A stretch of DNA of 64,000 nucleotides, from NCBI GenBank assembly GCA_006212015.1, contig SDAY01000001.1:1-64000 (forward strand), given 5' to 3'. This DNA comes from Halothiobacillaceae bacterium (lineage in GTDB: Bacteria > Pseudomonadota > Gammaproteobacteria > Halothiobacillales > Halothiobacillaceae). The notes under the pieces are model-generated. The model saw only the letters and a list, made by a program, of their open reading frames with translations. It ran no database searches and was not told where the DNA came from. Position 1 is the stretch's first letter. Each line of letters opens with the position of its first letter. The position numbers and the translations under genes were made by a program. Positions 1-64,000 of this stretch are shown here, piece by piece.

Positions 1-2065
1 TTGTCGAATTGCGGCTCTTGAACAGGTTGCCAAGGTAGGGCAGGTCGCCAAAGAACGGGATCTTGTCCACGGACTCGGCGCTGCTGACCTCATAGATCCC
101 GCCCAGGACGACGGTCTCGCCGTTCCTGACCTGGACCTTGGTGTTGACCTCGCGGTTGTTGATCGCGGGGGCGCCCGTGGGGGAGACACGGCCCCAGTCC
201 GGTTCGTCTTTCTTGACGTTGATGTCCATGATCACGTTGTTGTTGGGCGTGATCTGCGGCGTGACCTCGGCGGCCAGCACGGCGTCGATGAATTTGGTGG
301 TGGTGGCGCCGCTCGAACTGGCTTCCGAATAGGGGATCTTCTGCCCCTGCTTGATGCTGGCCTTCTGTCCGTTGGCGGTGAGGACGCGCGGGCTGGAGAC
401 GATCTCGCCCTTGCCTTCGGTCTGCAGCGCCTTGAGCTCAAGGTCGATGAGCACGTTGGAGCCCAGTACCGCAAGCGCGAGTCCGCCGGCTCGGGTGGGG
501 TCCGTCATCGGCAGGTTGATGTTGTAGCGGTCGCCCTGAAGCGGCAGTCCCGGCGCGAGTCCCGCGCCGATGTTGTTGATCATGCTGTCGCTGCCCGCGC
601 CGCTGCCGGTGATGACGGCGGCGTCGCTGCCATTGCGGGAGACCCCCGTCACCCCCCAGCGCACGCCCAGTTCCTTGGCGAAGTTGTCCGTCGCGATGAC
701 GATCCGGGTCTCGATCAGCACCTGCTTGATTTGGGTGTCGAGCTTCTTCACCAGGTCGCGGATCTTCTCCAGCGAATCGGGCGTATCGTTGATCAGCAGG
801 GTGTTGGTGCGGTCGTCCACCGTGATGGTGCCGCGCGGGCTGAGAAAGCCGGTCGGCCTGACGATCGCGCCAGGCGTTGCCGCGGTGGCGGCTGCCCCAA
901 CCGGGCGCAGCAGCAGGGCGATGTCGCTCGCCTTGGCGTAGTTGACCTGCATGAACTCGGACACCAGCGGCGCCAGTTCCTGGGTCTGCCTCTGAGCCTC
1001 CAGTTCGACCTTTTCGCGCGCCGCGATCTCCGCCGTGGGGGCGATGAAGATGACGTTGCCGTTCTTGCGCTGGGACAGGCCCTTGGTGGACAGGATCAGG
1101 TCCATGGCCTGGTCCCAGGGCACGTTCTCCAGGCGCAGGCTCATGCGGCCCTGCACGCTGTCGCTGACGACGATGTTGTTGCCGGTGAAGTCGGCCAGCA
1201 GTTGCAGCAGCGGGCGGATCTCGATGTCCTGGAACTTGAGGGTGAGGCGCTCGCCCTTGTATTCCTTCGGCCCCAGGAGGGCGGTGGCTTCCGCCTTGGG
1301 CAGGGGGCGGATCTCGACGGTGAGCTGGTTGTCGGCCTGGTAGGCGAGCTTTTCGAAGGGGTCCGAGGTTTCGATGATCAGGCGTGAACCTGCACCGCGT
1401 CTCTGCACGGTGACCTGGCGAGCGGGGGTGCCGAAATCGCCGACGTCGTATTTCTGTTCGGTCAGGCGGGTCTGCGGCAGGTCGATGATCAGGCGCTTGG
1501 CCTCGGCGTTCATGGTCATCGGCACGTTCGGCGCCGGGAGGCTGACCAGGAGGCGGCCCTCGCCCTGCGCGCCGCGACGGAAGTCGATCTGCGCTTCGCC
1601 CTGGGCCGCCTGCTGCGGCGCGGGGGCGTCGTTGCTCGTGCCGGCCTGGGCTGCGGGTGCCACGCCTTGGGGCTGAATCGAGAGGATGACTTCCTGTCCT
1701 GAAACCCTGACGTCATAGGCGCTGTTTTGCTTGAGGCTGATCACGGCGCGCGTGCGTCCCTGGGCCTCGGCGAAGCGCACGTCGTGGACGGGGCCGCTCT
1801 CGATGGTCTGCAGGCGCTTGTCCATCTGGACCGTGGTGTCCTGGAAGTCGAGGGCGATACGCGCCGGCTGCTCGATGCTGAAGTTGGCCGGGACGGCCTT
1901 GGGGGCTTCGGACATGGAAAAGCGGATGTGCATGCTGCCATCGGCTTCGGTGGTGACGTTCATGCCCTGAATGGCATTTTCGGCCCACGCTTGGGAGAGG
2001 CCGAGGCCCAGGGTAAGTGCAATGGCGGTTGCCAGGCGGTGTTTCTGGGTGGGGTTGTGTTTCAT
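1..2065 (-). CDS. pilQ: Type IV pilus secretin PilQ (C-terminus cut by window edge)
   Basis: Outer-membrane secretin through which the type IV pilus emerges. About 688 residues are visible on the minus strand. They begin with a Sec signal peptide ending in AWA, then AMIN-type beta domains that would bind peptidoglycan, then a secretin N-domain (LLQLLADFTGNN, VPWDQAMDLIL) and the secretin core (LIETRIVIA, then QGQKIPY and VLGGIY). The frame leaves the window at GNLFKSR, a motif that sits a few tens of residues before the end in this family. The ORF track shows only shadows here because the gene is open at the edge. The ATG overlaps the pilP stop by 4 bases, so the two are probably translationally coupled. 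It is the last gene of pilMNOPQ. Confidence 0.95.
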   Translation of the reverse strand, partial: MKHNPTQKHRLATAIALTLGLGLSQAWAENAIQGMNVTTEADGSMHIRFSMSEAPKAVPANFSIEQPARIALDFQDTTVQMDKRLQTIESGPVHDVRFAEAQGRTRAVISLKQNSAYDVRVSGQEVILSIQPQGVAPAAQAGTSNDAPAPQQAAQGEAQIDFRRGAQGEGRLLVSLPAPNVPMTMNAEAKRLIIDLPQTRLTEQKYDVGDFGTPARQVTVQRRGAGSRLIIETSDPFEKLAYQADNQLTVEIRPLPKAEATALLGPKEYKGERLTLKFQDIEIRPLLQLLADFTGNNIVVSDSVQGRMSLRLENVPWDQAMDLILSTKGLSQRKNGNVIFIAPTAEIAAREKVELEAQRQTQELAPLVSEFMQVNYAKASDIALLLRPVGAAATAATPGAIVRPTGFLSPRGTITVDDRTNTLLINDTPDSLEKIRDLVKKLDTQIKQVLIETRIVIATDNFAKELGVRWGVTGVSRNGSDAAVITGSGAGSDSMINNIGAGLAPGLPLQGDRYNINLPMTDPTRAGGLALAVLGSNVLIDLELKALQTEGKGEIVSSPRVLTANGQKASIKQGQKIPYSEASSSGATTTKFIDAVLAAEVTPQITPNNNVIMDINVKKDEPDWGRVSPTGAPAINNREVNTKVQVRNGETVVLGGIYEVSSAESVDKIPFFGDLPYLGNLFKSRNST

Positions 2066-2604
2066 GGTTTCTTACCCTGGGTTCCTTCTTCTCGCGTGGC
2101 GATGGCGGCGGGGCGCTCAATCCAGCCGCCCATGCCATCCGGTACGATTTCGATCAGATCGATGCGATCTTCTTGAATGGCCGTGATACGTCCAAAGTTC
2201 TGGCCGACGTAATTGCCGACGGCAATCTGATGAATGGTGCCTTCGCTGGAGCGTATGAGCGCCAAGGTGCGTTTGTTCTTTTCGATGACACCCATCATGC
2301 CCAGGCCGTCCAACGGGTAGTTTTCCAGGGGCTCGCGACGGCGCGTGGTGTCCGGACGGAGTTCGCTGGCCTGGGCGGGCTCTTCGTACTCGGGGGCCGA
2401 GAATGGTGATCTCAGGTCATAGGCCGTGTAGGTGAAGGGCGTGTAGGGCACCACTTCAGGCATGGGCTCGATCGGTTTTGCCGGACGTTTCTTGACCTCG
2501 GCAACGAACTGCTGGAGGTCATCCATGCTTCTTGTGCAGCCGGTCAGCATGCTTGCGGCAAGCACGCCGAGCGACAGGATGAGAAGAGGTGATGGTCGCG
2601 TCAT
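2062..2604 (-). CDS. pilP: Type IV pilus assembly lipoprotein PilP
   Basis: Inner-membrane lipoprotein that links the PilMNO platform to the PilQ secretin. The 180-residue product starts with a lipoprotein signal and a clear lipobox (LTGC, acylated Cys near residue 23). A low-complexity linker follows, then the C-terminal beta domain (GLGMMGVIEKNKRTLALI, HQIAVGNYVGQNFGRI) that contacts PilQ. Length and motifs are usual for the family. It sits 3 bases after pilO and overlaps pilQ by 4, which is typical of a single polycistronic message. Confidence 0.95.
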   Translation of the reverse strand: MTRPSPLLILSLGVLAASMLTGCTRSMDDLQQFVAEVKKRPAKPIEPMPEVVPYTPFTYTAYDLRSPFSAPEYEEPAQASELRPDTTRRREPLENYPLDGLGMMGVIEKNKRTLALIRSSEGTIHQIAVGNYVGQNFGRITAIQEDRIDLIEIVPDGMGGWIERPAAIATREEGTQGKKP

Positions 2605-2607
2605 GTG

Positions 2608-3261
2608 TCAGCCCTTGCCCTTCGGTGCGGCCTTGCCTTTCGCCTTGGGGTCGGTTTTGGGCGCTTCGCCCTCTTCCAGGTAGCGATAGGTCTTGGCGGT
2701 GATTTGCAGGCTCAGTTCCTTGTCGTCCATGGCAAGGTCCTTGGAGGAGGATGTCGTCGCGAAATCATGCAGCGTCACGATGCGTGGCAGTGCGGCGGTA
2801 TCACTGGCAAATTTGGCCAGCTGATGGAAGCTGCCTTGCAGGCGGAGGGTGTAGGGAAGTTCCGCGTAGAAGTCATGGATGACTTCCTGGCCAGGTTGAA
2901 TCTGCTGATTCTTGAGCCCGTTGGCCAGGGAGGTCTGGGCCACGTCGACGATGAGGTTTTCGGCCTCTTTCTTGTTGGGTAGCTGGCGAAGCAGGGCGCC
3001 GAACGTGCGTTCCATGTCCGCAAGCTGTGCCTTGTAGGCGTCCAGGTTGGCGGCATGCCTCTGCTTTTCTTCGACCTGGTGTTTGAGGTCGAGCTCCTTG
3101 GCCTGGCTCGCATCGCGCTGCACGAGCAGATCCTTGATGTCCATCTGGTAGCCGAGGCCGATGGTTGCCGCAATGAGCAGCCCGATCATGCCGAGCCTTA
3201 CGGAAAGAGGCGCGCGCCCGATGTTCTCGAGATCGATTTCACGCAAATCCTGGAGATTCAT
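2608..3261 (-). CDS. pilO: Type IV pilus inner-membrane protein PilO
   Basis: Bitopic inner-membrane protein that pairs with PilN to align the pilus motor with the secretin. It has 217 residues: a short cytoplasmic start, one membrane segment (about residues 24-42), a coiled-coil stretch rich in Lys, Gln and Glu (about 50-95), and the periplasmic ferredoxin-like fold (LPYTLRLQGSFHQLAKFA). A Lys/Gly-rich tail (DPKAKGKAAPKGKG) is slightly unusual. It lies between pilN and pilP with 2-3 base gaps. Confidence 0.94.
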   Translation of the reverse strand: MNLQDLREIDLENIGRAPLSVRLGMIGLLIAATIGLGYQMDIKDLLVQRDASQAKELDLKHQVEEKQRHAANLDAYKAQLADMERTFGALLRQLPNKKEAENLIVDVAQTSLANGLKNQQIQPGQEVIHDFYAELPYTLRLQGSFHQLAKFASDTAALPRIVTLHDFATTSSSKDLAMDDKELSLQITAKTYRYLEEGEAPKTDPKAKGKAAPKGKG

Positions 3262-3263
3262 GA

Positions 3264-3884
3264 TTACTTGACCTCCCGGGCGACTTCATGGCCCTCGCCT
3301 GGCTTGGGCGGCGCGAATTGTGCCGTGATGAAAAAGGCGTACTCGCCACGGAAGGCATGTTTCTTGCCTGCGCCGGCCTTGTCCTTTTCGCCCTGGGCAA
3401 GGATGCCGCTGCCGACGATGGACGCATTGGCCAGCCAGTCGCTCTTGTTCAGGTTGCGCAGGTAGTCGGCAACACGCGCCGCGGAGTCACTGACCCCGTT
3501 GATCTCCAGGGTCTGCTCACCCTTGAGGTTGACGTTCGTGAGGACGATGCCATCTGGAAGGGTGCGAGCGAGTTCGTCATACAGATGGACGACGTAGGAG
3601 CGTGTGTCCTGCAGTTTCTGGATGACTTCCATGCGCGCCACGAGGTTCGCCCGGGCTTCCTTCAGCCGCTTGATTTCAACAACCTGCTTGTCGAGGTCCT
3701 CGATGGTCTGCTGCAGGAAGGCGTTCCGCTCTTCCTGGTAGGTGATTTCACCCTGCACCGACAGGTGGCCCAGGATCACGAGGCCGAGGGCGATGGTGAA
3801 GCCGGCGCCAAGGTGCTTGTAGAAGTCACGCTGGCGCTGCTTGCGCAGGTTTTCCCGCCATGGCAAAAGGTTGATGTGCGCCAT
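3264..3884 (-). CDS. pilN: Type IV pilus inner-membrane protein PilN
   Basis: Partner of PilO in the inner-membrane alignment complex. The 206-residue protein carries the N-terminal cytoplasmic motif INLLPWRE, which in this family inserts into a groove of PilM. One membrane helix (about residues 28-46), a coiled coil (about 50-85) and a periplasmic domain follow. The start overlaps the pilM stop by 1 base (TAATG). All family hallmarks are present. Confidence 0.95.
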   Translation of the reverse strand: MAHINLLPWRENLRKQRQRDFYKHLGAGFTIALGLVILGHLSVQGEITYQEERNAFLQQTIEDLDKQVVEIKRLKEARANLVARMEVIQKLQDTRSYVVHLYDELARTLPDGIVLTNVNLKGEQTLEINGVSDSAARVADYLRNLNKSDWLANASIVGSGILAQGEKDKAGAGKKHAFRGEYAFFITAQFAPPKPGEGHEVAREVK

Positions 3885-4945
3885 TAGTCGAAACTCCTCA
3901 GGGCCAGGCCGCAGGCGATCAGCATCGCGGCGGCGTCTTCATTGACCATGCGGCTGGGAACACGCGCGGCGCGTGACATGCCCATGAGCGGGTTGGCTTG
4001 CTTGGTTTCGATGCCTGTGCTGGTGGCGATGCGATCGGCGAGTTCCGGCATGGCGGCCACCCCGCCGCCGACAAGAATCTGCATGAGGTGAACATTGGGG
4101 TGGGCCGCATAGAAGAACTGCAGGAAACGGCTGGCCTGCTGCGCCGCCAACTCGAGGAAGGGTTCCTTCACCTCGGATGCGTAGCTTTCAGGCAATCCGC
4201 CCTGGCGCTTTGCGCGGCTGGCTTCGGCATAGCTCATCTGGAACCGGCGCATGATCTCGTCGGTATGTTGCCGGCCGCCAAACGGATGCTCGCGGGTGTA
4301 GATCATCGCCCCCTGATGGAACACGCTCAATCCGGTCACCGTGGCGCCGATGTCGAGCAGGGCAACACCCATGTCGGGGCTGATGTCGCTCAGCCTGGGC
4401 TTGAGGAGTTCCTGGAAGGCATTCTCGATGGCGAAGGGCTCGATATCCACGATGTCGACCTGCAGTCCACCCAGTTCGGCGGCGGCGACGCGCGATTCGA
4501 GGTTTTCCGTTCGCGTGGCCGCCATCAGCACGTCAATCGTTCCCGGGTTTCCCGGGGTCGGGCCGATGATGTCGAAGTCGAGGCTGACTTCCTCGAGCGG
4601 GTAGGGTACGTACTGATCCGCCTCCATGCGAATCTGAATTTCGAGTTCGGTCTCGCTTAGATTGGCGGGCACGGTGACCACCCGGGATACCGCGACCGAT
4701 CCGGGCACGGCAATCGCCGCGCGCTTGGAGCGCGTGCCGGAATCCTTGACCAGTTTGCGGATGGCTCCGCCCACGGCTTCGGGGTCCATGATGGTTTTAT
4801 CCTGAACGGCACGCTCGGGAAGCCCCTCGATGGCAAGGGCTTCGATGCGGTAGGCATCGCGTGTGCGGCTCAGTTCGATCAGCTTGACCGCCGTGGAGCT
4901 GATATCCAGTCCCAGGAGCGGTTGTTTGCGGGCTCGGCGAAACAC
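3884..4945 (-). CDS. pilM: Type IV pilus actin-like ATPase PilM
   Basis: Cytoplasmic actin/FtsA-like protein that binds the PilN N-terminus and anchors the pilus platform. The 353 residues show the fold's nucleotide motifs: LLGLDISSTAVKLIEL at the N-terminus, ALLDIGATVTGLSVF in the middle and ILVGGGVAAMPEL near the C-terminus. First gene of pilMNOPQ, transcribed away from ponA across a 139-base gap that must hold both promoters. This divergence from a class A PBP is conserved in gammaproteobacteria. Confidence 0.95.
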   Translation of the reverse strand: MFRRARKQPLLGLDISSTAVKLIELSRTRDAYRIEALAIEGLPERAVQDKTIMDPEAVGGAIRKLVKDSGTRSKRAAIAVPGSVAVSRVVTVPANLSETELEIQIRMEADQYVPYPLEEVSLDFDIIGPTPGNPGTIDVLMAATRTENLESRVAAAELGGLQVDIVDIEPFAIENAFQELLKPRLSDISPDMGVALLDIGATVTGLSVFHQGAMIYTREHPFGGRQHTDEIMRRFQMSYAEASRAKRQGGLPESYASEVKEPFLELAAQQASRFLQFFYAAHPNVHLMQILVGGGVAAMPELADRIATSTGIETKQANPLMGMSRAARVPSRMVNEDAAAMLIACGLALRSFD

Positions 4946-5084
4946 GTTCCGTTTTCCTCTCTCGCACCCTTTGCGGTATTGTGGCGCGCAACCTAATCAA
5001 GGCCAAGCGATGGACTGCGCGATGCGGTCATCGGGATGATCGCGCCGAACCTCGGTCATCCATTTTTGGACGACGCGCATACTT

Positions 5085-7472
5085 ATGAACTTTCTGAAGC
5101 TTTTTTTCAAGTCCATCTTCTATCTTGTTGTTTTTTTGGCATTCCTCGCCCTGGGCGCATGGGGCGTTGCCTACCGTGTGTATAGCGAAGATTTGCCGGA
5201 TGTCAACATGCTCCGCGATACGCAGTATCAGGTTCCGTTGCGGGTTTATGCCCGCGATGGAGGCCTGATCGCCGAGTTTGGCGAGAAGCGTCGCGTCCCT
5301 GTTTTAATCGACCAAGTCCCTGATTTGGTTAGGGATGCCTTCCTTGCCGCCGAGGACGATCGTTTCTACCAGCACCCCGGCGTCGACCTGCAAGGGTTGT
5401 TCAGGGCGGGATGGGAGCTGTTGCGCACGGGCCACAAGGGGCAGGGCGGCAGCACGATCACCATGCAGGTCGCGCGAAATTTCTTTTTGAGCAGTGAGAA
5501 GACCTATAGCCGCAAGTTCAGGGAGATCCTGCTTGCGATCAAGATCGAGCGCGAGCTGAGCAAGGATCAGATCCTCGAGTTGTACCTGAACAAGATCTAT
5601 CTGGGCAATCGCGCCTACGGCATCGCCTCGGCCGCGTCGATCTACTACAACAAGACTCTGGCGGACCTGAACCCGGCCGAGGCGGCCATGCTGGCTGGCC
5701 TGCCCAAGGCGCCCTCGCGCTTCAACCCGGCGGTCAACCCGAGCCGGGCCAAGATCCGGCGCGACTACATCCTCGGGCGCATGGTGGAGCTTGGCTGGCT
5801 GTCGGGCGAGCGGCTTGCCCAGTCCTTGGCCGCGCCGGTCGAGACCACGCTCTATCTCAATGCGGCGCTGGACCTTGAGGCCTCGTATGTGGCCGAGATG
5901 GTGCGGGCACGGATGGTGGAGCAGTTCGGCGAGGCCGCCTACGAGATGGGGCTGAACGTCTACACCACGCTGGATGCGAACCTGCAGCGCGCCGCGACGT
6001 CCGCCGTGCGCGGCGCGCTGCAGGATTACGACAGGCGTCATGGCTGGCGCGGGCCGGAGGGGCATGTCGACCTCGCCTCCAATGACCCGGAAGAGGCCGC
6101 GCAGCACGCGCGCTCGAAGCGTGTCGTCGCCGAGCTGCCTGCGGCCGTCGTGATCGAGGTCGGCGCCCAGCAGGCCCGTGTCGTCGATGCGTCGGGGCAG
6201 GTCCATGTGCTGGAGTGGAGCGGCATGCAATGGGCGCGGCCCCATCGCAGCGAGGATGCGCTCGGCGCCAGTCCCAGGACGGCCGCGCAGATCCTCGCGC
6301 GCGGCGACGTGATCCGGCTACGCATGGCGGAGGATGGTCTGAAGCTTGCGCAACTGCCGCAGGTCTCGGGCGCCTTCGTGTCCTTCGATGCCCAGACCGG
6401 GGCCATGCTGGCCCTTGAGGGCGGCTACGATTTCGCGCTGAGCAAGTTCAACCGCGCCACCCAGGCGATGCGCCAGCCGGGGTCATCGTTCAAGCCCTTC
6501 CTCTATTCCGCCGCGCTGGAGAACGGCTTCACGCTGGCGAGCGTCATCAGCGACGCGCCCCTGCTGTTCGAGAAGGCGGCAGCGAACAACGAGGACTGGG
6601 CGCCGAAGAACTACAAGGACGAGTCGTACGGTCCGACTCGCCTGCACGAGGCGCTGGTCCGCTCGCAGAATCTGGTGTCCGTGCGCATCATCGAGGCCAT
6701 CACCCCGGAGGTCGTGCTGCGTCATGCCAAGCCCTTCGGGCTGCCGGTGGACCAGTGGCAGCCGACCCTCTCGCTTGCGCTCGGCAGCTATGCGCTCAGC
6801 CCCTACGCGCTGGCCTCGGCCTACATGGTGTTCGGCAACGGCGGCTACCGGGTCGAGCCGTATTTCATCCAGAAGATCGAGGACGTGCATGGCAACATGC
6901 TGTTCGAGGCCAAGGTCAGCACGTTCTGCGACCGTTGTCCGCCTGACCTGACCGGCCTCTCCCCGCGCGTCATTGCCCCGGAGAACGCCTGGCTGATGCA
7001 GCTGATGATGAGGGATGTCGTCCGTCGTGGCACGGCCGCCTCGGCGGGGCGGGCCCTCAAACGTCCCGATATCGGCGGCAAGACCGGCACCACGAACGAC
7101 CAGCGCGACGCCTGGTTCAGCGGTTTCGGGCCGGGTGTCGTGGCGACCGCCTGGGTCGGTTTCGATGATTACCACCCGCTCGGCAAGCTGGAGACCGGCG
7201 GCAAGGCGGCCGTGCCGATGTGGGTCGATTTCATGCGCGTCGCCCTCAAGGATCGCCCGGTAGTGGAGACGAAGCCCCCCGTGACCATCGTCAAGGCGAG
7301 CATCGACCCGGAGACGGGCGTGGTGGTGGAGCCCGGAACGCCGGGGGCGATCAGCGAGTTCTTCGACAGCCGTCATCCGTTCGTCACCACGGCGGTCATG
7401 CCCGAATACCTGCCGCCCGAGGTGCTCAGCGAGAGCCTAGGCGACGGGCACATGGTCGAGGACCTGTTCTGA
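5085..7472 (+). CDS. mrcA: Penicillin-binding protein 1A (bifunctional transglycosylase/transpeptidase)
   Basis: Class A PBP that polymerises and cross-links peptidoglycan from the inner membrane (795 residues, usual for PBP1A). A membrane anchor covers about residues 8-28. The GT51 glycosyltransferase domain has the catalytic EDDRFYQHPGVD and GGSTITMQVARN. An OB-like insert follows, then the transpeptidase with Ser467 in SSFK, the SQN motif and KTGTTNDQRDAWF. Its TGA overlaps the ATG of the next gene by 1 base. No strong ribosome-binding site is visible; the start is chosen because the basic/hydrophobic anchor begins there. Confidence 0.96.
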   Translation: MNFLKLFFKSIFYLVVFLAFLALGAWGVAYRVYSEDLPDVNMLRDTQYQVPLRVYARDGGLIAEFGEKRRVPVLIDQVPDLVRDAFLAAEDDRFYQHPGVDLQGLFRAGWELLRTGHKGQGGSTITMQVARNFFLSSEKTYSRKFREILLAIKIERELSKDQILELYLNKIYLGNRAYGIASAASIYYNKTLADLNPAEAAMLAGLPKAPSRFNPAVNPSRAKIRRDYILGRMVELGWLSGERLAQSLAAPVETTLYLNAALDLEASYVAEMVRARMVEQFGEAAYEMGLNVYTTLDANLQRAATSAVRGALQDYDRRHGWRGPEGHVDLASNDPEEAAQHARSKRVVAELPAAVVIEVGAQQARVVDASGQVHVLEWSGMQWARPHRSEDALGASPRTAAQILARGDVIRLRMAEDGLKLAQLPQVSGAFVSFDAQTGAMLALEGGYDFALSKFNRATQAMRQPGSSFKPFLYSAALENGFTLASVISDAPLLFEKAAANNEDWAPKNYKDESYGPTRLHEALVRSQNLVSVRIIEAITPEVVLRHAKPFGLPVDQWQPTLSLALGSYALSPYALASAYMVFGNGGYRVEPYFIQKIEDVHGNMLFEAKVSTFCDRCPPDLTGLSPRVIAPENAWLMQLMMRDVVRRGTAASAGRALKRPDIGGKTGTTNDQRDAWFSGFGPGVVATAWVGFDDYHPLGKLETGGKAAVPMWVDFMRVALKDRPVVETKPPVTIVKASIDPETGVVVEPGTPGAISEFFDSRHPFVTTAVMPEYLPPEVLSESLGDGHMVEDLF

Positions 7473-8068
7473 TGGGCACGCACGAGCAATGGGCCGAGCA
7501 GGCGGCTCGCCTGCTGGCGGAGAGTGAGGGGGCGCTGGATTGCGCATCCGCAAAGCGGCGTGCCGGTCTCGAGCTGGGGCTCTTCCCGGGGCATGACGAG
7601 CCGTCCTGCGAGGAGGTCGAACAGCAGCTGCGAATCTATCAGCAGCTCTTCCGCCCGAGCCAGCAGGCCGCGCTTCGGGCGCTGCGCGGGGAGGCCGTCA
7701 AGGCCATGCGGTTCCTCGCCGATTTTGAGCCAAGGCTGGTTGGGGCCGTCCTGTCGGGTACGGCGGGTGCAAACAGCACGATCACGCTCCATCTGTTCGC
7801 TGATGCGCCGGAGCAGGTCATGCTGCACCTGCTGAATGCGCATGTGCCCTATCGCGAGGCTGAGCGCAGCCTGCGCTATCGCGACGGGCGCGTGCAGGCC
7901 TATCCGCTGTTCTCGTTCATTGCCGGAGGATACCCGGTGGATCTGGTGGTGTTGCCGCCGATGGCGCTGCGCGAGAGCCCGGCGGGGTTCGGCGAAGGGG
8001 GGAAGATGGACAGGGCTCCCCTGCACAAGGTGGAGCGCCTGCTGGAAGCGTCCGGGGCGGACGCCTGA
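7472..8068 (+). CDS. Conserved uncharacterised protein coupled to PBP1A
   Basis: The start ATG at 7472 overlaps the ponA stop by 1 base, so translation is probably coupled; the longer ORF in the track simply runs back through ponA. The 198-residue product has no signal peptide or membrane segment. The N-terminal half is helical (EEVEQQLRIYQQLF, LRALRGEAVKAMRFLADF). The second half is alpha/beta (LVGAVLSGTAGANSTITLHLFAD, then YPVDLVVLPPMAL). The GTA...SxITLHLFAD stretch loosely recalls the strand-turn of nucleotidyltransferase-like folds, but I see no clean catalytic Asp pair and assign no function. Confidence 0.8.
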   Translation: MGTHEQWAEQAARLLAESEGALDCASAKRRAGLELGLFPGHDEPSCEEVEQQLRIYQQLFRPSQQAALRALRGEAVKAMRFLADFEPRLVGAVLSGTAGANSTITLHLFADAPEQVMLHLLNAHVPYREAERSLRYRDGRVQAYPLFSFIAGGYPVDLVVLPPMALRESPAGFGEGGKMDRAPLHKVERLLEASGADA

Positions 8069-8502
8069 GCGTTTGTGATAAAAATCATGCGCGCACATGT
8101 ATCCGCAACGTCATCGCGGATGCCGGGCGATCCTGCACGGCCCCCTTCGGGCTCGCTTCGCGTTCCAGCGCTGTTCCTGACAGCGCTTTTGGGTCGAGGA
8201 CCGTGGCGATCCATGGATGTGCACTTCGTCATCGCGAGGCCGAAGGCCGTGGCGATCCATGGGCCGCCGGTTCCGCGAGCGTTCTGGATTGCTTCACGTC
8301 GTTCGCAATGACGATGCCCCCTTCGGCCTCGTGGCTAAAGGCAGGCCCGCCCGGATGAAGGTTCTTGGGCCGCAATCCGGGGAGCTGACGCGCATCCCTT
8401 GCCCTCCACCTCGAATTCCCGGATTCCGCCGCGCTGCATCCGGGCTTGACGATGTCTGATCAGGTGGGGAGGGCGTGAAACATTCACAGCCTCCAAGGAT
8501 GC
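8069..8502. other. 434-base non-coding gap with repeat fragments
   Basis: No credible gene. The short track ORFs here (8075-8311, 8217-8459) read through repeats. The stretch contains one complete family C repeat (8227-8313) and partial family C units on both sides, for example CGTCATCGCG near 8109 and GTGGCGATCCATGG near 8205. It separates the ponA pair from hemE, which converges on it. Confidence 0.7.
8227..8313. repeat. Family C palindromic repeat, copy 1
   Basis: An 87-base unit that opens with CGTCATCGCGAGGCCGAAGG and closes with GTTCGCAATGACG, so the ends are inverted copies of CGTCATTGCGA. Related units occur at 51603-51714, 61671-61792 and, in part, 63041-63099. The sequence type resembles the widespread interspersed CGTCATTGCGAG repeats of proteobacteria. 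Confidence 0.7.
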
Positions 8503-9573
8503 TCAGGCCGGCGCGTGATAGGCCGGGCTGAGTTCGCGCACGGCCTGCACGAGGGCGGCGACATGCTCCGGGTTGATGCCCGGATGGATGCCGTGGCCCA
8601 GGTTGAACACATGGCCGTGGCCGTGGCCGTAGGCTGAAAGAATGCTGGCCACCTCCTCGCGAATGCGCTCCGGCGAGGCATAGAGCACGTTCGGGTCCAT
8701 GTTGCCCTGCAGCGCGACCCTGTCGCCCACGCGGCGGCGGGCCTCGCCGATGTCGGTGGTCCAGTCCAGTCCCAGCGCGTCCGCACCGCTGTCCGCCATC
8801 GCCTCCAGCCACTGTCCGCCGCCCTTGGTGAACATCATCACGGGGACCTTGCGGCCCTCGTTCTCGCGCTTCAGCTGGGCGATGACCCTGCGCATGGGTT
8901 CAAGCGAGAAGCGCAGGTAGTCGCGCGGCGAGAGCAGGCCGCCCCAGGTGTCGAACAGCATCACGGCCTGCGCGCCGGCGGCGATCTGGCCATTGAGGTA
9001 GGCGGCGACGGACTGCACGAGCTTGTCGAGCAGCTTTTCCATCAGCTCGGGGCGGTCGAACATCATGCCCTTGGCCTTCGAGAAGTCACGGCTGCCCTCG
9101 CCCTCGACCATGTAGGCGGCGAGGGTCCAGGGACTGCCCGAGAAGCCGATCAGCGGCACGCGGCCGTCCAGGCCCTCGCGGATGGTGCGCACGGCATCCA
9201 TGACGTACCTCAGCTCACCCTCGGGATCGGGGATGGGGAGCTTGTCGATGTCGGCGGCGGTGCGCACGGGGTTGGCGAAACGCGGGCCCTCGCCCTCGTG
9301 GAAGCCGAGGCCCAGGCCCATGGCATCGGGCACGGTGAGGATGTCGGAGAACAGGATGGCGGCATCAAGGTCGAAGCGATCGATCGGCTGCAGGGTCACC
9401 TCGCAGCACAGCTCCGGGTTCTTGCACAGGTTCAGGAAGTTGCCCGCCTTGGCGCGGGTGGCGCGGTATTCCGGCAGGTAGCGGCCGGCCTGGCGCATGA
9501 TCCAGAGGGGGGTGCGATCCACGGGCTGGCGCATGAGGGCGCGCAGGAAACGGTCGTTCTTCAGTTCGGTCAT
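8503..9573 (-). CDS. hemE: Uroporphyrinogen decarboxylase
   Basis: Converts uroporphyrinogen III to coproporphyrinogen III in haem synthesis; cytoplasmic. The start is placed at MTELKNDRF (9573), giving 356 residues, the family's usual size. The track ORF adds 22 residues that translate the gltD terminator. Signature motifs are [12 protein letters not shown] near the N-terminus and [15 protein letters not shown] in the middle. It lies downstream of gltD, an order also seen in pseudomonads, but a terminator hairpin sits between them. Haem supply fits the large c-type/haem-copper oxidase cluster in the window. Confidence 0.95.
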
Positions 9574-9593
9574 GGCTGTCGGGTCTTTATTTA

Positions 9594-9618
9594 TGAAAAA
9601 GGCGCCCGCAGGCGCCTT
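9594..9618 (-). terminator. Rho-independent terminator after gltD
   Basis: On the minus strand AAGGCGCC-TGCG-GGCGCCTT is followed by a short T run. It lies just after the gltD stop (9636) and only about 21 bases upstream of the hemE ATG, so it either ends gltD transcription or attenuates read-through into hemE. Confidence 0.75.
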
Positions 9619-9635
9619 CGTGGGTGGTTTGTCGA

Positions 9636-11075
<1,440 letters not shown>

Positions 11076-11095
11076 TCACTCGGTCATTCATTAGA

Positions 11096-11140
11096 TGGAA
11101 AAGCCTCGCTCCCATGATGACACATCGGGGGGCGAGGCTT
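11096..11140 (-). terminator. Terminator after yqeY
   Basis: Minus strand: AAGCCTCGCC...GCGAGGCTT followed by TTTCC, placed between the yqeY stop and the gltD start. The loop is long (about 20 bases) but the 9-bp GC-rich stem is perfect. Confidence 0.6.
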
Positions 11141-11171
11141 GCAAGCCGCACGATGGGCAGGGGGGGCGCGG

Positions 11172-11633
11172 TCAACCGCCGAGGGCGGACTTGATCCGTG
11201 CACTGACCTGGGTCATGTCGGCACGGCCCTGAAGCAGCGGCCGGAGCTTGCCCATGACGGCGCCCATCTCGCGAACACTGCCTGCGCCCGTGGACGCAAT
11301 CGCATCGGCAATCAGCGCTTCGATGTCTGCATCGGTCAGCGGGGCGGGGAGATAGGTCTGGATGACTTCGAGCTCGTAGGCTTCCTGTTCTTCCAGATCC
11401 TTCCGTCCGGCGGCCTTGTACTGTTCGATGGATTCGCGGCGTTGCTTGCCCATCTTGTCGAGCACGGCAATGACGTCCTCGTCGGACAGGGCAATGCGTT
11501 CGTCGACTTCCTTCTGCTTCAGCGCGGCCTGGATCAGACGGATGACGGCGAGACGGGGCTTGTCGCCCGCTTTCATCGCGGTCTTCATGTCGTCGAGGAT
11601 GCGCGCCTTGAGCGCGGAGGAGATTTCACTCAT
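11172..11633 (-). CDS. yqeY: GatB/YqeY-domain protein
   Basis: A 153-residue member of the YqeY family, related to the tail domain of the GatB/GatE amidotransferase subunits that touch tRNA. Its cellular role is not established. Typical stretches are LRLIQAALKQKEVDER, QTYLPAPLTDADIEALI and GAVMGKLRPLLQGRAD. It lies 14 bases downstream of rpsU, an association widely conserved (rpsU-yqeY-dnaG), though dnaG is absent here. Confidence 0.9.
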   Translation of the reverse strand: MSEISSALKARILDDMKTAMKAGDKPRLAVIRLIQAALKQKEVDERIALSDEDVIAVLDKMGKQRRESIEQYKAAGRKDLEEQEAYELEVIQTYLPAPLTDADIEALIADAIASTGAGSVREMGAVMGKLRPLLQGRADMTQVSARIKSALGG

Positions 11634-11647
11634 GTCGAGCGCCCGAA

Positions 11648-11863
11648 TCAGTACAGGCGGGTGCGGCGGGCAGCTTCTTTTGCCAGGCGCTTCTCGTTGC
11701 GCTTGACGGCTGCGCCCAGCTTGCGCTTGCGCTCGGTGGTCGGCTTTTCATAGAACTCGCGGGCGCGCAGCTCGGAGATGATGCCGGCCTTTTCACAGGT
11801 GCGCTTGAAGCGACGCACCGCGACTTCAAAAGGCTCGTTCTCTTTAACGCGTACGGAAGGCAT
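11648..11863 (-). CDS. rpsU: Ribosomal protein bS21
   Basis: Small-subunit ribosomal protein of 71 residues, very basic, starting [20 protein letters not shown] and ending in an Arg/Lys-rich tail (RRTRLY). The track ORF (to 12001) includes an untranslated leader; the start at 11863 gives the family's exact length. A good promoter lies upstream on the minus strand at 11949-11976. Divergent from tsaD, the classic gammaproteobacterial arrangement. Confidence 0.97.
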
Positions 11864-11948
11864 TGGGACTCCAGTGAAAAAATGTCTGAACCGGTTCATC
11901 GCCTGTTCCCGCAGAAATGCGCAGGGCAGGCCTTTCAGAAAGAGCGGG

Positions 11949-11976
11949 ATTATACGTCCTGGCACAAGCAATGCAA
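11949..11976 (-). promoter_or_regulatory. Sigma70-type promoter of rpsU
   Basis: Minus strand: TTGCAT (11976-11971), a 16-base spacer and a consensus TATAAT (11954-11949), roughly 86 bases upstream of the rpsU ATG and facing it. Confidence 0.65.
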
Positions 11977-12023
11977 CAATAGCGGTCTTGATTTGTTGCA
12001 CACCAACCCGAGTCTTCCTTTCG

Positions 12024-13037
12024 ATGATAGTCCTTGGTATCGAAACATCATGCGATGAAACCGCCTGCGCCCTCTATTCGAGCGAGGATGGTCTGCTCGG
12101 TCATCGTGTGCATACCCAGGCCATTCATGCCGAGTATGGCGGGGTCGTGCCGGAACTGGCCTCGCGGGATCATGTCCGCTGGCTGCTGCCGATGGTGGAT
12201 GGGTTGCTTGCCGATGCGGGGCTTGGGCGTGCCGCCATCGGTGGGGTTGCCTACACGGCCGGGCCCGGCCTGCTTGGCGCCCTGCTGGTGGGGGCGGCCT
12301 TCGGGGCTGGCCTGGCCTTTGCGCTGGGGGTTGAGGCGGTGGAGGTTCATCACATGGAAGGGCATCTGCTGGCCCCCATGCTCGATAATCCTGAGTTGCA
12401 GCCCCCTTTCCTTGCCCTGCTGGTTTCCGGTGGTCATACCATGCTGGTCGCGGTGCCTGCGGTTGGGCGTTATGAGGTGCTTGGCGAAACCCTGGATGAC
12501 GCAGTAGGGGAGGCCTTCGACAAGATTGCCAAGCTGATGGGGCTTGGTTATCCGGGCGGCGCCGCGCTGGCTCGGTTGGCGCAGGATGGCAGCGATACTG
12601 GGGCGCGTTTTCCGCGGCCGATGACCGATCGCCCCGGGCTCGAATTCAGCTTCAGCGGGCTCAAGACCCGCGCCATGCTCGCGCTTGCGGAGGTGACCGA
12701 TCGTCAGGGTCGGGCCGACGTGGCCCATGCCTTTGAGGAGGCGATTGTCGATACCCTGACCATCAAGTGCGAGCGGGCGCTGAATCAGACCGGCCTGCGC
12801 AACGTCGTCGTGGCGGGTGGGGTGGGCGCGAATCTGCGCCTGCGTGAGTCGCTGGCGACGATGGCCAGGAGACGTGGCGGCGAGGCGTTCTTCCCTCGTC
12901 ACGAGTTTTGCACGGATAACGCGGCGATGATCGCCTATGCCGGATGGTTGCGGCTCAAGGCGGGGCAGGGCGCGGCGGCCGAAGGCTTTGCGGCGCGTGC
13001 GCGCTGGCCGCTCGATGCCTTGAGCGCGCTGGCCTGA
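12024..13037 (+). CDS. tsaD: tRNA N6-adenosine threonylcarbamoyltransferase TsaD
   Basis: Catalytic subunit that transfers threonylcarbamoyl to A37 of ANN-decoding tRNAs, acting with TsaB and TsaE. The start [17 protein letters not shown] (12024) gives 337 residues, the standard size; the track ORF extends back across the divergent gap. Metal-binding histidines are visible in [13 protein letters not shown], together with ASKH-fold motifs ([40 protein letters not shown]). Divergent from rpsU and convergent with plsY. Confidence 0.96.
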
Positions 13038-13044
13038 GCGGCGC

Positions 13045-13665
13045 TCAGGCCGAGCTGTCCGTGCCCGTTTTTTTGCTTGAGCCTATGCGGCTTTCGGTGC
13101 CGTTGAGCAGGCGCTGAATGTTGCCGCGATGGCGAATGATCAAGAGCGCGCTCATCAGCGCGATGCCCAGAATGGCGGGCGCGTTCATGTCCAGGCCCCA
13201 GGCGATGATCGGCGCGGCGGCGGCCGCGATCAGTGCGGCGAGGGATGAATAGCGCAGGGTTGCCGCCACCAGCAGCCAGGCGCCAAGCACGGCGAGTCCG
13301 AGCCAGGCTGAGAGGCCAAGCAGCACGCCGAGCGCGGTGGCGACGCCCTTGCCTCCGCGGAACTGGAAGAAAATCGGGTAGATATGGCCAAGGAAGGCGG
13401 CAAGCGCGGTCAGGATGACCACGATTTCGCTGGCCTCCAGCAGGCGCGCGATGATGACCGGGATCATGCCCTTCAGCATGTCGCCCAGCAGCGTCGCCAG
13501 CGCGGCGCCCTTGCGCCCCGTGCGAAGGACATTGGTGGCGCCGGGGTTGCCCGAACCCATGGTGCGTGGATCGGGTAGCCCCAGAAGCCGGCTGACAACG
13601 ATCGCCGTGGCGACGGACCCAAGCAGATAGCCACCAAGCGGCAGGGCGATGTCGATCCAGTTCAT
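13045..13665 (-). CDS. plsY: Glycerol-3-phosphate acyltransferase PlsY
   Basis: Inner-membrane enzyme that acylates glycerol-3-phosphate from acyl-phosphate, the first step of phospholipid synthesis. The 206 residues carry several membrane helices and the three PlsY signatures: GSGNPGATNVLRT, HIYPIFFQFRGGKGVAT and the late RHRGNIQRLLNGTE. Length is normal. It ends 7 bases from the convergent tsaD stop and starts 32 bases from the divergent bioH. Confidence 0.95.
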   Translation of the reverse strand: MNWIDIALPLGGYLLGSVATAIVVSRLLGLPDPRTMGSGNPGATNVLRTGRKGAALATLLGDMLKGMIPVIIARLLEASEIVVILTALAAFLGHIYPIFFQFRGGKGVATALGVLLGLSAWLGLAVLGAWLLVAATLRYSSLAALIAAAAAPIIAWGLDMNAPAILGIALMSALLIIRHRGNIQRLLNGTESRIGSSKKTGTDSSA

Positions 13666-13697
13666 GTGTTTTGGATTCTAGATAGGAGGGGAACGCG

Positions 13698-14453
13698 ATG
13701 ATACGTGGCGACAGGGGTGCAACCAAACCCGCCCCGCCCACGGTGTGGCTGCATGGGTGGGGCATGAGTTCCGCGATATGGCGCTCCGTGCCTGTCGCCA
13801 TGCAGGCCCATGCGGTGCGGCTGGATCTGCCGGGGCATGGCGGTCATCCATGGAAGGATGAGCTTGGTTCGGACCTGACCCGCTGGGCCGAGGAGGTCCT
13901 GGGGCGGGCGCCGCAACATGCGGTCTGGGTGGGGTGGTCGCTGGGTGGCCTGCTGGCGATGGAGGTCGCGCGCATCGCCCCGGAACGGGTTGAGGCCCTG
14001 GTGCTGATTGGGGCCACGCCCCGCTTCGTCGCGAAGGGGGATGGCGGATGCGGCATGCGGCCGGACATCTTTGCCCGGTTCGAGGCGGGCCTGCTTCAGG
14101 ATCCCGTGCTCACGATGCAGCGATTCATTGCGCTGCAGGTGGTTGGGGCTGAAGATGCCCGCCGTACGCGTCGATGGTTGGCTGCGTCCGTGGCCGATGC
14201 CCCCGCGGAATGCGCCGCGCTGAAGGCCGGGCTGGAGATCCTTCGGGATGCCGACATGTGCGCCGGGCTTGGCGGGGTGAAAAGACCCGCGAAAGTCATC
14301 CTTGGTGGACGGGATCAGATCGTGCCCCCCTGCGTGGAGGGGCTTTACAGGGCTTGCATGCCGGATGCCCAGGTCACGGTCCTGGCGGGCGCGGGTCATA
14401 TGCCGTTTCTGCAGGCGCCGGATCGGGTCGGGGAATGGGTTGAATCGTGGTGA
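13698..14453 (+). CDS. bioH: Pimeloyl-ACP methyl ester carboxylesterase BioH
   Basis: Alpha/beta hydrolase that removes the methyl group added by BioC, releasing pimeloyl-ACP for biotin synthesis. It has 251 residues with the nucleophile elbow GWSLGG (Ser81), the acid region GGRDQIVPP and the late His in GAGHMPFLQAP. It is directly followed by bioC (9-base gap), which fixes the assignment among many similar esterases. The short gap to divergent plsY must contain the promoter. Confidence 0.92.
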   Translation: MIRGDRGATKPAPPTVWLHGWGMSSAIWRSVPVAMQAHAVRLDLPGHGGHPWKDELGSDLTRWAEEVLGRAPQHAVWVGWSLGGLLAMEVARIAPERVEALVLIGATPRFVAKGDGGCGMRPDIFARFEAGLLQDPVLTMQRFIALQVVGAEDARRTRRWLAASVADAPAECAALKAGLEILRDADMCAGLGGVKRPAKVILGGRDQIVPPCVEGLYRACMPDAQVTVLAGAGHMPFLQAPDRVGEWVESW

Positions 14454-14462
14454 TGGTGATTC

Positions 14463-15332
14463 ATGCATGAATATGCGTTGGAGAAGGCGCGCGTAAGGCG
14501 CTCCTTCGATGCGGCGGCCGGGCACTATGAGCAGCATGCGCGCCTGCAGAAGATGGTTCGGGACGAGATGCTCGATCGCCTGGAATGGATCAAGGTCGAT
14601 CCATCCGTGGTCGTTGACCTGGGTTGCGGGACCGGCGCGGCCACGCGGGCCCTGCGCAAGCGTTATCCGCGTGCAGGGGTGCTGGGGCTCGACATATCCA
14701 CGGGGATGCTCGCCATGGCCCGGGCAGGGCAGCCATGGCTGCGCAAGCCGCATCTGGTCTGCGCGGACATGGAGCGACTTCCCCTCGGGGATGCAAGCGT
14801 CGATCTTTTGTTTTCCAGTCTGACCCTGCAATGGAGCAATGAGCCTGAGCGCGTGTTTGCTGAGGCAAGGCGTGTATTGAAACCTGGAGGCGTGTTCGTT
14901 TTCAGCACGCTGGGGCCGGACAGCTTGCATGAGCTGCGAAACGCCTGGCGTGAGGCGGATCCGGCGCACACCCATGTCAACCTTTTCTATGACATGCATG
15001 ATGTGGGCGATGCCTTGCTGCGGGCCGGCTTGCGTGACCCGGTGATGGATGTCGAGCGGCTCACCCTGGGGTATCCCGACGTCGAGGCGGTGATGCGCAG
15101 TCTCAAGGGGATCGGGGCAAGAAATGGCCTGGCCGGGCGTTCGCGTGGCCTGACCGGGAAGGGGCGCCTGGAAAGGGTCAGGGCGACCTACGAACAGCTC
15201 CGCAATGAAGAAAATCAACTCCCGGTCAGCTATGAAGTCATCCACGGGCAGGCGTGGGGCGGGGAGCCTGGGCGCTATCGAGCCGATGCGTTCGGGGAGG
15301 TTCGGATACCCCTGAGTTCCCTCAAGCGCTGA
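14463..15332 (+). CDS. bioC: Malonyl-ACP O-methyltransferase BioC
   Basis: SAM-dependent methyltransferase that caps malonyl-ACP so the fatty-acid machinery can build the pimeloyl chain of biotin. The 289 residues contain SAM motif I (VVDLGCGTGAATRAL), motif II (GLDIS) and the BioC-typical FSSLTLQWSNEPERVFAEARRVL. The start is close behind bioH, which supports co-transcription. bioA, bioF, bioD and bioB are not in the window. Confidence 0.93.
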   Translation: MHEYALEKARVRRSFDAAAGHYEQHARLQKMVRDEMLDRLEWIKVDPSVVVDLGCGTGAATRALRKRYPRAGVLGLDISTGMLAMARAGQPWLRKPHLVCADMERLPLGDASVDLLFSSLTLQWSNEPERVFAEARRVLKPGGVFVFSTLGPDSLHELRNAWREADPAHTHVNLFYDMHDVGDALLRAGLRDPVMDVERLTLGYPDVEAVMRSLKGIGARNGLAGRSRGLTGKGRLERVRATYEQLRNEENQLPVSYEVIHGQAWGGEPGRYRADAFGEVRIPLSSLKR

Positions 15333-15553
15333 TCAAATATTTCTATCCATGTATTTCCTTTGCTTTCAAATGCTTCAAAAGGCATTGAAATACTGAGTGT
15401 TTTTCCAATCTCCGAGGAAAAGGCCCGGAAAAGAACCAAACTTTAGAGCCCACTTATGTTGCAGTACCATGCACGGGCCAGCAAAGGGTGTGGGGAAGGC
15501 TTGTCTTCCGTGGCCCCGAGCAATATGCATTCAACCTTGGGAGGAGTCTCGAG

Positions 15554-17008
15554 ATGACAACGAGCACGGCCGTTGCCACTGAGCAGTACAACTACGACAT
15601 TGTGAAGAAGTTCGCCATCATGGCGCTCGTATGGGGCGTGCTGGGCATGACCGCTGGCGTGTGGATCGCCAGCGAGCTTGCCTGGCCGTTCCTGAACTTC
15701 GATGTGGCCGAGATCACCTTCGGGCGCCTGCGTCCGGTGCATACCACGCTGGTGATCTTCGGCTTTGGCGGTAGCGCGTTGTTCGCGACGTCCTACTACA
15801 TCGTGCAGCGCACCTGCCAGGCCCGTCTCTGGGGCGGCAAGTGGCTGCCCGAGTTCACGTTCTGGGGCTGGCAGGTCGGCGTCGGTGGCGGCGTGCTCCT
15901 GTACATGCTCGGCTTCACCCAGGGCCGCGAGTATGCCGAATTCATCTGGCAACTTGATCTGGCGATCGCGGTCGTGTGGGTGACCTACACCCTGATCTTC
16001 GTGATGACCCTGCTCAACCGCAGCCAGCCGCACATCTATGTGGCGAACTGGTTCTTCATCGCCTTCCTGTTGGTGATTGCACTGCTGCACATCTTCAACA
16101 ACCTGGCGGTGCCGGTGGCCTGGAACAGCCTCGAATCCTACAGCCTGTTCTCCGGCGTGCAGGATGCGATGACCCAGTGGTGGTACGGCCACAACGCGGT
16201 GGGCTTCTTCCTGACCGCGGCCTTCCTCGGCATGATGTATTACTTCGTGCCGAAGCAGGCGGGCCGTCCTGTCTACTCCTACCGCCTGTCCATCGTCCAC
16301 TTCTGGGCGCTGTCCTTCCTGTACATGTGGGCCGGTACCCACCACCTGCACTGGACCGCGATCCCGGACTGGACCTCGACCCTGGCGGCGACCTTCTCCA
16401 TCCTGCTGCTGCTGCCGTCCTGGGGTGGCATGATCAACGGCATCATGACCCTGTCCGGGGCATGGGACAAACTGCGCACCGACCCGATCATGCTGTTCAT
16501 GATCACCTCGCTGTCCTTCTACGGCATGTCGACCTTCGAAGGTCCGCTGATGTCGCTCAAGAGCGTGAACGCCCTGTCGCACTACACCGACTGGACCGTG
16601 GGTCACGTGCACTCCGGTGCGCTGGGCTGGGTGGCGATGATCACCTTCGGCTCGTTCTATCACTTGATCCCGCGTCTGTGGGGTGCCAAGGGGATGTACA
16701 GCACAAGCATGATCTACACCCACTTCTGGCTCGCGACCATCGGCATCGTGCTGTACATCGCCGCGCTGTGGGTGGCGGGTATCGGCCAGGGCCTGATGCT
16801 GCGTGCCTTCGATGAGTACGGCAACCTTGCCTACACCTTCATCGAGACCGTGACCTTCATGCACCTGCCCTACGCCGTGCGTGCCATCGGCGGCATGTTC
16901 TTCGTCGCCGGCATCCTGGTGATGGTTTACAACGTCTACATGACCATCGCTTCGACCAAGCGTGGCGTTGCCGTACACGTGGCTGGACAAGCCGCTGTTG
17001 CGCGCTGA
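15554..17008 (+). CDS. ccoN: cbb3-type cytochrome c oxidase subunit I
   Basis: Catalytic haem-copper subunit reducing oxygen at the inner membrane with high affinity. The start [15 protein letters not shown] follows a good GGAGGAG site; the longer track start is not needed. At 484 residues with about 12 membrane helices it has the normal size. Metal ligands are visible: the low-spin haem His in [11 protein letters not shown], the CuB histidines in [15 protein letters not shown] and the pair in [10 protein letters not shown]. The 221-base leader (15333-15553) carries no obvious FNR/ANR box. Confidence 0.97.
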
Positions 17009-17022
17009 GAGGAGAGTGATCG

Positions 17023-17757
17023 ATGAAGCATGAAAGCATCGAAATCAACGCCGGCCTGCTGATCATCCTCACCCTGGTGGTGGTCAGCATCGGTGGCCTG
17101 GTTGAAATCGTCCCGCTGTTCCATATCAAGGACACGGTCGAAGAGGTCAAGGGTGTGCGTCCGTACACCCCGCTGGAGCAGCGCGGCCGCGATCTTTACA
17201 TCCGTGAAGGTTGCTATGCCTGCCACTCGCAGATGATCCGTCCGTTCCGTGACGAGATGCTGCGTTACGGCCACTACTCGCTGGCGGCCGAATCCAAGTA
17301 CGACCACCCGTTCCAGTGGGCCTCCAAGCGCACCGGTCCGGACATCGCCCGCCTGGGCGGCAAGTACTCGGATGAGTGGCATACCCAGCACCTGATCCGT
17401 CCGCAGAACGTGGTCCCAGAGTCCATCATGCCGCCTTATCCGTGGCTGTTGAAGAACGAGCTGGCCTATGGCGATATCGAAAATCGCATGAAGGCCCTGA
17501 AGATGACGGGTGTCCCGTACTCCCTCAGCGAGGACGAGTACCAGGCCAACGTGGCCGAGCATGGCAAGGAGATGGCGGACAAGCTGCACATCCCGAATGC
17601 CAGGGCCACGCTGGAAGCTGAAGCGAACGGCCGCAACCTGGATGGCGACAAGTCGCGCATCACCGAGATGGACGCGATGGTGGCCTACCTGCAGGCGTTG
17701 GGCACCATGGTGGACTTCAAGCAATACGAGCAGGGCTACTTCGCCAACTTCCGCTGA
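17023..17757 (+). CDS. ccoO: cbb3-type cytochrome c oxidase subunit II
   Basis: Membrane-anchored mono-haem c subunit that passes electrons to CcoN. It has 244 residues: an N-terminal membrane helix (about 9-30), a single haem c motif (CYACHSQM) and the FixO-type [14 protein letters not shown]. It starts 14 bases after ccoN behind an AGAGGAG site. Confidence 0.97.
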
Positions 17758-17786
17758 TCAAACCGTTAAGAACGTAGGAGCACTCA

Positions 17787-17987
17787 ATGTCTGAAATCTG
17801 GGCCTGGTTGGGCGATCTTGGCAACAGCAAGGTGCTGGCGCTGCTGATCTTCTTCACCACCTTTGTCGGCATCGTGCTCTACGTCTATACCGGCAAGCAG
17901 CGCAAGGAGAGGCTCGAGTCCTACAAGAACATTCCGTTTATCGACGACGAGGACAAGAATCCTGCGTCGAAACATGGGGATCAATAG
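17787..17987 (+). CDS. ccoQ: cbb3 oxidase small subunit CcoQ
   Basis: A 66-residue single-helix protein (hydrophobic stretch ALLIFFTTFVGIVLYVY) with a charged cytoplasmic tail (KQRKERLESY). CcoQ/FixQ stabilises the cbb3 complex. It lies between ccoO and ccoP with 29- and 2-base gaps, as in standard cco operons. Confidence 0.93.
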   Translation: MSEIWAWLGDLGNSKVLALLIFFTTFVGIVLYVYTGKQRKERLESYKNIPFIDDEDKNPASKHGDQ

Positions 17988-17989
17988 TC

Positions 17990-18895
17990 ATGGCGAATCC
18001 CGCTAACAAAAACTCCAAGCAGGTCGAAACCACCGGTCACGTCTGGGACGATGATCTGCGCGAGTACAGCAACCCGCTGCCGAGCTGGTGGTTGTGGACC
18101 TTCTACGCAACCATCGTCTTCTCGGTGGTCTACTGGATCCTGTATCCGGCCTGGCCGATCGGCAAGAGCTTCACCCGTGGCATCGCGACCGTCACCGTCG
18201 AAGAGAACGGTCAGATGGTCGAGAAGCCCTGGAACTCCCGCACCCAGCTGATCGAGGAAATGCAGAGCAGTCCCTCGGCGGTCAAGCAGCGTGAGTACAT
18301 CGAAAAGGTCGGCAAGGCCTCCTACGAGGAGATCCTCGCCAATCCGGACATGATGGCCTTCGCGCGCTCCATGGCGAAGGGCTACTTCGGTGACTACTGC
18401 GCCGCCTGCCACGGCAGTGGCGGTCAGGGCAACCTGCCTTATTTCCCGAACCTGGCCGACGACGACTGGCTGTGGGGCGGCAAGGTTGACCACCTCCAGG
18501 CCAGCATCAACAACGGCCGCAAGGGCAACATGCCGGCTTTCCCGGTGCAGGGCGAAGCGATGGATGACCTCGCCACCTATGTCCTGAGCCTGTCCGGCGA
18601 GCAGGTCGATGCCGCCGCCGCCGAGCGTGGCAAGAAGGGTTATGCCATGTGCATGGGCTGCCACGGCGCGGAAGGCAAGGGCAATCCGATGCTGGGCGCC
18701 GCCAACCTGACCGACAAGGCATGGTCCGTGATCAACATCCCCGCGGCGGGCTCCCTCGAGGAGAAGAAGAGGCTGATCGGCGGCGTGGTCAACAAGGGCA
18801 TTCAGCGCGAGATGCCGGCTTTTGCCAGTCGCCTGAAGCCTGAGGAGATCAAGATGCTGACGGTCTACGTCCACGAGTTGGGTGGCGGTCAGTAA
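17990..18895 (+). CDS. ccoP: cbb3-type cytochrome c oxidase di-haem subunit III
   Basis: Di-haem cytochrome c that receives electrons from soluble cytochromes. The 301 residues have the FixP N-terminal domain (HVWDDDLREYSNPLPSWW), a membrane helix (about 37-57), then two cytochrome c domains with CAACHGSGG and CMGCHGAEG. It ends the structural operon, with a strong terminator 19 bases downstream. Confidence 0.97.
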   Translation: MANPANKNSKQVETTGHVWDDDLREYSNPLPSWWLWTFYATIVFSVVYWILYPAWPIGKSFTRGIATVTVEENGQMVEKPWNSRTQLIEEMQSSPSAVKQREYIEKVGKASYEEILANPDMMAFARSMAKGYFGDYCAACHGSGGQGNLPYFPNLADDDWLWGGKVDHLQASINNGRKGNMPAFPVQGEAMDDLATYVLSLSGEQVDAAAAERGKKGYAMCMGCHGAEGKGNPMLGAANLTDKAWSVINIPAAGSLEEKKRLIGGVVNKGIQREMPAFASRLKPEEIKMLTVYVHELGGGQ

Positions 18896-18913
18896 AACCC
18901 GATCTGGGGAAAC

Positions 18914-18941
18914 AATGCCAGCTAGCGCTGGCATTTTTTTT
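18914..18941 (+). terminator. Terminator after ccoNOQP
   Basis: AATGCCAGC-TAGC-GCTGGCATT followed by a run of eight T, a textbook rho-independent terminator. It separates ccoNOQP from the ccoGHIS maturation genes. Confidence 0.92.
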
Positions 18942-19009
18942 GCATCGGGCATGTCCATGCCTGATGTATGATTAAAAACACGCATGGATGTCTCATCAGG
19001 GGTCTGCAT

Positions 19010-20422
19010 ATGTCCGCAGAGCACGAAGAATCGCTGTACCAGGCGCGAGTCGCCATTCACCCGAAGTCGGTGAAGGGCGTTTTTCGTACCTTCAAGACCA
19101 GCATGCTTCTGCTGGCCTTTGCGGTGTTCTTCCTTCTTCCATGGTTGCGCTGGGATCGTGGCGATGGCCCTTCGCAGGCGGTGCTGTTCGACCTTCCTGG
19201 GCGTCGTTTCTACATCTTCGACCTGATCGTGCATCCGCAGGACATGTTCCTGCTGGCCGGGGCGCTGATCATCTTTGCCTGGTTCCTGTTCTTCGTGACA
19301 GGGGTCGTCGGGCGGGCGTTCTGCGGCTACTTCTGCTTCCAGACGCTGTGGACCGATGCGTTCATGTTCATCGAGCGCTGGGTGCAGGGGGATCGGCAGA
19401 GGCGGCTCAAGATCGAGAAGCTTCCCTGGAATGTCGAAAAGATCACCATGAAAGGCCTGACCTGGCTGGCCTGGCTGGCCTTTGCCTGGTGGTCGGGCTT
19501 TACCTTCACGGCCTACTGGACCGATGCCCCGGCGTTCTTCGGCAATTTCTTTACCGGCGAGGCGGCCTCCGCGGCCTACATCACGACCGGTCTGCTGACC
19601 TTCTCGACCTTTGTCGTGGCGGGGTTTGCGCGCGAGCAGGTGTGCATCTACATGTGCCCCTATTCGCGCTTCCAGACGGTCATGTTCGACAAGGAAACCC
19701 TGATCCCTGCCTATGATTTCAAGCGCGGCGAAGGCGAGAAGGGCCGCCATAGCCTCGGTCGTGGCCTGAAGACACAGGACGAGCGCAAGGCCGCCGGTCA
19801 TGGCGACTGTGTCGATTGTGGTCTGTGCGTGCAGGTCTGTCCGACCGGCATCGATATCCGCGACGGCCTGCAGATTGCCTGCATCAACTGCGGACTGTGC
19901 ATCGATGCCTGCAACGAGATCATGGACAAGCAGGGTTGGGAGCGTGGCCTGATTCGCTATGCCTCCGAGCAGGAGATCGAGACCGGGGTCAAGCCGCGTG
20001 TGCTGAAACCGAAGACCCTGGGTTATGGCGCGGCGATCGCTGTCGTATTCGGTTTCCTGATTTACGGGGTCCTCCACCAGGCGCCGATGGACTTCGCCAT
20101 CGACCAGGTGCGCAATCCGCTGGCGGTGACGCTGGGCGATGGCCGCGTGCAGAACAGCTACGAGATCAAGATCAACAACAAGATGACTCATCCGCTCAAG
20201 CTCTCGCTGGGGGTCGATGGCCTGCAGGATGCCGAGGTCGAGATCGCGGGTGGCAAGAAGGACATCGAGGTCGCTTCCAACAACCTGCTGCGGCTGCTGG
20301 TCCGTGTCAGGCGTCCGGCGGGGCCGGCCGGCTCCCAGCAGGATTTCAGCTTCGTGCTGACGGACAAGGACGGCAAGATCGATCCGGTGTCCATGCACAC
20401 CACCTTCAACATGCCACGCTGA
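19010..20422 (+). CDS. ccoG: cbb3 oxidase accessory ferredoxin-like protein CcoG
   Basis: Polyferredoxin (FixG/RdxA family) that acts in copper handling for cbb3 assembly. The start MSAEHEESLYQ is preceded by an AGGGG site; the track start at 18968 lies close to the ccoP terminator. The 470 residues include several membrane helices, two [4Fe-4S] motifs (CVDCGLCVQVCP, CINCGLCIDAC) and a C-terminal beta-sandwich (YEIKINNKMTHPLKLSL). It opens the maturation cluster ccoGHIS. Confidence 0.95.
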   Translation: MSAEHEESLYQARVAIHPKSVKGVFRTFKTSMLLLAFAVFFLLPWLRWDRGDGPSQAVLFDLPGRRFYIFDLIVHPQDMFLLAGALIIFAWFLFFVTGVVGRAFCGYFCFQTLWTDAFMFIERWVQGDRQRRLKIEKLPWNVEKITMKGLTWLAWLAFAWWSGFTFTAYWTDAPAFFGNFFTGEAASAAYITTGLLTFSTFVVAGFAREQVCIYMCPYSRFQTVMFDKETLIPAYDFKRGEGEKGRHSLGRGLKTQDERKAAGHGDCVDCGLCVQVCPTGIDIRDGLQIACINCGLCIDACNEIMDKQGWERGLIRYASEQEIETGVKPRVLKPKTLGYGAAIAVVFGFLIYGVLHQAPMDFAIDQVRNPLAVTLGDGRVQNSYEIKINNKMTHPLKLSLGVDGLQDAEVEIAGGKKDIEVASNNLLRLLVRVRRPAGPAGSQQDFSFVLTDKDGKIDPVSMHTTFNMPR

Positions 20423-20431
20423 TCAAGAAAC

Positions 20432-21244
20432 ATGTCCATTCTCGTCACTCTCGGGGTCGGCATTCTGCTGATCGTTCTGGCCTTCCTGGGGCTGAATCGC
20501 CTGATTCGCCTTGGCGGGCGCCAAGCGGCTGTCATCATGGCCATTCTCACGGTCGGCTTTTACCTGCCGTTCGCGCTGATGAACTGGCCCGGCGCCGATG
20601 TGGTGGCCATCCACGTCGCTGTCTATTTGATCGTGGTCTTCATGCTGGGCATCCTCGCCTACCAGCGCGAGCAGCGGTTGCACGAACGCGGCAGCGGCAA
20701 GGGTTTTCGCTGGGGGCCAGGGCTGATCATCGGTTTCTTTGCCGTGATCATCGCGCTGGATGCCGTGTTCGTGACGGTGGCCACGGGCGGGCTCGACAGC
20801 CGCGTCAGTGCCTGGCTGCTGCCCAAGCCCAGGCAGGGGGACGCGATCAGCTCCTATTTCCCCGGCACGACGGCGCATGACTTCCAGAAGAAGGAGGCGT
20901 TGTACAACGACTACCTGCAGCGGGTGGAGCGGCAGAAAAAACGAGGCTGGGAGGTCGACTATGGCTGGTTGCGGGCACCCGTCAAAGGCCAGGCATCGAC
21001 CTTCCAGGTCAAGGCCGTGGATCGTCATGGCTCGCCGATCGCCGGCGCCGAGGTCTCCGCCCGGTTCCTGCGGCCCTCCAATCAGCGGGAGGACTTCAGC
21101 CTGAAGCTGCCCGAGGTCGCGGCCGGTGTGTATGCCACCGAGGCGACGCCGCCCCTGGCGGGGCTGTGGCAGGTCGTCATCCTGGTGAGCCGCGGCGAGG
21201 ACGTGCATGAGGTGCAGGCCTCGACCGATATCGGCGCGCCCTGA
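20432..21244 (+). CDS. ccoH: FixH/CcoH-family protein with N-terminal membrane extension
   Basis: The C-terminal part is CcoH/FixH: one helix (GLIIGFFAVIIALDAVFVTVATGG), then YNDYLQR and a periplasmic domain (VDRHGSPIAGAEVSARFLRP). CcoH is needed for stable cbb3 assembly. At 270 residues it is about 100 longer than a typical FixH because it begins with roughly three extra membrane helices (residues 1-75, for example ILLIVLAFLGLNRLIRLGG and YLIVVFMLGILAY). It lies between ccoG and ccoI, spaced 9 and 18 bases. Confidence 0.88.
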   Translation: MSILVTLGVGILLIVLAFLGLNRLIRLGGRQAAVIMAILTVGFYLPFALMNWPGADVVAIHVAVYLIVVFMLGILAYQREQRLHERGSGKGFRWGPGLIIGFFAVIIALDAVFVTVATGGLDSRVSAWLLPKPRQGDAISSYFPGTTAHDFQKKEALYNDYLQRVERQKKRGWEVDYGWLRAPVKGQASTFQVKAVDRHGSPIAGAEVSARFLRPSNQREDFSLKLPEVAAGVYATEATPPLAGLWQVVILVSRGEDVHEVQASTDIGAP

Positions 21245-21262
21245 TCGACCCTGATTGCCAAC

Positions 21263-23686
21263 ATGCCTGAATCCCACAAGCCCCCCGCCCAGGGGGAGTG
21301 CTTCCATTGCGGACTGCCCGTTCCACCCGGCGCCCACTATTCCGTCGTCATCGACGACCAGCCTCGGGCCATGTGTTGCCCCGGCTGTCAGGCGGTCGCG
21401 CAGGCCATCGTGGATGGCGGCATGTCGGACTATTACCGCTATCGCACGGAGGCCGCGCCCCAGGCGCATGAACTCGTTCCGCGCGAACTGGAAGGCCTGC
21501 GCCTGTACGATCGCGAGGCCTTGCAGCGCAGCTTCGTCACTGCGGACGGCGACCGGCGCGAGGCCGCCCTGATCCTCGAGGGCATCACCTGCGCGGCCTG
21601 CGTCTGGCTCAACGAGAAGCATGTCCGGGCGCTGCCGGGCGTGCTGGCCTTCCATATCAATTACGCGACCAAGCGTGCCCGGGTGCAGTGGGATGCAAGC
21701 CGTGTCCAGTTGAGCGACATCCTGCACGCCATCGCCGCGATCGGTTATCAGGCCCATCCCTTCGATGCGGGGCGGCAGGAGGCCGCGTTCAAGCGCGAGC
21801 GCTCGCAGGCCCTGCGCCGCGTCGGCGTGGCTGGCCTTGGGATGATGCAGGTGATGATGATGGCCATCGCCCTGTATTCCGGTGATTTCCACGGCATGGA
21901 CGAAGGTTTGCGCAGTTTCCTGCGTTGGGCCAGCCTGATCCTCACCCTGCCGGTGATGTTCTACAGCTCGCTGGGGTTCTTCACCTCGGCCTGGCGCGAC
22001 CTGCGCCAGAAGCGCCTGGGCATGGACCTGCCGGTGAGCATCACCCTGGCGCTCACCTTCGGCGCCAGCGCCTGGGCGACGGTGACAAGCAGCGGCGAGG
22101 TCTATTTCGACACCGTCACCATGTTCGCCTTCCTGCTCCTCGGCGGGCGCTATCTGGAAATGATCGCCCGGCACAAGGCGGGCGAGGCGGCCGAGGCGCT
22201 GGTCAAGTTGTTGCCCAATGTCGCGGCGCGCATCGAGGCGGATGGGGTTGAGCAGATGGTCGCGGTCATCGAGCTCCGGCCTGGCGACCATGTCCGCATC
22301 CGTCCGGGAGAGAGCATTCCCGCCGATGGCGTGGTGCTGGAAGGGCACAGCAGCGTGGACGAGTCGCTGCTCACCGGGGAGAGCCTGCCGAGCGGGCGCG
22401 GTCCGGGTGACATGCTGATCGGCGGCGCGGTGAATGTCGAAAGCCCGCTGCTGATGCGGGTCGAGAGGGTCGGCGAGGACACCGTCCTCTCCTCCATCCT
22501 GCGTCTGCTTGATCGCGCCCAGGCGGAAAAGCCGCGCATCGGGCAGCTCGCCGATCGTGCCGCGCACTGGTTCATCGTCGGCCTGCTGCTGGTCAGCGCC
22601 GTCGTGGCGCTGTGGTGGTGGTTCCATGAGCCTGCACGGGCCTTCTGGGTCAGCGTGGCCCTGCTGGCCGTCACCTGTCCCTGCGCGCTGGGCCTTGCGA
22701 CACCTGCCGCACTGACGGCCGCCACCGGCAACCTGACGCGGCTTGGTTTGCTTGTTACACGAGGGCATGCGCTGGAAACCCTGGCGCGTGCCACCCATGT
22801 GGTGTTCGACAAGACGGGCACGCTGACCGAGGGGCGGCTGTCGCTTGCGCGGATCCATCCCCTGGGGGGTGTCGGCGAAGCGGAGGCCCTGAGGCTGGCC
22901 GCCGCCCTGGAGCGCGCGTCGGAGCATCCCGTCGCTCGGGCCATCATGGCGCGGGCGGGCGAGGGCGTTGCGGCCGATGATGTGCATTCGCTCGCAGGTC
23001 AGGGACTTGAAGGCAGCGTGGATGGACGCCGCTATCGCATCGGTGTGGCGGAGTTCGCCGCCGCGCTATCCAGGGCGGCCTTGCCTGGGTCGCCCGAGGC
23101 GGCGGGTACGCTCGTCCTGCTGGCGGGTGAGCATGGCCCCCTGGCGTGGTTCGAGTTCCGCGATGCGCCGCGCGATGAGGCCGCCGGAGTCATCGCCGAC
23201 CTGCGCGGACTGGGGTTGAAGGTCACCCTGCTGAGCGGTGATCGGCGCGAGGAGGCTGAACGTGTTGCAGGCCTTCTCGGGATTTCATCCGCGCATGGCG
23301 GGATGCTGCCGCAAGACAAGCTCGATCACCTGCGCGGGCTTCAGGCCGAAGGCGATGTGGTGGTCATGGTGGGCGACGGGGTGAACGACGCGCCGGTGCT
23401 CGCGGGCGCGCAGACCTCGCTTGCCATGGGGGGCGGCACCCAGCTGGCGCAGGCCACGGCGGACATGATCCTGCTCTCGGAAAACCTGCGCCACATCCCC
23501 GCCGGGGTGCGGGTCGCCCGCAGGACCATGTCCATCATCCGGCAGAACCTTGCATGGGCCCTCGGCTATAACCTGATTGCCGTGCCTGCGGCGGCGGCGG
23601 GCTTCGTGCCGCCGTGGTTGGCGGCGATCGGCATGTCATTAAGTTCGCTTATTGTCGTATTGAATGCGCTGCGGTTGCGCGCGTGA
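21263..23686 (+). CDS. ccoI: Copper-transporting P-type ATPase CcoI
   Basis: P1B-type ATPase (FixI/CopA2-like) that exports copper for loading of the CcoN binuclear centre. The 807 residues begin with a Cys-rich metal-binding region (CFHCGLPV, MCCPGCQAV), then an HMA domain (GITCAACVWLNEKHV), eight predicted helices, the CPC ion motif (CPCALGLATP), the phosphorylation site DKTGTLTEG and the hinge GDGVNDAPVL. Gene order ccoG-H-I-S is conserved. Confidence 0.96.
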   Translation: MPESHKPPAQGECFHCGLPVPPGAHYSVVIDDQPRAMCCPGCQAVAQAIVDGGMSDYYRYRTEAAPQAHELVPRELEGLRLYDREALQRSFVTADGDRREAALILEGITCAACVWLNEKHVRALPGVLAFHINYATKRARVQWDASRVQLSDILHAIAAIGYQAHPFDAGRQEAAFKRERSQALRRVGVAGLGMMQVMMMAIALYSGDFHGMDEGLRSFLRWASLILTLPVMFYSSLGFFTSAWRDLRQKRLGMDLPVSITLALTFGASAWATVTSSGEVYFDTVTMFAFLLLGGRYLEMIARHKAGEAAEALVKLLPNVAARIEADGVEQMVAVIELRPGDHVRIRPGESIPADGVVLEGHSSVDESLLTGESLPSGRGPGDMLIGGAVNVESPLLMRVERVGEDTVLSSILRLLDRAQAEKPRIGQLADRAAHWFIVGLLLVSAVVALWWWFHEPARAFWVSVALLAVTCPCALGLATPAALTAATGNLTRLGLLVTRGHALETLARATHVVFDKTGTLTEGRLSLARIHPLGGVGEAEALRLAAALERASEHPVARAIMARAGEGVAADDVHSLAGQGLEGSVDGRRYRIGVAEFAAALSRAALPGSPEAAGTLVLLAGEHGPLAWFEFRDAPRDEAAGVIADLRGLGLKVTLLSGDRREEAERVAGLLGISSAHGGMLPQDKLDHLRGLQAEGDVVVMVGDGVNDAPVLAGAQTSLAMGGGTQLAQATADMILLSENLRHIPAGVRVARRTMSIIRQNLAWALGYNLIAVPAAAAGFVPPWLAAIGMSLSSLIVVLNALRLRA

Positions 23687-23726
23687 ATGGCGCGGAGTAA
23701 CTTGTTCGAATGAACCGGATGACACC

Positions 23727-23942
23727 GTGGATATTCTGTATTTCCTGATCCCGCTGAGCATGATTGTGATGGGGATCATGATATGGGCCGTGATCTGGAC
23801 CGTGCGTAGCGGCCAGTACGACGATCTTGAAGGGCCCGCGCATCGCATCCTCATGGATGACGATGATCCGCGCATTCCTCATCCGCCCAAGGCCAACGCT
23901 GCTGCTCCGGCTGAACGGCGGAATCCCGAATCAAAAGACTGA
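23727..23942 (+). CDS. ccoS: cbb3 oxidase maturation protein CcoS
   Basis: A small membrane protein required to put haem and copper cofactors into CcoN. The GTG start (VDILYFLIPLSMIVMG) gives 71 residues and is favoured over the track start, which adds a 21-residue soluble stretch not seen in CcoS. One N-terminal helix is followed by the family motif RSGQYDDLEGPAHRIL(M)DDD. It is followed after 17 bases by an unlisted micro-ORF. Confidence 0.9.
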   Translation: MDILYFLIPLSMIVMGIMIWAVIWTVRSGQYDDLEGPAHRILMDDDDPRIPHPPKANAAAPAERRNPESKD

Positions 23943-23959
23943 CAACAGGAGCTCCCGAC

Positions 23960-24058
23960 ATGGCGCAGTATTTCAACTTCCAGAATTTTGCCCTGACCTT
24001 CATTATCGGGCTGATCGCCTTTTCATGGTTCAGCTTCCTGAGCGTCATCTTTGCCTGA
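23960..24058 (+). CDS. 32-residue membrane micropeptide at the end of the cco cluster
   Basis: Too short for the ORF track. ATG at 23960 with an AGGAG site 8 bases upstream and a TGA at 24058, then a terminator 36 bases on. The peptide starts MAQYFNFQNF, runs into one strongly hydrophobic helix (ALTFIIGLIAFSWFSFLSVIF) and has no charged residue. Position, clean ribosome-binding site and terminator argue that it is translated. Pseudomonas cbb3 oxidases contain an accessory single-helix subunit, CcoM, of similar size; I see no sequence proof that this is the same protein, so the role is inferred. Confidence 0.6.
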   Translation: MAQYFNFQNFALTFIIGLIAFSWFSFLSVIFA

Positions 24059-24094
24059 AGCCGGGCTCAAGCCCAGGCAAGCCCTGCAATGAAG

Positions 24095-24120
24095 AAAGGC
24101 CCGCGATGCGGGCCTTATCT
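24095..24120. terminator. Bidirectional terminator between cco cluster and rpoH
   Basis: AAAGGCCCGC-GAT-GCGGGCCTTAT. The stem is perfect and flanked by A's on the left and T-rich sequence on the right, so it can end both the plus-strand cco message and the minus-strand rpoH message, which converge here. Confidence 0.85.
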
Positions 24121-24152
24121 GTTGGCGACGAAGCAGTGACGGCTGCCGGGGT

Positions 24153-25007
<855 letters not shown>

Positions 25008-25039
25008 GGATGGGGCTCCTTGGCGTGATGCGTCTAAAT

Positions 25040-25066
25040 TTAGCACTCGTCGGGTTTGAGTGCTAA
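25040..25066 (-). promoter_or_regulatory. CIRCE operator (HrcA-binding inverted repeat) upstream of rpoH
   Basis: TTAGCACTC-N9-GAGTGCTAA, a perfect match to the CIRCE consensus with the standard 9-base spacer, ending 33 bases before the rpoH ATG. HrcA is the known repressor of CIRCE sites. A possible promoter, TTAGCA-18 bases-TAAATT, overlaps it on the minus strand. hrcA itself is not in the window. Confidence 0.9.
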
Positions 25067-25117
25067 CGCAGGCCAAGGTTCCCGTTTCCGTTCGCGGGAA
25101 GAATGACGGTCCGAAGA

Positions 25118-26056
25118 TCAGGTCGGTCGAATGCGGCGGATTTGCAGGGCACTGGCGAGCCAGGCGGCCGTGATGCCGAGTATCACGCCGACGGGGATGA
25201 GCAGGAGCAGCATGTTGGGCAGGGTGTCCTGGATCCCCATGTCCCAGCCATGCCGTGCGGCGGCTTCCACCAGCATGCGCATGGCCAGCATGGATAGCAG
25301 CAGGCTGAGCAGGGTGCCACCAAGCCCCAGCACTGCGCCGCTGTAGAGCAGGGGGCGGCGGATGAAGGCATGGGTCGCGCCGATCAGCTGGAGCAGGCGA
25401 ACCTCGTGCGCGCGTCGCTCGAGCTCGAGCCGGATGGTGTTGCCCATCGTGATCGCGAGCGCCGGGGCGAGGATGGCGAGAAAGATCATGGTCAGCTGTT
25501 CGCCCGCGCTGATCAGGCCCCGCAGGCGCTCCACGGCCTCGGAGTCCATGCGTGCAGTCTCGACCTCGGGCAGGGCGGCAAGATGATCGCGCAGGGCATC
25601 CAGGCCCTTCATGTCGGCGGGATGGATCTCGATGACGGCGGGAAGGGGGTTGTTCTTGATTTCACTCAGCAGGCCGTCAATCGCGTGGGTTTGCGCAAGT
25701 TGTTCCAGGCCCTTCTCGGGGGTGATCAGGCGGGCATCGGCAATGGCCGGGTCGTTCTTGAGCCGGGTCAGCAGTGCCCGGCCTTCGGCCTCGTCGACCG
25801 AGGGCTTGAGGTAGAGCTGGAGCAGGGCGGCTTCATTCGACCAGCCGGCCAGGCCGATGCGCGCGCTGTGCAGGGTGGCGAGCAGGGTCATGGGAATGGT
25901 CAGGCTGGCGGCAATCACCAGCATGCTCAGCAGGCTGCCGAGGGGGCGCCTGGCCAGGCGACGCAGGGCGTCGCGCAGACTCTCGCCATGATGGGTCAGC
26001 CAGGCGCCGAGGCGCACGCTGCCGCTGTGGCCGCGCTGGGCCTGTCGGGCGTCCAT
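25118..26056 (-). CDS. ftsX: Cell division protein FtsX
   Basis: Membrane half of the FtsEX complex, which activates septal peptidoglycan amidases. The 312 residues show an N-terminal cytoplasmic arm, a first helix (about 44-64), a periplasmic loop (LQLYLKPSVDEAEGRALLTRL...VEIHPADM) and three more helices in the conserved FtsX domain (RLELERRAHEVRLLQLIGATHAFIRRP). Its start overlaps the ftsE stop by 1 base. Confidence 0.95.
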   Translation of the reverse strand: MDARQAQRGHSGSVRLGAWLTHHGESLRDALRRLARRPLGSLLSMLVIAASLTIPMTLLATLHSARIGLAGWSNEAALLQLYLKPSVDEAEGRALLTRLKNDPAIADARLITPEKGLEQLAQTHAIDGLLSEIKNNPLPAVIEIHPADMKGLDALRDHLAALPEVETARMDSEAVERLRGLISAGEQLTMIFLAILAPALAITMGNTIRLELERRAHEVRLLQLIGATHAFIRRPLLYSGAVLGLGGTLLSLLLSMLAMRMLVEAAARHGWDMGIQDTLPNMLLLLIPVGVILGITAAWLASALQIRRIRPT

Positions 26057-26718
26057 CAGGCGTTTTCCAAGTGCATCCGGCCCTCGCGCAGGGTCAGGCG
26101 CGGGGCATCGAACTGGCTGATGAGACCCAGTGCATGGGTGGCGATCAGCATGGTGACCCCGGCGGCATTGAATTCGGTGAAGATGCGCATGATGTCGAGC
26201 GCGAGTTCCGGGTCCAGATTGCCGGTCGGCTCATCCGCCAGGACGATTGAGGGCTTGGCGACCAGGGCCCGCGCGATGTTGACGCGCTGCTGCTCGCCGC
26301 CCGAGAGTTCCATGGGGCGTGCCTTCTCCCGATCGAGCAGGCCGACCTTGTCGAGCGCGGCCCGCACGCGGCGCGCGGTTTCCTCGCGCGGATAGTGCTG
26401 GATGCGCAGGGGCAGGGCGACATTGTCGAATACGCTCAACTCGTCCAGCAGGTTCGGATTCTGGAAGATCAGGCCGATGCGCCGCCGGAACTGCGGTATG
26501 CGCCACGCGGCGAGCCGGCCGATGTCCGTGCCGTTGATCAGCACCTTGCCGCTGGTGGGGCGCTCGATCTGCGGGATCAGCCTGAGCAGGGTGCTCTTGC
26601 CCGCCCCGGAGGGGCCGGTCAGGAAGACCATGCGCCCGGCCGGCAAGCGAAAGCTCACATCCTTCAGGGCCGTCTGGTCATTCGGATAGGCCTTGCTGAC
26701 ACGCTCGAACTGGATCAC
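26056..26718 (-). CDS. ftsE: Cell division ATP-binding protein FtsE
   Basis: ABC-type ATPase partner of FtsX. The 220 residues carry Walker A (GPSGAGKST), the Q-loop, the signature [15 protein letters not shown] and Walker B ([13 protein letters not shown]). It overlaps ftsX by 1 base and follows ftsY after 12 bases. Confidence 0.96.
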
Positions 26719-26730
26719 GGCGGGCCTCGG

Positions 26731-27921
26731 TCAGGACTCATGGTCGAGCAGTGCGTCGACGAACTCACGCGCAACGAAGGGCCGCAGGTCCTCGGCCTTC
26801 TCGCCCACGCCGATGAAGCGGATGGGCAGCCCCAGCTTGCGGGTGATGGCGAACAGGATGCCGCCCTTGGCGGTGCCATCGAGCTTGGTCACGGCCAGTC
26901 CGGTCACGCCGAGCGCCTGATTGAACTGCACGGCCTGGTTGAGCGCGTTCTGCCCGATGCTCGCGTCCAGCACCAGCAGCACCTCGTGCGGGGCCTCGGG
27001 GTCGAGCTTGGCCAGCACCCGCTTGACCTTCTTGACCTCCTCCATCAAGCCGCCCTGGGTGTGCAGGCGGCCGGCGGTGTCGGCGATCAGCACGTCCATG
27101 CCGCGCGCCCTGGCCGCCTGCAGGGCGTCGAACACCACCCCGGCGGAATCGGCGCCCTGGCCCTGGGCGATCACCGGCACCCCGGTGCGCTCGCCCCAGG
27201 CCTGCAGCTGCTCGACCGCGGCGGCGCGGAAGGTGTCCCCGGCGGCGAGCATGACCTTGTGGCCTTCCCGCGACAGGCGCTGGCCCAGCTTGCCGATGGT
27301 GGTGGTCTTGCCCGCGCCGTTGATGCCGACCACGAGGATCACATGCGGCCTCCTGGTCGTGTCGATGAGCAGCGGCTGTTCGGCGGGCGTGAGCAGGCGC
27401 ACCATGTGCTCGTAGAGGGCCTCAAGCAGGGCCTCGGGGGCCTTCAGTTCCTTGCGGGAGACGCGCCGGGTCAGGTCCGCGATGATCTCCTGCGTGGTCT
27501 CCATGCCCACGTCGGCCAGCAGCAGGCGGGTCTCGATGTCCTCCAGCAGCTCGTCGTCGATCTGCTTCTTGCCGAGCACGAGGCTGGCCAGTCCCTCGGT
27601 CAGGCCTTCGCGGGTGCGCGCGAGCTTGCTGCGCAGGCTGGCCCACAGGCCGGGCGCTTCGGGTTCGGGACGGGCGGGTTCCGAGGGGGCGGGCGCCACG
27701 TCGGGCGGCGGTTCGATCACCGCGACTTCGGTGATGCCCTGTTCGGCCTCGGCCTCGGCGGTCGCGGTCGCGGCGATTTCCCGCTCAAGTTCAGGGGGTA
27801 GCGCGGGCGCCTCGTAGACGGGTTCTTCGACGGCCTGTTGCGGCGCGTTTTCCGCAATTTCGGCCGGCTCGGCCTGGGGGGCGGTGTCTTCGCGTTTGAA
27901 ACGGCGCAGGAAACCAAACAT
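26731..27921 (-). CDS. ftsY: Signal recognition particle receptor FtsY
   Basis: SRP receptor GTPase that delivers nascent membrane proteins to the translocon. The start [12 protein letters not shown] (27921) is preferred over a start six codons earlier because the amphipathic N-terminus is typical. The 396 residues comprise an acidic, Pro/Glu-rich A region (about 10-95) and the NG domain with G1 [28 protein letters not shown]3 DTAGR and G4 [10 protein letters not shown]. First gene of ftsY-ftsE-ftsX. Confidence 0.96.
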
Positions 27922-28004
27922 GAAATGATCTTGTCGCACGGTGGGATCGATGACCGTATCGTATCATCCACTCACTCATTGATTCGAAGTTTCACGGAGC
28001 CCTC

Positions 28005-29381
28005 ATGTCACGATGGATCATGCTCTGCGCCGGTCTGCTCTGCCTTCAGGCGAGCCAGGCCGCGCCTGTCGTTTCCGAGGAACACTTGCCGAACGGCCTG
28101 CGGATCCTGGTGCAGGAAGACCATCGCGCCCCGGTGGTGACCACCCAGGTCTGGTACAAGGTCGGGTCGAGCGACGAGCCCGGTGGGCTGACCGGCATCT
28201 CCCACATGCTCGAACACATGATGTTCAAGGGCACGAGCAGGCTTCCGCCCGGCAAGTTTTCCGAGATCATCGCCGAGCGGGGCGGGCAGGAGAACGCCTT
28301 CACCAGCCGGGATTACACCGCCTATTTCCAGACCCTGGCGAAGGAGCACCTGGAGGTTTCCTTCCGGCTGGAGGCCGACCGGATGCGCAATCTGTTGTTG
28401 CGCGAGCAGGACTTCGTCAAGGAGGTCGAGGTGGTCAAGGAGGAACGCCGCATGCGCACCGATGACGACCCCAATGCCCGACTTTACGAGCAGTTCCAGG
28501 CCATGGCCTACCTCAATGGCGGCTATCACCATCCGATCATCGGCTGGATGGACGACATTGAGCGCATGAAGGCGAGCGACCTGCGCGACTGGTATCGCGC
28601 CCATTACGCGCCCAACAACGCCACCCTGGTGGTGGTCGGGGATGTGAGGCCCGCCGAAGTGAAGGCCTTGGCGAGCAGGTACTTTGGCCCGCTCAAGCCC
28701 TTCGAGTTTGCCGGGCGCGAGCGTCGCAACGCGCTTGCGCAGGCGGGCGAGCGGCGCATGGTGCTGCGCGCGCCCGCCAAGCTGCCGTCCCTGCTGATGG
28801 GGTATCGCGCGCCCGTGCTGATGGATGACGTGCCGGCATGGGAGCCGTACGCGCTGGAGGTGCTGGCCGGCGTCCTCGATGGCGGCCAGAGTGCCCGCCT
28901 GCAGCAGCGGCTGGTGCGTGAGTCGCGTCTGGCCGGTGAGGTCGGTGCGGGTTACAGCGCGGATAGCCGCCTGAGCGAACTGTTCATGTTCTCCGCCGTG
29001 CCTTCGGAGGGGGTCGCTGTCGACCAGCTCGAACAGGCCCTGCGCCAGGAGGTCGCCCGTCTTCGTGATGAACCGGTCGCTGCCGATGAACTGGCGCGGG
29101 TCAAGGCCCAGGTCATTGCCGCCGAGGTCTACGGGCGCGATTCGGTCTTCTACCAGGCCATGCGTCTCGGGGCGTATGAAACCGTCGGCCTCGGCTGGAA
29201 GCGGCTGGATGAGCTGGTGCCGGGCATCGAGGCGGTGACCGCCGAACAGGTGCAGGCCGTGGTGCGCAAGTACCTGGTCGATGACCGCCTGACGGTGGCG
29301 GTGCTCGACCCCTCGCCACTGGAGCCGGGGCAAGGGATGCCACGCTCGCAAGGCATGGGAGGGGCTCAGCATGTTCGCTAA
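28005..29381 (+). CDS. M16 family zinc metallopeptidase (catalytic partner)
   Basis: Periplasmic M16 (pitrilysin/processing-peptidase) protease. The 458 residues start with a signal peptide (cleavage after LQASQA) and contain the inverted zinc motif HMLEH within GISHMLEHMMFKGT plus the downstream Glu region (VVKEERRMRTDDDP). The next gene encodes a second M16 subunit lacking this motif; such pairs form heterodimers. The two genes overlap by 11 bases. Substrate unknown. Confidence 0.93.
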   Translation: MSRWIMLCAGLLCLQASQAAPVVSEEHLPNGLRILVQEDHRAPVVTTQVWYKVGSSDEPGGLTGISHMLEHMMFKGTSRLPPGKFSEIIAERGGQENAFTSRDYTAYFQTLAKEHLEVSFRLEADRMRNLLLREQDFVKEVEVVKEERRMRTDDDPNARLYEQFQAMAYLNGGYHHPIIGWMDDIERMKASDLRDWYRAHYAPNNATLVVVGDVRPAEVKALASRYFGPLKPFEFAGRERRNALAQAGERRMVLRAPAKLPSLLMGYRAPVLMDDVPAWEPYALEVLAGVLDGGQSARLQQRLVRESRLAGEVGAGYSADSRLSELFMFSAVPSEGVAVDQLEQALRQEVARLRDEPVAADELARVKAQVIAAEVYGRDSVFYQAMRLGAYETVGLGWKRLDELVPGIEAVTAEQVQAVVRKYLVDDRLTVAVLDPSPLEPGQGMPRSQGMGGAQHVR

Positions 29382-30684
29382 TCTTCTGCGCGGATTGTTT
29401 GCGCTGTTGATCGCAGCCCCGGCCTGGGCCGGTCCGCCGATCCAGCATTGGGAGACCGGCAACGGTGCGCGCGTGCTGTTCGTCGAAGCCCGCGACCTGC
29501 CGATGCTCGATGTGCGGGTGAGCTTCGATGCGGGAAGCGCACGCGATGGCGAGATCCATGGTCTGGCGAGCCTGACCGCGGACCTGCTGGATCAGGGCAT
29601 CGTTCTTGAAGGGGGCGAGAAGGACGCCCAGGCCGTGGCCGAGGCCTTCGAGAACATCGGCGCCCGCTTTGGCGCCTCGGTCACTCAGGATGCCGTCACC
29701 CTCAGTCTGCGCAGCCTGATCGATCCGGCCCGACTGGACCCGGCGCTCGCCACCTTCACTGCGGTGATGGCCCAGCCGCGCCTTGCCGAGGACGACTTCA
29801 CCCGCGAGCGCGAGCGCGTGCTGCTCGGCCTCAAGGCGGGCGAGCAGCAGCCGGGCGAGGTCGCCAGACGTGCGTTCTACAAGGCGCTGTATGGCGCGCA
29901 CCCCTACGCCTTCCCGCCGGAGGGCGAGGCCGACAATGTGAAGGCCATGACGGCGGGTCAGGTGCGCGACTTCCACAAGCGTCACTACGTGGCCGCCGGC
30001 ATGGTCATCGTGCTGGCCGGCGACCTGGGTCGCGAACAGGCGGAAAGGCTGGCCGAGCGCCTCGCCTCCGCCCTGCCCAGGGGCGAGGCGTTGCCGGCCC
30101 TGCCGCCGGTTCCGGAGTTGCGCGAGGGCAAGACCCTCCGCATCCCCTTCCCGTCCACCCAGGCCACCATCATGGCGGGCCAGCCCGGCATGGCGCGCAT
30201 CGACCCGGACTATTTCCCGCTCTACGTCGGCAACCATGTCCTGGGCGGCAGCGGTTTCTCGTCGCGCCTGATGGAGGAGATCCGCGAGAAGCGCGGACTG
30301 GCCTACAGCGTGTACAGCCAGCTCATGCCGATGGCCGTGCCGGGGCCGTTCCTGATGGGCATGCAGACCAGGCTGGATCAGGCCGCGCAGTCCGAGCGGC
30401 TGCTGCGCGAGAATCTGGAGCGCTTCGTCAAGGACGGGCCGACGGAGGCCGAGCTGGACCACGCGAAGAAGAACATCGTCGGCGGCTTCCCGCTACGGCT
30501 GGACAGTAACAAGGACATTGCCGATTGGCTGTCGGTCATGGGCGTCTACCGTCTGCCGCTGGATTTCCTCGACCGTTATCCCGAACAGGTCAAGGCCACC
30601 AGCGTGGCGAGCATCCGCGATGCGTGGCAGCGCCGCATCCATCCCGACCGGCTCGTCATGGTGATCGTGGGTGGCAAGGAATAG
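29371..30684 (+). CDS. M16 family peptidase-like protein (non-catalytic partner)
   Basis: The 437-residue second half of an M16 pair, with a signal peptide (ending AWA) and the M16 fold (GLASLTADLLDQGIV, FHKRHYVAAGMVIVLAGDLG). The HxxEH zinc motif is replaced, so it is probably not catalytic. The Arg/Tyr substrate-binding stretch (REKRGLAYSVYSQ) typical of non-catalytic M16 partners is retained. Confidence 0.92.
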   Translation: MFANLLRGLFALLIAAPAWAGPPIQHWETGNGARVLFVEARDLPMLDVRVSFDAGSARDGEIHGLASLTADLLDQGIVLEGGEKDAQAVAEAFENIGARFGASVTQDAVTLSLRSLIDPARLDPALATFTAVMAQPRLAEDDFTRERERVLLGLKAGEQQPGEVARRAFYKALYGAHPYAFPPEGEADNVKAMTAGQVRDFHKRHYVAAGMVIVLAGDLGREQAERLAERLASALPRGEALPALPPVPELREGKTLRIPFPSTQATIMAGQPGMARIDPDYFPLYVGNHVLGGSGFSSRLMEEIREKRGLAYSVYSQLMPMAVPGPFLMGMQTRLDQAAQSERLLRENLERFVKDGPTEAELDHAKKNIVGGFPLRLDSNKDIADWLSVMGVYRLPLDFLDRYPEQVKATSVASIRDAWQRRIHPDRLVMVIVGGKE

Positions 30685-31246
30685 TCACACGGTCAGGGTC
30701 ATCGGCGGCGAGCACAGGCGCCGCCCGCTCAAGGTGCTCGACCGTCCCGGCCTGCGCCCGACGCCCGACCGGGTGCGCGAGACCCTGTTCAACTGGCTGG
30801 CCGCCGTGACGCCCGGCGCGCGGGCGCTCGACCTGTTCGCCGGCAGCGGCGTGCTGGGGCTGGAGGCCCTCTCGCGCGGCGCGGCCTGGTGCGATCTGGT
30901 GGAAAAGGACGGCGGCGCGGCGCGGCTGATCGGCGACAACCTGGACATGCTGCGACTTGCCGAGCGGGCAAGGGTGCATCACGCCGATGCCCTGGCCTTC
31001 CTGCGCAAGCCGCCCGCCCGGCCCTACGACCTGGCCTTCCTGGATCCGCCCTATGCCAGCGACCTGCTCGGCAAGGCGCTGGCCGTGCTGGCCGAACCGG
31101 GCTGGCTGGCGCCGGAGGCGCGCATCTACGTCGAGCTGCCCTCGCGTCAGGGCGCGCCCGTCGTGCCGGACGGCTGGGTCCTGCTCAGGCAGGGGGAGGC
31201 GGGCGAGGTGGGATACTATCTGTTCGAGATTTCCAGCACAGACTGA
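30671..31246 (+). CDS. rsmD: 16S rRNA (guanine966-N2)-methyltransferase RsmD
   Basis: Methylates G966 of 16S rRNA during small-subunit assembly. The GTG start at 30671 overlaps the M16 gene by 14 bases and gives 191 residues. Motifs: [13 protein letters not shown] at the start, [16 protein letters not shown] motif [20 protein letters not shown] and catalytic FLDPPY. Followed by coaD, a common pairing. Confidence 0.95.
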
Positions 31247-31728
31247 TGCCCATGCCCGTCGCCATCTACCCCGGCACCTTCGACCCCATCACCCACGGCC
31301 ACATCGACGTGATCCGTCGCGCGGCATCCCTGTTCGACGCGATCGTGGTCGGGGTGGCCGGCAGCAGCACCAAGGCCCCGGTGTTCAGCCTGGAGGAGCG
31401 CACCGCGATGGCCCGCGAGTCGCTGGCCGGCATTTCCGGCGTGCGTGTCGAGCCCTTCACCGGCCTGCTGGTCGATTTCGCGCATGCGGTGGGCGCGCGG
31501 GTGGTGGTTCGCGGTCTGCGCGCGGTGTCCGATTTCGAGTACGAGATGCAGCTCGCCTCCATCAACCGGCGGCTGGACGCCTCGCTCGAGACCGTGTTCC
31601 TGACCCCGGCGGAGAATTACAGCTTCCTTGCCTCCACCCTGGTGCGCGAGATCGCCCGCCTGGGCGGCGACGCGTCCCCCTTCGTGCCGCCCAACGTGGT
31701 GGCTGCGCTCAAGGCCAAGTTTGGCTAA
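31246..31728 (+). CDS. coaD: Phosphopantetheine adenylyltransferase
   Basis: Adenylates 4'-phosphopantetheine in coenzyme A synthesis. The 160 residues carry the nucleotidyltransferase motif [27 protein letters not shown] and the late SSTL-like [16 protein letters not shown]. The ATG at 31246 overlaps the rsmD stop (TGATG); a second ATG at 31252 would cost two residues and is equally plausible. Confidence 0.95.
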
Positions 31729-31752
31729 CATTCGCGCAATGTGTTTATTTGA

Positions 31753-32013
<261 letters not shown>

Positions 32014-32022
32014 TGCCGGCGC

Positions 32023-32052
32023 TTGAGACTTGTGCTCAAATCCGACTAGACT
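32023..32052 (+). promoter_or_regulatory. Possible promoter of the peroxiredoxin gene
   Basis: TTGAGA, an 18-base spacer and TAGACT, ending about 39 bases before the peroxiredoxin ATG. The -35 lies within a dyad, TTGAGacttgtgCTCAA. Suggestive only. Confidence 0.35.
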
Positions 32053-32091
32053 GATCGGGCTTTCATTCCACTTCATTTCAGGAGAACGACC

Positions 32092-32697
32092 ATGGGCGTA
32101 CTCGTAGGCCGTCAGGCCCCCAACTTCACCGCCGCCGCCGTGCTGGGCAACGGCCAGATCGTCGATGACTACCGCCTGGACTCCGCCATCAAGGGCAAGT
32201 ACGCGGTCATCTTCTTCTATCCGCTGGACTTCACCTTCGTGTGCCCGTCCGAGCTGATCGCCTTCGATCACCGCATCGAGGAGTTCAATAAGCGCAACGT
32301 GGAAGTGATCGGCGTCTCCATCGACTCCCATTTCACCCACAACGCCTGGCGCAACACCCCGATCGACAAGGGCGGCATCGGCCCGGTCCGCTACACCCTG
32401 GTCGCCGACATGAACCACGCCATCTGCAAGGCCTTCGACGTGGAAACCCCGGACGGCAACGTGGCCTACCGCGGCTCCTTCCTGATCGACAAGGCAGGCG
32501 TCGTGCGCCACCAGGTGGTCAACGACCTGCCGCTGGGCCGCAACATCGACGAGATGATCCGCATGATCGACGCCCTGCAGTTCACCGAGCAGCATGGCGA
32601 AGTGTGCCCGGCGGGCTGGAAGGAAGGCGACAAGGGCATGAAGGCCGACCCGAAGGGTGTGGCCGAATACCTGGCCAGCGAGGCCGGCAAGCTCTGA
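32092..32697 (+). CDS. Typical 2-Cys peroxiredoxin (AhpC/Tsa family)
   Basis: Reduces hydrogen peroxide and organic peroxides. The 201 residues have the peroxidatic Cys51 in FTFVCPSE and the resolving Cys in EVCPAGW near residue 172. The sequence is of the typical decameric 2-Cys kind. A strong GGAGA site precedes the ATG and a terminator follows, so it is probably monocistronic. Confidence 0.94.
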   Translation: MGVLVGRQAPNFTAAAVLGNGQIVDDYRLDSAIKGKYAVIFFYPLDFTFVCPSELIAFDHRIEEFNKRNVEVIGVSIDSHFTHNAWRNTPIDKGGIGPVRYTLVADMNHAICKAFDVETPDGNVAYRGSFLIDKAGVVRHQVVNDLPLGRNIDEMIRMIDALQFTEQHGEVCPAGWKEGDKGMKADPKGVAEYLASEAGKL

Positions 32698-32732
32698 TCC
32701 TGACGGCGGCCGTGGCCGCCGGAGGGTTCCTG

Positions 32733-32765
32733 GAAAGCGCGGCAAGTCCGCGCTTTCTTGTTGTT
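32733..32765 (+). terminator. Terminator after the peroxiredoxin gene
   Basis: GAAAGCGCGG-caagt-CCGCGCTTTC followed by TTGTTGTTTG. Confidence 0.85.
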
Positions 32766-32838
32766 TGAACAGACCGGATGGAATGAAGGCTTGAAAGCCC
32801 TGCCGTGCCATCGCCCCATCCCCACAGGATGCCTGCCC

Positions 32839-33780
32839 ATGTACCTGCCGCCACGCCCGCCTCGCCCGTTTCAGTTTCTGCGCGGGTGGCCCGTTCTGTT
32901 TCTTGCGACCCTGATGGGGTGCGCGCATGCCCAGCCCGACGCGGGGCTCGACCCGCGCATCGACGAGGCCAGCGGCCTGTCGATGTCCTCACGCGTGGAA
33001 AATCGTTACTGGACTCACAATGACAGCAAGGACTTCCTCGACAACACCCCCACGGAGCCCTTGCTGTATGCCGTGGATGCCCATGGACGGGTGCAGGGGG
33101 CGTTGTGGGTCGATGGTCTCAAGCCCCATGACTGGGAGGCCATCAGCGCCTTTCGACACAAGGGCGGGAACTATCTGGTCATCGGCGACCTGGGCGACAA
33201 TCGTGCACGTCGTGGGCGCGGCATTCGCCTGGACGTGGTCGAGGAGCCCGAGCGCCTGGAGGGGCGGATCCATCGCAAGCCGGCCTGGACCATGCGCCTG
33301 AGCTATCCGGATGGCCCGCGCGATGCCGAGGCCATGGCGGTCGATGCCGAGGAGGGGATGGTCTACATCCTGAGCAAGCGTGACGAGCGGCCACACCTGT
33401 ACCGGGCACCGCTGCACGCCCCCCGGGGCGGGCAGGGGGCGCTCGAGCTGCTGGCGGAGTTGCCCCCCTTCGACGCGCCACTGGTGACCGATGAGCCGAG
33501 CAGCCTGAAGGTGCTGCCCTTCACCCATCAGCCGACCGACATGGCCTTCGCGCCTGATCTGCGTGAAGCGGTCGTGCTGACCTATGCCCACGTCTACATG
33601 TTCAAGCGCGCGCCGGGGCAGGCCTGGCAGGAGGCCCTGCGCGGCAAGCCGGAAGTGGTCGACCTGCCGGGCGCCCGGCAGTACGAAGGCATCAGCTACA
33701 GCCGCGATGGCAAGGCCTGGCTTGTGGTGCAGGAGGGCGAAGGCAGCCCGGTGCTGCACATCGCTCGGCCTGCGCCCTGA
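32839..33780 (+). CDS. Predicted lipoprotein with beta-propeller-like repeats
   Basis: Function unknown. From the ATG at 32839 (MYLPPRPPRPFQF) the product has 313 residues with a basic start, a hydrophobic stretch and a lipobox (LMGC, Cys near 28). The mature part has repeated short strands ending in acidic turns (YLVIGDLGDN, MAVDAEEGMVYILSKR, GISYSRDGKAWLVV) as in beta-propellers. The track start 27 codons earlier lies in the terminator tail. It ends 1 base from the convergent gluQ stop. Confidence 0.75.
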   Translation: MYLPPRPPRPFQFLRGWPVLFLATLMGCAHAQPDAGLDPRIDEASGLSMSSRVENRYWTHNDSKDFLDNTPTEPLLYAVDAHGRVQGALWVDGLKPHDWEAISAFRHKGGNYLVIGDLGDNRARRGRGIRLDVVEEPERLEGRIHRKPAWTMRLSYPDGPRDAEAMAVDAEEGMVYILSKRDERPHLYRAPLHAPRGGQGALELLAELPPFDAPLVTDEPSSLKVLPFTHQPTDMAFAPDLREAVVLTYAHVYMFKRAPGQAWQEALRGKPEVVDLPGARQYEGISYSRDGKAWLVVQEGEGSPVLHIARPAP

Positions 33781-33781
33781 G

Positions 33782-34666
33782 TCAGGCAGGGGACGCGGCG
33801 CGAGGGATGGAAGAGGGCCTCCAGTGCCGGACGGCCCAGTCGAGGATCTCCCCGGGCGTGCCATCGACCAGTTCGTCCGTTGCCGGCTGGCCGAGGAAAC
33901 GCAGCGCCTCGATGAGTTGCCCGGTCGGCTGGGTCATGGACAGCGGCGGTGCAAGGTTCTGCTTGGACAGCTTCTGCCCGTTGGCGGCCAGCGCCAAGGG
34001 CAGGTGCATGTGGCGGGGCTGGGGCAGGCCGAGAATGCCTTGCAGCCAGACCTGGCGGGGGGTCGAGTCGAGAAGGTCGGAGCCCCGCACCACATCCGTC
34101 ACGCCCTGCCAGGCATCGTCCACCACCACGGCGAGGTGATAGGCGGCCAAGTCCTCCACCCGCCAGATGACGAAGTCCCCCAGCTCATGGGCGATGTCCT
34201 GCTGGATCAAGCCGTGCAGCCGGTCCTCGAATGCCGCCACCGCCCCGCGCGTGTCGAGGCGCATGGCGTGGGGGTGCCCCGGCTTGAGATGGCGGGTGCG
34301 GCAGGTGCCGGGGTCGATCGGGCCCTCCCGTCCCATGCGGCTGGCGCTGGCGCGGATCGCGCTGCGCGAGCAGGTGCAGGGGTAGGCCAGCGCAAGCCCG
34401 CGAAGCTGTTCCAGGGCCTCGCGATAGGCCTCGGTGCGGGCGGACTGGTGGACGACCTTGCCATCCCAGCCGAGGCCATGCGCCTCGAGCTGGCGCAGGA
34501 TCATGTCCGACGCGCCGGGCATGCAGCGCGGCGGGTCCAGATCCTCGATGCGCACCAGCCAGCGCCCGCCGCTGGCGCGGGCATCCAGGAAGCTCGCAAG
34601 CGCGGCGATCAGCGAGCCGAAATGCAGCGGGCCGCTGGGGGTGGGGGCGAATCGTCCGATGTACAT
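33782..34666 (-). CDS. gluQ: Glutamyl-Q tRNA(Asp) synthetase
   Basis: Attaches glutamate to the queuosine base of tRNA(Asp). The start MYIGRFAPTPSGPLHFGSL (34666) carries the class I HIGH-like motif and gives 294 residues, matching GluQRS. The track ORF extends 76 codons into repeat A and is rejected. A zinc-site region (CTCSRSAIRAS...CRTRHL) and the KMSKS-like KLSKQN are visible. It lacks the anticodon-binding domain of true GluRS. Confidence 0.94.
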   Translation of the reverse strand: MYIGRFAPTPSGPLHFGSLIAALASFLDARASGGRWLVRIEDLDPPRCMPGASDMILRQLEAHGLGWDGKVVHQSARTEAYREALEQLRGLALAYPCTCSRSAIRASASRMGREGPIDPGTCRTRHLKPGHPHAMRLDTRGAVAAFEDRLHGLIQQDIAHELGDFVIWRVEDLAAYHLAVVVDDAWQGVTDVVRGSDLLDSTPRQVWLQGILGLPQPRHMHLPLALAANGQKLSKQNLAPPLSMTQPTGQLIEALRFLGQPATDELVDGTPGEILDWAVRHWRPSSIPRAASPA

Positions 34667-34744
34667 GAGCGATCTGTCGGGAGTGAATCGGGCATCCGCG
34701 CTGGACGAGCCCGATGGGTGAGGGCCATGGAGGCCGGAATCCGT

Positions 34745-34910
34745 TAGCAGCCTGTCGGACTTGAGGGACTGAAGCGAAAAAGTCGCCGGCCGAGGACAGC
34801 AATGACGATTTTGCCGGGCCATAGCAGGGACTATGGCCCAAAAAAGCGGCGAAATATGGACCGGCCCGCGGCTTTTGTAGCCAGTTCGTCTCAAGTCCGG
34901 CAGGCTGCTA
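34745..34910. repeat. Family A MITE-like element, copy 1
   Basis: A 166-base non-coding unit bounded by inverted ends: left CAGCCTGTCGGACTTGAG, right the near-perfect reverse complement with one mismatch. Inside is a hairpin GGGCCATAG-CAGGGA-CTATGGCCC. The first about 120 bases match the reverse complement of 61812-62049 almost base for base. It lies in the gluQ/slt divergent gap and ends 54 bases before the slt ATG. Confidence 0.85.
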
Positions 34911-34964
34911 AAGTATAGGGATTCATATCAAACAATTGGAGCGCGCGTTTGGCGCGATGCCGTC

Positions 34965-36887
34965 ATGTCCATCAAATTCGGTCGCATGTTCGCCTTCCTG
35001 CTGCTGGGTGGCGGGTGGCTCTCCACGGCCCAGGCGGGACTGGATGGGGATCGTCCGGTATTTCGCGCCGCCCTGGACGCCATGCAGGCGGGCAAGCGCG
35101 AGGCCGCGCGGGCCCGGCTGGATGAGCTCAGGGACTATCCGCTCAGGGATTACCTGACCTATCTGGATCTGCGTGAACGGTTCGACACGGCGGCGCCCGC
35201 CGAAATCATGGCTTTCCTCAAGGCCGTGCCCGATAGCTTCATGGCCGAGGAACTGCGCAAGCGCCAGCTGCGCCAGCTCGCCAGTGTGGGGGACTGGAGC
35301 GGCTATCTCGCGTTTGACGATGCCTCGCTGGAGAGCACCGAGTTCCGCTGCCAGCGCGTGGTCGCGCGCGGCATGGAGCTGGGCGTTCCCCCGGTGCTTG
35401 ATGAAGCACTCACCGTCTGGCGCGAAGCCAAAAGTCTTCCCGAAACCTGTGAGCGCATGGAAGACTGGTTGGCGGCGTCTGGCAAGTTGACCGCCGAGCT
35501 TCTCTGGAAGCGTCTTGAGGCGTCGATGGACGATGGCAAGGTCAGCGAGGCCCGCCGGCTTGCGGCAAGACTGGAGGCGCGGGAGCGTATCCCTGAATGG
35601 CAGCAGGCGCGCAAGACGCCCGAAGCGTTCCTGAAGAAAAACAGGGACACCCAGGGTGATGCGGTGCTGCATCACATGCTGGCCGATGCCGTTAAACACA
35701 TGGCGCGCAAGGATGCCCGCGAGGCCCGGGCCACATGGCTTGGGCTGAAGGCGCGCGAGGGCATGGCCGCCTGGGCGCGTCACGAGGCCGAGCGCGATAT
35801 CGCCGTGGAGGCCGCGCGCCAGCATCTTGCCGAGGCCATCGACTGGTTTGAGGGGGTGCCCGCCAGTGCGCTGGATGAGTATTCACGGGCATGGAAGGTT
35901 CGCGCGGCCTTGCGCACCCAGCAGTGGGGCCAGGTGCTGGCAACCATCGAATCCATGCCCGCCGACGAGCAGTCCCAGGACGAATGGCGCTATTGGCGAG
36001 CCCGCGCGCTGGATGCGCAGGGCCAGGGCGATGCCGCCAGGCAGCTGTGGCGGGAGATCGCGCGCAGCATCAGCTACTACGGCCTGCTGGCCGCCGATCG
36101 CGCGGGGGTTCGCTACGACCTGGGCTACATCGACTTGCCGCCCGATAGCCTGGTCACGGATGTCGCCCTGCGCCCCGCCGTCCGCCGCGCGCGCGAGTTT
36201 TATGTGCTGGGCCTGATGAGCGAGGCGCGCAAGGAATGGCAGGCCGCCCTGCGCGACATGGACCCGCCCACCCAGCGCGCGGCGGCCCACCTTGCCGCCC
36301 GCTGGGGCTGGATGGAGCGCGCCGCCATCACCATGGGCAAGGCGCGCCATGCGGGGCTGGAGGATCTCGAGGTGCGCTTCCCGCTGCCATGGCGGGACGA
36401 GGTCGAGCGCTTCGCGCGCGCCGAGTCCATCGACAGCGGCTGGATGTTCGGGGTGATGCGCCGCGAGAGCGCCTTCATGGCGGATATCGGTTCGAGCGCC
36501 GGGGCGCAGGGCCTGATGCAGCTCATGCCCGCGACCGCGAAGTACGTGGCGAAGAAGCATGACCTCCCGGCGCCGGATCACAGCGACCTGCATGACCCCA
36601 GCACCAACATGCAGCTTGGCAGCGCCTACCTGCGTTATGTGCTGGACACGTTCGACGCCCACCAGGTGCTTGCCACCGCCGCCTACAACGCCGGGCCGGG
36701 GCGGGTGAAGCAGTGGTTGCCGAAAGGCGAGGCCCTGCCGGCGGACATCTGGGTGGATACCGTGCCCTTCACCGAGACGCGCGAATACTGCCGCGCCGTG
36801 CTGCACTACGCCACGGTGTTCGAGTGGCGCCTGTCCGGCGACGTGAAGCCGCTCTCCGCGCGCATGCCCGGCATCCCGGGCGGCTGA
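34965..36887 (+). CDS. slt: Soluble lytic murein transglycosylase
   Basis: Periplasmic enzyme that cleaves peptidoglycan glycan strands to 1,6-anhydro products. The 640 residues begin with a signal peptide (ending AQA), then a long alpha-superhelical U domain, then the C-terminal catalytic domain: MRRESAFMADIGSSAGAQGLMQLMP, with the catalytic Glu near residue 502, and YNAGPGRVKQWL. Size and layout match Slt70. The upstream region is a family A repeat. Confidence 0.94.
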   Translation: MSIKFGRMFAFLLLGGGWLSTAQAGLDGDRPVFRAALDAMQAGKREAARARLDELRDYPLRDYLTYLDLRERFDTAAPAEIMAFLKAVPDSFMAEELRKRQLRQLASVGDWSGYLAFDDASLESTEFRCQRVVARGMELGVPPVLDEALTVWREAKSLPETCERMEDWLAASGKLTAELLWKRLEASMDDGKVSEARRLAARLEARERIPEWQQARKTPEAFLKKNRDTQGDAVLHHMLADAVKHMARKDAREARATWLGLKAREGMAAWARHEAERDIAVEAARQHLAEAIDWFEGVPASALDEYSRAWKVRAALRTQQWGQVLATIESMPADEQSQDEWRYWRARALDAQGQGDAARQLWREIARSISYYGLLAADRAGVRYDLGYIDLPPDSLVTDVALRPAVRRAREFYVLGLMSEARKEWQAALRDMDPPTQRAAAHLAARWGWMERAAITMGKARHAGLEDLEVRFPLPWRDEVERFARAESIDSGWMFGVMRRESAFMADIGSSAGAQGLMQLMPATAKYVAKKHDLPAPDHSDLHDPSTNMQLGSAYLRYVLDTFDAHQVLATAAYNAGPGRVKQWLPKGEALPADIWVDTVPFTETREYCRAVLHYATVFEWRLSGDVKPLSARMPGIPGG

Positions 36888-37313
36888 TCAGAACTCCAGC
36901 GGGTCGGCGCCCCGCTGGGCCCGCAATGCATTCACCATCCGCAACAGGGGTGGCCGCCGGATGATCCAGCGCTCCAGCCTGTACTTGCCCGGGTAGTTCA
37001 TCAGGATCAGTCCGGCGAGGATGGTGATCACCCCGGGGCCTGGCGTTGCGATCATCACCACGCCCATCAGGAACACGACGAGGCCGATCAGGTTGCGCAG
37101 GATCAGGATGTCGAGCCGAATGACCGGGTGCTCCTTGGCAAAACGCGAGCGCTTGCGCCTGGGCGGGGCGAAATAGTCCGGCGGGATGCGCGTGACCAGC
37201 CAGGGCAGGGCGGCCAGGGTGGCGAAAAAGCTCAGCACGCTTAAGGCGGTTACGCTGACGACGATGCGAGGGTGGGCCTCGAACCAGGCGAGCAGATCGG
37301 TGAAGATGTCCAT
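36888..37313 (-). CDS. PGPGW-type small membrane protein
   Basis: A 141-residue protein with two hydrophobic regions (about 17-37 and 72-106); the second holds the family motif TPGPGVITILAGLILM. It probably belongs to the PGPGW membrane family of unknown function. It abuts the slt stop in convergent orientation and its N-terminal end overlaps the longer track version of sbcB. Confidence 0.75.
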   Translation of the reverse strand: MDIFTDLLAWFEAHPRIVVSVTALSVLSFFATLAALPWLVTRIPPDYFAPPRRKRSRFAKEHPVIRLDILILRNLIGLVVFLMGVVMIATPGPGVITILAGLILMNYPGKYRLERWIIRRPPLLRMVNALRAQRGADPLEF

Positions 37314-37352
37314 GTCTGCATTCTAGATGGCCAAGCCGCAGGGATATACCGC

Positions 37353-38798
37353 GTGAATACCATTTTCTGGTACGACTACGAGACCTTCAGCGTGGACCCC
37401 GCGACCGGGCGCATTGCCCAGTTTGCCGGGATACGCACCAACGAACAGCTTGAGCCGGTCGGCGAGCCGGTCGAGCTGTTCTGCAAGCCGAGCCATGACG
37501 GCCTGCCCGATCCCGTGGCCTGCCTGATCACCGGCATCACGCCGCAGCAGGCGGAAGAAAAGGGATTGCCGGAGCCTGAGTTTGCCGACCGCGTGCGCGA
37601 GGCATTGGGCGCGCCAGGCACCTGCATCGCGGGATTCAACAGCATCCGTTTCGACGACACCTACACCCGCTTCCTGTTCTACCGCAACTTCATCGACCCC
37701 TATGCGCATGAGTGGCAGCACGGCAACACCCGCTGGGATCTGCTTGATGTGGCGCGCTACACCTATGCCTTGCGTCCCGAGGGCATCGAGTGGCCGCTGC
37801 GCGAGGATGGCGCGCCGAGTTTCAAGCTGACCCACCTGACCGAGGCCAATGGCCTCAGCCATGCGAACGCCCACGATGCGCTGTCCGACGTGCGCGCCAC
37901 CATCGACCTTGCCCGTCTGATCCGTGACCGGCAGCCCAGGCTGTTCGATTACGCCTATGCCTTGCGCAGCAAGAAGGCGGTGAGCGATCTGATCGCCAGG
38001 GAGCATGGCAAGCCGCTGCTGCATACCTCCGGCATGTTCCCGGCGGTCTACGGTCACACCACGGCGATGGCCGTGCTGGGGGCGCATCCGCGCATCGCCA
38101 ATCGGGTGATCGTGGCTGATCTGCGTCAAAATCCCGAGATATTGCTGGAAACGCCAGCCGAGACGCTGCTTGAACTGCTGTTTGCCCGGCGGGACGACCT
38201 GCCCGAGGGGGTCGAGCGTCCGGCGATCAAGGAGCTGCATCTCAACCGCGCCCCGTTGCTCGCGCCCTTCCGCGTGCTTGATGAACCCGGCGCCGCACGC
38301 CTGCAGCTTGATCGGGCCGAGTGCCAGCGTCACTTCGAGTTCATCCAGCAGCATCGCGACGCCTTCGAGGCGCTGGCGCGGGGGCTGTATGCCGCCGAAC
38401 CCACGTCGCGCCCGCTGGATGCCGAGGCGGCCTTGTATCAGGGTTTCTTCTCCGATGCCGATAGACAGCGTGTGGCCCGGGTGCGAGCCATGTCGCCCGA
38501 AAGGCTCGCCAGCCTGCAGGATGAACTGCGCGACGCGCGCTTGCGTGAATTGCTGTTCCGCTACCGTGCGCGGCATGTGCCCGCCAGCCTGAGGCCGGAG
38601 GAGATGGCGCGCTGGCATGATCTGCGTATTTCACGCCTGACGGACGAGGAAGGCGGCGCGGGGATCTGGGCCGATGCCTTTTTCTCCAGTATCGAGGCCT
38701 TGCGCGCCGACCCGGCATCGACCGGACGCGAATGGCTGGTGCTCGATCAGGTGGAGGCATGGGGCAGGCAACTGTTGGCCGAGGCCGATGCCTCTTAG
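37353..38798 (+). CDS. sbcB: Exodeoxyribonuclease I
   Basis: Processive 3'-5' single-strand DNA exonuclease used in recombination and mismatch repair. The GTG start (MNTIFWYDYETFS, 37353) gives 481 residues, the expected size; the track start adds 27 unrelated residues from the divergent gap. DEDDh active-site residues are visible: Asp8 and Glu10 in WYDYETFS, Asp in GFNSIRFDD, and His and Asp in NAHDALSDVRAT. Confidence 0.94.
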   Translation: MNTIFWYDYETFSVDPATGRIAQFAGIRTNEQLEPVGEPVELFCKPSHDGLPDPVACLITGITPQQAEEKGLPEPEFADRVREALGAPGTCIAGFNSIRFDDTYTRFLFYRNFIDPYAHEWQHGNTRWDLLDVARYTYALRPEGIEWPLREDGAPSFKLTHLTEANGLSHANAHDALSDVRATIDLARLIRDRQPRLFDYAYALRSKKAVSDLIAREHGKPLLHTSGMFPAVYGHTTAMAVLGAHPRIANRVIVADLRQNPEILLETPAETLLELLFARRDDLPEGVERPAIKELHLNRAPLLAPFRVLDEPGAARLQLDRAECQRHFEFIQQHRDAFEALARGLYAAEPTSRPLDAEAALYQGFFSDADRQRVARVRAMSPERLASLQDELRDARLRELLFRYRARHVPASLRPEEMARWHDLRISRLTDEEGGAGIWADAFFSSIEALRADPASTGREWLVLDQVEAWGRQLLAEADAS

Positions 38799-38822
38799 GC
38801 TGGCTTAAGCTGAGGGCAATAC

Positions 38823-39443
38823 ATGGCCATCATTGTGCATGGGCCGGGCGTCGCTGATCCGGTCAGGCTCGATCGCTTGCCGAGGGAGGGCGGGCCGGAG
38901 CGGACCCAGCCGACCGCGCCGGTCGCCGCGATCAGTGACGATGAGCAAAGCCCGTCGCGGCAGGCGGCAGAGCGCCTGCGCGCGGCCATCCGTGCGGCGG
39001 GCGAGCGTGGTGGGTCGACCGCGCGCGCGCTACGGGCAGGGATGCTGATGCAGGATGCGGTGTATGCGCTCGGGGCCTCGATGCCGCTGACCGAGGCGCG
39101 CGAGGCCCTGCATGCCCGCGAGCTGTATCAGGCGCCCGTGGTGGATGATGAAGGTCGGCTGACGGGCCTGCTGGGGTTGGCGGATCTGTTGCGCTTGGCC
39201 TGGCCGCCGGGTGAGCTGCCCCGGCCTGTCGATGCAGGCATGACGGTTGGCGAGGCGTGCCGCAAGCCGGTGGATGCCTTGCGGGAGGACACCCCCCTGG
39301 AGGTCATCGTCCGGCTGATGCTGGACAGGGGCTATGCGGCCATGCCGGTGGTGGATGACGAAGGGAAGGTCATCGGCATGGTCGGCATGCGCGACCTGCT
39401 GCGCGGTTTGCTGGGCATGGTACGGCTGGAGGCCTGGGCCTGA
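38823..39443 (+). CDS. CBS-domain pair protein
   Basis: The 206-residue soluble protein has a variable N-terminal third (about 1-75) and then two CBS motifs: MPLTEAREALHARELYQAPVVDDEGRLTGLLGLADLL (about 85-122) and DTPLEVIVRLMLDRGYAAMPVVDDEGKVIGMVGMRDLL (about 160-197). CBS pairs usually bind adenine nucleotides and regulate a partner. No catalytic domain is attached, so the target is unknown. Confidence 0.8.
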   Translation: MAIIVHGPGVADPVRLDRLPREGGPERTQPTAPVAAISDDEQSPSRQAAERLRAAIRAAGERGGSTARALRAGMLMQDAVYALGASMPLTEAREALHARELYQAPVVDDEGRLTGLLGLADLLRLAWPPGELPRPVDAGMTVGEACRKPVDALREDTPLEVIVRLMLDRGYAAMPVVDDEGKVIGMVGMRDLLRGLLGMVRLEAWA

Positions 39444-39476
39444 TGCGCCGGGCCCCGGTGGTCAGGGCAAGAATGT

Positions 39477-39914
39477 CTAGCAGCCGGATTTTGCCCCGGC
39501 GATGTCCATGCAGCGATCTTCAGACAGCTTGCGGAACAGCCCGTGCAGGCTGTTGAAGAACAGGCTGTGCACCTCCTCGATCTCGCCGAAGGCATCCTCG
39601 CCGAGCGGCGTGCCGTTGCGCGCCTCGAGCAGGGCGTTGCGCATCAAGGCGTGCATCTGTTCATGCAGCTCATCGACTTGGACGAGCAGGTCCTCACACC
39701 CCGGTGGGGTAGGGAAACGGCTTAGAAAGCTGCCAAGTCTGCAGTGGCTGTGTGCATCCTTGCCCACCAGGTCATCGCCCGCGCCATCGCCGAACATCAG
39801 ATGTCGGATGCCGCGTGAGTACCAGGCGATGTGCCAGTAGATGGCTTCCTCGAATTGATCAAGGAAGTCCGCATAGGGGAAGGCTTGTTGAGAGTCGCTC
39901 ATCCTGTGTTCCAT
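39477..39914 (-). CDS. Stand-alone CZB (chemoreceptor zinc-binding) domain protein
   Basis: The product has 145 residues (141 if the ATG at 39902, MSDSQQAF, is used). It is helical, with the CZB layout: an early His (YWHIAWYSRGIRHLMFG), then DAHSHCRLGSFL with the Cys-x-x-Gly core, then ELHEQMHALMRNAL. CZB domains bind zinc and usually sit on chemoreceptors or diguanylate cyclases; here nothing else is attached. It ends with an unusual Cys (KSGC). Confidence 0.72.
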   Translation of the reverse strand: MEHRMSDSQQAFPYADFLDQFEEAIYWHIAWYSRGIRHLMFGDGAGDDLVGKDAHSHCRLGSFLSRFPTPPGCEDLLVQVDELHEQMHALMRNALLEARNGTPLGEDAFGEIEEVHSLFFNSLHGLFRKLSEDRCMDIAGAKSGC

Positions 39915-40016
39915 GGGTCATGGGCGGTTGGCGGGCAAAACGCCCGGTTGACAAGGATAATTCTTGTCGACCGGGCGCGTGATTGAACGATTGGATGCAG
40001 GATAAGGCTGGCTCCA

Positions 40017-40772
40017 TCAGCCGGCCAGTTCGTTCCTGAGCATGTCGATGTCGACCACCCGTGCACCTGTGCCACCACTGAGCACGGCAGCAGGTTGGTC
40101 GGGTTCGCCGAGGTGCTCGAGGATCATGGCGGCGCCCTCGAAGGCATCGTCACGGGTGTAATCGTTGACCGTGACGAGGGTTCGCAGCCCCGCGCCGGTC
40201 GAGGAGATGAGGCCGTTGCGAGAGTCCTCGAAGGCGATGCAGGCCTCGGCCGGCAGGTTCATGGCCTCCAGTGCGTGGACGAAGATGGCCGGGTCGGGCT
40301 TCTTGTTCGGCACGATGTCGCCCGCCGCGATCACCTCGAACCAGCCGATGCTGTCCGGGCCGAGCGTGGCGGAGAGCAGGGCGGTGACGTTTTCCGGCGT
40401 GGTGGTGGTGGCGATGGCCAGGCGCAGGCCTGCGGCGCGGGCCTCGTCGATCAGTCGCCTGACGCCCGGGCGCAGCGGGATCAGGCCTTCGCCGAGCATG
40501 CGCACATAGTGGCGGGTCTTGGCCTTGTGCAGCCCGGCGATCCACGCATCGGCGTTGTCGGGCCGTTCAAACTCGGTATTGAAGCGCTCCAGATAGTAGC
40601 GGATGCGCTCCTTGCCGCCGGTCACCGCCAGCAGTTCGCCATACATCGGCACATCCCAGCGCCAGTCCAGCCCGGCCTCCTCAAAGGCGGCATTGAAGGC
40701 AGGGCGATGGCCGTCGCGTTCGGTATCGGCCAGGGTGCCGTCGACATCGAAGATCAGGGCTTGCAGGCTCAT
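40017..40772 (-). CDS. cbbY: CbbY-type HAD sugar-phosphate phosphatase
   Basis: HAD hydrolase of 251 residues. Motif I is FDVDGTLADTERDGHRPAFN, the cap region has TGGKERIRYYL, motif II is ATTTT, and KKPDP and FEDSRNGL supply motifs III and IV. The pattern TLAxTE...HxxAFN with TGGKERI is the CbbY signature. In autotrophs CbbY removes xylulose-1,5-bisphosphate, an inhibitor of Rubisco; without Rubisco in the window this role is inferred. Monocistronic, followed on the minus strand by CZB. Confidence 0.82.
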   Translation of the reverse strand: MSLQALIFDVDGTLADTERDGHRPAFNAAFEEAGLDWRWDVPMYGELLAVTGGKERIRYYLERFNTEFERPDNADAWIAGLHKAKTRHYVRMLGEGLIPLRPGVRRLIDEARAAGLRLAIATTTTPENVTALLSATLGPDSIGWFEVIAAGDIVPNKKPDPAIFVHALEAMNLPAEACIAFEDSRNGLISSTGAGLRTLVTVNDYTRDDAFEGAAMILEHLGEPDQPAAVLSGGTGARVVDIDMLRNELAG

Positions 40773-40808
40773 GGGGGCTCCGGGGAAAGGTTTTGAAACG
40801 GATGGCGA

Positions 40809-40978
40809 TTAGCAGGCTGCTGAAATACTTATTTCAGCAGCCTGCTAAGGCGGGACATGGATGTCCCGCACGAAAATCAATCACGTAAGTGAGTGATTTT
40901 CGCATACCAAGTCCGGGCGTGTATCGGACGTGGTATGGCTGAAAAACTCATGGATGAGGTTTTCAAGCATCCTGTTAG
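40809..40978. repeat. Family B five-hairpin element, copy 1
   Basis: About 170 non-coding bases made of consecutive hairpins: (1) AGCAGGCTGCTGAAAT-ACTT-ATTTCAGCAGCCTGCT; (2) GCGGGACA-TGGA-TGTCCCGC; (3) CGAAAATCA...TGATTTTCG; (4) ATACCAAGTCCG...CGGACGTGGTAT; (5) GCTGAAAAACTCA-TGGA-TGAGGTTTTCAAGC. The outer ends are imperfect inverted repeats (TAGCAGGCTGCT and TAACAGGATGCT). Copy 2 is at 53204-53370. Confidence 0.85.
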
Positions 40979-41022
40979 ATAAGGCAGAAACCGGGTGAGT
41001 TCAACCCGTCGTTACTTGCGGG

Positions 41023-41049
41023 CATAAAAAAGGAGGCATGAGCCTCCTT
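41023..41049 (-). terminator. Terminator after slyD
   Basis: Minus strand AAGGAGG-CTCATG-CCTCCTT followed by TTTTATG, 22 bases after the slyD stop. Confidence 0.88.
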
Positions 41050-41070
41050 GTTTTCAGCGCGGCTGATCAC

Positions 41071-41553
41071 TCAGTGGTGATGGCCGTGTTCGCCATGCAC
41101 ATGACCGTGCTCGATCTCTTCGGCCTGGGCCTCGCGCACCTCGCGCACGGTGACCTCGAAATGCAGGGTCTGGCCGGCCAGAGGATGGTTGCCGTCGATG
41201 GTGACCTGCTCGGCCTCGACGGAGGTGACGGTCACCACCTCGACGCCATGGTCGGTCTGGGCATGGAACTGCATGCCGACGGCGATCTGGTCGACGCCGC
41301 CGAACATGCTGCTCGGCAGGGTCTGGGTCAGGGCCGGATTCTTCTCGCCATAGGCCATCGAGGGTTCGATGCTTGCCTTGAAGTTGTCACCGACGGCGCG
41401 GCCCTCGAGGGCCTGCTCCAGGCCCGGGATGATGTTGCCGTGGCCATGAATATAGCCGAGCGGACCATGTTCGTCCGAAGAGTCGATGAGTTCTTCGGCA
41501 TCGTTGGTGAGTCGGTAATCAATGAGAACGACGGTGTTTTCGCGAATATGCAT
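41071..41553 (-). CDS. slyD: FKBP-type peptidyl-prolyl isomerase SlyD
   Basis: Prolyl isomerase, chaperone and metal-binding protein, known for delivering nickel to hydrogenase. The 160 residues contain the FKBP core (VLIDYRLTNDAEELIDSS, GHGNIIPGLEQALEGRAVGD), the insert-in-flap domain and a short His-rich tail (HGHVHGEHGHHH) that would bind nickel, although E. coli's Cys-rich part of the tail is missing. Confidence 0.92.
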   Translation of the reverse strand: MHIRENTVVLIDYRLTNDAEELIDSSDEHGPLGYIHGHGNIIPGLEQALEGRAVGDNFKASIEPSMAYGEKNPALTQTLPSSMFGGVDQIAVGMQFHAQTDHGVEVVTVTSVEAEQVTIDGNHPLAGQTLHFEVTVREVREAQAEEIEHGHVHGEHGHHH

Positions 41554-41594
41554 CTGGCTGGTCTTTGTCGTTGGAAAAGCGTCTAGGTCGATCT

Positions 41595-42446
41595 TTAGCG
41601 AAGATTCTTCCTGCGATCGGCGCCATCCATTTTTTCATGGTACATGAAGTTGGTCGCCTGCACGAAGCCCTCCACGGAGCCGCAGTCGAAGCGGCGTCCT
41701 TCGAATTTGTAGGCGATGACGCGGCCCTGCTTGGCCTGCTGAAGCAGGGCGTCGGTCAGCTGGATCTCGCCGCCCGCGCCGGGCGTGGTCTCGCGCAGAA
41801 TGTCGAAGATGTCCGGGGTGATGATGTAGCGGCCGATCACGGCGAGATTGCTCGGCGCCACCTCGGCGGCGGGCTTTTCGACCATGGCGTCGACGCGGTA
41901 GACGCCGGGCTCGATCTCCTCGCCCGCGATCACGCCGTATTTGTGGATCTCGCTGAGCGGCACTTCCTCGACCGCGACCACGGTGCAGCCATGGCGTGCG
42001 TGAACCTCGGCCATCTGTGCGAGGACGCCGTGGTCCCCGTTGAAGCACAGGTCATCCGCGAGGACGATGGCAAACGGATCTTCATGACCGATCAGAGTCT
42101 CGCCGGTGAGTACCGCGTGCCCCAGTCCCTTCATCTCGGTCTGGCGAGTGTAGGAAAAGCTGCACGTGTTGATGATGCTGCGGATGCCGGCCAGCATGCT
42201 TTCCTTGCTGGTGCCGCGCAGCTGGGCCTCGAGCTCGTAGTTGATGTCGAAGTGGTCTTCAAGCGCGCGCTTGCCGCGACCCGTGACGATGGCTATCTCG
42301 CGGATGCCCGCATCCATCGCTTCCTCGACGCCGTACTGGATCAGCGGCTTGTCGACGATCGGCAGCATCTCCTTGGGGATGACCTTGGTCGCCGGGAGGA
42401 AACGGGTGCCATAGCCGGCAGCGGGGAAGAGGCATTTCTTGATCAT
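41595..42446 (-). CDS. galU: UTP-glucose-1-phosphate uridylyltransferase
   Basis: Makes UDP-glucose for envelope polysaccharides and trehalose. The start MIKKCLFPAAGYGTRFLPATK (42446) gives 283 residues; the track start adds 28 codons from the leader. The nucleotidyltransferase signature, the KGLGHAVL stretch and the C-terminal KFEGRRFDCGSVEGFVQA are standard. Downstream of a WrbA-like gene on the same strand. Confidence 0.95.
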   Translation of the reverse strand: MIKKCLFPAAGYGTRFLPATKVIPKEMLPIVDKPLIQYGVEEAMDAGIREIAIVTGRGKRALEDHFDINYELEAQLRGTSKESMLAGIRSIINTCSFSYTRQTEMKGLGHAVLTGETLIGHEDPFAIVLADDLCFNGDHGVLAQMAEVHARHGCTVVAVEEVPLSEIHKYGVIAGEEIEPGVYRVDAMVEKPAAEVAPSNLAVIGRYIITPDIFDILRETTPGAGGEIQLTDALLQQAKQGRVIAYKFEGRRFDCGSVEGFVQATNFMYHEKMDGADRRKNLR

Positions 42447-42545
42447 GAGGACGATTCCTTGCGTTGTATGAGGTTGGAGCGACACATGATGCCGCCCCTC
42501 AATGACAGCGCGATTGAAGGAATTGATCAACTGTTTTGTTGATCT

Positions 42546-43172
<627 letters not shown>

Positions 43173-43282
43173 TCATTATGCCATGGCCTCGCTTCCATGG
43201 ATTGCGGCGGGGGCGTTGAGGATGGGGCGGCTTCCCCTTAAACTGGCATCCCCTCACGCCATCTGTTTCCAAGGCACGACCG

Positions 43283-43837
43283 ATGAAAATGATCGAGCAG
43301 TTTTTCGAGAAGCTCCTGTGGGATCTTCGCCTGGTGGTCATCGTGGCCGTCATCGTCAGCGCCATCCTGAGCCTCGCGATGTTCTACGTGGCGGCCGTGG
43401 ATGCCTACAACACCGTCGCGCACCTGCTGCACTATGCCGATCCGGCGCTGGACACCGCGCAAAAGGTGGCGCTGCGCAACCAGACCGTGACCCATGTGGT
43501 CGAGGTGCTGGACGGCTTCCTCCTCGCCACCATCCTGCTGATCTTCGCCCTGGGCCTGTACGAGCTGTTCATCAGCAAGATCGACGCGGCGCACGGCGCG
43601 GAAGGCGCATCCAACGTGTTGATCATCAACAACCTGGACGACCTGAAGAACCGCCTGGCCAAGGTCATCCTGCTGATCCTGGTGGTCAAGTTCTTCGAGT
43701 ACGGCATCAACATGAGCTTCAAGACACCGATGGACCTGCTGACCTTCGCCGGCGGCATCGCCCTGATCGGCCTGTCCCTGTTCCTCTCGCACAAGGCCGA
43801 GGATCATGGCCCCATCCTGGGCGGAGACAAGCACTGA
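43283..43837 (+). CDS. YqhA/UPF0114 family membrane protein
   Basis: 184 residues with four hydrophobic segments (about 15-40, 75-95, 118-136 and 142-160). Family stretches include DLRLVVIVAVIVSAILSL, LLIFALGLYELFISKID and NNLDDLKNRLAKVILLILVVKFFEY. The family is widespread but its function is unknown. The stop overlaps the ATG of the thioredoxin-like gene by 1 base. Confidence 0.85.
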   Translation: MKMIEQFFEKLLWDLRLVVIVAVIVSAILSLAMFYVAAVDAYNTVAHLLHYADPALDTAQKVALRNQTVTHVVEVLDGFLLATILLIFALGLYELFISKIDAAHGAEGASNVLIINNLDDLKNRLAKVILLILVVKFFEYGINMSFKTPMDLLTFAGGIALIGLSLFLSHKAEDHGPILGGDKH

Positions 43838-44328
43838 TGCGCCACCTGGCCGCGATCCTGCTGCTGCTGGCTGTCCATGCGCCGGCCTGGGCGCAGGATG
43901 TCGTCCTGCAGGACACCCAGGGCAGGGCGCACAGCCTTGCCGGCCAGCAGGGCAAGTTCGTGGTGGTGAATTTCTGGGCGACCTGGTGTCCACCCTGTCT
44001 TGAGGAAATCCCCGAACTGATCCGCTTCCACGACAGCCACAAGGACAAGGATGCCCTGGTCTGGGGCGTGGACTTCGAGAAGGCGGATGCCGGCAAGCTG
44101 GCCCAGTTCATTGATGACCAGATGATCAGCTATCCGGTCATGCCGATGAGTCCGGCCAAGCCCGGTCCGTTCGGCCCGATCCGCGGCCTGCCGACCACCG
44201 TGCTGGTCGCGCCGGATGGCAGCGTGGCGCGCACCCATGTGGGCGCGATCAATCATGACACCCTCGAACGCTACATGCGCGAGTGGTGCCAAACTCCCGT
44301 AGGCAAGGAGATCAAGGCATGTCGCTGA
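43837..44328 (+). CDS. TlpA-like periplasmic thioredoxin
   Basis: Periplasmic thiol-disulfide protein of 163 residues: a signal peptide ending AWA, then the redox motif WATWCPPCLEEIP, a cis-Pro loop (GLPTTVLVAPDG) and a TlpA/ResA fold. Such proteins reduce apocytochrome c or copper chaperones, which would suit the cbb3 genes elsewhere in the window. It overlaps the next, truncated gene by 10 bases. Confidence 0.88.
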   Translation: MRHLAAILLLLAVHAPAWAQDVVLQDTQGRAHSLAGQQGKFVVVNFWATWCPPCLEEIPELIRFHDSHKDKDALVWGVDFEKADAGKLAQFIDDQMISYPVMPMSPAKPGPFGPIRGLPTTVLVAPDGSVARTHVGAINHDTLERYMREWCQTPVGKEIKACR

Positions 44329-44672
44329 GCAACGTGTTTTCCCAGGTATTCGGGCGCCTTCTTGGCGCCTTTTTTATGGCCCTTATGCTGGCATCCAGCC
44401 CGTTGATGGCCGCCGGGGGAGGCTTCTTCGACGAGAACTTCGGCAACCTCAAGGAGGAGCTCGCGACCGCGAAACAGGAGGGCAAGGCCGGCGTGTTTCT
44501 GTTCTTCGAGATGGACGAATGCCCGGGCGGTCTCAACTTCCAAGTGCAACACCCTGATCCTGATTTCTCCTTCGCCCGAAGTTCGGCAACACCTTTGCCG
44601 ATCCTCGCGCGCATTTACGGGCGTTTTGCTGGGTGCAGTCGAGCGGTCAGTCCAGGCCAAGGCGCTGCCTGA
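44319..44672 (+). pseudogene. Truncated thioredoxin-related gene
   Basis: The ORF from ATG 44319 starts normally: MSLSNVFSQVFG, a hydrophobic signal segment, then GFFDENFGNLKEELATAKQEGKAGVFLFFEMDECP. Relatives continue with a Cys-x-x-Cys-His redox site directly after this point. Here the frame instead passes into unrelated sequence (GGLNFQVQHPDPD) at about 44525 and ends inside the 3' end of proS. The missing second cysteine and abrupt change argue for truncation. A possible IS30-like remnant starts at the break. Confidence 0.6.
44525..44640 (-). mobile_element. Possible remnant of an IS30-like element end
   Basis: On the minus strand a short open stretch reads CTQQNARKCARGSAKVLP, then NFGRRRNQDQGVALGS and stop, which resembles the last residues of IS30-family transposases (…RPRKxLGxxTPxEV…VALxS). 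It abuts the break in the thioredoxin gene and lies just past the proS stop. Based on memory of the family's C-terminus; no inverted repeat could be confirmed. Confidence 0.35.
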
Positions 44673-46371
44673 GGGCATCCATGATGGTGTCGGCGGGCAG
44701 CATCTCGTTCTCCGCTGCGTCGCGGGCGCGGTACTCGAGCTCGCCCGCCGCCAGACCCTTGTCGCTGATGACGAGGCGATGCGGGATGCCGATCAGCTCC
44801 ATGTCGGCGAACATGACGCCCGGGCGCAGTTCACGGTCGTCCAGCAGGACGTCCACGCCCAGCGCGGCCAGTTCGGCGTAGAGCTTTTGCGCCAGCTCCA
44901 TGGTCTGCGGGGCCCTGGATGCATTGAGCGGCAGCAGGGCGATCTGGAACGGGGCCAGCGCCATCGGCCAGCGGATGCCGCGCTCGTCGTGGTTCTGCTC
45001 GATGGCGGCGGCGACCACGCGGGAGACGCCGATGCCGTAGCAGCCCATGGTCATGACCTGGGACTTGCCCTGCTCGTCGAGCACGACGGCGTTCATGGCG
45101 CGGCTGTATTTGTCGCCGAGCTGGAAGATGTGGCCAACCTCGATGCCGCGACGGATGACGAGGGTGCCCTGGCCGTCCGGGCTCGGATCGCCCTCGACCA
45201 CATTGCGGATGTCCACGGCGGCGGCCTCCGGCAGGTCGCGGCCCCAGTTCACGCCCAGCAGGTGCTCGTCGTCGCGGTTGGCGCCGCAGGCGAAGTCGGC
45301 GACATGCAGGGCGGCGCGGTCGACGAATACGCTGATGCCGAGCGCATCCAGACCGACCGGGCCGATGGAGCCGACGCCCGCGCCGATGGTCTCGCGCACC
45401 TCCTCGGGGCTGGCGAAGCAGAGCGGGCTGGCAACCTCGGCCAGCTTCTCGGCCTTGATCTCGTTGAGCTGGTGGTCGCCGCGCAGGACCAGGGCGACCA
45501 GCCTGCCTTCCTCGGCGCCGCGCATGATCAGGGTCTTGAGCACGCGGTTCATCGGCAGGCCGGTGAGGGCGGCAACCTGCTCGATGGTGTGGGTGTCCGG
45601 GGTCGGGATGGCGCGCATGGGCTCGGTCGCGGCCAGGCGCTCGCCTGCGGGCGCGACGGCCTCGGCCAGCTCCACGTTGGCGGCGTAGTCGGATGCGGTC
45701 GAGAAGGCGATGTCGTCCTCGCCGGAGGAGGCCAGCACATGGAACTCGTGCGAGCCGGTGCCGCCGATGCTGCCGGTGTCGGCGCGCACGGCGCGGAAGT
45801 CGAGCCCGAGGCGGGTGAAGATGCGGGTGTAGGTTGCGTGCATCACCTCATAGGTCGCCTGCAGGGAGTCCTGGCCGAGGTGGAAGGAGTAGGCGTCCTT
45901 CATCAGGAACTCGCGCGCGCGCATCACGCCGAAGCGCGGGCGGATCTCGTCGCGGAACTTGGTCTGCACCTGGTACCAGCAGACCGGCAGCTGCTTGTAG
46001 CTCTTCAGCTCGCGGCGCGCGAAGTCGGTGATGATCTCCTCGTGCGTCGGGCCGTAGCAGAACTCGCGGTCGTGGCGATCCTTGAAACGCAGCAGTTCGG
46101 GACCGTACTGCTCCCAGCGGCCGGATTCCTGCCACAGTTCGGCGGGCTGCACGGCGGGCATCAGCACCTCCAGGGCGCCGGCGCGGTCCATCTCCTCGCG
46201 CACGATCCGCTCGACCTTGCGCAGCACCCTCAGGCCCAGCGGCGACCAGGTGTAGAGGCCGGCGGCCAGGCGGCGGATCAGGCCGGCGCGCAGCATCAGC
46301 TGGTGGCTGATGACCTCGGCGTCGGACGGGGTTTCCTTGAGGGTGGCGAGCGGGAACTGGGAGAGACGCAT
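44647..46371 (-). CDS. proS: Prolyl-tRNA synthetase
   Basis: Charges tRNA(Pro). The 574 residues match the bacterial long type: [33 protein letters not shown] at the start, the class II core ([37 protein letters not shown]), the editing insert and the anticodon-binding domain ([27 protein letters not shown]). Confidence 0.97.
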
Positions 46372-46425
46372 GTTGTGACGGGCCTGAATGATGGGGATCG
46401 GATGATGAGGGGGCGGGAAGCCGGG

Positions 46426-46770
46426 TCAGAACGTGCCGCTGTTCCAGCCCCAGCGCTGGGGTTCGGCGCGGGTGAATTCGATGTAGACGCGGGCCGGATC
46501 GAGGCCAAGCGCATCCTGCAGAAGTTCGCACAGTCCGGCGGAAATGGCGGGCATGTCAGCATCCGGCAGGCCGATGCTCTTGAACTCGACGAAGGCGCAG
46601 GGGGCATGGCCGCCCGCGAAGCTCATCGGGCGGGCATCGTGGATCACGGTCATGATCCACTGCTCGGGCTTGCGGGTCGCCTGGGCGGTGAACCGCGCCA
46701 GGCGTGCCGGAAGTTCGGTGCGCTGTTGCTCGTCAAGGGGCCGGTTGGTGTGAAGGATCAGGGTGGGCAT
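46426..46770 (-). CDS. MIF-like tautomerase
   Basis: The 114-residue protein starts MPTLILHTNRPL, so the processed N-terminal proline needed for tautomerase catalysis is present. It matches macrophage migration inhibitory factor in length and in MSFAGGHAPCAFVEFKSIG and the terminal DPARVYIEFTRAEPQRWGWNSGTF. Bacterial MIF homologues may act on phenylpyruvate-like keto acids; the substrate here is unknown. The track ORF extends back through the neighbouring gene. Confidence 0.85.
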   Translation of the reverse strand: MPTLILHTNRPLDEQQRTELPARLARFTAQATRKPEQWIMTVIHDARPMSFAGGHAPCAFVEFKSIGLPDADMPAISAGLCELLQDALGLDPARVYIEFTRAEPQRWGWNSGTF

Positions 46771-46778
46771 GGCGTGGG

Positions 46779-47219
46779 TCACTCGATGCAGTAGAGCTCG
46801 ATGCGCTTGCGCTCCTCGTCCATCATCCGCTGGCGCTCTTCCTCGGGCGCGCGCTGCATCTGGCCGCCCTCGCCGCGGGTCATGATGCGCGGGCTGGATT
46901 CGAGCTGCTGGAGGCGCTGGCGGGCGTTCTGGCACTGTTCCGCCATCTTGTCCGCCGGCATGGTGAGCACCTCCCCGGGCTTGGCCGGGTTGGTCTCGCC
47001 GGCGGGCGGGGCGGCATCCATGGCGCTGGCGGGGGCGACCGGAGGCGGCGTGGCCGGGCGCGTCACGCGGGGCTGCACTTCCTCGCCCCGTCCGGAGGGC
47101 GACGGCTGTTCGGTGAAGTGCGTCACGCCCTGGGCGTCCACCCATTTGTAGATCGCGGCCTGGCTCAGGGTGGGCAGGGTGGCAAGCAGCAGTGCGCTGA
47201 GGATGAGAGTGTGACGCAT
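46779..47219 (-). CDS. DUF4124-domain exported protein
   Basis: 146 residues: signal peptide (MRHTLILSALLL…SQA), then the DUF4124 core AIYKWVDAQGVTHFTEQPSPSG, a Pro/Ala-rich linker and a charged helix (EEERQRMMDEERKRIELYC). Function of the family is unknown. It lies 8 bases upstream of the MIF-like gene and could be co-transcribed with it. Confidence 0.85.
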   Translation of the reverse strand: MRHTLILSALLLATLPTLSQAAIYKWVDAQGVTHFTEQPSPSGRGEEVQPRVTRPATPPPVAPASAMDAAPPAGETNPAKPGEVLTMPADKMAEQCQNARQRLQQLESSPRIMTRGEGGQMQRAPEEERQRMMDEERKRIELYCIE

Positions 47220-47411
47220 GGCGATCCCCGTGTGGCGTGACGATGACCCGATTATATAGGCATAATCGGGAGAAAACGGGCGCGGCCGGCCGGTGTTCGG
47301 CCCCAACAGATGCAGGCCCGGCGCGCGGGCGCTAGAATGAGGTGGCGCATGCTCCACGCACGCGTCAAATCCGGCCGGGACGCCTCCGCTCATTTCGATA
47401 CCGATATTCCA

Positions 47412-48599
47412 ATGCCCATGCTTCGTTTTGCTACCCTCGTTTTCGCCGCCACGCTTGCCGCTACCCCCGTTCTCGCCGCGCCCGCGACACCCTTGCCGCA
47501 ATCCGTTCCGCTTGCGCCCGCACCCGCCATGCCGCTTCCGACCGCGCCGACCGTCGCCGCCAAGGCGCATATCCTGGTCGACTTCCAGAGCGGCAAGGTG
47601 CTGACCGAAGGCAACCCGGACATGCGCGTCGAGCCGGCCAGCATCACCAAGCTGATGACGGCCTACATCATTTATGGCGCGATGAAGCGCGGTGACCTGA
47701 CGCCCGAAACCCCCGTCACCATCAGCGAGAAGGCCTGGCGCATGCAGGGCTCGAAGATGTTCGTGCGGGTGGGCCATCAGGTGAAGGTCGATGATCTGCT
47801 CAAGGGCCTGATCATCCAGTCCGGCAACGACGCCACCATCGCGCTGGCGGAACACATCGCCGGCAGCGAGGACGCCTTCGCCAACATGATGAACCACGAG
47901 GCCCAGCGTCTCGGCATGACCGGCACCCGCTTCACCAACTCCACCGGCTGGCCGGACGCCAACCACTACAGCACCGCGCGCGACCTCGCCAGGCTGATGG
48001 TCGCCCTGATCCGCGACTTCCCGGAGCAGTATGTGCGCGAGCGCGAGAAGGAATTCGTCTGGAACAACATCAAGCAGATCAACCGCAATCGCCTGCTGTG
48101 GCGGGATCCGACCGTGGATGGCGGCAAGACCGGCCACACCGAGGCGGCGGGATTCTGCCTGGTGGCCTCCGCCGAGCGCGAGGGCATGCGCTTGATCTCC
48201 GTGGTGCTGGGCACCGCCAGCGACGAGGCGCGCGCCGAGCAGTCGCTGTCGCTGCTGAACTATGGCTTCCGCTTCTTCGAGACCCGCCTGCTGCGCAAGG
48301 GCGGCGAGGTGCTGGTCGAGCCGCGCGTCTGGAAGGGCGCGAGCAAGACCGTCCAGCTGGGGCTTGCCGGCGATTTCTATGTCACCGCGCCACGCGGCCA
48401 GTCCGACACGCTGAGCCTCGCGATCGACATGCCCCCGCGGATCGATGCCCCGGTCGCCAAGGGTCAGGTGCTGGCCACGGTCCGCGCCAAGCTGGGCGAT
48501 GAGGTGGTGGCCGAGGCGCCCGCCGTGGCCCTGGCTGGCGTCCCGAAGGGCGGCATCTTCCGCCGCATGGCGGATGGCGTGCTGTTGATGTTCAACTGA
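47412..48599 (+). CDS. dacA: D-alanyl-D-alanine carboxypeptidase (PBP5/6 family)
   Basis: Periplasmic enzyme that trims the fifth residue of muropeptides. From MPMLRFATLV (47412) the product has 395 residues: signal peptide, a Pro-rich linker, then SITK (Ser77, Lys80), SGN and KTG motifs, and the PBP5 beta domain ending in an amphipathic membrane-binding helix (GIFRRMADGVLLMFN). It heads the conserved dacA-dat-ybeD-lipB-lipA cluster. Confidence 0.95.
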   Translation: MPMLRFATLVFAATLAATPVLAAPATPLPQSVPLAPAPAMPLPTAPTVAAKAHILVDFQSGKVLTEGNPDMRVEPASITKLMTAYIIYGAMKRGDLTPETPVTISEKAWRMQGSKMFVRVGHQVKVDDLLKGLIIQSGNDATIALAEHIAGSEDAFANMMNHEAQRLGMTGTRFTNSTGWPDANHYSTARDLARLMVALIRDFPEQYVREREKEFVWNNIKQINRNRLLWRDPTVDGGKTGHTEAAGFCLVASAEREGMRLISVVLGTASDEARAEQSLSLLNYGFRFFETRLLRKGGEVLVEPRVWKGASKTVQLGLAGDFYVTAPRGQSDTLSLAIDMPPRIDAPVAKGQVLATVRAKLGDEVVAEAPAVALAGVPKGGIFRRMADGVLLMFN

Positions 48600-48682
48600 T
48601 CGCCCCCATGCTCCTGCCCTGACGGGGGCGGCAGGCAAGGCCGCCCCCTCGAATTCCAAAGCCACCACTTACTGGATGCGCC

Positions 48683-49549
48683 ATGTCCGCCATCGTCCAT
48701 CTCAACGGTCAGTTCATGCCCCTCGACGAGGCCAGGGTCTCCGTGCTCGATCGCGGTTTCCTGTTCGGCGATGGCGTGTACGAGGCCATCCCCGTCTACG
48801 GCGGGCGCATGCTTCGGGGCGATGAGCATATCGAGCGGCTGGAGCGCAGCCTGGATGGCATCCGCATCGTCCATCCGATGAGCCGTGCCGCGTGGCTGGA
48901 CATGCTCGCCGATCTGGTGAAAAAGAACGGCGGGGGCGATCAGTCCGTCTACCTGCAGGTGACCCGAGGCGCGCCGCCCAGGCGCGACCATGCCTTCCCG
49001 CCCGAGGGCACGCCGCCGACCGTGTTCGCCATGTGCACCCCGCTGGTGCCGATACCCGCGACCTGGGCGAGCGAGGGCGCCGCCGCCATCACCGTGCCGG
49101 ACATCCGCTGGCTGCGCTGCGACCTGAAGACCATCCAGCTGCTCGGCAACGTGCTGGCGCGGCAGGAGGCGGTCGAGCAGGGCGCGGCCGAGGCCATCCT
49201 GCTGCGCGACGGCATGGCCATCGAGGGCTCGGCCAGCAACCTGTTCATCGTCAAGGACGGTGTGGTCCACACCACGGCCAAGTCGCCGTCCATCCTCGGC
49301 GGCATCACCCGCGAGCTGGTCATCGAGCTTGCGCGCGAACAGGGTTGCACGGTGCTCGAGGCGGGCATGCCCGAGGCCCTGCTGCGCGCGGCGGACGAGG
49401 TCTGGGTGACCAGCTCCACCCGCGAGATCGTGCCCATCACCCGCGTGGATGGCGCAGTCGTGGGCGCGGGCGTGCCGGGCCCGCTCTGGCAGCGCATGTA
49501 CGCGGTCTATCAATCATTCAAGCAACAAGTACGGGAGGGACTCGCATGA
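48683..49549 (+). CDS. dat: D-amino acid aminotransferase
   Basis: Fold IV PLP transaminase of 288 residues that would supply D-Glu or D-Ala for peptidoglycan. PLP lysine lies in LRCDLKTIQLLGNVLA, the phosphate loop in EGSASNLFIVKDG, and VTSSTREIVPITRVD is also typical. It follows dacA and overlaps ybeD by 4 bases, an order common in gammaproteobacteria. Confidence 0.92.
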   Translation: MSAIVHLNGQFMPLDEARVSVLDRGFLFGDGVYEAIPVYGGRMLRGDEHIERLERSLDGIRIVHPMSRAAWLDMLADLVKKNGGGDQSVYLQVTRGAPPRRDHAFPPEGTPPTVFAMCTPLVPIPATWASEGAAAITVPDIRWLRCDLKTIQLLGNVLARQEAVEQGAAEAILLRDGMAIEGSASNLFIVKDGVVHTTAKSPSILGGITRELVIELAREQGCTVLEAGMPEALLRAADEVWVTSSTREIVPITRVDGAVVGAGVPGPLWQRMYAVYQSFKQQVREGLA

Positions 49550-49824
49550 GTTTCTGCGCCTTCGACAACCCGCCGCCGCTGGAATTTCCCTGCGACTATC
49601 CGATCAAGATCATGGGCAAGGCCTGCGAGACCTTCGAGGCCGAGATGGTGGCCCTGATCCGCGAGCATGCGCCCAACCTCGGCGAGGGCGCGGTCAGCGT
49701 GCGGCCGAGCACGGGCGGCAAGTACATGGCCATCACCGTTCGCCTGGTCGCCGAATCGCGTCCGCAGGTCGAGGCCATCACCGCCGCCCTGCTGGCGCAC
49801 CCCAAGGTGATCATGAGCCTCTGA
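49546..49824 (+). CDS. ybeD: DUF493 family protein YbeD
   Basis: 92-residue regulatory-looking alpha/beta protein (IKIMGKACETFEAEMVALIREHAP, YMAITVRLVAESRPQVEAITAALLAHPKV). The ATG overlaps the dat stop (ATGA). Conserved next to lipB; exact role unknown. Confidence 0.9.
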   Translation: MSFCAFDNPPPLEFPCDYPIKIMGKACETFEAEMVALIREHAPNLGEGAVSVRPSTGGKYMAITVRLVAESRPQVEAITAALLAHPKVIMSL

Positions 49825-49833
49825 CGGCCTGCC

Positions 49834-50472
49834 ATGCCAACCCACCTGCGCGTGCGCGACCTTGGCCTGCAACCCTACGCGGACAGCTTCGAGGCCATGC
49901 GCGCCTTCACCGCCGCGCGCACGCCATCGACGCCTGACGAGCTCTGGCTGGTCGAACACCCCCCAATCTTCACCCAGGGCCTGAACGGCCAGCCCGAGCA
50001 TCTGCTCATGCCCGGCGACATCCCCGTGGTCCGGACCGACCGGGGCGGGCAGGTGACCTACCACGGCCCCGGCCAGCTGGTGGGCTATCTGCTCTTCGAT
50101 CTGGGCCGCGCCAGACTGGGCGTGCGGGATACGGTCGAGCATCTGGAGCAGGCGGTCATCGGGCTGCTGGCCGGGCTGGGCATCGAGGCGGCCTCGAAGC
50201 GCGACGCCCCCGGCGTGTACGTGGACGGGGCGAAGATCGCCTCGCTTGGCCTCAAGGTTCGCGGCGGGCGCTGCTATCATGGCCTCGCCCTGAACGTGGC
50301 GATGGACCTGGCCCCCTTCTCGCGCATCAACCCCTGCGGCTACGCCGGCCTGCGCATGTGCCAGGTGAGCGACTTCGCGCCCGGCATGAGCGTCGAGGCG
50401 CTCAAGCCGCGTCTCGCCCATCATCTGGCCGAACGTTTGAGGCAGGATGCCTCAACACGAACAACGACGTAA
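49834..50472 (+). CDS. lipB: Octanoyl-ACP:protein N-octanoyltransferase LipB
   Basis: Transfers octanoate from ACP to lipoyl domains. The 212 residues hold [21 protein letters not shown], the catalytic Lys in [11 protein letters not shown] and Cys in [16 protein letters not shown]. It is followed by lipA after a 119-base gap filled with hairpins. Confidence 0.95.
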
Positions 50473-50487
50473 GTCCTTGATTCGTGG

Positions 50488-50553
50488 AGCTCACCGCAAA
50501 TTCACTTCGCGGTGAGCTGGGCTGAATAAAGCCAAGGATGGCTTTATTTCGGC
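50488..50553. repeat. Pair of hairpins between lipB and lipA (family B-like)
   Basis: AGCTCACCGC-aaattcactt-CGCGGTGAGCT is followed by GCTGAATAAAGCCA-AGGA-TGGCTTTATTTCGGC. The second has the same plan as hairpin 5 of family B (GCTGAA at the base, four-base GGA loop). It could be a degenerate family B member or an intercistronic processing/terminator site. Confidence 0.6.
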
Positions 50554-50591
50554 ATTTACCTTGGGCTCGAACCCGAATTTATGGACCGCGA

Positions 50592-51563
50592 ATGAACGAT
50601 TCATCCGATAGCAGCACGATCACCCGCCCCATCACGCGCAATATGCGCAGCGAGGACAAGGTCGCCCGCATCCCCATCAAGGTGGTGCCGCTCGATACGC
50701 CGCTGCCCAAGCCCAAATGGATCCGCTCGCAGGTGCATGGCGGCGCCGAGGTGCAGCGGCTCAAGGGCATCCTGCGCGAGGCCAGGCTTCATACCGTGTG
50801 CGAGGAGGCCAACTGCCCGAACCTTGGCGAGTGCTTCGGCAGCGGCACGGCGACCTTCATGATCATGGGCGGCATCTGCACCCGCCGCTGCCCGTTCTGC
50901 GACGTGGCCCATGGCCGACCCGACCCGCTGGACGCGGACGAGCCGGCCAATCTCGCCCGCACCATCGCCGCGATGGGGCTCAGGTACGTGGTCATCACCT
51001 CGGTGGATCGCGACGACCTGCGCGACGGCGGGGCGGGGCACTTCGCCGCCTGCATCCGCGAGGCGCGCGTGGCCCGGGCGGGCCTGGCCATCGAGGTGCT
51101 GACGCCGGATTTCCGCGGCCGCGAGGCCATCGCCATCGACATCCTCGCCGCTGCCCCGCCGGATGTGTTCAACCACAATCTGGAGACCGTGCCGCGCCTG
51201 TACCGCGAGGCCCGTCCCGGCGCGGACTATGCCGGCTCGCTGCGCCTGCTGAAAGCATTCAAGGCCCGTGTGCCATCGGTGCCGACCAAGTCCGGCCTGA
51301 TGCTGGGCCTGGGCGAGACCGACGAGGAGATCGTCGAGGTGCTGAAGGATTTGCGCGCCCATGACGTCGACATGCTCACCCTGGGCCAGTACCTGCAGCC
51401 CAGCGTCCATCACCTGGCGGTCAAGCGCTATGTCTCGCCGGAACAGTTCGACCGTCTCGCCGGCATCGCCCGGGAACTGGGCTTCCGCCATGTCGCCAGC
51501 GGCCCGCTGGTGCGCAGCTCCTACCATGCCGAGCATGGCGGGCTGGCCGTGCTGGAGGGCTGA
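50592..51563 (+). CDS. lipA: Lipoyl synthase
   Basis: Radical SAM enzyme that inserts two sulfur atoms into octanoyl-lipoyl domains. From [13 protein letters not shown] (50592) it has 323 residues. The auxiliary cluster motif [12 protein letters not shown] and the radical SAM motif [10 protein letters not shown] are present, and [17 protein letters not shown] is typical. The track start at 50538 lies in the hairpin region and is rejected. Confidence 0.95.
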
Positions 51564-51602
51564 GAGCCTGTGAAAAAAACATGCATACACACATGCCCGC
51601 AA

Positions 51603-51714
51603 CGTCATCGCGAGGCCGAAGGCCGTGGCGATCCATGGGTGCAGCGGCCCATGGATGGCTTCCCCACCACGGCCTTCTGTCGCGTGGCTCAAGGCAAGAG
51701 CGCTCGCAATGACG
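51603..51714. repeat. Family C palindromic repeat, copy 2
   Basis: A 112-base unit opening CGTCATCGCGAGGCCGAAGG and closing CTCGCAATGACG. It shares GGCCGTGGCGATCCATGG with copy 1 at 8227. It fills most of the 191-base gap between lipA and the NERD gene. Confidence 0.7.
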
Positions 51715-51754
51715 GCAATGCACGGTCGATTCATTCACAAACCCTGAGCGGCGC

Positions 51755-52315
51755 ATGAGGGGCTGGCTGCGCGGTCTGGGCGATACGCCCGACAAGGCCG
51801 AAAAACGGGTGCGCGAGGCGCTGCTGGCCAGCGGTCTGCCGCATGTGCGTGACGCGGTGATTCCCGACCAGGTGGGCGGCTACACGCAGGTCGATCACCT
51901 GCTGCTGACCGCCGAGGGCCTGGTCCTGCTGGAGGTCCAGCACCTCACCGGCGAGCTGCACGGTTCCTCGCATACCCAGCGCTGGACTCGCTTCGGGCGC
52001 GGCCGCCGGCACGAATTCGACAACCCGTTCCGGCGCCTGCGCGAGCTGGCGGAGACGCTGGACGCGATGATCCTGGGCGACCTGGTGCAGGTGGCGGTTG
52101 AACCCCGGCTCGTCGTGACCGGCCCCGCGCGCTTCGTCAAGGGCGTGCCCGAGGGCGTGCTGACCGAGCCGATGCTGCGGGATCTCCTCGCCAGCCGCGC
52201 CCGCGCCATTCCGGCGCGCCAGCGCGCGGTGTGGGACGTGCTGCTCGGTCGCGTGGCCTGCGATCCGGTCGCGCCGTCCGGCAGCCCCGCCGCCGCCCAG
52301 CCCGTTCAGGCCTGA
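51755..52315 (+). CDS. NERD-domain-like protein
   Basis: The 186-residue soluble product resembles the nuclease-related domain: AEKRVREALLASGLPHVRDAVIPD, then YTQVDHLLLTAEGLVLLEVQHLTGEL, where the Asp...Glu-x-Gln spacing follows the D...ExK-like active site of NERD folds, then HEFDNPFRRLRELAETL. The usual Lys of the ExK motif is replaced by Gln, so nuclease activity is uncertain. Upstream is a family C repeat; mazG follows 5 bases on. Confidence 0.7.
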   Translation: MRGWLRGLGDTPDKAEKRVREALLASGLPHVRDAVIPDQVGGYTQVDHLLLTAEGLVLLEVQHLTGELHGSSHTQRWTRFGRGRRHEFDNPFRRLRELAETLDAMILGDLVQVAVEPRLVVTGPARFVKGVPEGVLTEPMLRDLLASRARAIPARQRAVWDVLLGRVACDPVAPSGSPAAAQPVQA

Positions 52316-52320
52316 AGCCC

Positions 52321-53151
52321 ATGCCCGTCACCCCGCCCGACGCCAGCCTCGACCCCATGCGGGCCCTGCTGGAGCTGATGGCCGCCCTGCGCCATCCCGA
52401 GCAAGGCTGCCCGTGGGACGTGAAGCAAAGCTTCGCCACCATCGCGCCCTACACCCTGGAGGAGGCCTACGAGGTCCTGGAGGCCATCGCCCGGCAGGAC
52501 ATGGGCGAGCTGCGCGAGGAGCTGGGCGACCTGCTGTTCCAGGTGGTCTACCACGCCCGCATGGCCGAGGAGGCCGGGCATTTCGGCTTCGATGACGTGG
52601 CGCGAGGGATCGTCGACAAGATGGTGCGCCGCCATCCGCATGTGTTCGGCGAGGTCCGTCATGCCGACGAAGCGGGCGTGAAGGCGGCCTGGGAGGCGCA
52701 GAAGGCCGCCGAGCGTGCCGCCAAGGGCGGGCCGGAACAGCCCCCGAGCGCGCTGGATGGCGTGGCCCTGGCCCTGCCGGCGTTGACGCGCGCAGTCAAG
52801 CTGCAGAAACGCGCGGCGCGGCAGGGTTTCGACTGGCCCGACGCCGATGCCGTGTTCCCGAAGATCGACGAGGAACTGGCCGAGTTGCGCGAAGGCATCG
52901 CGGCGGGCGATCGGGCCAATGTCTTCGAGGAGATCGGCGATCTGCTGTTCGCCATCACCAACCTTGCCCGCAAGCTCGGCATGGACCCCGAGGCGGCCCT
53001 GCGCGGCTGCAATGACAAGTTCATCCGTCGCTATCAGGGCATGGAGACCGTCGCCGAAGGGCGGAAAGTGCGTCTGGCCGATCTGACGCTGGACGAGCAG
53101 GAGGCGATCTACCGCGAGGTCAAGGCAAGGCTTGCCACGGGCGGCGCCTGA
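52321..53151 (+). CDS. mazG: Nucleoside triphosphate pyrophosphohydrolase MazG
   Basis: House-cleaning NTP pyrophosphatase. From ATG 52321 the product has 276 residues with tandem MazG domains: CPWDVKQSFATIAPYTLEEAYEVLEAI...EELGDLLFQVVYHARM and KIDEELAELREGI...EEIGDLLFAITNLAR, each giving the metal-binding ExxE/ExxD pairs. Length is normal for the E. coli type. Confidence 0.95.
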   Translation: MPVTPPDASLDPMRALLELMAALRHPEQGCPWDVKQSFATIAPYTLEEAYEVLEAIARQDMGELREELGDLLFQVVYHARMAEEAGHFGFDDVARGIVDKMVRRHPHVFGEVRHADEAGVKAAWEAQKAAERAAKGGPEQPPSALDGVALALPALTRAVKLQKRAARQGFDWPDADAVFPKIDEELAELREGIAAGDRANVFEEIGDLLFAITNLARKLGMDPEAALRGCNDKFIRRYQGMETVAEGRKVRLADLTLDEQEAIYREVKARLATGGA

Positions 53152-53203
53152 AGGCTTGTGAATCAATCGGCTGCGTCCCGATTTCCGCCCCGATCACGGC
53201 CTT

Positions 53204-53370
53204 GGCAGGCTGCTGAAATACTCATTTCAGCAGCCTGCCAAGGCGGGACATGGATGTCCCGCACGAAAGTCGATCACGTCAGTGATTGACTTTCGAATAC
53301 CACGTCCGGGCGTGTACCGAACGTGGTATGGCTGAAAAACTCATGGATGAGGTTTTTCAGCATCCTGTTG
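53204..53370. repeat. Family B five-hairpin element, copy 2
   Basis: About 167 bases aligned end to end with 40809-40978. All five hairpins are kept. The outermost pair of hairpin 1 changes from A-T to G-C, and an inner pair of hairpin 3 changes from A-T to G-C (CGAAAGTC...GACTTTCG), so the stems are preserved by double changes. It lies 53 bases after the mazG stop. Confidence 0.85.
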
Positions 53371-53689
53371 GGTGTGCTTGCAACGATGGCCGCACAAGTC
53401 TCTCCATGCGAATTCACTCGCACACCAAGCGTCATGTGCGAATGAATTCGCACCTGCATGCCGTATCCATCGACCAAGGGCGAACCGCTTGCAACGGCAT
53501 CCCCCCGCCGGCCCCGGCGCCGCATGGATGGCTGAAGGTCAACGGAACGGTTGACTTCCCCGCGTGCATGGCTTTGCATGGCCTTCGGCGCCGATTGTTT
53601 TTCAGGCAGGCCGCTCCTTGGGGTGTGAGGAACGAGCCCCGGCGAGGCGGGTTGTGAAGGCATCGTCTTCCCTCGGGGTCTTCAATTTC
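53371..53689. other. Non-coding leader with REP-like inverted repeat upstream of the first GH5 gene
   Basis: Contains GCGAATTCACTCGCAC and its near-perfect inverted copy GTGCGAATGAATTCGC (53408-53451, 12-base loop). The rest holds no convincing gene; small track ORFs (53286-53657, 53372-53554) read through repeats. A weak promoter-like pair (TTGACT, 17 bases, TTGCAT) lies near 53550. Confidence 0.5.
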
Positions 53690-53725
53690 ATGCCAATTCA
53701 ATGGAGCGCAAGGAGCATGACGGGT

Positions 53726-55459
53726 ATGGATCGAACGTTTGCGGGCATGTCCCGTGCAAAGGCCTTGTTTATTTTTGTCGCGGGGATGGCCCTGGTCGGG
53801 GGGGCGACGTCCGCGCAGGCCTATCAGGTGAAGTCGGGCAGGATTTACGACGATCAGGGGCAGCGTGTTCCCCTGCGCGGGGTGAACTGGTTCGGTTTCG
53901 AGACCGAAAGCCATGCCCCGCATGGGCTATGGGCGCGCAGTGTCGACAGCATGATCGCCCAGATGAAGTCCATGGGGATCAATGCGGTTCGCTTGCCTTT
54001 GTCGCCCGCGACGCTGCACGGAGCGCCGGTCTCGAAGGTGGACCATGGCCTGAATCCGCAACTCGTGGACATGAATGCCTTGCAGCTGCTCGATTACGTT
54101 GTGCATGCGCTGGACGCGTCGGGGATGTTTATCCTGCTCGACCATCATCGCCCGGATGATGAGGCGATTTCCGAGTTGTGGTACACCGGGCATTACAGCG
54201 AACAGCAGTGGCTGGACGACCTCAAGCTGCTCGCGACCCGTTACAAGGATGTATCGCATGTTGTGGGGATCGACCTCAAGAATGAGCCGCATGGCTCGGC
54301 AACCTGGGGGGCGGGCGATCCCGCGATGGACTGGAACCTTGCGGCGGAGCGCGCCGCGCGGGTGGTCCTGGCGGCCAACGGCAAGCTGCTGGTGTTCGTG
54401 GCGGGCGTTGCTGAACAGTCTTCCTGTTCAAGCGCCCGTACGCACGGCTGGGGCGGCAATCTGGAACCCTTGCGTTGCAAGCCGCTGGATATCCCAAGGG
54501 ACAAACTGGTCCTGGCGCCGCATTTCTATGGTCCGGACGTCTACATGCATCCGTATTTCAATGACGCCCTTTTCCCGGGCAACATGCCGGCGATCTGGCA
54601 GGAGCATTTCGGCTTCGCGCGGGACTTGGGCTACGCGGTGGTCCCGACCGAATTCGGCAGTCGTTACGGACATGGCGGCCTGGAACTCGACAAGCAGTGG
54701 TTTGACGCGGCCGTCGAGTGGATGAAGAGGAAGGATCTGCGTGACGGCTTTTATTGGTCCTGGAACCCGAACAGCGCCGATACCGGCGGCCTGCTGAAGG
54801 ATGACTGGCATGGGGCCTGGGGCGACAAGCTGGCCAGGCTTCAGCAGCTTTGGGGCGTCACCGCGCCCGCGCCGATGCTTGCGCTCGCCTCGGCGACGGA
54901 ATTTTCCCCGGCGACGCTCGTGGGCGATGAGTACACGGTCGAGCGCATCGTCAACAGTGATTGGGGGGCGGGATATTGCGTCACCTACACGGTGAGCAAC
55001 GTGAGCAAGCGCGTCGCCCCCTGGGCGATCTACTTCGGTTTCTTTGATACGCTCGACAAGACCTGGGGCGCGGCGATCAGGGGTGAGGACACCCTCATCA
55101 GGATCAGCGGTGACGGTCAGAATGCCAGGCTGGCGCCGGGGCAAAAGACGGCGTTCGGATATTGCGCGACACGACCCTCGCCCCTGATCGGTGGCCTGCC
55201 CCTGGGCGAGCTTCCGGCGGAATTGAGCTCGCAGAGCGACTGGGGCGGGGGGTATTGCATGCAGGTGCGCGTGGTCAACGCGTCCGTCGCCATGACGCCA
55301 TGGCGCACGACCTTTCCCATGGAGGGGCGTATCACGCGCATATGGAATGCGAATATCCAGCCTGCGGGCGAAGGCAAGGTTCAGGCCGTGGGTCTGGAGT
55401 GGAACGCCTATTTGAGCCCGGGCGCGAGCGCGGTGTTCGGGTTCTGCGCGGAGCGCTGA
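53726..55459 (+). CDS. Secreted GH5 glycoside hydrolase with two CBM2-like modules, paralogue 1
   Basis: Probable cellulase/endoglucanase. Start at MDRTFAGMSRAKALF (53726) with AAGGAG 10 bases upstream; ATGs at 53690 and 53717 are alternatives. Signal peptide cleaved after SAQA. The GH5 domain (about 35-395) has GVNWFGFET, LDHHRPDDEA, the acid/base Glu in GIDLKNEPHG and the nucleophile Glu in VPTEFGSRYGHGG. Two CBM2-like domains follow, each with DWGxGYC near the start and FGYC/FGFC at the end. It is closely similar to the next gene and slightly more AT-rich. No riboswitch found upstream. Confidence 0.9.
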   Translation: MDRTFAGMSRAKALFIFVAGMALVGGATSAQAYQVKSGRIYDDQGQRVPLRGVNWFGFETESHAPHGLWARSVDSMIAQMKSMGINAVRLPLSPATLHGAPVSKVDHGLNPQLVDMNALQLLDYVVHALDASGMFILLDHHRPDDEAISELWYTGHYSEQQWLDDLKLLATRYKDVSHVVGIDLKNEPHGSATWGAGDPAMDWNLAAERAARVVLAANGKLLVFVAGVAEQSSCSSARTHGWGGNLEPLRCKPLDIPRDKLVLAPHFYGPDVYMHPYFNDALFPGNMPAIWQEHFGFARDLGYAVVPTEFGSRYGHGGLELDKQWFDAAVEWMKRKDLRDGFYWSWNPNSADTGGLLKDDWHGAWGDKLARLQQLWGVTAPAPMLALASATEFSPATLVGDEYTVERIVNSDWGAGYCVTYTVSNVSKRVAPWAIYFGFFDTLDKTWGAAIRGEDTLIRISGDGQNARLAPGQKTAFGYCATRPSPLIGGLPLGELPAELSSQSDWGGGYCMQVRVVNASVAMTPWRTTFPMEGRITRIWNANIQPAGEGKVQAVGLEWNAYLSPGASAVFGFCAER

Positions 55460-55505
55460 ACGGGCTCAGCGAGGCCTCCGGAAAATTCGGGGGCGTGAAC
55501 ACGGG

Positions 55506-55534
55506 TTGAAATCCATCAGGGTGTGGTTTATGAT
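55506..55534 (+). promoter_or_regulatory. Sigma70-type promoter for the riboswitch-GH5 transcript
   Basis: TTGAAA, exactly 17 bases, then TATGAT. Transcription would start near 55541, at a stem-loop (GCCGAT...ATCGGC) that precedes the aptamer, giving a leader of about 200 bases. Confidence 0.7.
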
Positions 55535-55585
55535 CCTCCACGCCGATGGAGTGAATCGCATGATTCGCCATGAATCATCGGCTGA

Positions 55586-55668
55586 ATCTTGGCAAAACCG
55601 CGCGAAAGCCGGTGACGCAAAGCCACGGGTCGTCTCATGAGGGCATGAACGATGGCCGGGTTGCCGCT
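55586..55668 (+). ncRNA. Cyclic di-GMP-I (GEMM) riboswitch
   Basis: Matches the conserved GEMM-I core: GGCAAAACC, a stem capped by a GAAA tetraloop (GCGCGAAAGCC), GACGCAAAGCCACGGGTC, then a variable hairpin and GATGGCCGGGTTGCC. Aligned to the Vibrio Vc2 aptamer, the ligand-contact position G20 appears to be G and A47 is the first A of GCAAAG, which would favour c-di-GMP over cGAMP. A stem AGGGG...CCCCT just after it (55671-55686) may belong to the expression platform. The GH5 ATG is about 70 bases downstream. Confidence 0.88.
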
Positions 55669-55739
55669 GCAGGGGGACAGTGCCCCTTGGCGACGCGACG
55701 TCATGCGGTTCGTGCGTGTGTGAAACGAGGGCACAGCGC

Positions 55740-57467
55740 ATGAAACGAATTTTCCAATCACCCATGTTCAGCGCGCCTCGGGCTGGAACGCTGGCCTTGG
55801 GCATCGTTCTGGCCCTGGGCGGCGCCTCCGCCGCGCAAGCCTACCAGGTCCAGTCAGGCAAGATCCACGACGACGCGGGCCAGCGCATCGCCCTGCGCGG
55901 AGTGAACTGGTTCGGCTTCGAGACAGCGAGCCATGCCCCGCATGGCCTGTGGGCGCGCAATGCTGACGACATGATCGCGCAGATGAAGTCCCTGGGCGTC
56001 AACGCCGTGCGCCTGCCCGTGGCCCCGGCCACGCTTCATGGCGCTTCCGTGACCAGCGTCAGCCTTGCCCTGAACCCGCAATTCGCCGGCATGAACGGCC
56101 TGCAGGTGCTCGACTACATCGTTCACGCACTCGATCAGGCAGGGATCTACGTGCTGCTCGATCACCACCGCCCGGATGACGAGGCCATCTCCGCGTTGTG
56201 GTACACCGCAAGCTACAGCGAAAAGCAGTGGCTGGACGACCTGAAGCTCATGGCGGCGCGCTACAAGGGCGTTCCGCATGTGCTGGGCATCGACCTCAAG
56301 AACGAGCCCCATGGCCCCGCGACCTGGGGGGTGGGCAATCCCTCGACGGACTGGAACCTCGCGGCCGAGCGCGCCGCGCAGGCCGTGCTTTCGGTCAATG
56401 ACAGGCTGGTGGTCTTCGTGGGCGGCATTGAGGAGCAGGCGACCTGCTCCGGCGCCCATGCGCATGGCTGGGGCGGCAACCTGGAGCCGCTGCGCTGCAT
56501 GCCGTTGAGCATCCCGCAGAACAAGCTGGTGTTCGCGCCGCATTTCTACGGCCCGGATATCTACATGTACTCGTATTTCAGCGACCCCGCGTTCCCCGCC
56601 AACATGCCGGCGATCTGGCAGGCCAATTTCGGTTTCGCGCGCGACATGGGCCATGCGGTGATGCCGACGGAGTTCGGCAGTCGCTACGGTCATGGCGGCC
56701 TTGCGCTCGATAAGGTGTGGTTCGATGCTGCGATCGACTGGATGGTCGGGAAGGATCTGCGCGACGGCTTCTTTTGGTCCTGGAACCCCAATAGCTCCGA
56801 TACGGGAGGTTTGCTGAAGGATGACTGGACCAACGTATGGACGGACAAACTGGCCAGGCTGCAGACGCTTTGGGGCGTCGCGCCGTCCACGCCGCCGGTC
56901 GTGCCGCCGCCCGAGTCCCCTGCCGCAAGCGGCGATGCGTTCTCGATCAGCCGCGTCGTGGATTCGGACTGGGGTGCGGGCTACTGCGTGAGCTACAGCG
57001 TGCTCAACGTCAGCGACCATGCCGCCCAGTGGGCCACGAGCTTCGGTTTCCAGGATAAGCTGGATCGGGCCTGGAACGCGGTCGTCACGGTTGACGGCGC
57101 CAGCATCAAGGCGAAAGGGGAGAGCTGGAACAGCAGCCTGCAGCCTGGCCAGAAGGCGTCGTTCGGCTATTGCGCGACGCGCCCCGCGCCGTCGAGCGCA
57201 GGCGCCACGGCGACGCAGTTCCAGACCCAGCTCACCAGCCTGGGCGACTGGGGCAAGGGTTATTGCACGGGTGTGCGCGTCACCAACACCTCCAAGACTG
57301 TGGCGGCCTGGAGTGTCACCTTGCCGCTGGAAGGGCGCATCACGAGCGCCTGGAGCGCGAATGTCACCGCCGTGGGCGGCGGCAAGGCCAAGGCTTCGGG
57401 GCTGAAGTGGAACGCCTACCTGAACCCCGGGGCCTCCACGTCATTCGGGTTCTGCGCGAGCCGCTGA
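55740..57467 (+). CDS. Secreted GH5 glycoside hydrolase with two CBM2-like modules, paralogue 2 (riboswitch-controlled)
   Basis: Probable cellulase, 575 residues from MKRIFQSPMFSAPRAG (55740); a GAGG site lies 9 bases upstream. The track's upstream GTG start falls at the end of the riboswitch region. Signal peptide ends AAQA (residue 34). GH5 motifs: GVNWFGFET, LDHHRPDDEA, acid/base Glu near 189 (DLKNEPHG), nucleophile Glu near 311 (MPTEFGSRYG). A Pro/Ser linker leads to two CBM2-like modules with DWGxGYC starts; the last reads VRVTNTSKTVAAWSVTLPLEGRI and ends LNPGASTSFGFC. The GEMM riboswitch implies control by c-di-GMP. Confidence 0.93.
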   Translation: MKRIFQSPMFSAPRAGTLALGIVLALGGASAAQAYQVQSGKIHDDAGQRIALRGVNWFGFETASHAPHGLWARNADDMIAQMKSLGVNAVRLPVAPATLHGASVTSVSLALNPQFAGMNGLQVLDYIVHALDQAGIYVLLDHHRPDDEAISALWYTASYSEKQWLDDLKLMAARYKGVPHVLGIDLKNEPHGPATWGVGNPSTDWNLAAERAAQAVLSVNDRLVVFVGGIEEQATCSGAHAHGWGGNLEPLRCMPLSIPQNKLVFAPHFYGPDIYMYSYFSDPAFPANMPAIWQANFGFARDMGHAVMPTEFGSRYGHGGLALDKVWFDAAIDWMVGKDLRDGFFWSWNPNSSDTGGLLKDDWTNVWTDKLARLQTLWGVAPSTPPVVPPPESPAASGDAFSISRVVDSDWGAGYCVSYSVLNVSDHAAQWATSFGFQDKLDRAWNAVVTVDGASIKAKGESWNSSLQPGQKASFGYCATRPAPSSAGATATQFQTQLTSLGDWGKGYCTGVRVTNTSKTVAAWSVTLPLEGRITSAWSANVTAVGGGKAKASGLKWNAYLNPGASTSFGFCASR

Positions 57468-57504
57468 ACATGGCATGACGGCCCGCTTTTTCCTTGCATG
57501 AAGT

Positions 57505-57543
57505 CAGGCCCCGTTGCGTCGAGCGACGGGGCCTGTGATTTTT
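57505..57543 (+). terminator. Terminator after the GH5 genes
   Basis: CAGGCCCCGT-tgcgtcgagc-GACGGGGCCTG followed by TGATTTTT, 37 bases past the stop. Confidence 0.88.
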
Positions 57544-57596
57544 CGGCCCGCCGAAGGATTCGGCGAGCGGTGACATTCAGGCCTGATCGATCCGGA

Positions 57597-58019
57597 TCAC
57601 AGACGTTCGCGAATGCATTCCAGATAGGCCTGCTCGTCCGGCCCCAGCGGCCCGGCATCGTTCAGGGCCCTGAGCAGGCAGGCGATCATGCGGTGCTCGG
57701 CCTCCATCATGTCGCCGGTGCGGCGCACCAGGGTCTCGTAGGCGGCGCGGATGCCCGCCGGGCGGTCGGTGCCGATCTGCTCGCGCAGGCCGAGGTGCAT
57801 GCCCAGGTGCAGGAAGGGATTGCTCATGCCCTGCTCGGGCGACTCCTCCCAGGCCAGCGTCCTCTCCTCGTCGGCGAGCAGGGCGTGGTATTCCGGGTGC
57901 ATCTCCACCACGTCGGCGATCAGGGTGTCGAGCGCCTCCATCGGCAGGCCCTCGCGGCGCTTGCGCCAGGCCTCCACATACATCAGACGGAGCTTGTTGC
58001 GGTCAGGACTGAACAACAT
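57597..58019 (-). CDS. DUF1841 family protein
   Basis: 140-residue soluble protein of unknown function: MLFSPDRNKLRLMYVEAW, HPEYHALLADEER, then NPFLHLGMHLGLREQIGTDRP and a final EQAYLECIRERL. It overlaps nth by 17 bases; the nth-DUF1841 pair recurs in beta- and gammaproteobacteria. Confidence 0.88.
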   Translation of the reverse strand: MLFSPDRNKLRLMYVEAWRKRREGLPMEALDTLIADVVEMHPEYHALLADEERTLAWEESPEQGMSNPFLHLGMHLGLREQIGTDRPAGIRAAYETLVRRTGDMMEAEHRMIACLLRALNDAGPLGPDEQAYLECIRERL

Positions 58020-58677
58020 CGGGGAATCTCGCGGGGGCGGGGCAGGGGGCGGTCTTCTGCTTGAAATCGCACAGGTCGCAGACCGGGCAGATGCCGCATT
58101 TGGGGCTGCGCGCGGTGCAGGTGTAGCGGCCGTGCAGGATCAGCCAGTGATGGGCGTCCTGCATGAATGCCTTGGGGATGACCTTGACCAGCCGGTCCTC
58201 CACCGCGCGCACGGTCTTGCCGGGGGCGAGGCCGGTGCGGTTGGCGACGCGGAAGATGTGGGTGTCCACCGCCATGGCCGGCTGGCCGAAGGCGGTGTTG
58301 AGCACCACGTTGGCGGTCTTGCGGCCGACGCCTGGCAGGGCCTCCAGCGCCTCGCGGGTGCTCGGAACCTCGCCGCCATGCCGGTCGAGCAGCATGCGGC
58401 AGAGGCCGATGACGTTTTTCGCCTTGGACGGATACAGGCCGATGGTCCTGATGTATTCGCGCAAGCCTTCCTCACCCAGGTCGAGGATGGCTTGGGGGGT
58501 GCTGGCGACCGGGAAAAGGCGGCCGGTGGCGAGGTTCACGCCCTTGTCGGTGGCCTGCGCGGACAGCACCACGGCGACCAGCAGCTCGAACGGTGTCGAG
58601 TAGTGCAGCTCGGTGGTCGGGTGCGGGTTGATCGAGCGCAAACGCTCGAAGAAAAGGCGACGGGTGAGAGGATTCAT
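58003..58677 (-). CDS. nth: Endonuclease III
   Basis: Base-excision DNA glycosylase/AP lyase for oxidised pyrimidines. The 224 residues show the helix-hairpin-helix LPGVGRKTANVVLN with the catalytic Lys, the catalytic Asp in AVDTHIFRVANR and the [4Fe-4S] motif CTARSPKCGICPVCDLC. Size is normal. Confidence 0.96.
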   Translation of the reverse strand: MNPLTRRLFFERLRSINPHPTTELHYSTPFELLVAVVLSAQATDKGVNLATGRLFPVASTPQAILDLGEEGLREYIRTIGLYPSKAKNVIGLCRMLLDRHGGEVPSTREALEALPGVGRKTANVVLNTAFGQPAMAVDTHIFRVANRTGLAPGKTVRAVEDRLVKVIPKAFMQDAHHWLILHGRYTCTARSPKCGICPVCDLCDFKQKTAPCPAPARFPDVVQS

Positions 58678-58790
58678 GAACTGTGCAAAAGTGGTTCAAG
58701 GCATGGGGGCGCTTGCCGATTAACTGTTAGCATACATGGTCAATAAGGTCGCTGGCATACGGCCCATGCAATGACAGGGGATTGATTCGC

Positions 58791-59645
58791 ATGTTCATTA
58801 TTATCGGCTGGGTGATGGTCATCGGCGTCATCCTCGGCGGCTTCATCATGGCGGGCGGCCATCTCGTCGTGCTGATGCAGCCCGTCGAGGTGCTGATCAT
58901 CTTCGGCGCGGTCATCGGCGCGACCGTGGCCGGCAACGACATGGTCAAGCTCAAGGCCTTCGGAGGCGGCATCGGCCAGGCGTTCAAGGGTTCCAGGTAC
59001 AGCAAGCAGATGTACATGGAGACCCTAGGTCTGCTCTTCAATCTGTTCGCCAAGGCGCGCAAGGACGGTCTGATGTCGATCGAGGGGGACATCGAGGAGC
59101 CGGAGAACAGCGAGATCTTCAAGAAGGCCCCCAAGGTGGCGGCCGACCACCATGCGACCGACTTCATCGCCGACTACATGCGCCTGATGATCAGCTCCAG
59201 CCTGGACGTGCACCAGATCGACAACCTGATGGACGTCGAGATCGAGACCCACCATCACGAAGCGGCCATCCCGGGCAACATGATGGCCAAGATCGCCGAC
59301 GGCTTGCCGGCCTTCGGTATCGTCGCGGCGGTGCTTGGGGTGGTGCACACCATGGAATCGGTTGGCATTCCGCCCGCAGAACTGGGCAAGCTGATCGCGG
59401 CGGCCCTGGTCGGTACCTTCCTCGGTATCCTTGCGGCCTACGGCTTTGTCAGCCCGCTGGCCAAGGTCATGGAGACCCAGGGCGAGGAATCGACCCAGTA
59501 CTTCAATTGCCTCAAGGCGACCCTGATTGCGTTCATGAATGGCTATCCGCCGCAGGTCGCGGTCGAATTCGGACGCAAGACCCTGCCATCGCATGTGCGG
59601 CCAGGCTTCCTCGAAATGGAAGAGTTCATCAAGAGCAACAAGTAA
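58791..59645 (+). CDS. motA: Flagellar motor stator protein MotA
   Basis: Proton-channel stator subunit. From MFIIIGWVMVIG (58791) it has 284 residues with four helices, the large cytoplasmic loop (FAKARKDGLMSIEGDIEEPENS) and AYGFVSPLAKVMETQGEE after helix 4, with the conserved Pro. A TTG start three codons earlier is possible. motB follows after 31 bases. Flagellar genes are otherwise absent from the window. Confidence 0.95.
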   Translation: MFIIIGWVMVIGVILGGFIMAGGHLVVLMQPVEVLIIFGAVIGATVAGNDMVKLKAFGGGIGQAFKGSRYSKQMYMETLGLLFNLFAKARKDGLMSIEGDIEEPENSEIFKKAPKVAADHHATDFIADYMRLMISSSLDVHQIDNLMDVEIETHHHEAAIPGNMMAKIADGLPAFGIVAAVLGVVHTMESVGIPPAELGKLIAAALVGTFLGILAAYGFVSPLAKVMETQGEESTQYFNCLKATLIAFMNGYPPQVAVEFGRKTLPSHVRPGFLEMEEFIKSNK

Positions 59646-59676
59646 TCCAGGCGCATAGCCCGGCGGACGGCAGATC

Positions 59677-60609
59677 ATGCAGACGGAACACCAACGCCCG
59701 ATCATCATCAAGAAGGTCAAGAAAGGCGGCCACGGCGCGCACGGCGGCGCCTGGAAGATTGCCTTCGCCGACTTCATGACGGCGATGATGGCGTTCTTCC
59801 TGCTGATGTGGCTGCTGGGCTCGACCAGCAAGGAAGATCTCTCCGGCATTGCCGAGTACTTCCAGAACCCGACCGTCATCTCCATGAGCGGCGGAACCTC
59901 GACCGGCGACCGCACCAGCATCATCAAGGGCGGCGGCGACGACCTGACCAAGCAGGACGGCAACGTCAAGAAGGGCGAAATCATCGTCGACCCCGAGGAC
60001 GTGAAGAAGCGCCTGCGCGAGCGTGAGGCCAAGCGCATGCAGGAGACCAAGGACAAGCTGGAGAAGATGATCGAGCAGGACAGCGTGCTCAAGGAGTTCA
60101 AGAACCAGCTCAAGATCGACATCACGCCCGAGGGCCTGCGCATCCAGATCGTCGACCAGGACAAGCGGCCGATGTTCGATGCGGGCTCCTCGCACATGGC
60201 GACCTATGCCGAGGCGATCTTGCGCAAGGTCGCCCCGGTCGTGAACGAGCTGCCGAACAGGCTCACGGTGCTGGGGCATACCGACTCGCGTCCGTTTGGC
60301 AGCGGTCGGGGTGATTACTCCAACTGGGAGCTTTCCGCCGACCGCGCCAATGCGGCAAGGCGCATGCTCAACGCCAGCGGGATTGCCGAGGACAAGGTCA
60401 TGCGCGTGTCCGGCCTGGCCGACTCCGTGCCCTTCAATCCGCAGGATCCCGCCGACCCGATCAACCGTCGCATCTCCATCATCCTGCTCAAGAAGGATGT
60501 GGAGGATCAGTACGTGGCCAATACCGGCGCAGTGCTTCCTCCGTCAGCGGATGCGCCCCCTCCGGACACCGGGCTTTCGGTCCCGGCAACGGTCATTCCA
60601 ACACAGTGA
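59677..60609 (+). CDS. motB: Flagellar motor stator protein MotB
   Basis: Stator partner anchored to peptidoglycan. The 310 residues hold a basic start ([12 protein letters not shown]), a single helix with the proton-carrying Asp32 in [19 protein letters not shown], a plug/linker, and the OmpA-like domain ([26 protein letters not shown]). Its end overlaps the longer track start of pyrD. Confidence 0.95.
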
Positions 60610-60614
60610 TACCC

Positions 60615-61664
60615 ATGAGCCTGAGCTACGACCTCGCCCGCCGGGCGCTTTTCCTGTTGCCGCCCGAGACCGCCCATGACCTGGCGCTGGAAGGCATGCA
60701 TCTTTTCCTGCGCGGGCCGCTCGGCCGCTGGATGCGCTCGCGCGTGCCGGACAGCCCGCGCGAGGTGATGGGCCTGACCTTCCGGAATCCGGTAGGCATG
60801 GCGGCAGGCATGGACAAGAACGCCCGCTACATCGACGCGCTCGGCAACCTCGGCTTCGGCTTCATCGAGGTGGGCACGGTCACCCCCCGCCCGCAGCCGG
60901 GCAATCCCAAGCCGCGCCTGTTCCGCCTGCCGAAGGCGCGGGCCATCATCAACCGCATGGGCTTCAACAACCTCGGGGTCGAGCAGTTCATCGCCCATGT
61001 CGAGCACAGCCGCTATACCCGCGAGGGCGGCGTGCTGGGCCTGAACATCGGCAAGAACTTCGACACCCCGGTCGAGAAGGCGGCGGACGACTACCTGTTC
61101 TGCCTGCGCCGGGTCTATCCGCATGCCGGCTATGTCGCGGTGAACGTCTCCTCGCCCAACACGGCGGGCCTGCGCACCCTGCAGCATGGCGAGGCCTTCG
61201 ACGACCTGCTCGCCCGGCTCAAGAGCGAACAGCAGCGCCTGGCCGACCAGCATGGCCGCTACGTGCCGATCGCGGTCAAGGTGGCGCCGGACCTGGCGCC
61301 GGATGAAGTGACCACGATCGCGGACGCCCTGCGCCGCCATCGCATCGAGGGCCTGATCGCGACCAACACGACACTGAGTCGCGAGGGCGTCGAGGGCCTG
61401 CCGCATGCCGACGAGAAGGGCGGGCTGTCAGGCGCGCCGGTGTTGACGCGCTCGACCGCCATCGTGCGCCAGTTCAGCGAGGCGCTGGGCGGCGAACTGC
61501 CGATCATCGCCGCAGGGGGCATCATGTGCGCCGCCGACGCGCAGGCCAAGATCGACGCGGGCGCGAGCCTCGTGCAGATCTACACCGGCTTCATCTATCA
61601 GGGGCCGGACCTGGTGCGCGAGATCGCCCGCACGCTGGCCTCGCCGGGTTGTGCCGGCGGCTGA
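60615..61664 (+). CDS. pyrD: Dihydroorotate dehydrogenase (quinone)
   Basis: Membrane-associated flavoenzyme of pyrimidine synthesis. From [15 protein letters not shown] (60615) it has 349 residues with the N-terminal helical membrane-binding region of class 2 enzymes, [21 protein letters not shown], the catalytic-Ser stretch [12 protein letters not shown] and FMN-binding [20 protein letters not shown]. It lies 5 bases after motB, an unusual neighbour. Confidence 0.95.
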
Positions 61665-61670
61665 ATGCAT

Positions 61671-61792
61671 CGTCATTGCGAGCGAGCCTGCCTTTGGCCA
61701 CGAGGCCGAAGGCCGTGCTGGGAAGCCATCCAGAACGCCTGCAGAATCAGCAACCTATGGATCGCCACGTCGTTTCACTCCTCGCGATGACG
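61671..61792. repeat. Family C palindromic repeat, copy 3
   Basis: 122 bases opening CGTCATTGCGAGCGAGCCTG and closing CTCGCGATGACG, with the internal GAGGCCGAAGGCCGTG shared with copies 1 and 2. It is followed after 19 bases by the family A element; together they fill the pyrD-folD gap. Confidence 0.7.
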
Positions 61793-61811
61793 ATTGATTC
61801 AGCGCTTCCCT

Positions 61812-62049
61812 GGCAGCCTGTCGGACTTGAGGCGAACGGGCTGCAAAGGCTTGCGGAATCCATCCATGGATTCCGCCCTTCGGGTGTCGCTGTGCGACCC
61901 CACGCCGCTCCCGACGGCGCTGTTCGGGCCGGTCCATATTTCGCCGCTATTTTTGGGCCATAGTCCTGGCTATGGCCCGGTAAAATCGTCATGGCTGTCC
62001 TCAGCCGGCGACTTTTTCGCTTCAGCCGCTCAAGTCCGACAGGCTGCTA
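61812..62049. repeat. Family A MITE-like element, copy 2 (opposite orientation)
   Basis: 238 bases with ends CAGCCTGTCGGACTTGAG and its exact reverse complement. About 120 bases at the right match copy 1 (34745-34910) in reverse, including the hairpin GGGCCATAG-TCCTGG-CTATGGCCC. Copy 2 has about 70 extra bases toward its left end, including a hairpin GCGGAATCCA-TCCA-TGGATTCCGC. It ends 41 bases before the folD ATG. Confidence 0.85.
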
Positions 62050-62090
62050 GTACAATACCCACCCCTTTCTTGCCCGCCTGGAGCCCTCCC

Positions 62091-62945
62091 ATGTCCGCCC
62101 AACTGATTGACGGCAAGCGCGTCGCCGAGGAGGTCGTCACCTCCGTGCGCGAGGGCGTCGAGCAACTCAAGGCCCAGGGCCGCCGCGTGCCCGGCCTTGC
62201 CGTCATCCAGGTCGGCGAGGACCCGGCCTCCAGGGTCTATGTGGGCAACAAGCGCCGCGCCTGCGAGCGCACGGGCATCCATTCCGTCGCCCACGACCTG
62301 CCGGCCGAGACCCGCGAGCAGGCCCTGCTTGACCTGATCGACCAGCTCAATGCCGATCCGTCCATCGACGGCATTCTGGTCCAGCTGCCGCTGCCCGCGC
62401 ATATCGACGCCGAGGCGGTGATCGAGCGCATCCACCCGGACAAGGACGTGGACGGCTTTCATCCCTACAACGTCGGACGCCTGGCCCAGCGCATCCCGCG
62501 CCTGCGTCCCTGCACCCCGTATGGCGTGATGCGCCTGCTGGAAACCTGCGGCATCGATCCGAAAGGCATGGAGGCCGTGGTGGTGGGCGCCTCCAACATC
62601 GTCGGTCGGCCGATGGCGCTGGAGCTGCTGCTGGCGGGCGCGACCGTGACCGTGACCCATCGCTTCACCCGGGACCTCGCCGCCCATGTCGGCCGCGCCG
62701 ACCTGCTGGTGGTGGCCGCCGGCAAGCCGGGTCTGGTCAAGGGCGAGTGGGTCAAGCCGGGGGCGGTGGTGATCGACGTCGGCATCAACCGCCTGGCGGA
62801 CGGCCGCCTGGTCGGTGATGTCGAATTCGAGGCGGCCTTCGAGCGCGCCGGGCACATCACTCCGGTGCCGGGCGGCGTCGGCCCGATGACCGTGGCGATG
62901 CTGATGCAGAACACCCTCGAGGCGCGCATGCTGCGCGCGGAGTGA
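62091..62945 (+). CDS. folD: Bifunctional methylenetetrahydrofolate dehydrogenase/cyclohydrolase
   Basis: Interconverts 5,10-methylene- and 10-formyl-tetrahydrofolate. From [15 protein letters not shown] (62091) it has 284 residues with the catalytic Lys in [35 protein letters not shown], the NADP motif [14 protein letters not shown] and [15 protein letters not shown]. The track start lies inside repeat A and is rejected. Confidence 0.96.
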
Positions 62946-63352
62946 GCCCTTGCCAACGCGAAGCGGGCGCAAACCCTCGATGTGCCGCATGTCGCCCCCT
63001 GTCAGGCGGTCCATGGGCTGATGACTCCGCAAACCTGCCGGATGGCTTCCCCCATGGCCCTCGGCCTCGCGGCCAAAGGCGAGATCGCTCGCCATGACGA
63101 TGATGCGCCTGTAGGAGCGAGCTTGCTCGCGATCCATGCGGGACATCGCGAGCAAGCTCGCTCCTGCATCTCCTCGCAGGCGCGAATTCATTGGCGCACT
63201 GGCCCTGATCGCGGCGGGGTGCCGTTCCTACCTCGTAGGTGCGAATTCATTCGCACTTGCGCCCGGGGTGCTCGCCACAATTTCTTTACAAGCGCTGACC
63301 GACGGCCCGCGAGGGCGGCAAGCGCTCATCTTGACTTACGGGGGAGCTTCCC
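62946..63352. other. 407-base gap of repeats between folD and the PhnD-like gene
   Basis: No credible gene; the track ORF at 62982-63356 reads through repeats. It contains a partial family C unit (63041-63099, ending CTCGCCATGACG), a perfect REP-like palindrome (63111-63167) and two GCGAATTCATT units (63182-63260). Confidence 0.6.
63111..63167. repeat. REP-like perfect palindrome
   Basis: GGAGCGAGCTTGCTCGCGAT and its exact inverted copy (arms of 21 bases counting the flanking A) around an 11-base spacer. The arm sequence is very like the REP elements of Pseudomonas. Nearby GTGCGAATTCATTCGCAC (63239-63256) is a second REP-like palindrome related to 53408-53451. Confidence 0.75.
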
Positions 63353-64000
63353 ATGAACAGACGAACCATGCTGAAGGGGCTTGTGCTGGCGGCGGGCATG
63401 CTGGCCGGGGGGGTGGCCAGTGGGTTGTCGTGGGCGGCCGATCCGTTCCTCATCGGGGTGGCGCCGCACACCAGCGCCCGCGTGCTGATCGAGCAGTACC
63501 AGCCGCTGCGCCTGCATCTGGAACGCGCGCTCGGGCAGCCGGTGGCCATCGTCACCGCCCCCGACTTCACCGAATTCGCCCGCCGCGCGCTGCGCAGCGA
63601 GTACGACCTCGCCATCACCACCGGCCATCAGGCGCGCCTGCTGCAGACGGATGCGGGCGGCCTGCCGCTGCTGACCTACAAGGCGCCGTTCCTTGCCCTC
63701 GCCGTGGTCGCGGCCGGGGGGCCGGTCCATACGATGGATGACCTGCGCGGCAGGACCGTGCTCGGCCTGAGTCCCACCTCGCTGGTCACCCTGTGGGGGC
63801 TGCAGTGGCTGCAGGATGCCGGCCTGCGTGATGTCGCCGTGAACTACGTCAGCGCGGCCGACAGCGTGAGCCAGGTCATCCTCGCCGGGGAGGCCGCCGC
63901 CGGTTTCATCTCCCAGCCCAATTACGACAAGCTCTCCCCGGACGTGGCCCGGCGCCTGCGCATCCTCGAACGCAGCCGGCCGCTCGCGGGCCGCGTCTAT
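63353..64000 (+). CDS. PhnD-like phosphate/phosphonate-type periplasmic binding protein (C-terminus cut)
   Basis: The first 216 residues are in the window. Start MNRRTMLKGLVLAAGM behind GGGGGAG; the RRTMLKG start could be a Tat-like signal (one Arg pair) ending SWA. The mature part matches the PhnD/periplasmic binding fold: FLIGVAPHTSARVLIEQYQPLRLHLE, YDLAITTGHQARLLQ, DLRGRTVLGLSPTSLVTLWGLQWL. Ligand unknown; many relatives are sensors' partners rather than transporter subunits. The rest lies beyond the window. Confidence 0.85.
   Translation, partial: MNRRTMLKGLVLAAGMLAGGVASGLSWAADPFLIGVAPHTSARVLIEQYQPLRLHLERALGQPVAIVTAPDFTEFARRALRSEYDLAITTGHQARLLQTDAGGLPLLTYKAPFLALAVVAAGGPVHTMDDLRGRTVLGLSPTSLVTLWGLQWLQDAGLRDVAVNYVSAADSVSQVILAGEAAAGFISQPNYDKLSPDVARRLRILERSRPLAGRVY

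Follow-up and report, generated by a model that had tools for sequence, protein, structure and literature searches.

The repeat found twice in the window (the whole 64,000-nucleotide stretch analysed, from a Halothiobacillaceae bacterium) is very probably a MITE moved in trans by an ISAzo1-type IS1182-family transposase encoded elsewhere. This reading derives from coinciding ends, CTAG flanks, insertion sequences (ISs) bearing the same ends, the empty sites of those ISs, the co-occurrence of MITE and IS in Extensimonas, and covariation along a hairpin; movement by the IS1182 transposase is itself predicted from the ends, the target, and the Extensimonas co-occurrence. As far as the literature was searched, this is a new family of a known kind—the IS1182 MITE—with carriers across several classes of Proteobacteria: none of the papers searched, all available without subscription, contained the 15-mer of the end or described the family. 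Copies of the MITE break draft assemblies and alter intergenic regions of sulfur-oxidising bacteria.

Copies in the window and in its genome

The original prediction described two non-coding, MITE-like copies with near-identical ends, and both are confirmed, at 34748–34907 and 61814–62046. The first had been given as 34745–34910; the element there is real, but that span takes in some outer flank bases. The parts of the two copies and their surroundings are as follows:

34748..34907, plus strand: MITE copy 1, 160-bp form (CAGCC...GGCTG)
34666 (start codon), minus strand: class I Glu/Gln-type tRNA-synthetase gene, neighbour of copy 1
34965, plus strand: soluble lytic transglycosylase gene, neighbour of copy 1
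34748..34765, plus strand: left terminal inverted repeat of copy 1, CAGCCTGTCGGACTTGAG, 18 bp
34890..34907, minus strand: right terminal inverted repeat of copy 1, CAGCCTGCCGGACTTGAG, one mismatch versus the left end
34744..34747: left target-site duplication remnant of copy 1, TTAG (CTAG in most copies)
34908..34911: right target-site duplication remnant of copy 1, CTAA
34816..34839, plus strand: central hairpin GGGCCATAG-CTATGGCCC, the apex of the full-length hairpin, with strong covariation
61814..62046, minus strand: MITE copy 2, 233-bp form, with a dihydroorotate dehydrogenase-like gene on one side and folD (start 62091) on the other
61850..61924, minus strand: extra bases of copy 2 (about 73–75), small hairpins
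61810..61813: flank of copy 2, CTGG (altered CTAG)
62047..62050: other flank of copy 2, CTAG (plus-strand coordinates)

Copy 1 occupies the divergent intergenic region between the tRNA-synthetase and lytic transglycosylase genes. The terminal repeat CAGCCTGTCGGACTTGAG, the GGGCCATAG hairpin, and the body are common to both copies, which are 94% identical over the left 124 bp; their ends form an inverted repeat of 22–27 bp that is 89%–95% complementary. Neither has recognisable coding content. The surplus of some 70 bases claimed for copy 2 is borne out, at 73 (233 versus 160 bp), as is the internal hairpin, GGGCCATAG...CTATGGCCC at 34816–34839. No IS1182 or DDE_Tnp_1 transposase is encoded on the contig of the window (contig 170 of the genome), in agreement with the earlier statement that the window lacks a transposase.

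The window's genome (G000) contains about 25–30 copies with coinciding ends, which lie between genes and usually inside a duplicated CTAG. Searching the 2.39-Mb draft genome with the terminal 20-mer, as had been proposed, yields dozens of matches (69 with up to three mismatches, versus one for the reversed control), and a search with the whole element returns 55 matching places, of which some 15 are full length, the 55 including single copies read on both strands and duplicates at contig ends. Several copies do lie where a contig ends, and certain contig ends duplicate each other (C63 and C212), which could point to an assembly artefact; however, chance similarity or artefact has practically no probability given the near-empty reversed control, and is refuted by the presence of the same family in many independent assemblies, including those of cultured strains.

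Alignment of the copies, likewise proposed at the outset, places their ends at the same positions, in a mostly CTAG duplication, and this coincidence holds for all full copies of the window's genome. Among 75 distinct elements from all loci, most bodies measure 159–162 bp, the outer 4-mer is CTAG at 90 of 150 ends and CTGG at 21, and in 39 elements both ends show TAG in the inward direction (CTAG-type). The repeat is short, non-coding, and multicopy, possesses terminal inverted repeats, and shows a target-site duplication, as MITEs do, though copy 1 is flanked by TTAG/CTAA; its lack of an intact 4-bp repeat counts against the proposed movement. Across all ends, a change from CTAG to CTGG (read inward) is far commoner than any other. 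G110 and G233, which belong to one genus, share an insertion (L265/L270) whose flank reads CTAG in one genome but CCAG in the second, and hence the altered flanks there are decayed CTAG.

No sampled copy interrupts a gene, as judged by a simple codon-usage gene caller and in small numbers. Together with an unbiased orientation relative to neighbouring genes, gene-free insertion fits selection against harmful insertions and lends no support to a gene-regulatory role. The 166-bp element itself gave no match on a plasmid or phage.

A second, unrelated, intergenic-looking repeat is present in the window at 8229–8260, 51605–51636, and 61757–61790. Its pattern is TCATCGCGAG-(8..14)-GTGGCGATCCAT with a variable small palindrome midway, and it has 22 exact-pattern copies genome-wide versus none in the reversed control. 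Two of these TCATCGCGAG/GTGGCGATCCAT repeats immediately adjoin a MITE: copy 2 in one case and the C149 element (L006) in the other.

Insertion sequences with the same ends

The transposase gene with matching ends that the original prediction had sought was found, in other genomes: on their contigs, the same ends occur 1.5 kb apart around a transposase gene of 452–453 aa, within IS1182-family elements of 1.5–1.6 kb. Such autonomous elements are present in Thiocystis, an alphaproteobacterium, Extensimonas, and Pseudomonas plasmids. The transposase of this candidate helper contains the domains DUF772, DDE_Tnp_1, and DDE_Tnp_1_6, as is characteristic of IS1182, and close plasmid relatives are annotated 'IS1182 family', one being ISAzo1. 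The IS end reads CTAGCAGCCTGTCGGACTT in two Pseudomonas plasmid copies, CTAGCAGTCTGTCGG in another, and CTAGCAGCGTGTCGGACT in ISAzo1 itself. ISAzo1-type elements (ISAzo1 of Aromatoleum EbN1 and the Pseudomonas plasmid copies) thus resemble the MITE in their ends, CTAGCAGCCTGTCGGACTT/CTAGCAGCGTGTCGGACT, and in their CTAG duplication; unlike the MITE, they possess a transposase gene and a length of 1.5–1.6 kb, and their non-coding ends differ from the MITE interior.

For two plasmid insertions of the IS, empty sites exist in which the flanks are joined by a single CTAG (404/404 identity), uninterrupted in many plasmids, and hence the helper IS inserts into CTAG and duplicates it. In agreement with this, repeats of 4 bp are known both for the IS1182 element ISPse1 (PMC3281130) and for the 160-bp ISMac2 MITE (PMC3852290). 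One MITE in the window's genome (L004, G000:C181) lies in a CTAG that ends an ISKpn6-like inverted repeat (CTTCTGCCGCGCAGACTCCTAG) on its left flank, and two IS1182 subgroups therefore appear to share the CTAG target.

In the proposed mechanism, an IS1182-family DDE transposase of the ISAzo1-type subgroup, encoded elsewhere, would recognise the 18–20 bp ends CAGCCTGTCGGACTT..., excise or copy the element, and insert it at CTAG with duplication of these 4 bp, the element contributing only its ends and a 160-bp self-complementary body. As the helper is now absent from the window's genome, the copies there would be either remnants of a past burst or awaiting a transferred helper, and they would decay through mutation of the CTAG repeat and internal deletions across the hairpin.

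Extensimonas vulgaris (G392) combines many MITEs with one helper. Its genome contains 204 matches to the 15-base end (at most one mismatch) and about 100 of these 161-bp elements, but exactly one intact IS1182 with the same ends, which abuts one MITE across a single shared CTAG. Sampled 161-bp copies are 95%–98% identical to a reference copy, and most of those sampled have CTAG directly repeated on both sides, with CCAG or CTGG in single cases. Since E. vulgaris DSM 100911 is in culture, carries some 100 copies, and has only one candidate helper, movement in trans is directly testable there; a 2007 review noted that transposase-driven movement of such elements was at that time without experimental support (PMC2229807). 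The alphaproteobacterium CATOSZ (G394; L127 and relatives) stands in strong contrast to Extensimonas, with 84 matches to the same-ended IS1182 transposase in a genome of 7.4 Mb.

Further observations count against the helper model. A helper with these ends was not found in the window's genome, nor in the MITE-rich relatives G002 (same genus), G020, and G003. In a sample of 369 Gammaproteobacteria, five genomes contain the exact end and seven a strong transposase match with no overlap between them, although these numbers are too small to be read as avoidance. The MITE interior is also unlike the ends of the six helper ISs examined, with similarity scores no better than those of shuffled sequence, and for these six ISs an origin of the interior as a deletion remnant is therefore rejected. 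In contrast, both ends of a 189-bp element from Thiocystis (L128) do resemble those of its IS (L112).

Two further candidates were discarded. The sole IS1182 copy found in the window's genome (L079, G000:C118) is frameshifted and cut by the contig end, and it was rejected as the helper because it is ISKpn6-like (72% nucleotide identity) with a different 3′ end, CTAGGAGTCTGCGCGGCAGA. A 2.6-kb pair of terminal inverted repeats in G002 (C10:12937–15527) was rejected as an autonomous copy because inspection of the translations revealed no transposase within it; the pair encloses an asparagine-synthase-like gene and another ORF, its left end leads into sequence resembling the MITE, and the right one is an end-only unit.

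The full-length hairpin

The predicted terminal inverted repeats exist but are not restricted to the termini: the whole 160-base element forms one long imperfect hairpin, its arms paired from end to centre. Similarly, the description of conserved ends around a variable interior holds for the ends but not for the interior, which is conserved across classes, the differences in size being internal insertions and deletions. Identity of the interior within two sub-types averages 68%–70%, with a minimum of 46%–48%. The RNA fold of copy 1 reaches −91.9 kcal/mol versus a shuffled mean of −53.4 (z −9.0), and its DNA fold gives z = −7.1.

Covariation was assessed in an end-to-end alignment of 29 elements of less than 92% mutual identity, drawn from Halothiobacillus relatives, Rhodocyclales, Janthinobacterium, Oceanospirillales, Extensimonas, and others. 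The structure comprises 62 pairs, in which 89.9% of cells pair (78.5% when shuffled), with 205 two-sided changes versus 74.6 (sd 7.4) and a covariation score of 0.347 versus 0.155; as the structure was obtained from the alignment on which it is scored, and relatedness among sequences can raise values above those of shuffles, it is the size of the effect, rather than the shuffle count, that argues here. Sliding the partner by one base lowers pairing to about 42%. The hairpin is maintained by compensatory changes across Beta- and Gammaproteobacteria, and we infer that its fold is under selection. Tentatively, and with rather more doubt than confidence, the MITE may be a family old enough for some copies of one sub-type to have diverged to 46%–48% interior identity, in which selection acts on the entire 160-bp body as a structure and the hairpin takes part in movement or persistence, either as RNA or in the form of single-stranded DNA at the replication fork. 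If true, selection on the body would explain both the spread across Proteobacteria and the persistence in helper-free genomes; covariation across such distant hosts lets one ask whether selection acts on the body of a MITE as well as on its ends.

The strongest alternative to selection on the fold is that the paired changes are mechanical and arise from template switching from arm to arm. This process, quasi-palindrome correction, is a known source of mutation in bacteria and would yield two-sided changes over the whole length, and the internal deletions suggest that the hairpin forms in vivo. Such an origin is quite conceivable, if short of probable. Copying between arms should, however, erase mismatches, and these persist in beta-type elements (GAGG.../...AACGA); the persistent internal loops speak against template switching as the whole cause, as does a body whose length is still close to 160 bp in highly diverged copies.

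The hairpin might instead be kept as a working RNA, for example, as an RNase III substrate or mRNA stabiliser, in a partly domesticated element, a role with a precedent in that proposed for Neisseria NEMIS (PMC2229807). Compensatory change is strong, copies adjoin genes, and among pairs chosen on Watson–Crick matches only, the G-U cells of one strand exceed its A-C cells (63 versus 35), although this excess rests on related sequences and amounts to 35 versus 26 pair columns. Against this, copies are found both upstream and downstream of genes with no bias in orientation relative to them (five same, seven opposite), and the element has no Rfam match (E up to 1), so that an RNA role is considered unlikely.

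Size variants and known systems

One arm of the 233-bp form contains small hairpins, and homologous inserts are present in other copies of the window's genome and in G002; thus, this form represents an old sub-lineage. Short forms of 47–98 bp and end-only units of 30 bp also occur, with CTAG-like flanks. The shorter forms are internal deletions, and the 30-bp units would fit deletion between two GGCTGC copies inside the element. Several well-matched deletion junctions share 5–7 bp versus a null mean of 0.7 (P of at least 5 about 0.01), a homology that suggests slippage at the hairpin; other junctions, including three from Extensimonas, share only 1–3 bp.

Being palindromic, intergenic, and high in copy number, with short end-only forms of 30 bp, the element resembles REP/REPIN repeats, and it could in principle be a REP doublet moved by a RAYT tyrosine transposase; Y1_Tnp genes do occur in some carriers (G002 and G110). 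Four carriers (G000, G003, G014, and G020), however, lack a Y1_Tnp gene, and neither a CTAG duplication nor ends identical to those of DDE insertion sequences are REP features. The REP/REPIN explanation was therefore rejected as highly improbable, and movement by an IS1182-family transposase is preferred.

Among known MITEs, those derived from ISMac2 in Methanosarcina acetivorans belong to the IS1182 family and measure 160 bp (14 copies; inverted repeat 26, direct repeat 4) or 169 bp (PMC3852290). They differ from the present MITE in having an archaeal host and a named helper IS, and the likeness lies in family and size. The Correia/NEMIS elements of Neisseria are intergenic MITEs of 107–155 bp that can fold as RNA hairpins (PMC2229807), and in being intergenic, bacterial, and capable of RNA hairpins, they are similar to the present MITE. 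Their ends and helper are different, however, and Correia elements are further set apart by evidence of IHF binding and RNase III.

One further element, of 201 bp in G002 (L237, G002:C45), has the same ends and CTAG flanks around an unrelated interior that is also self-complementary.
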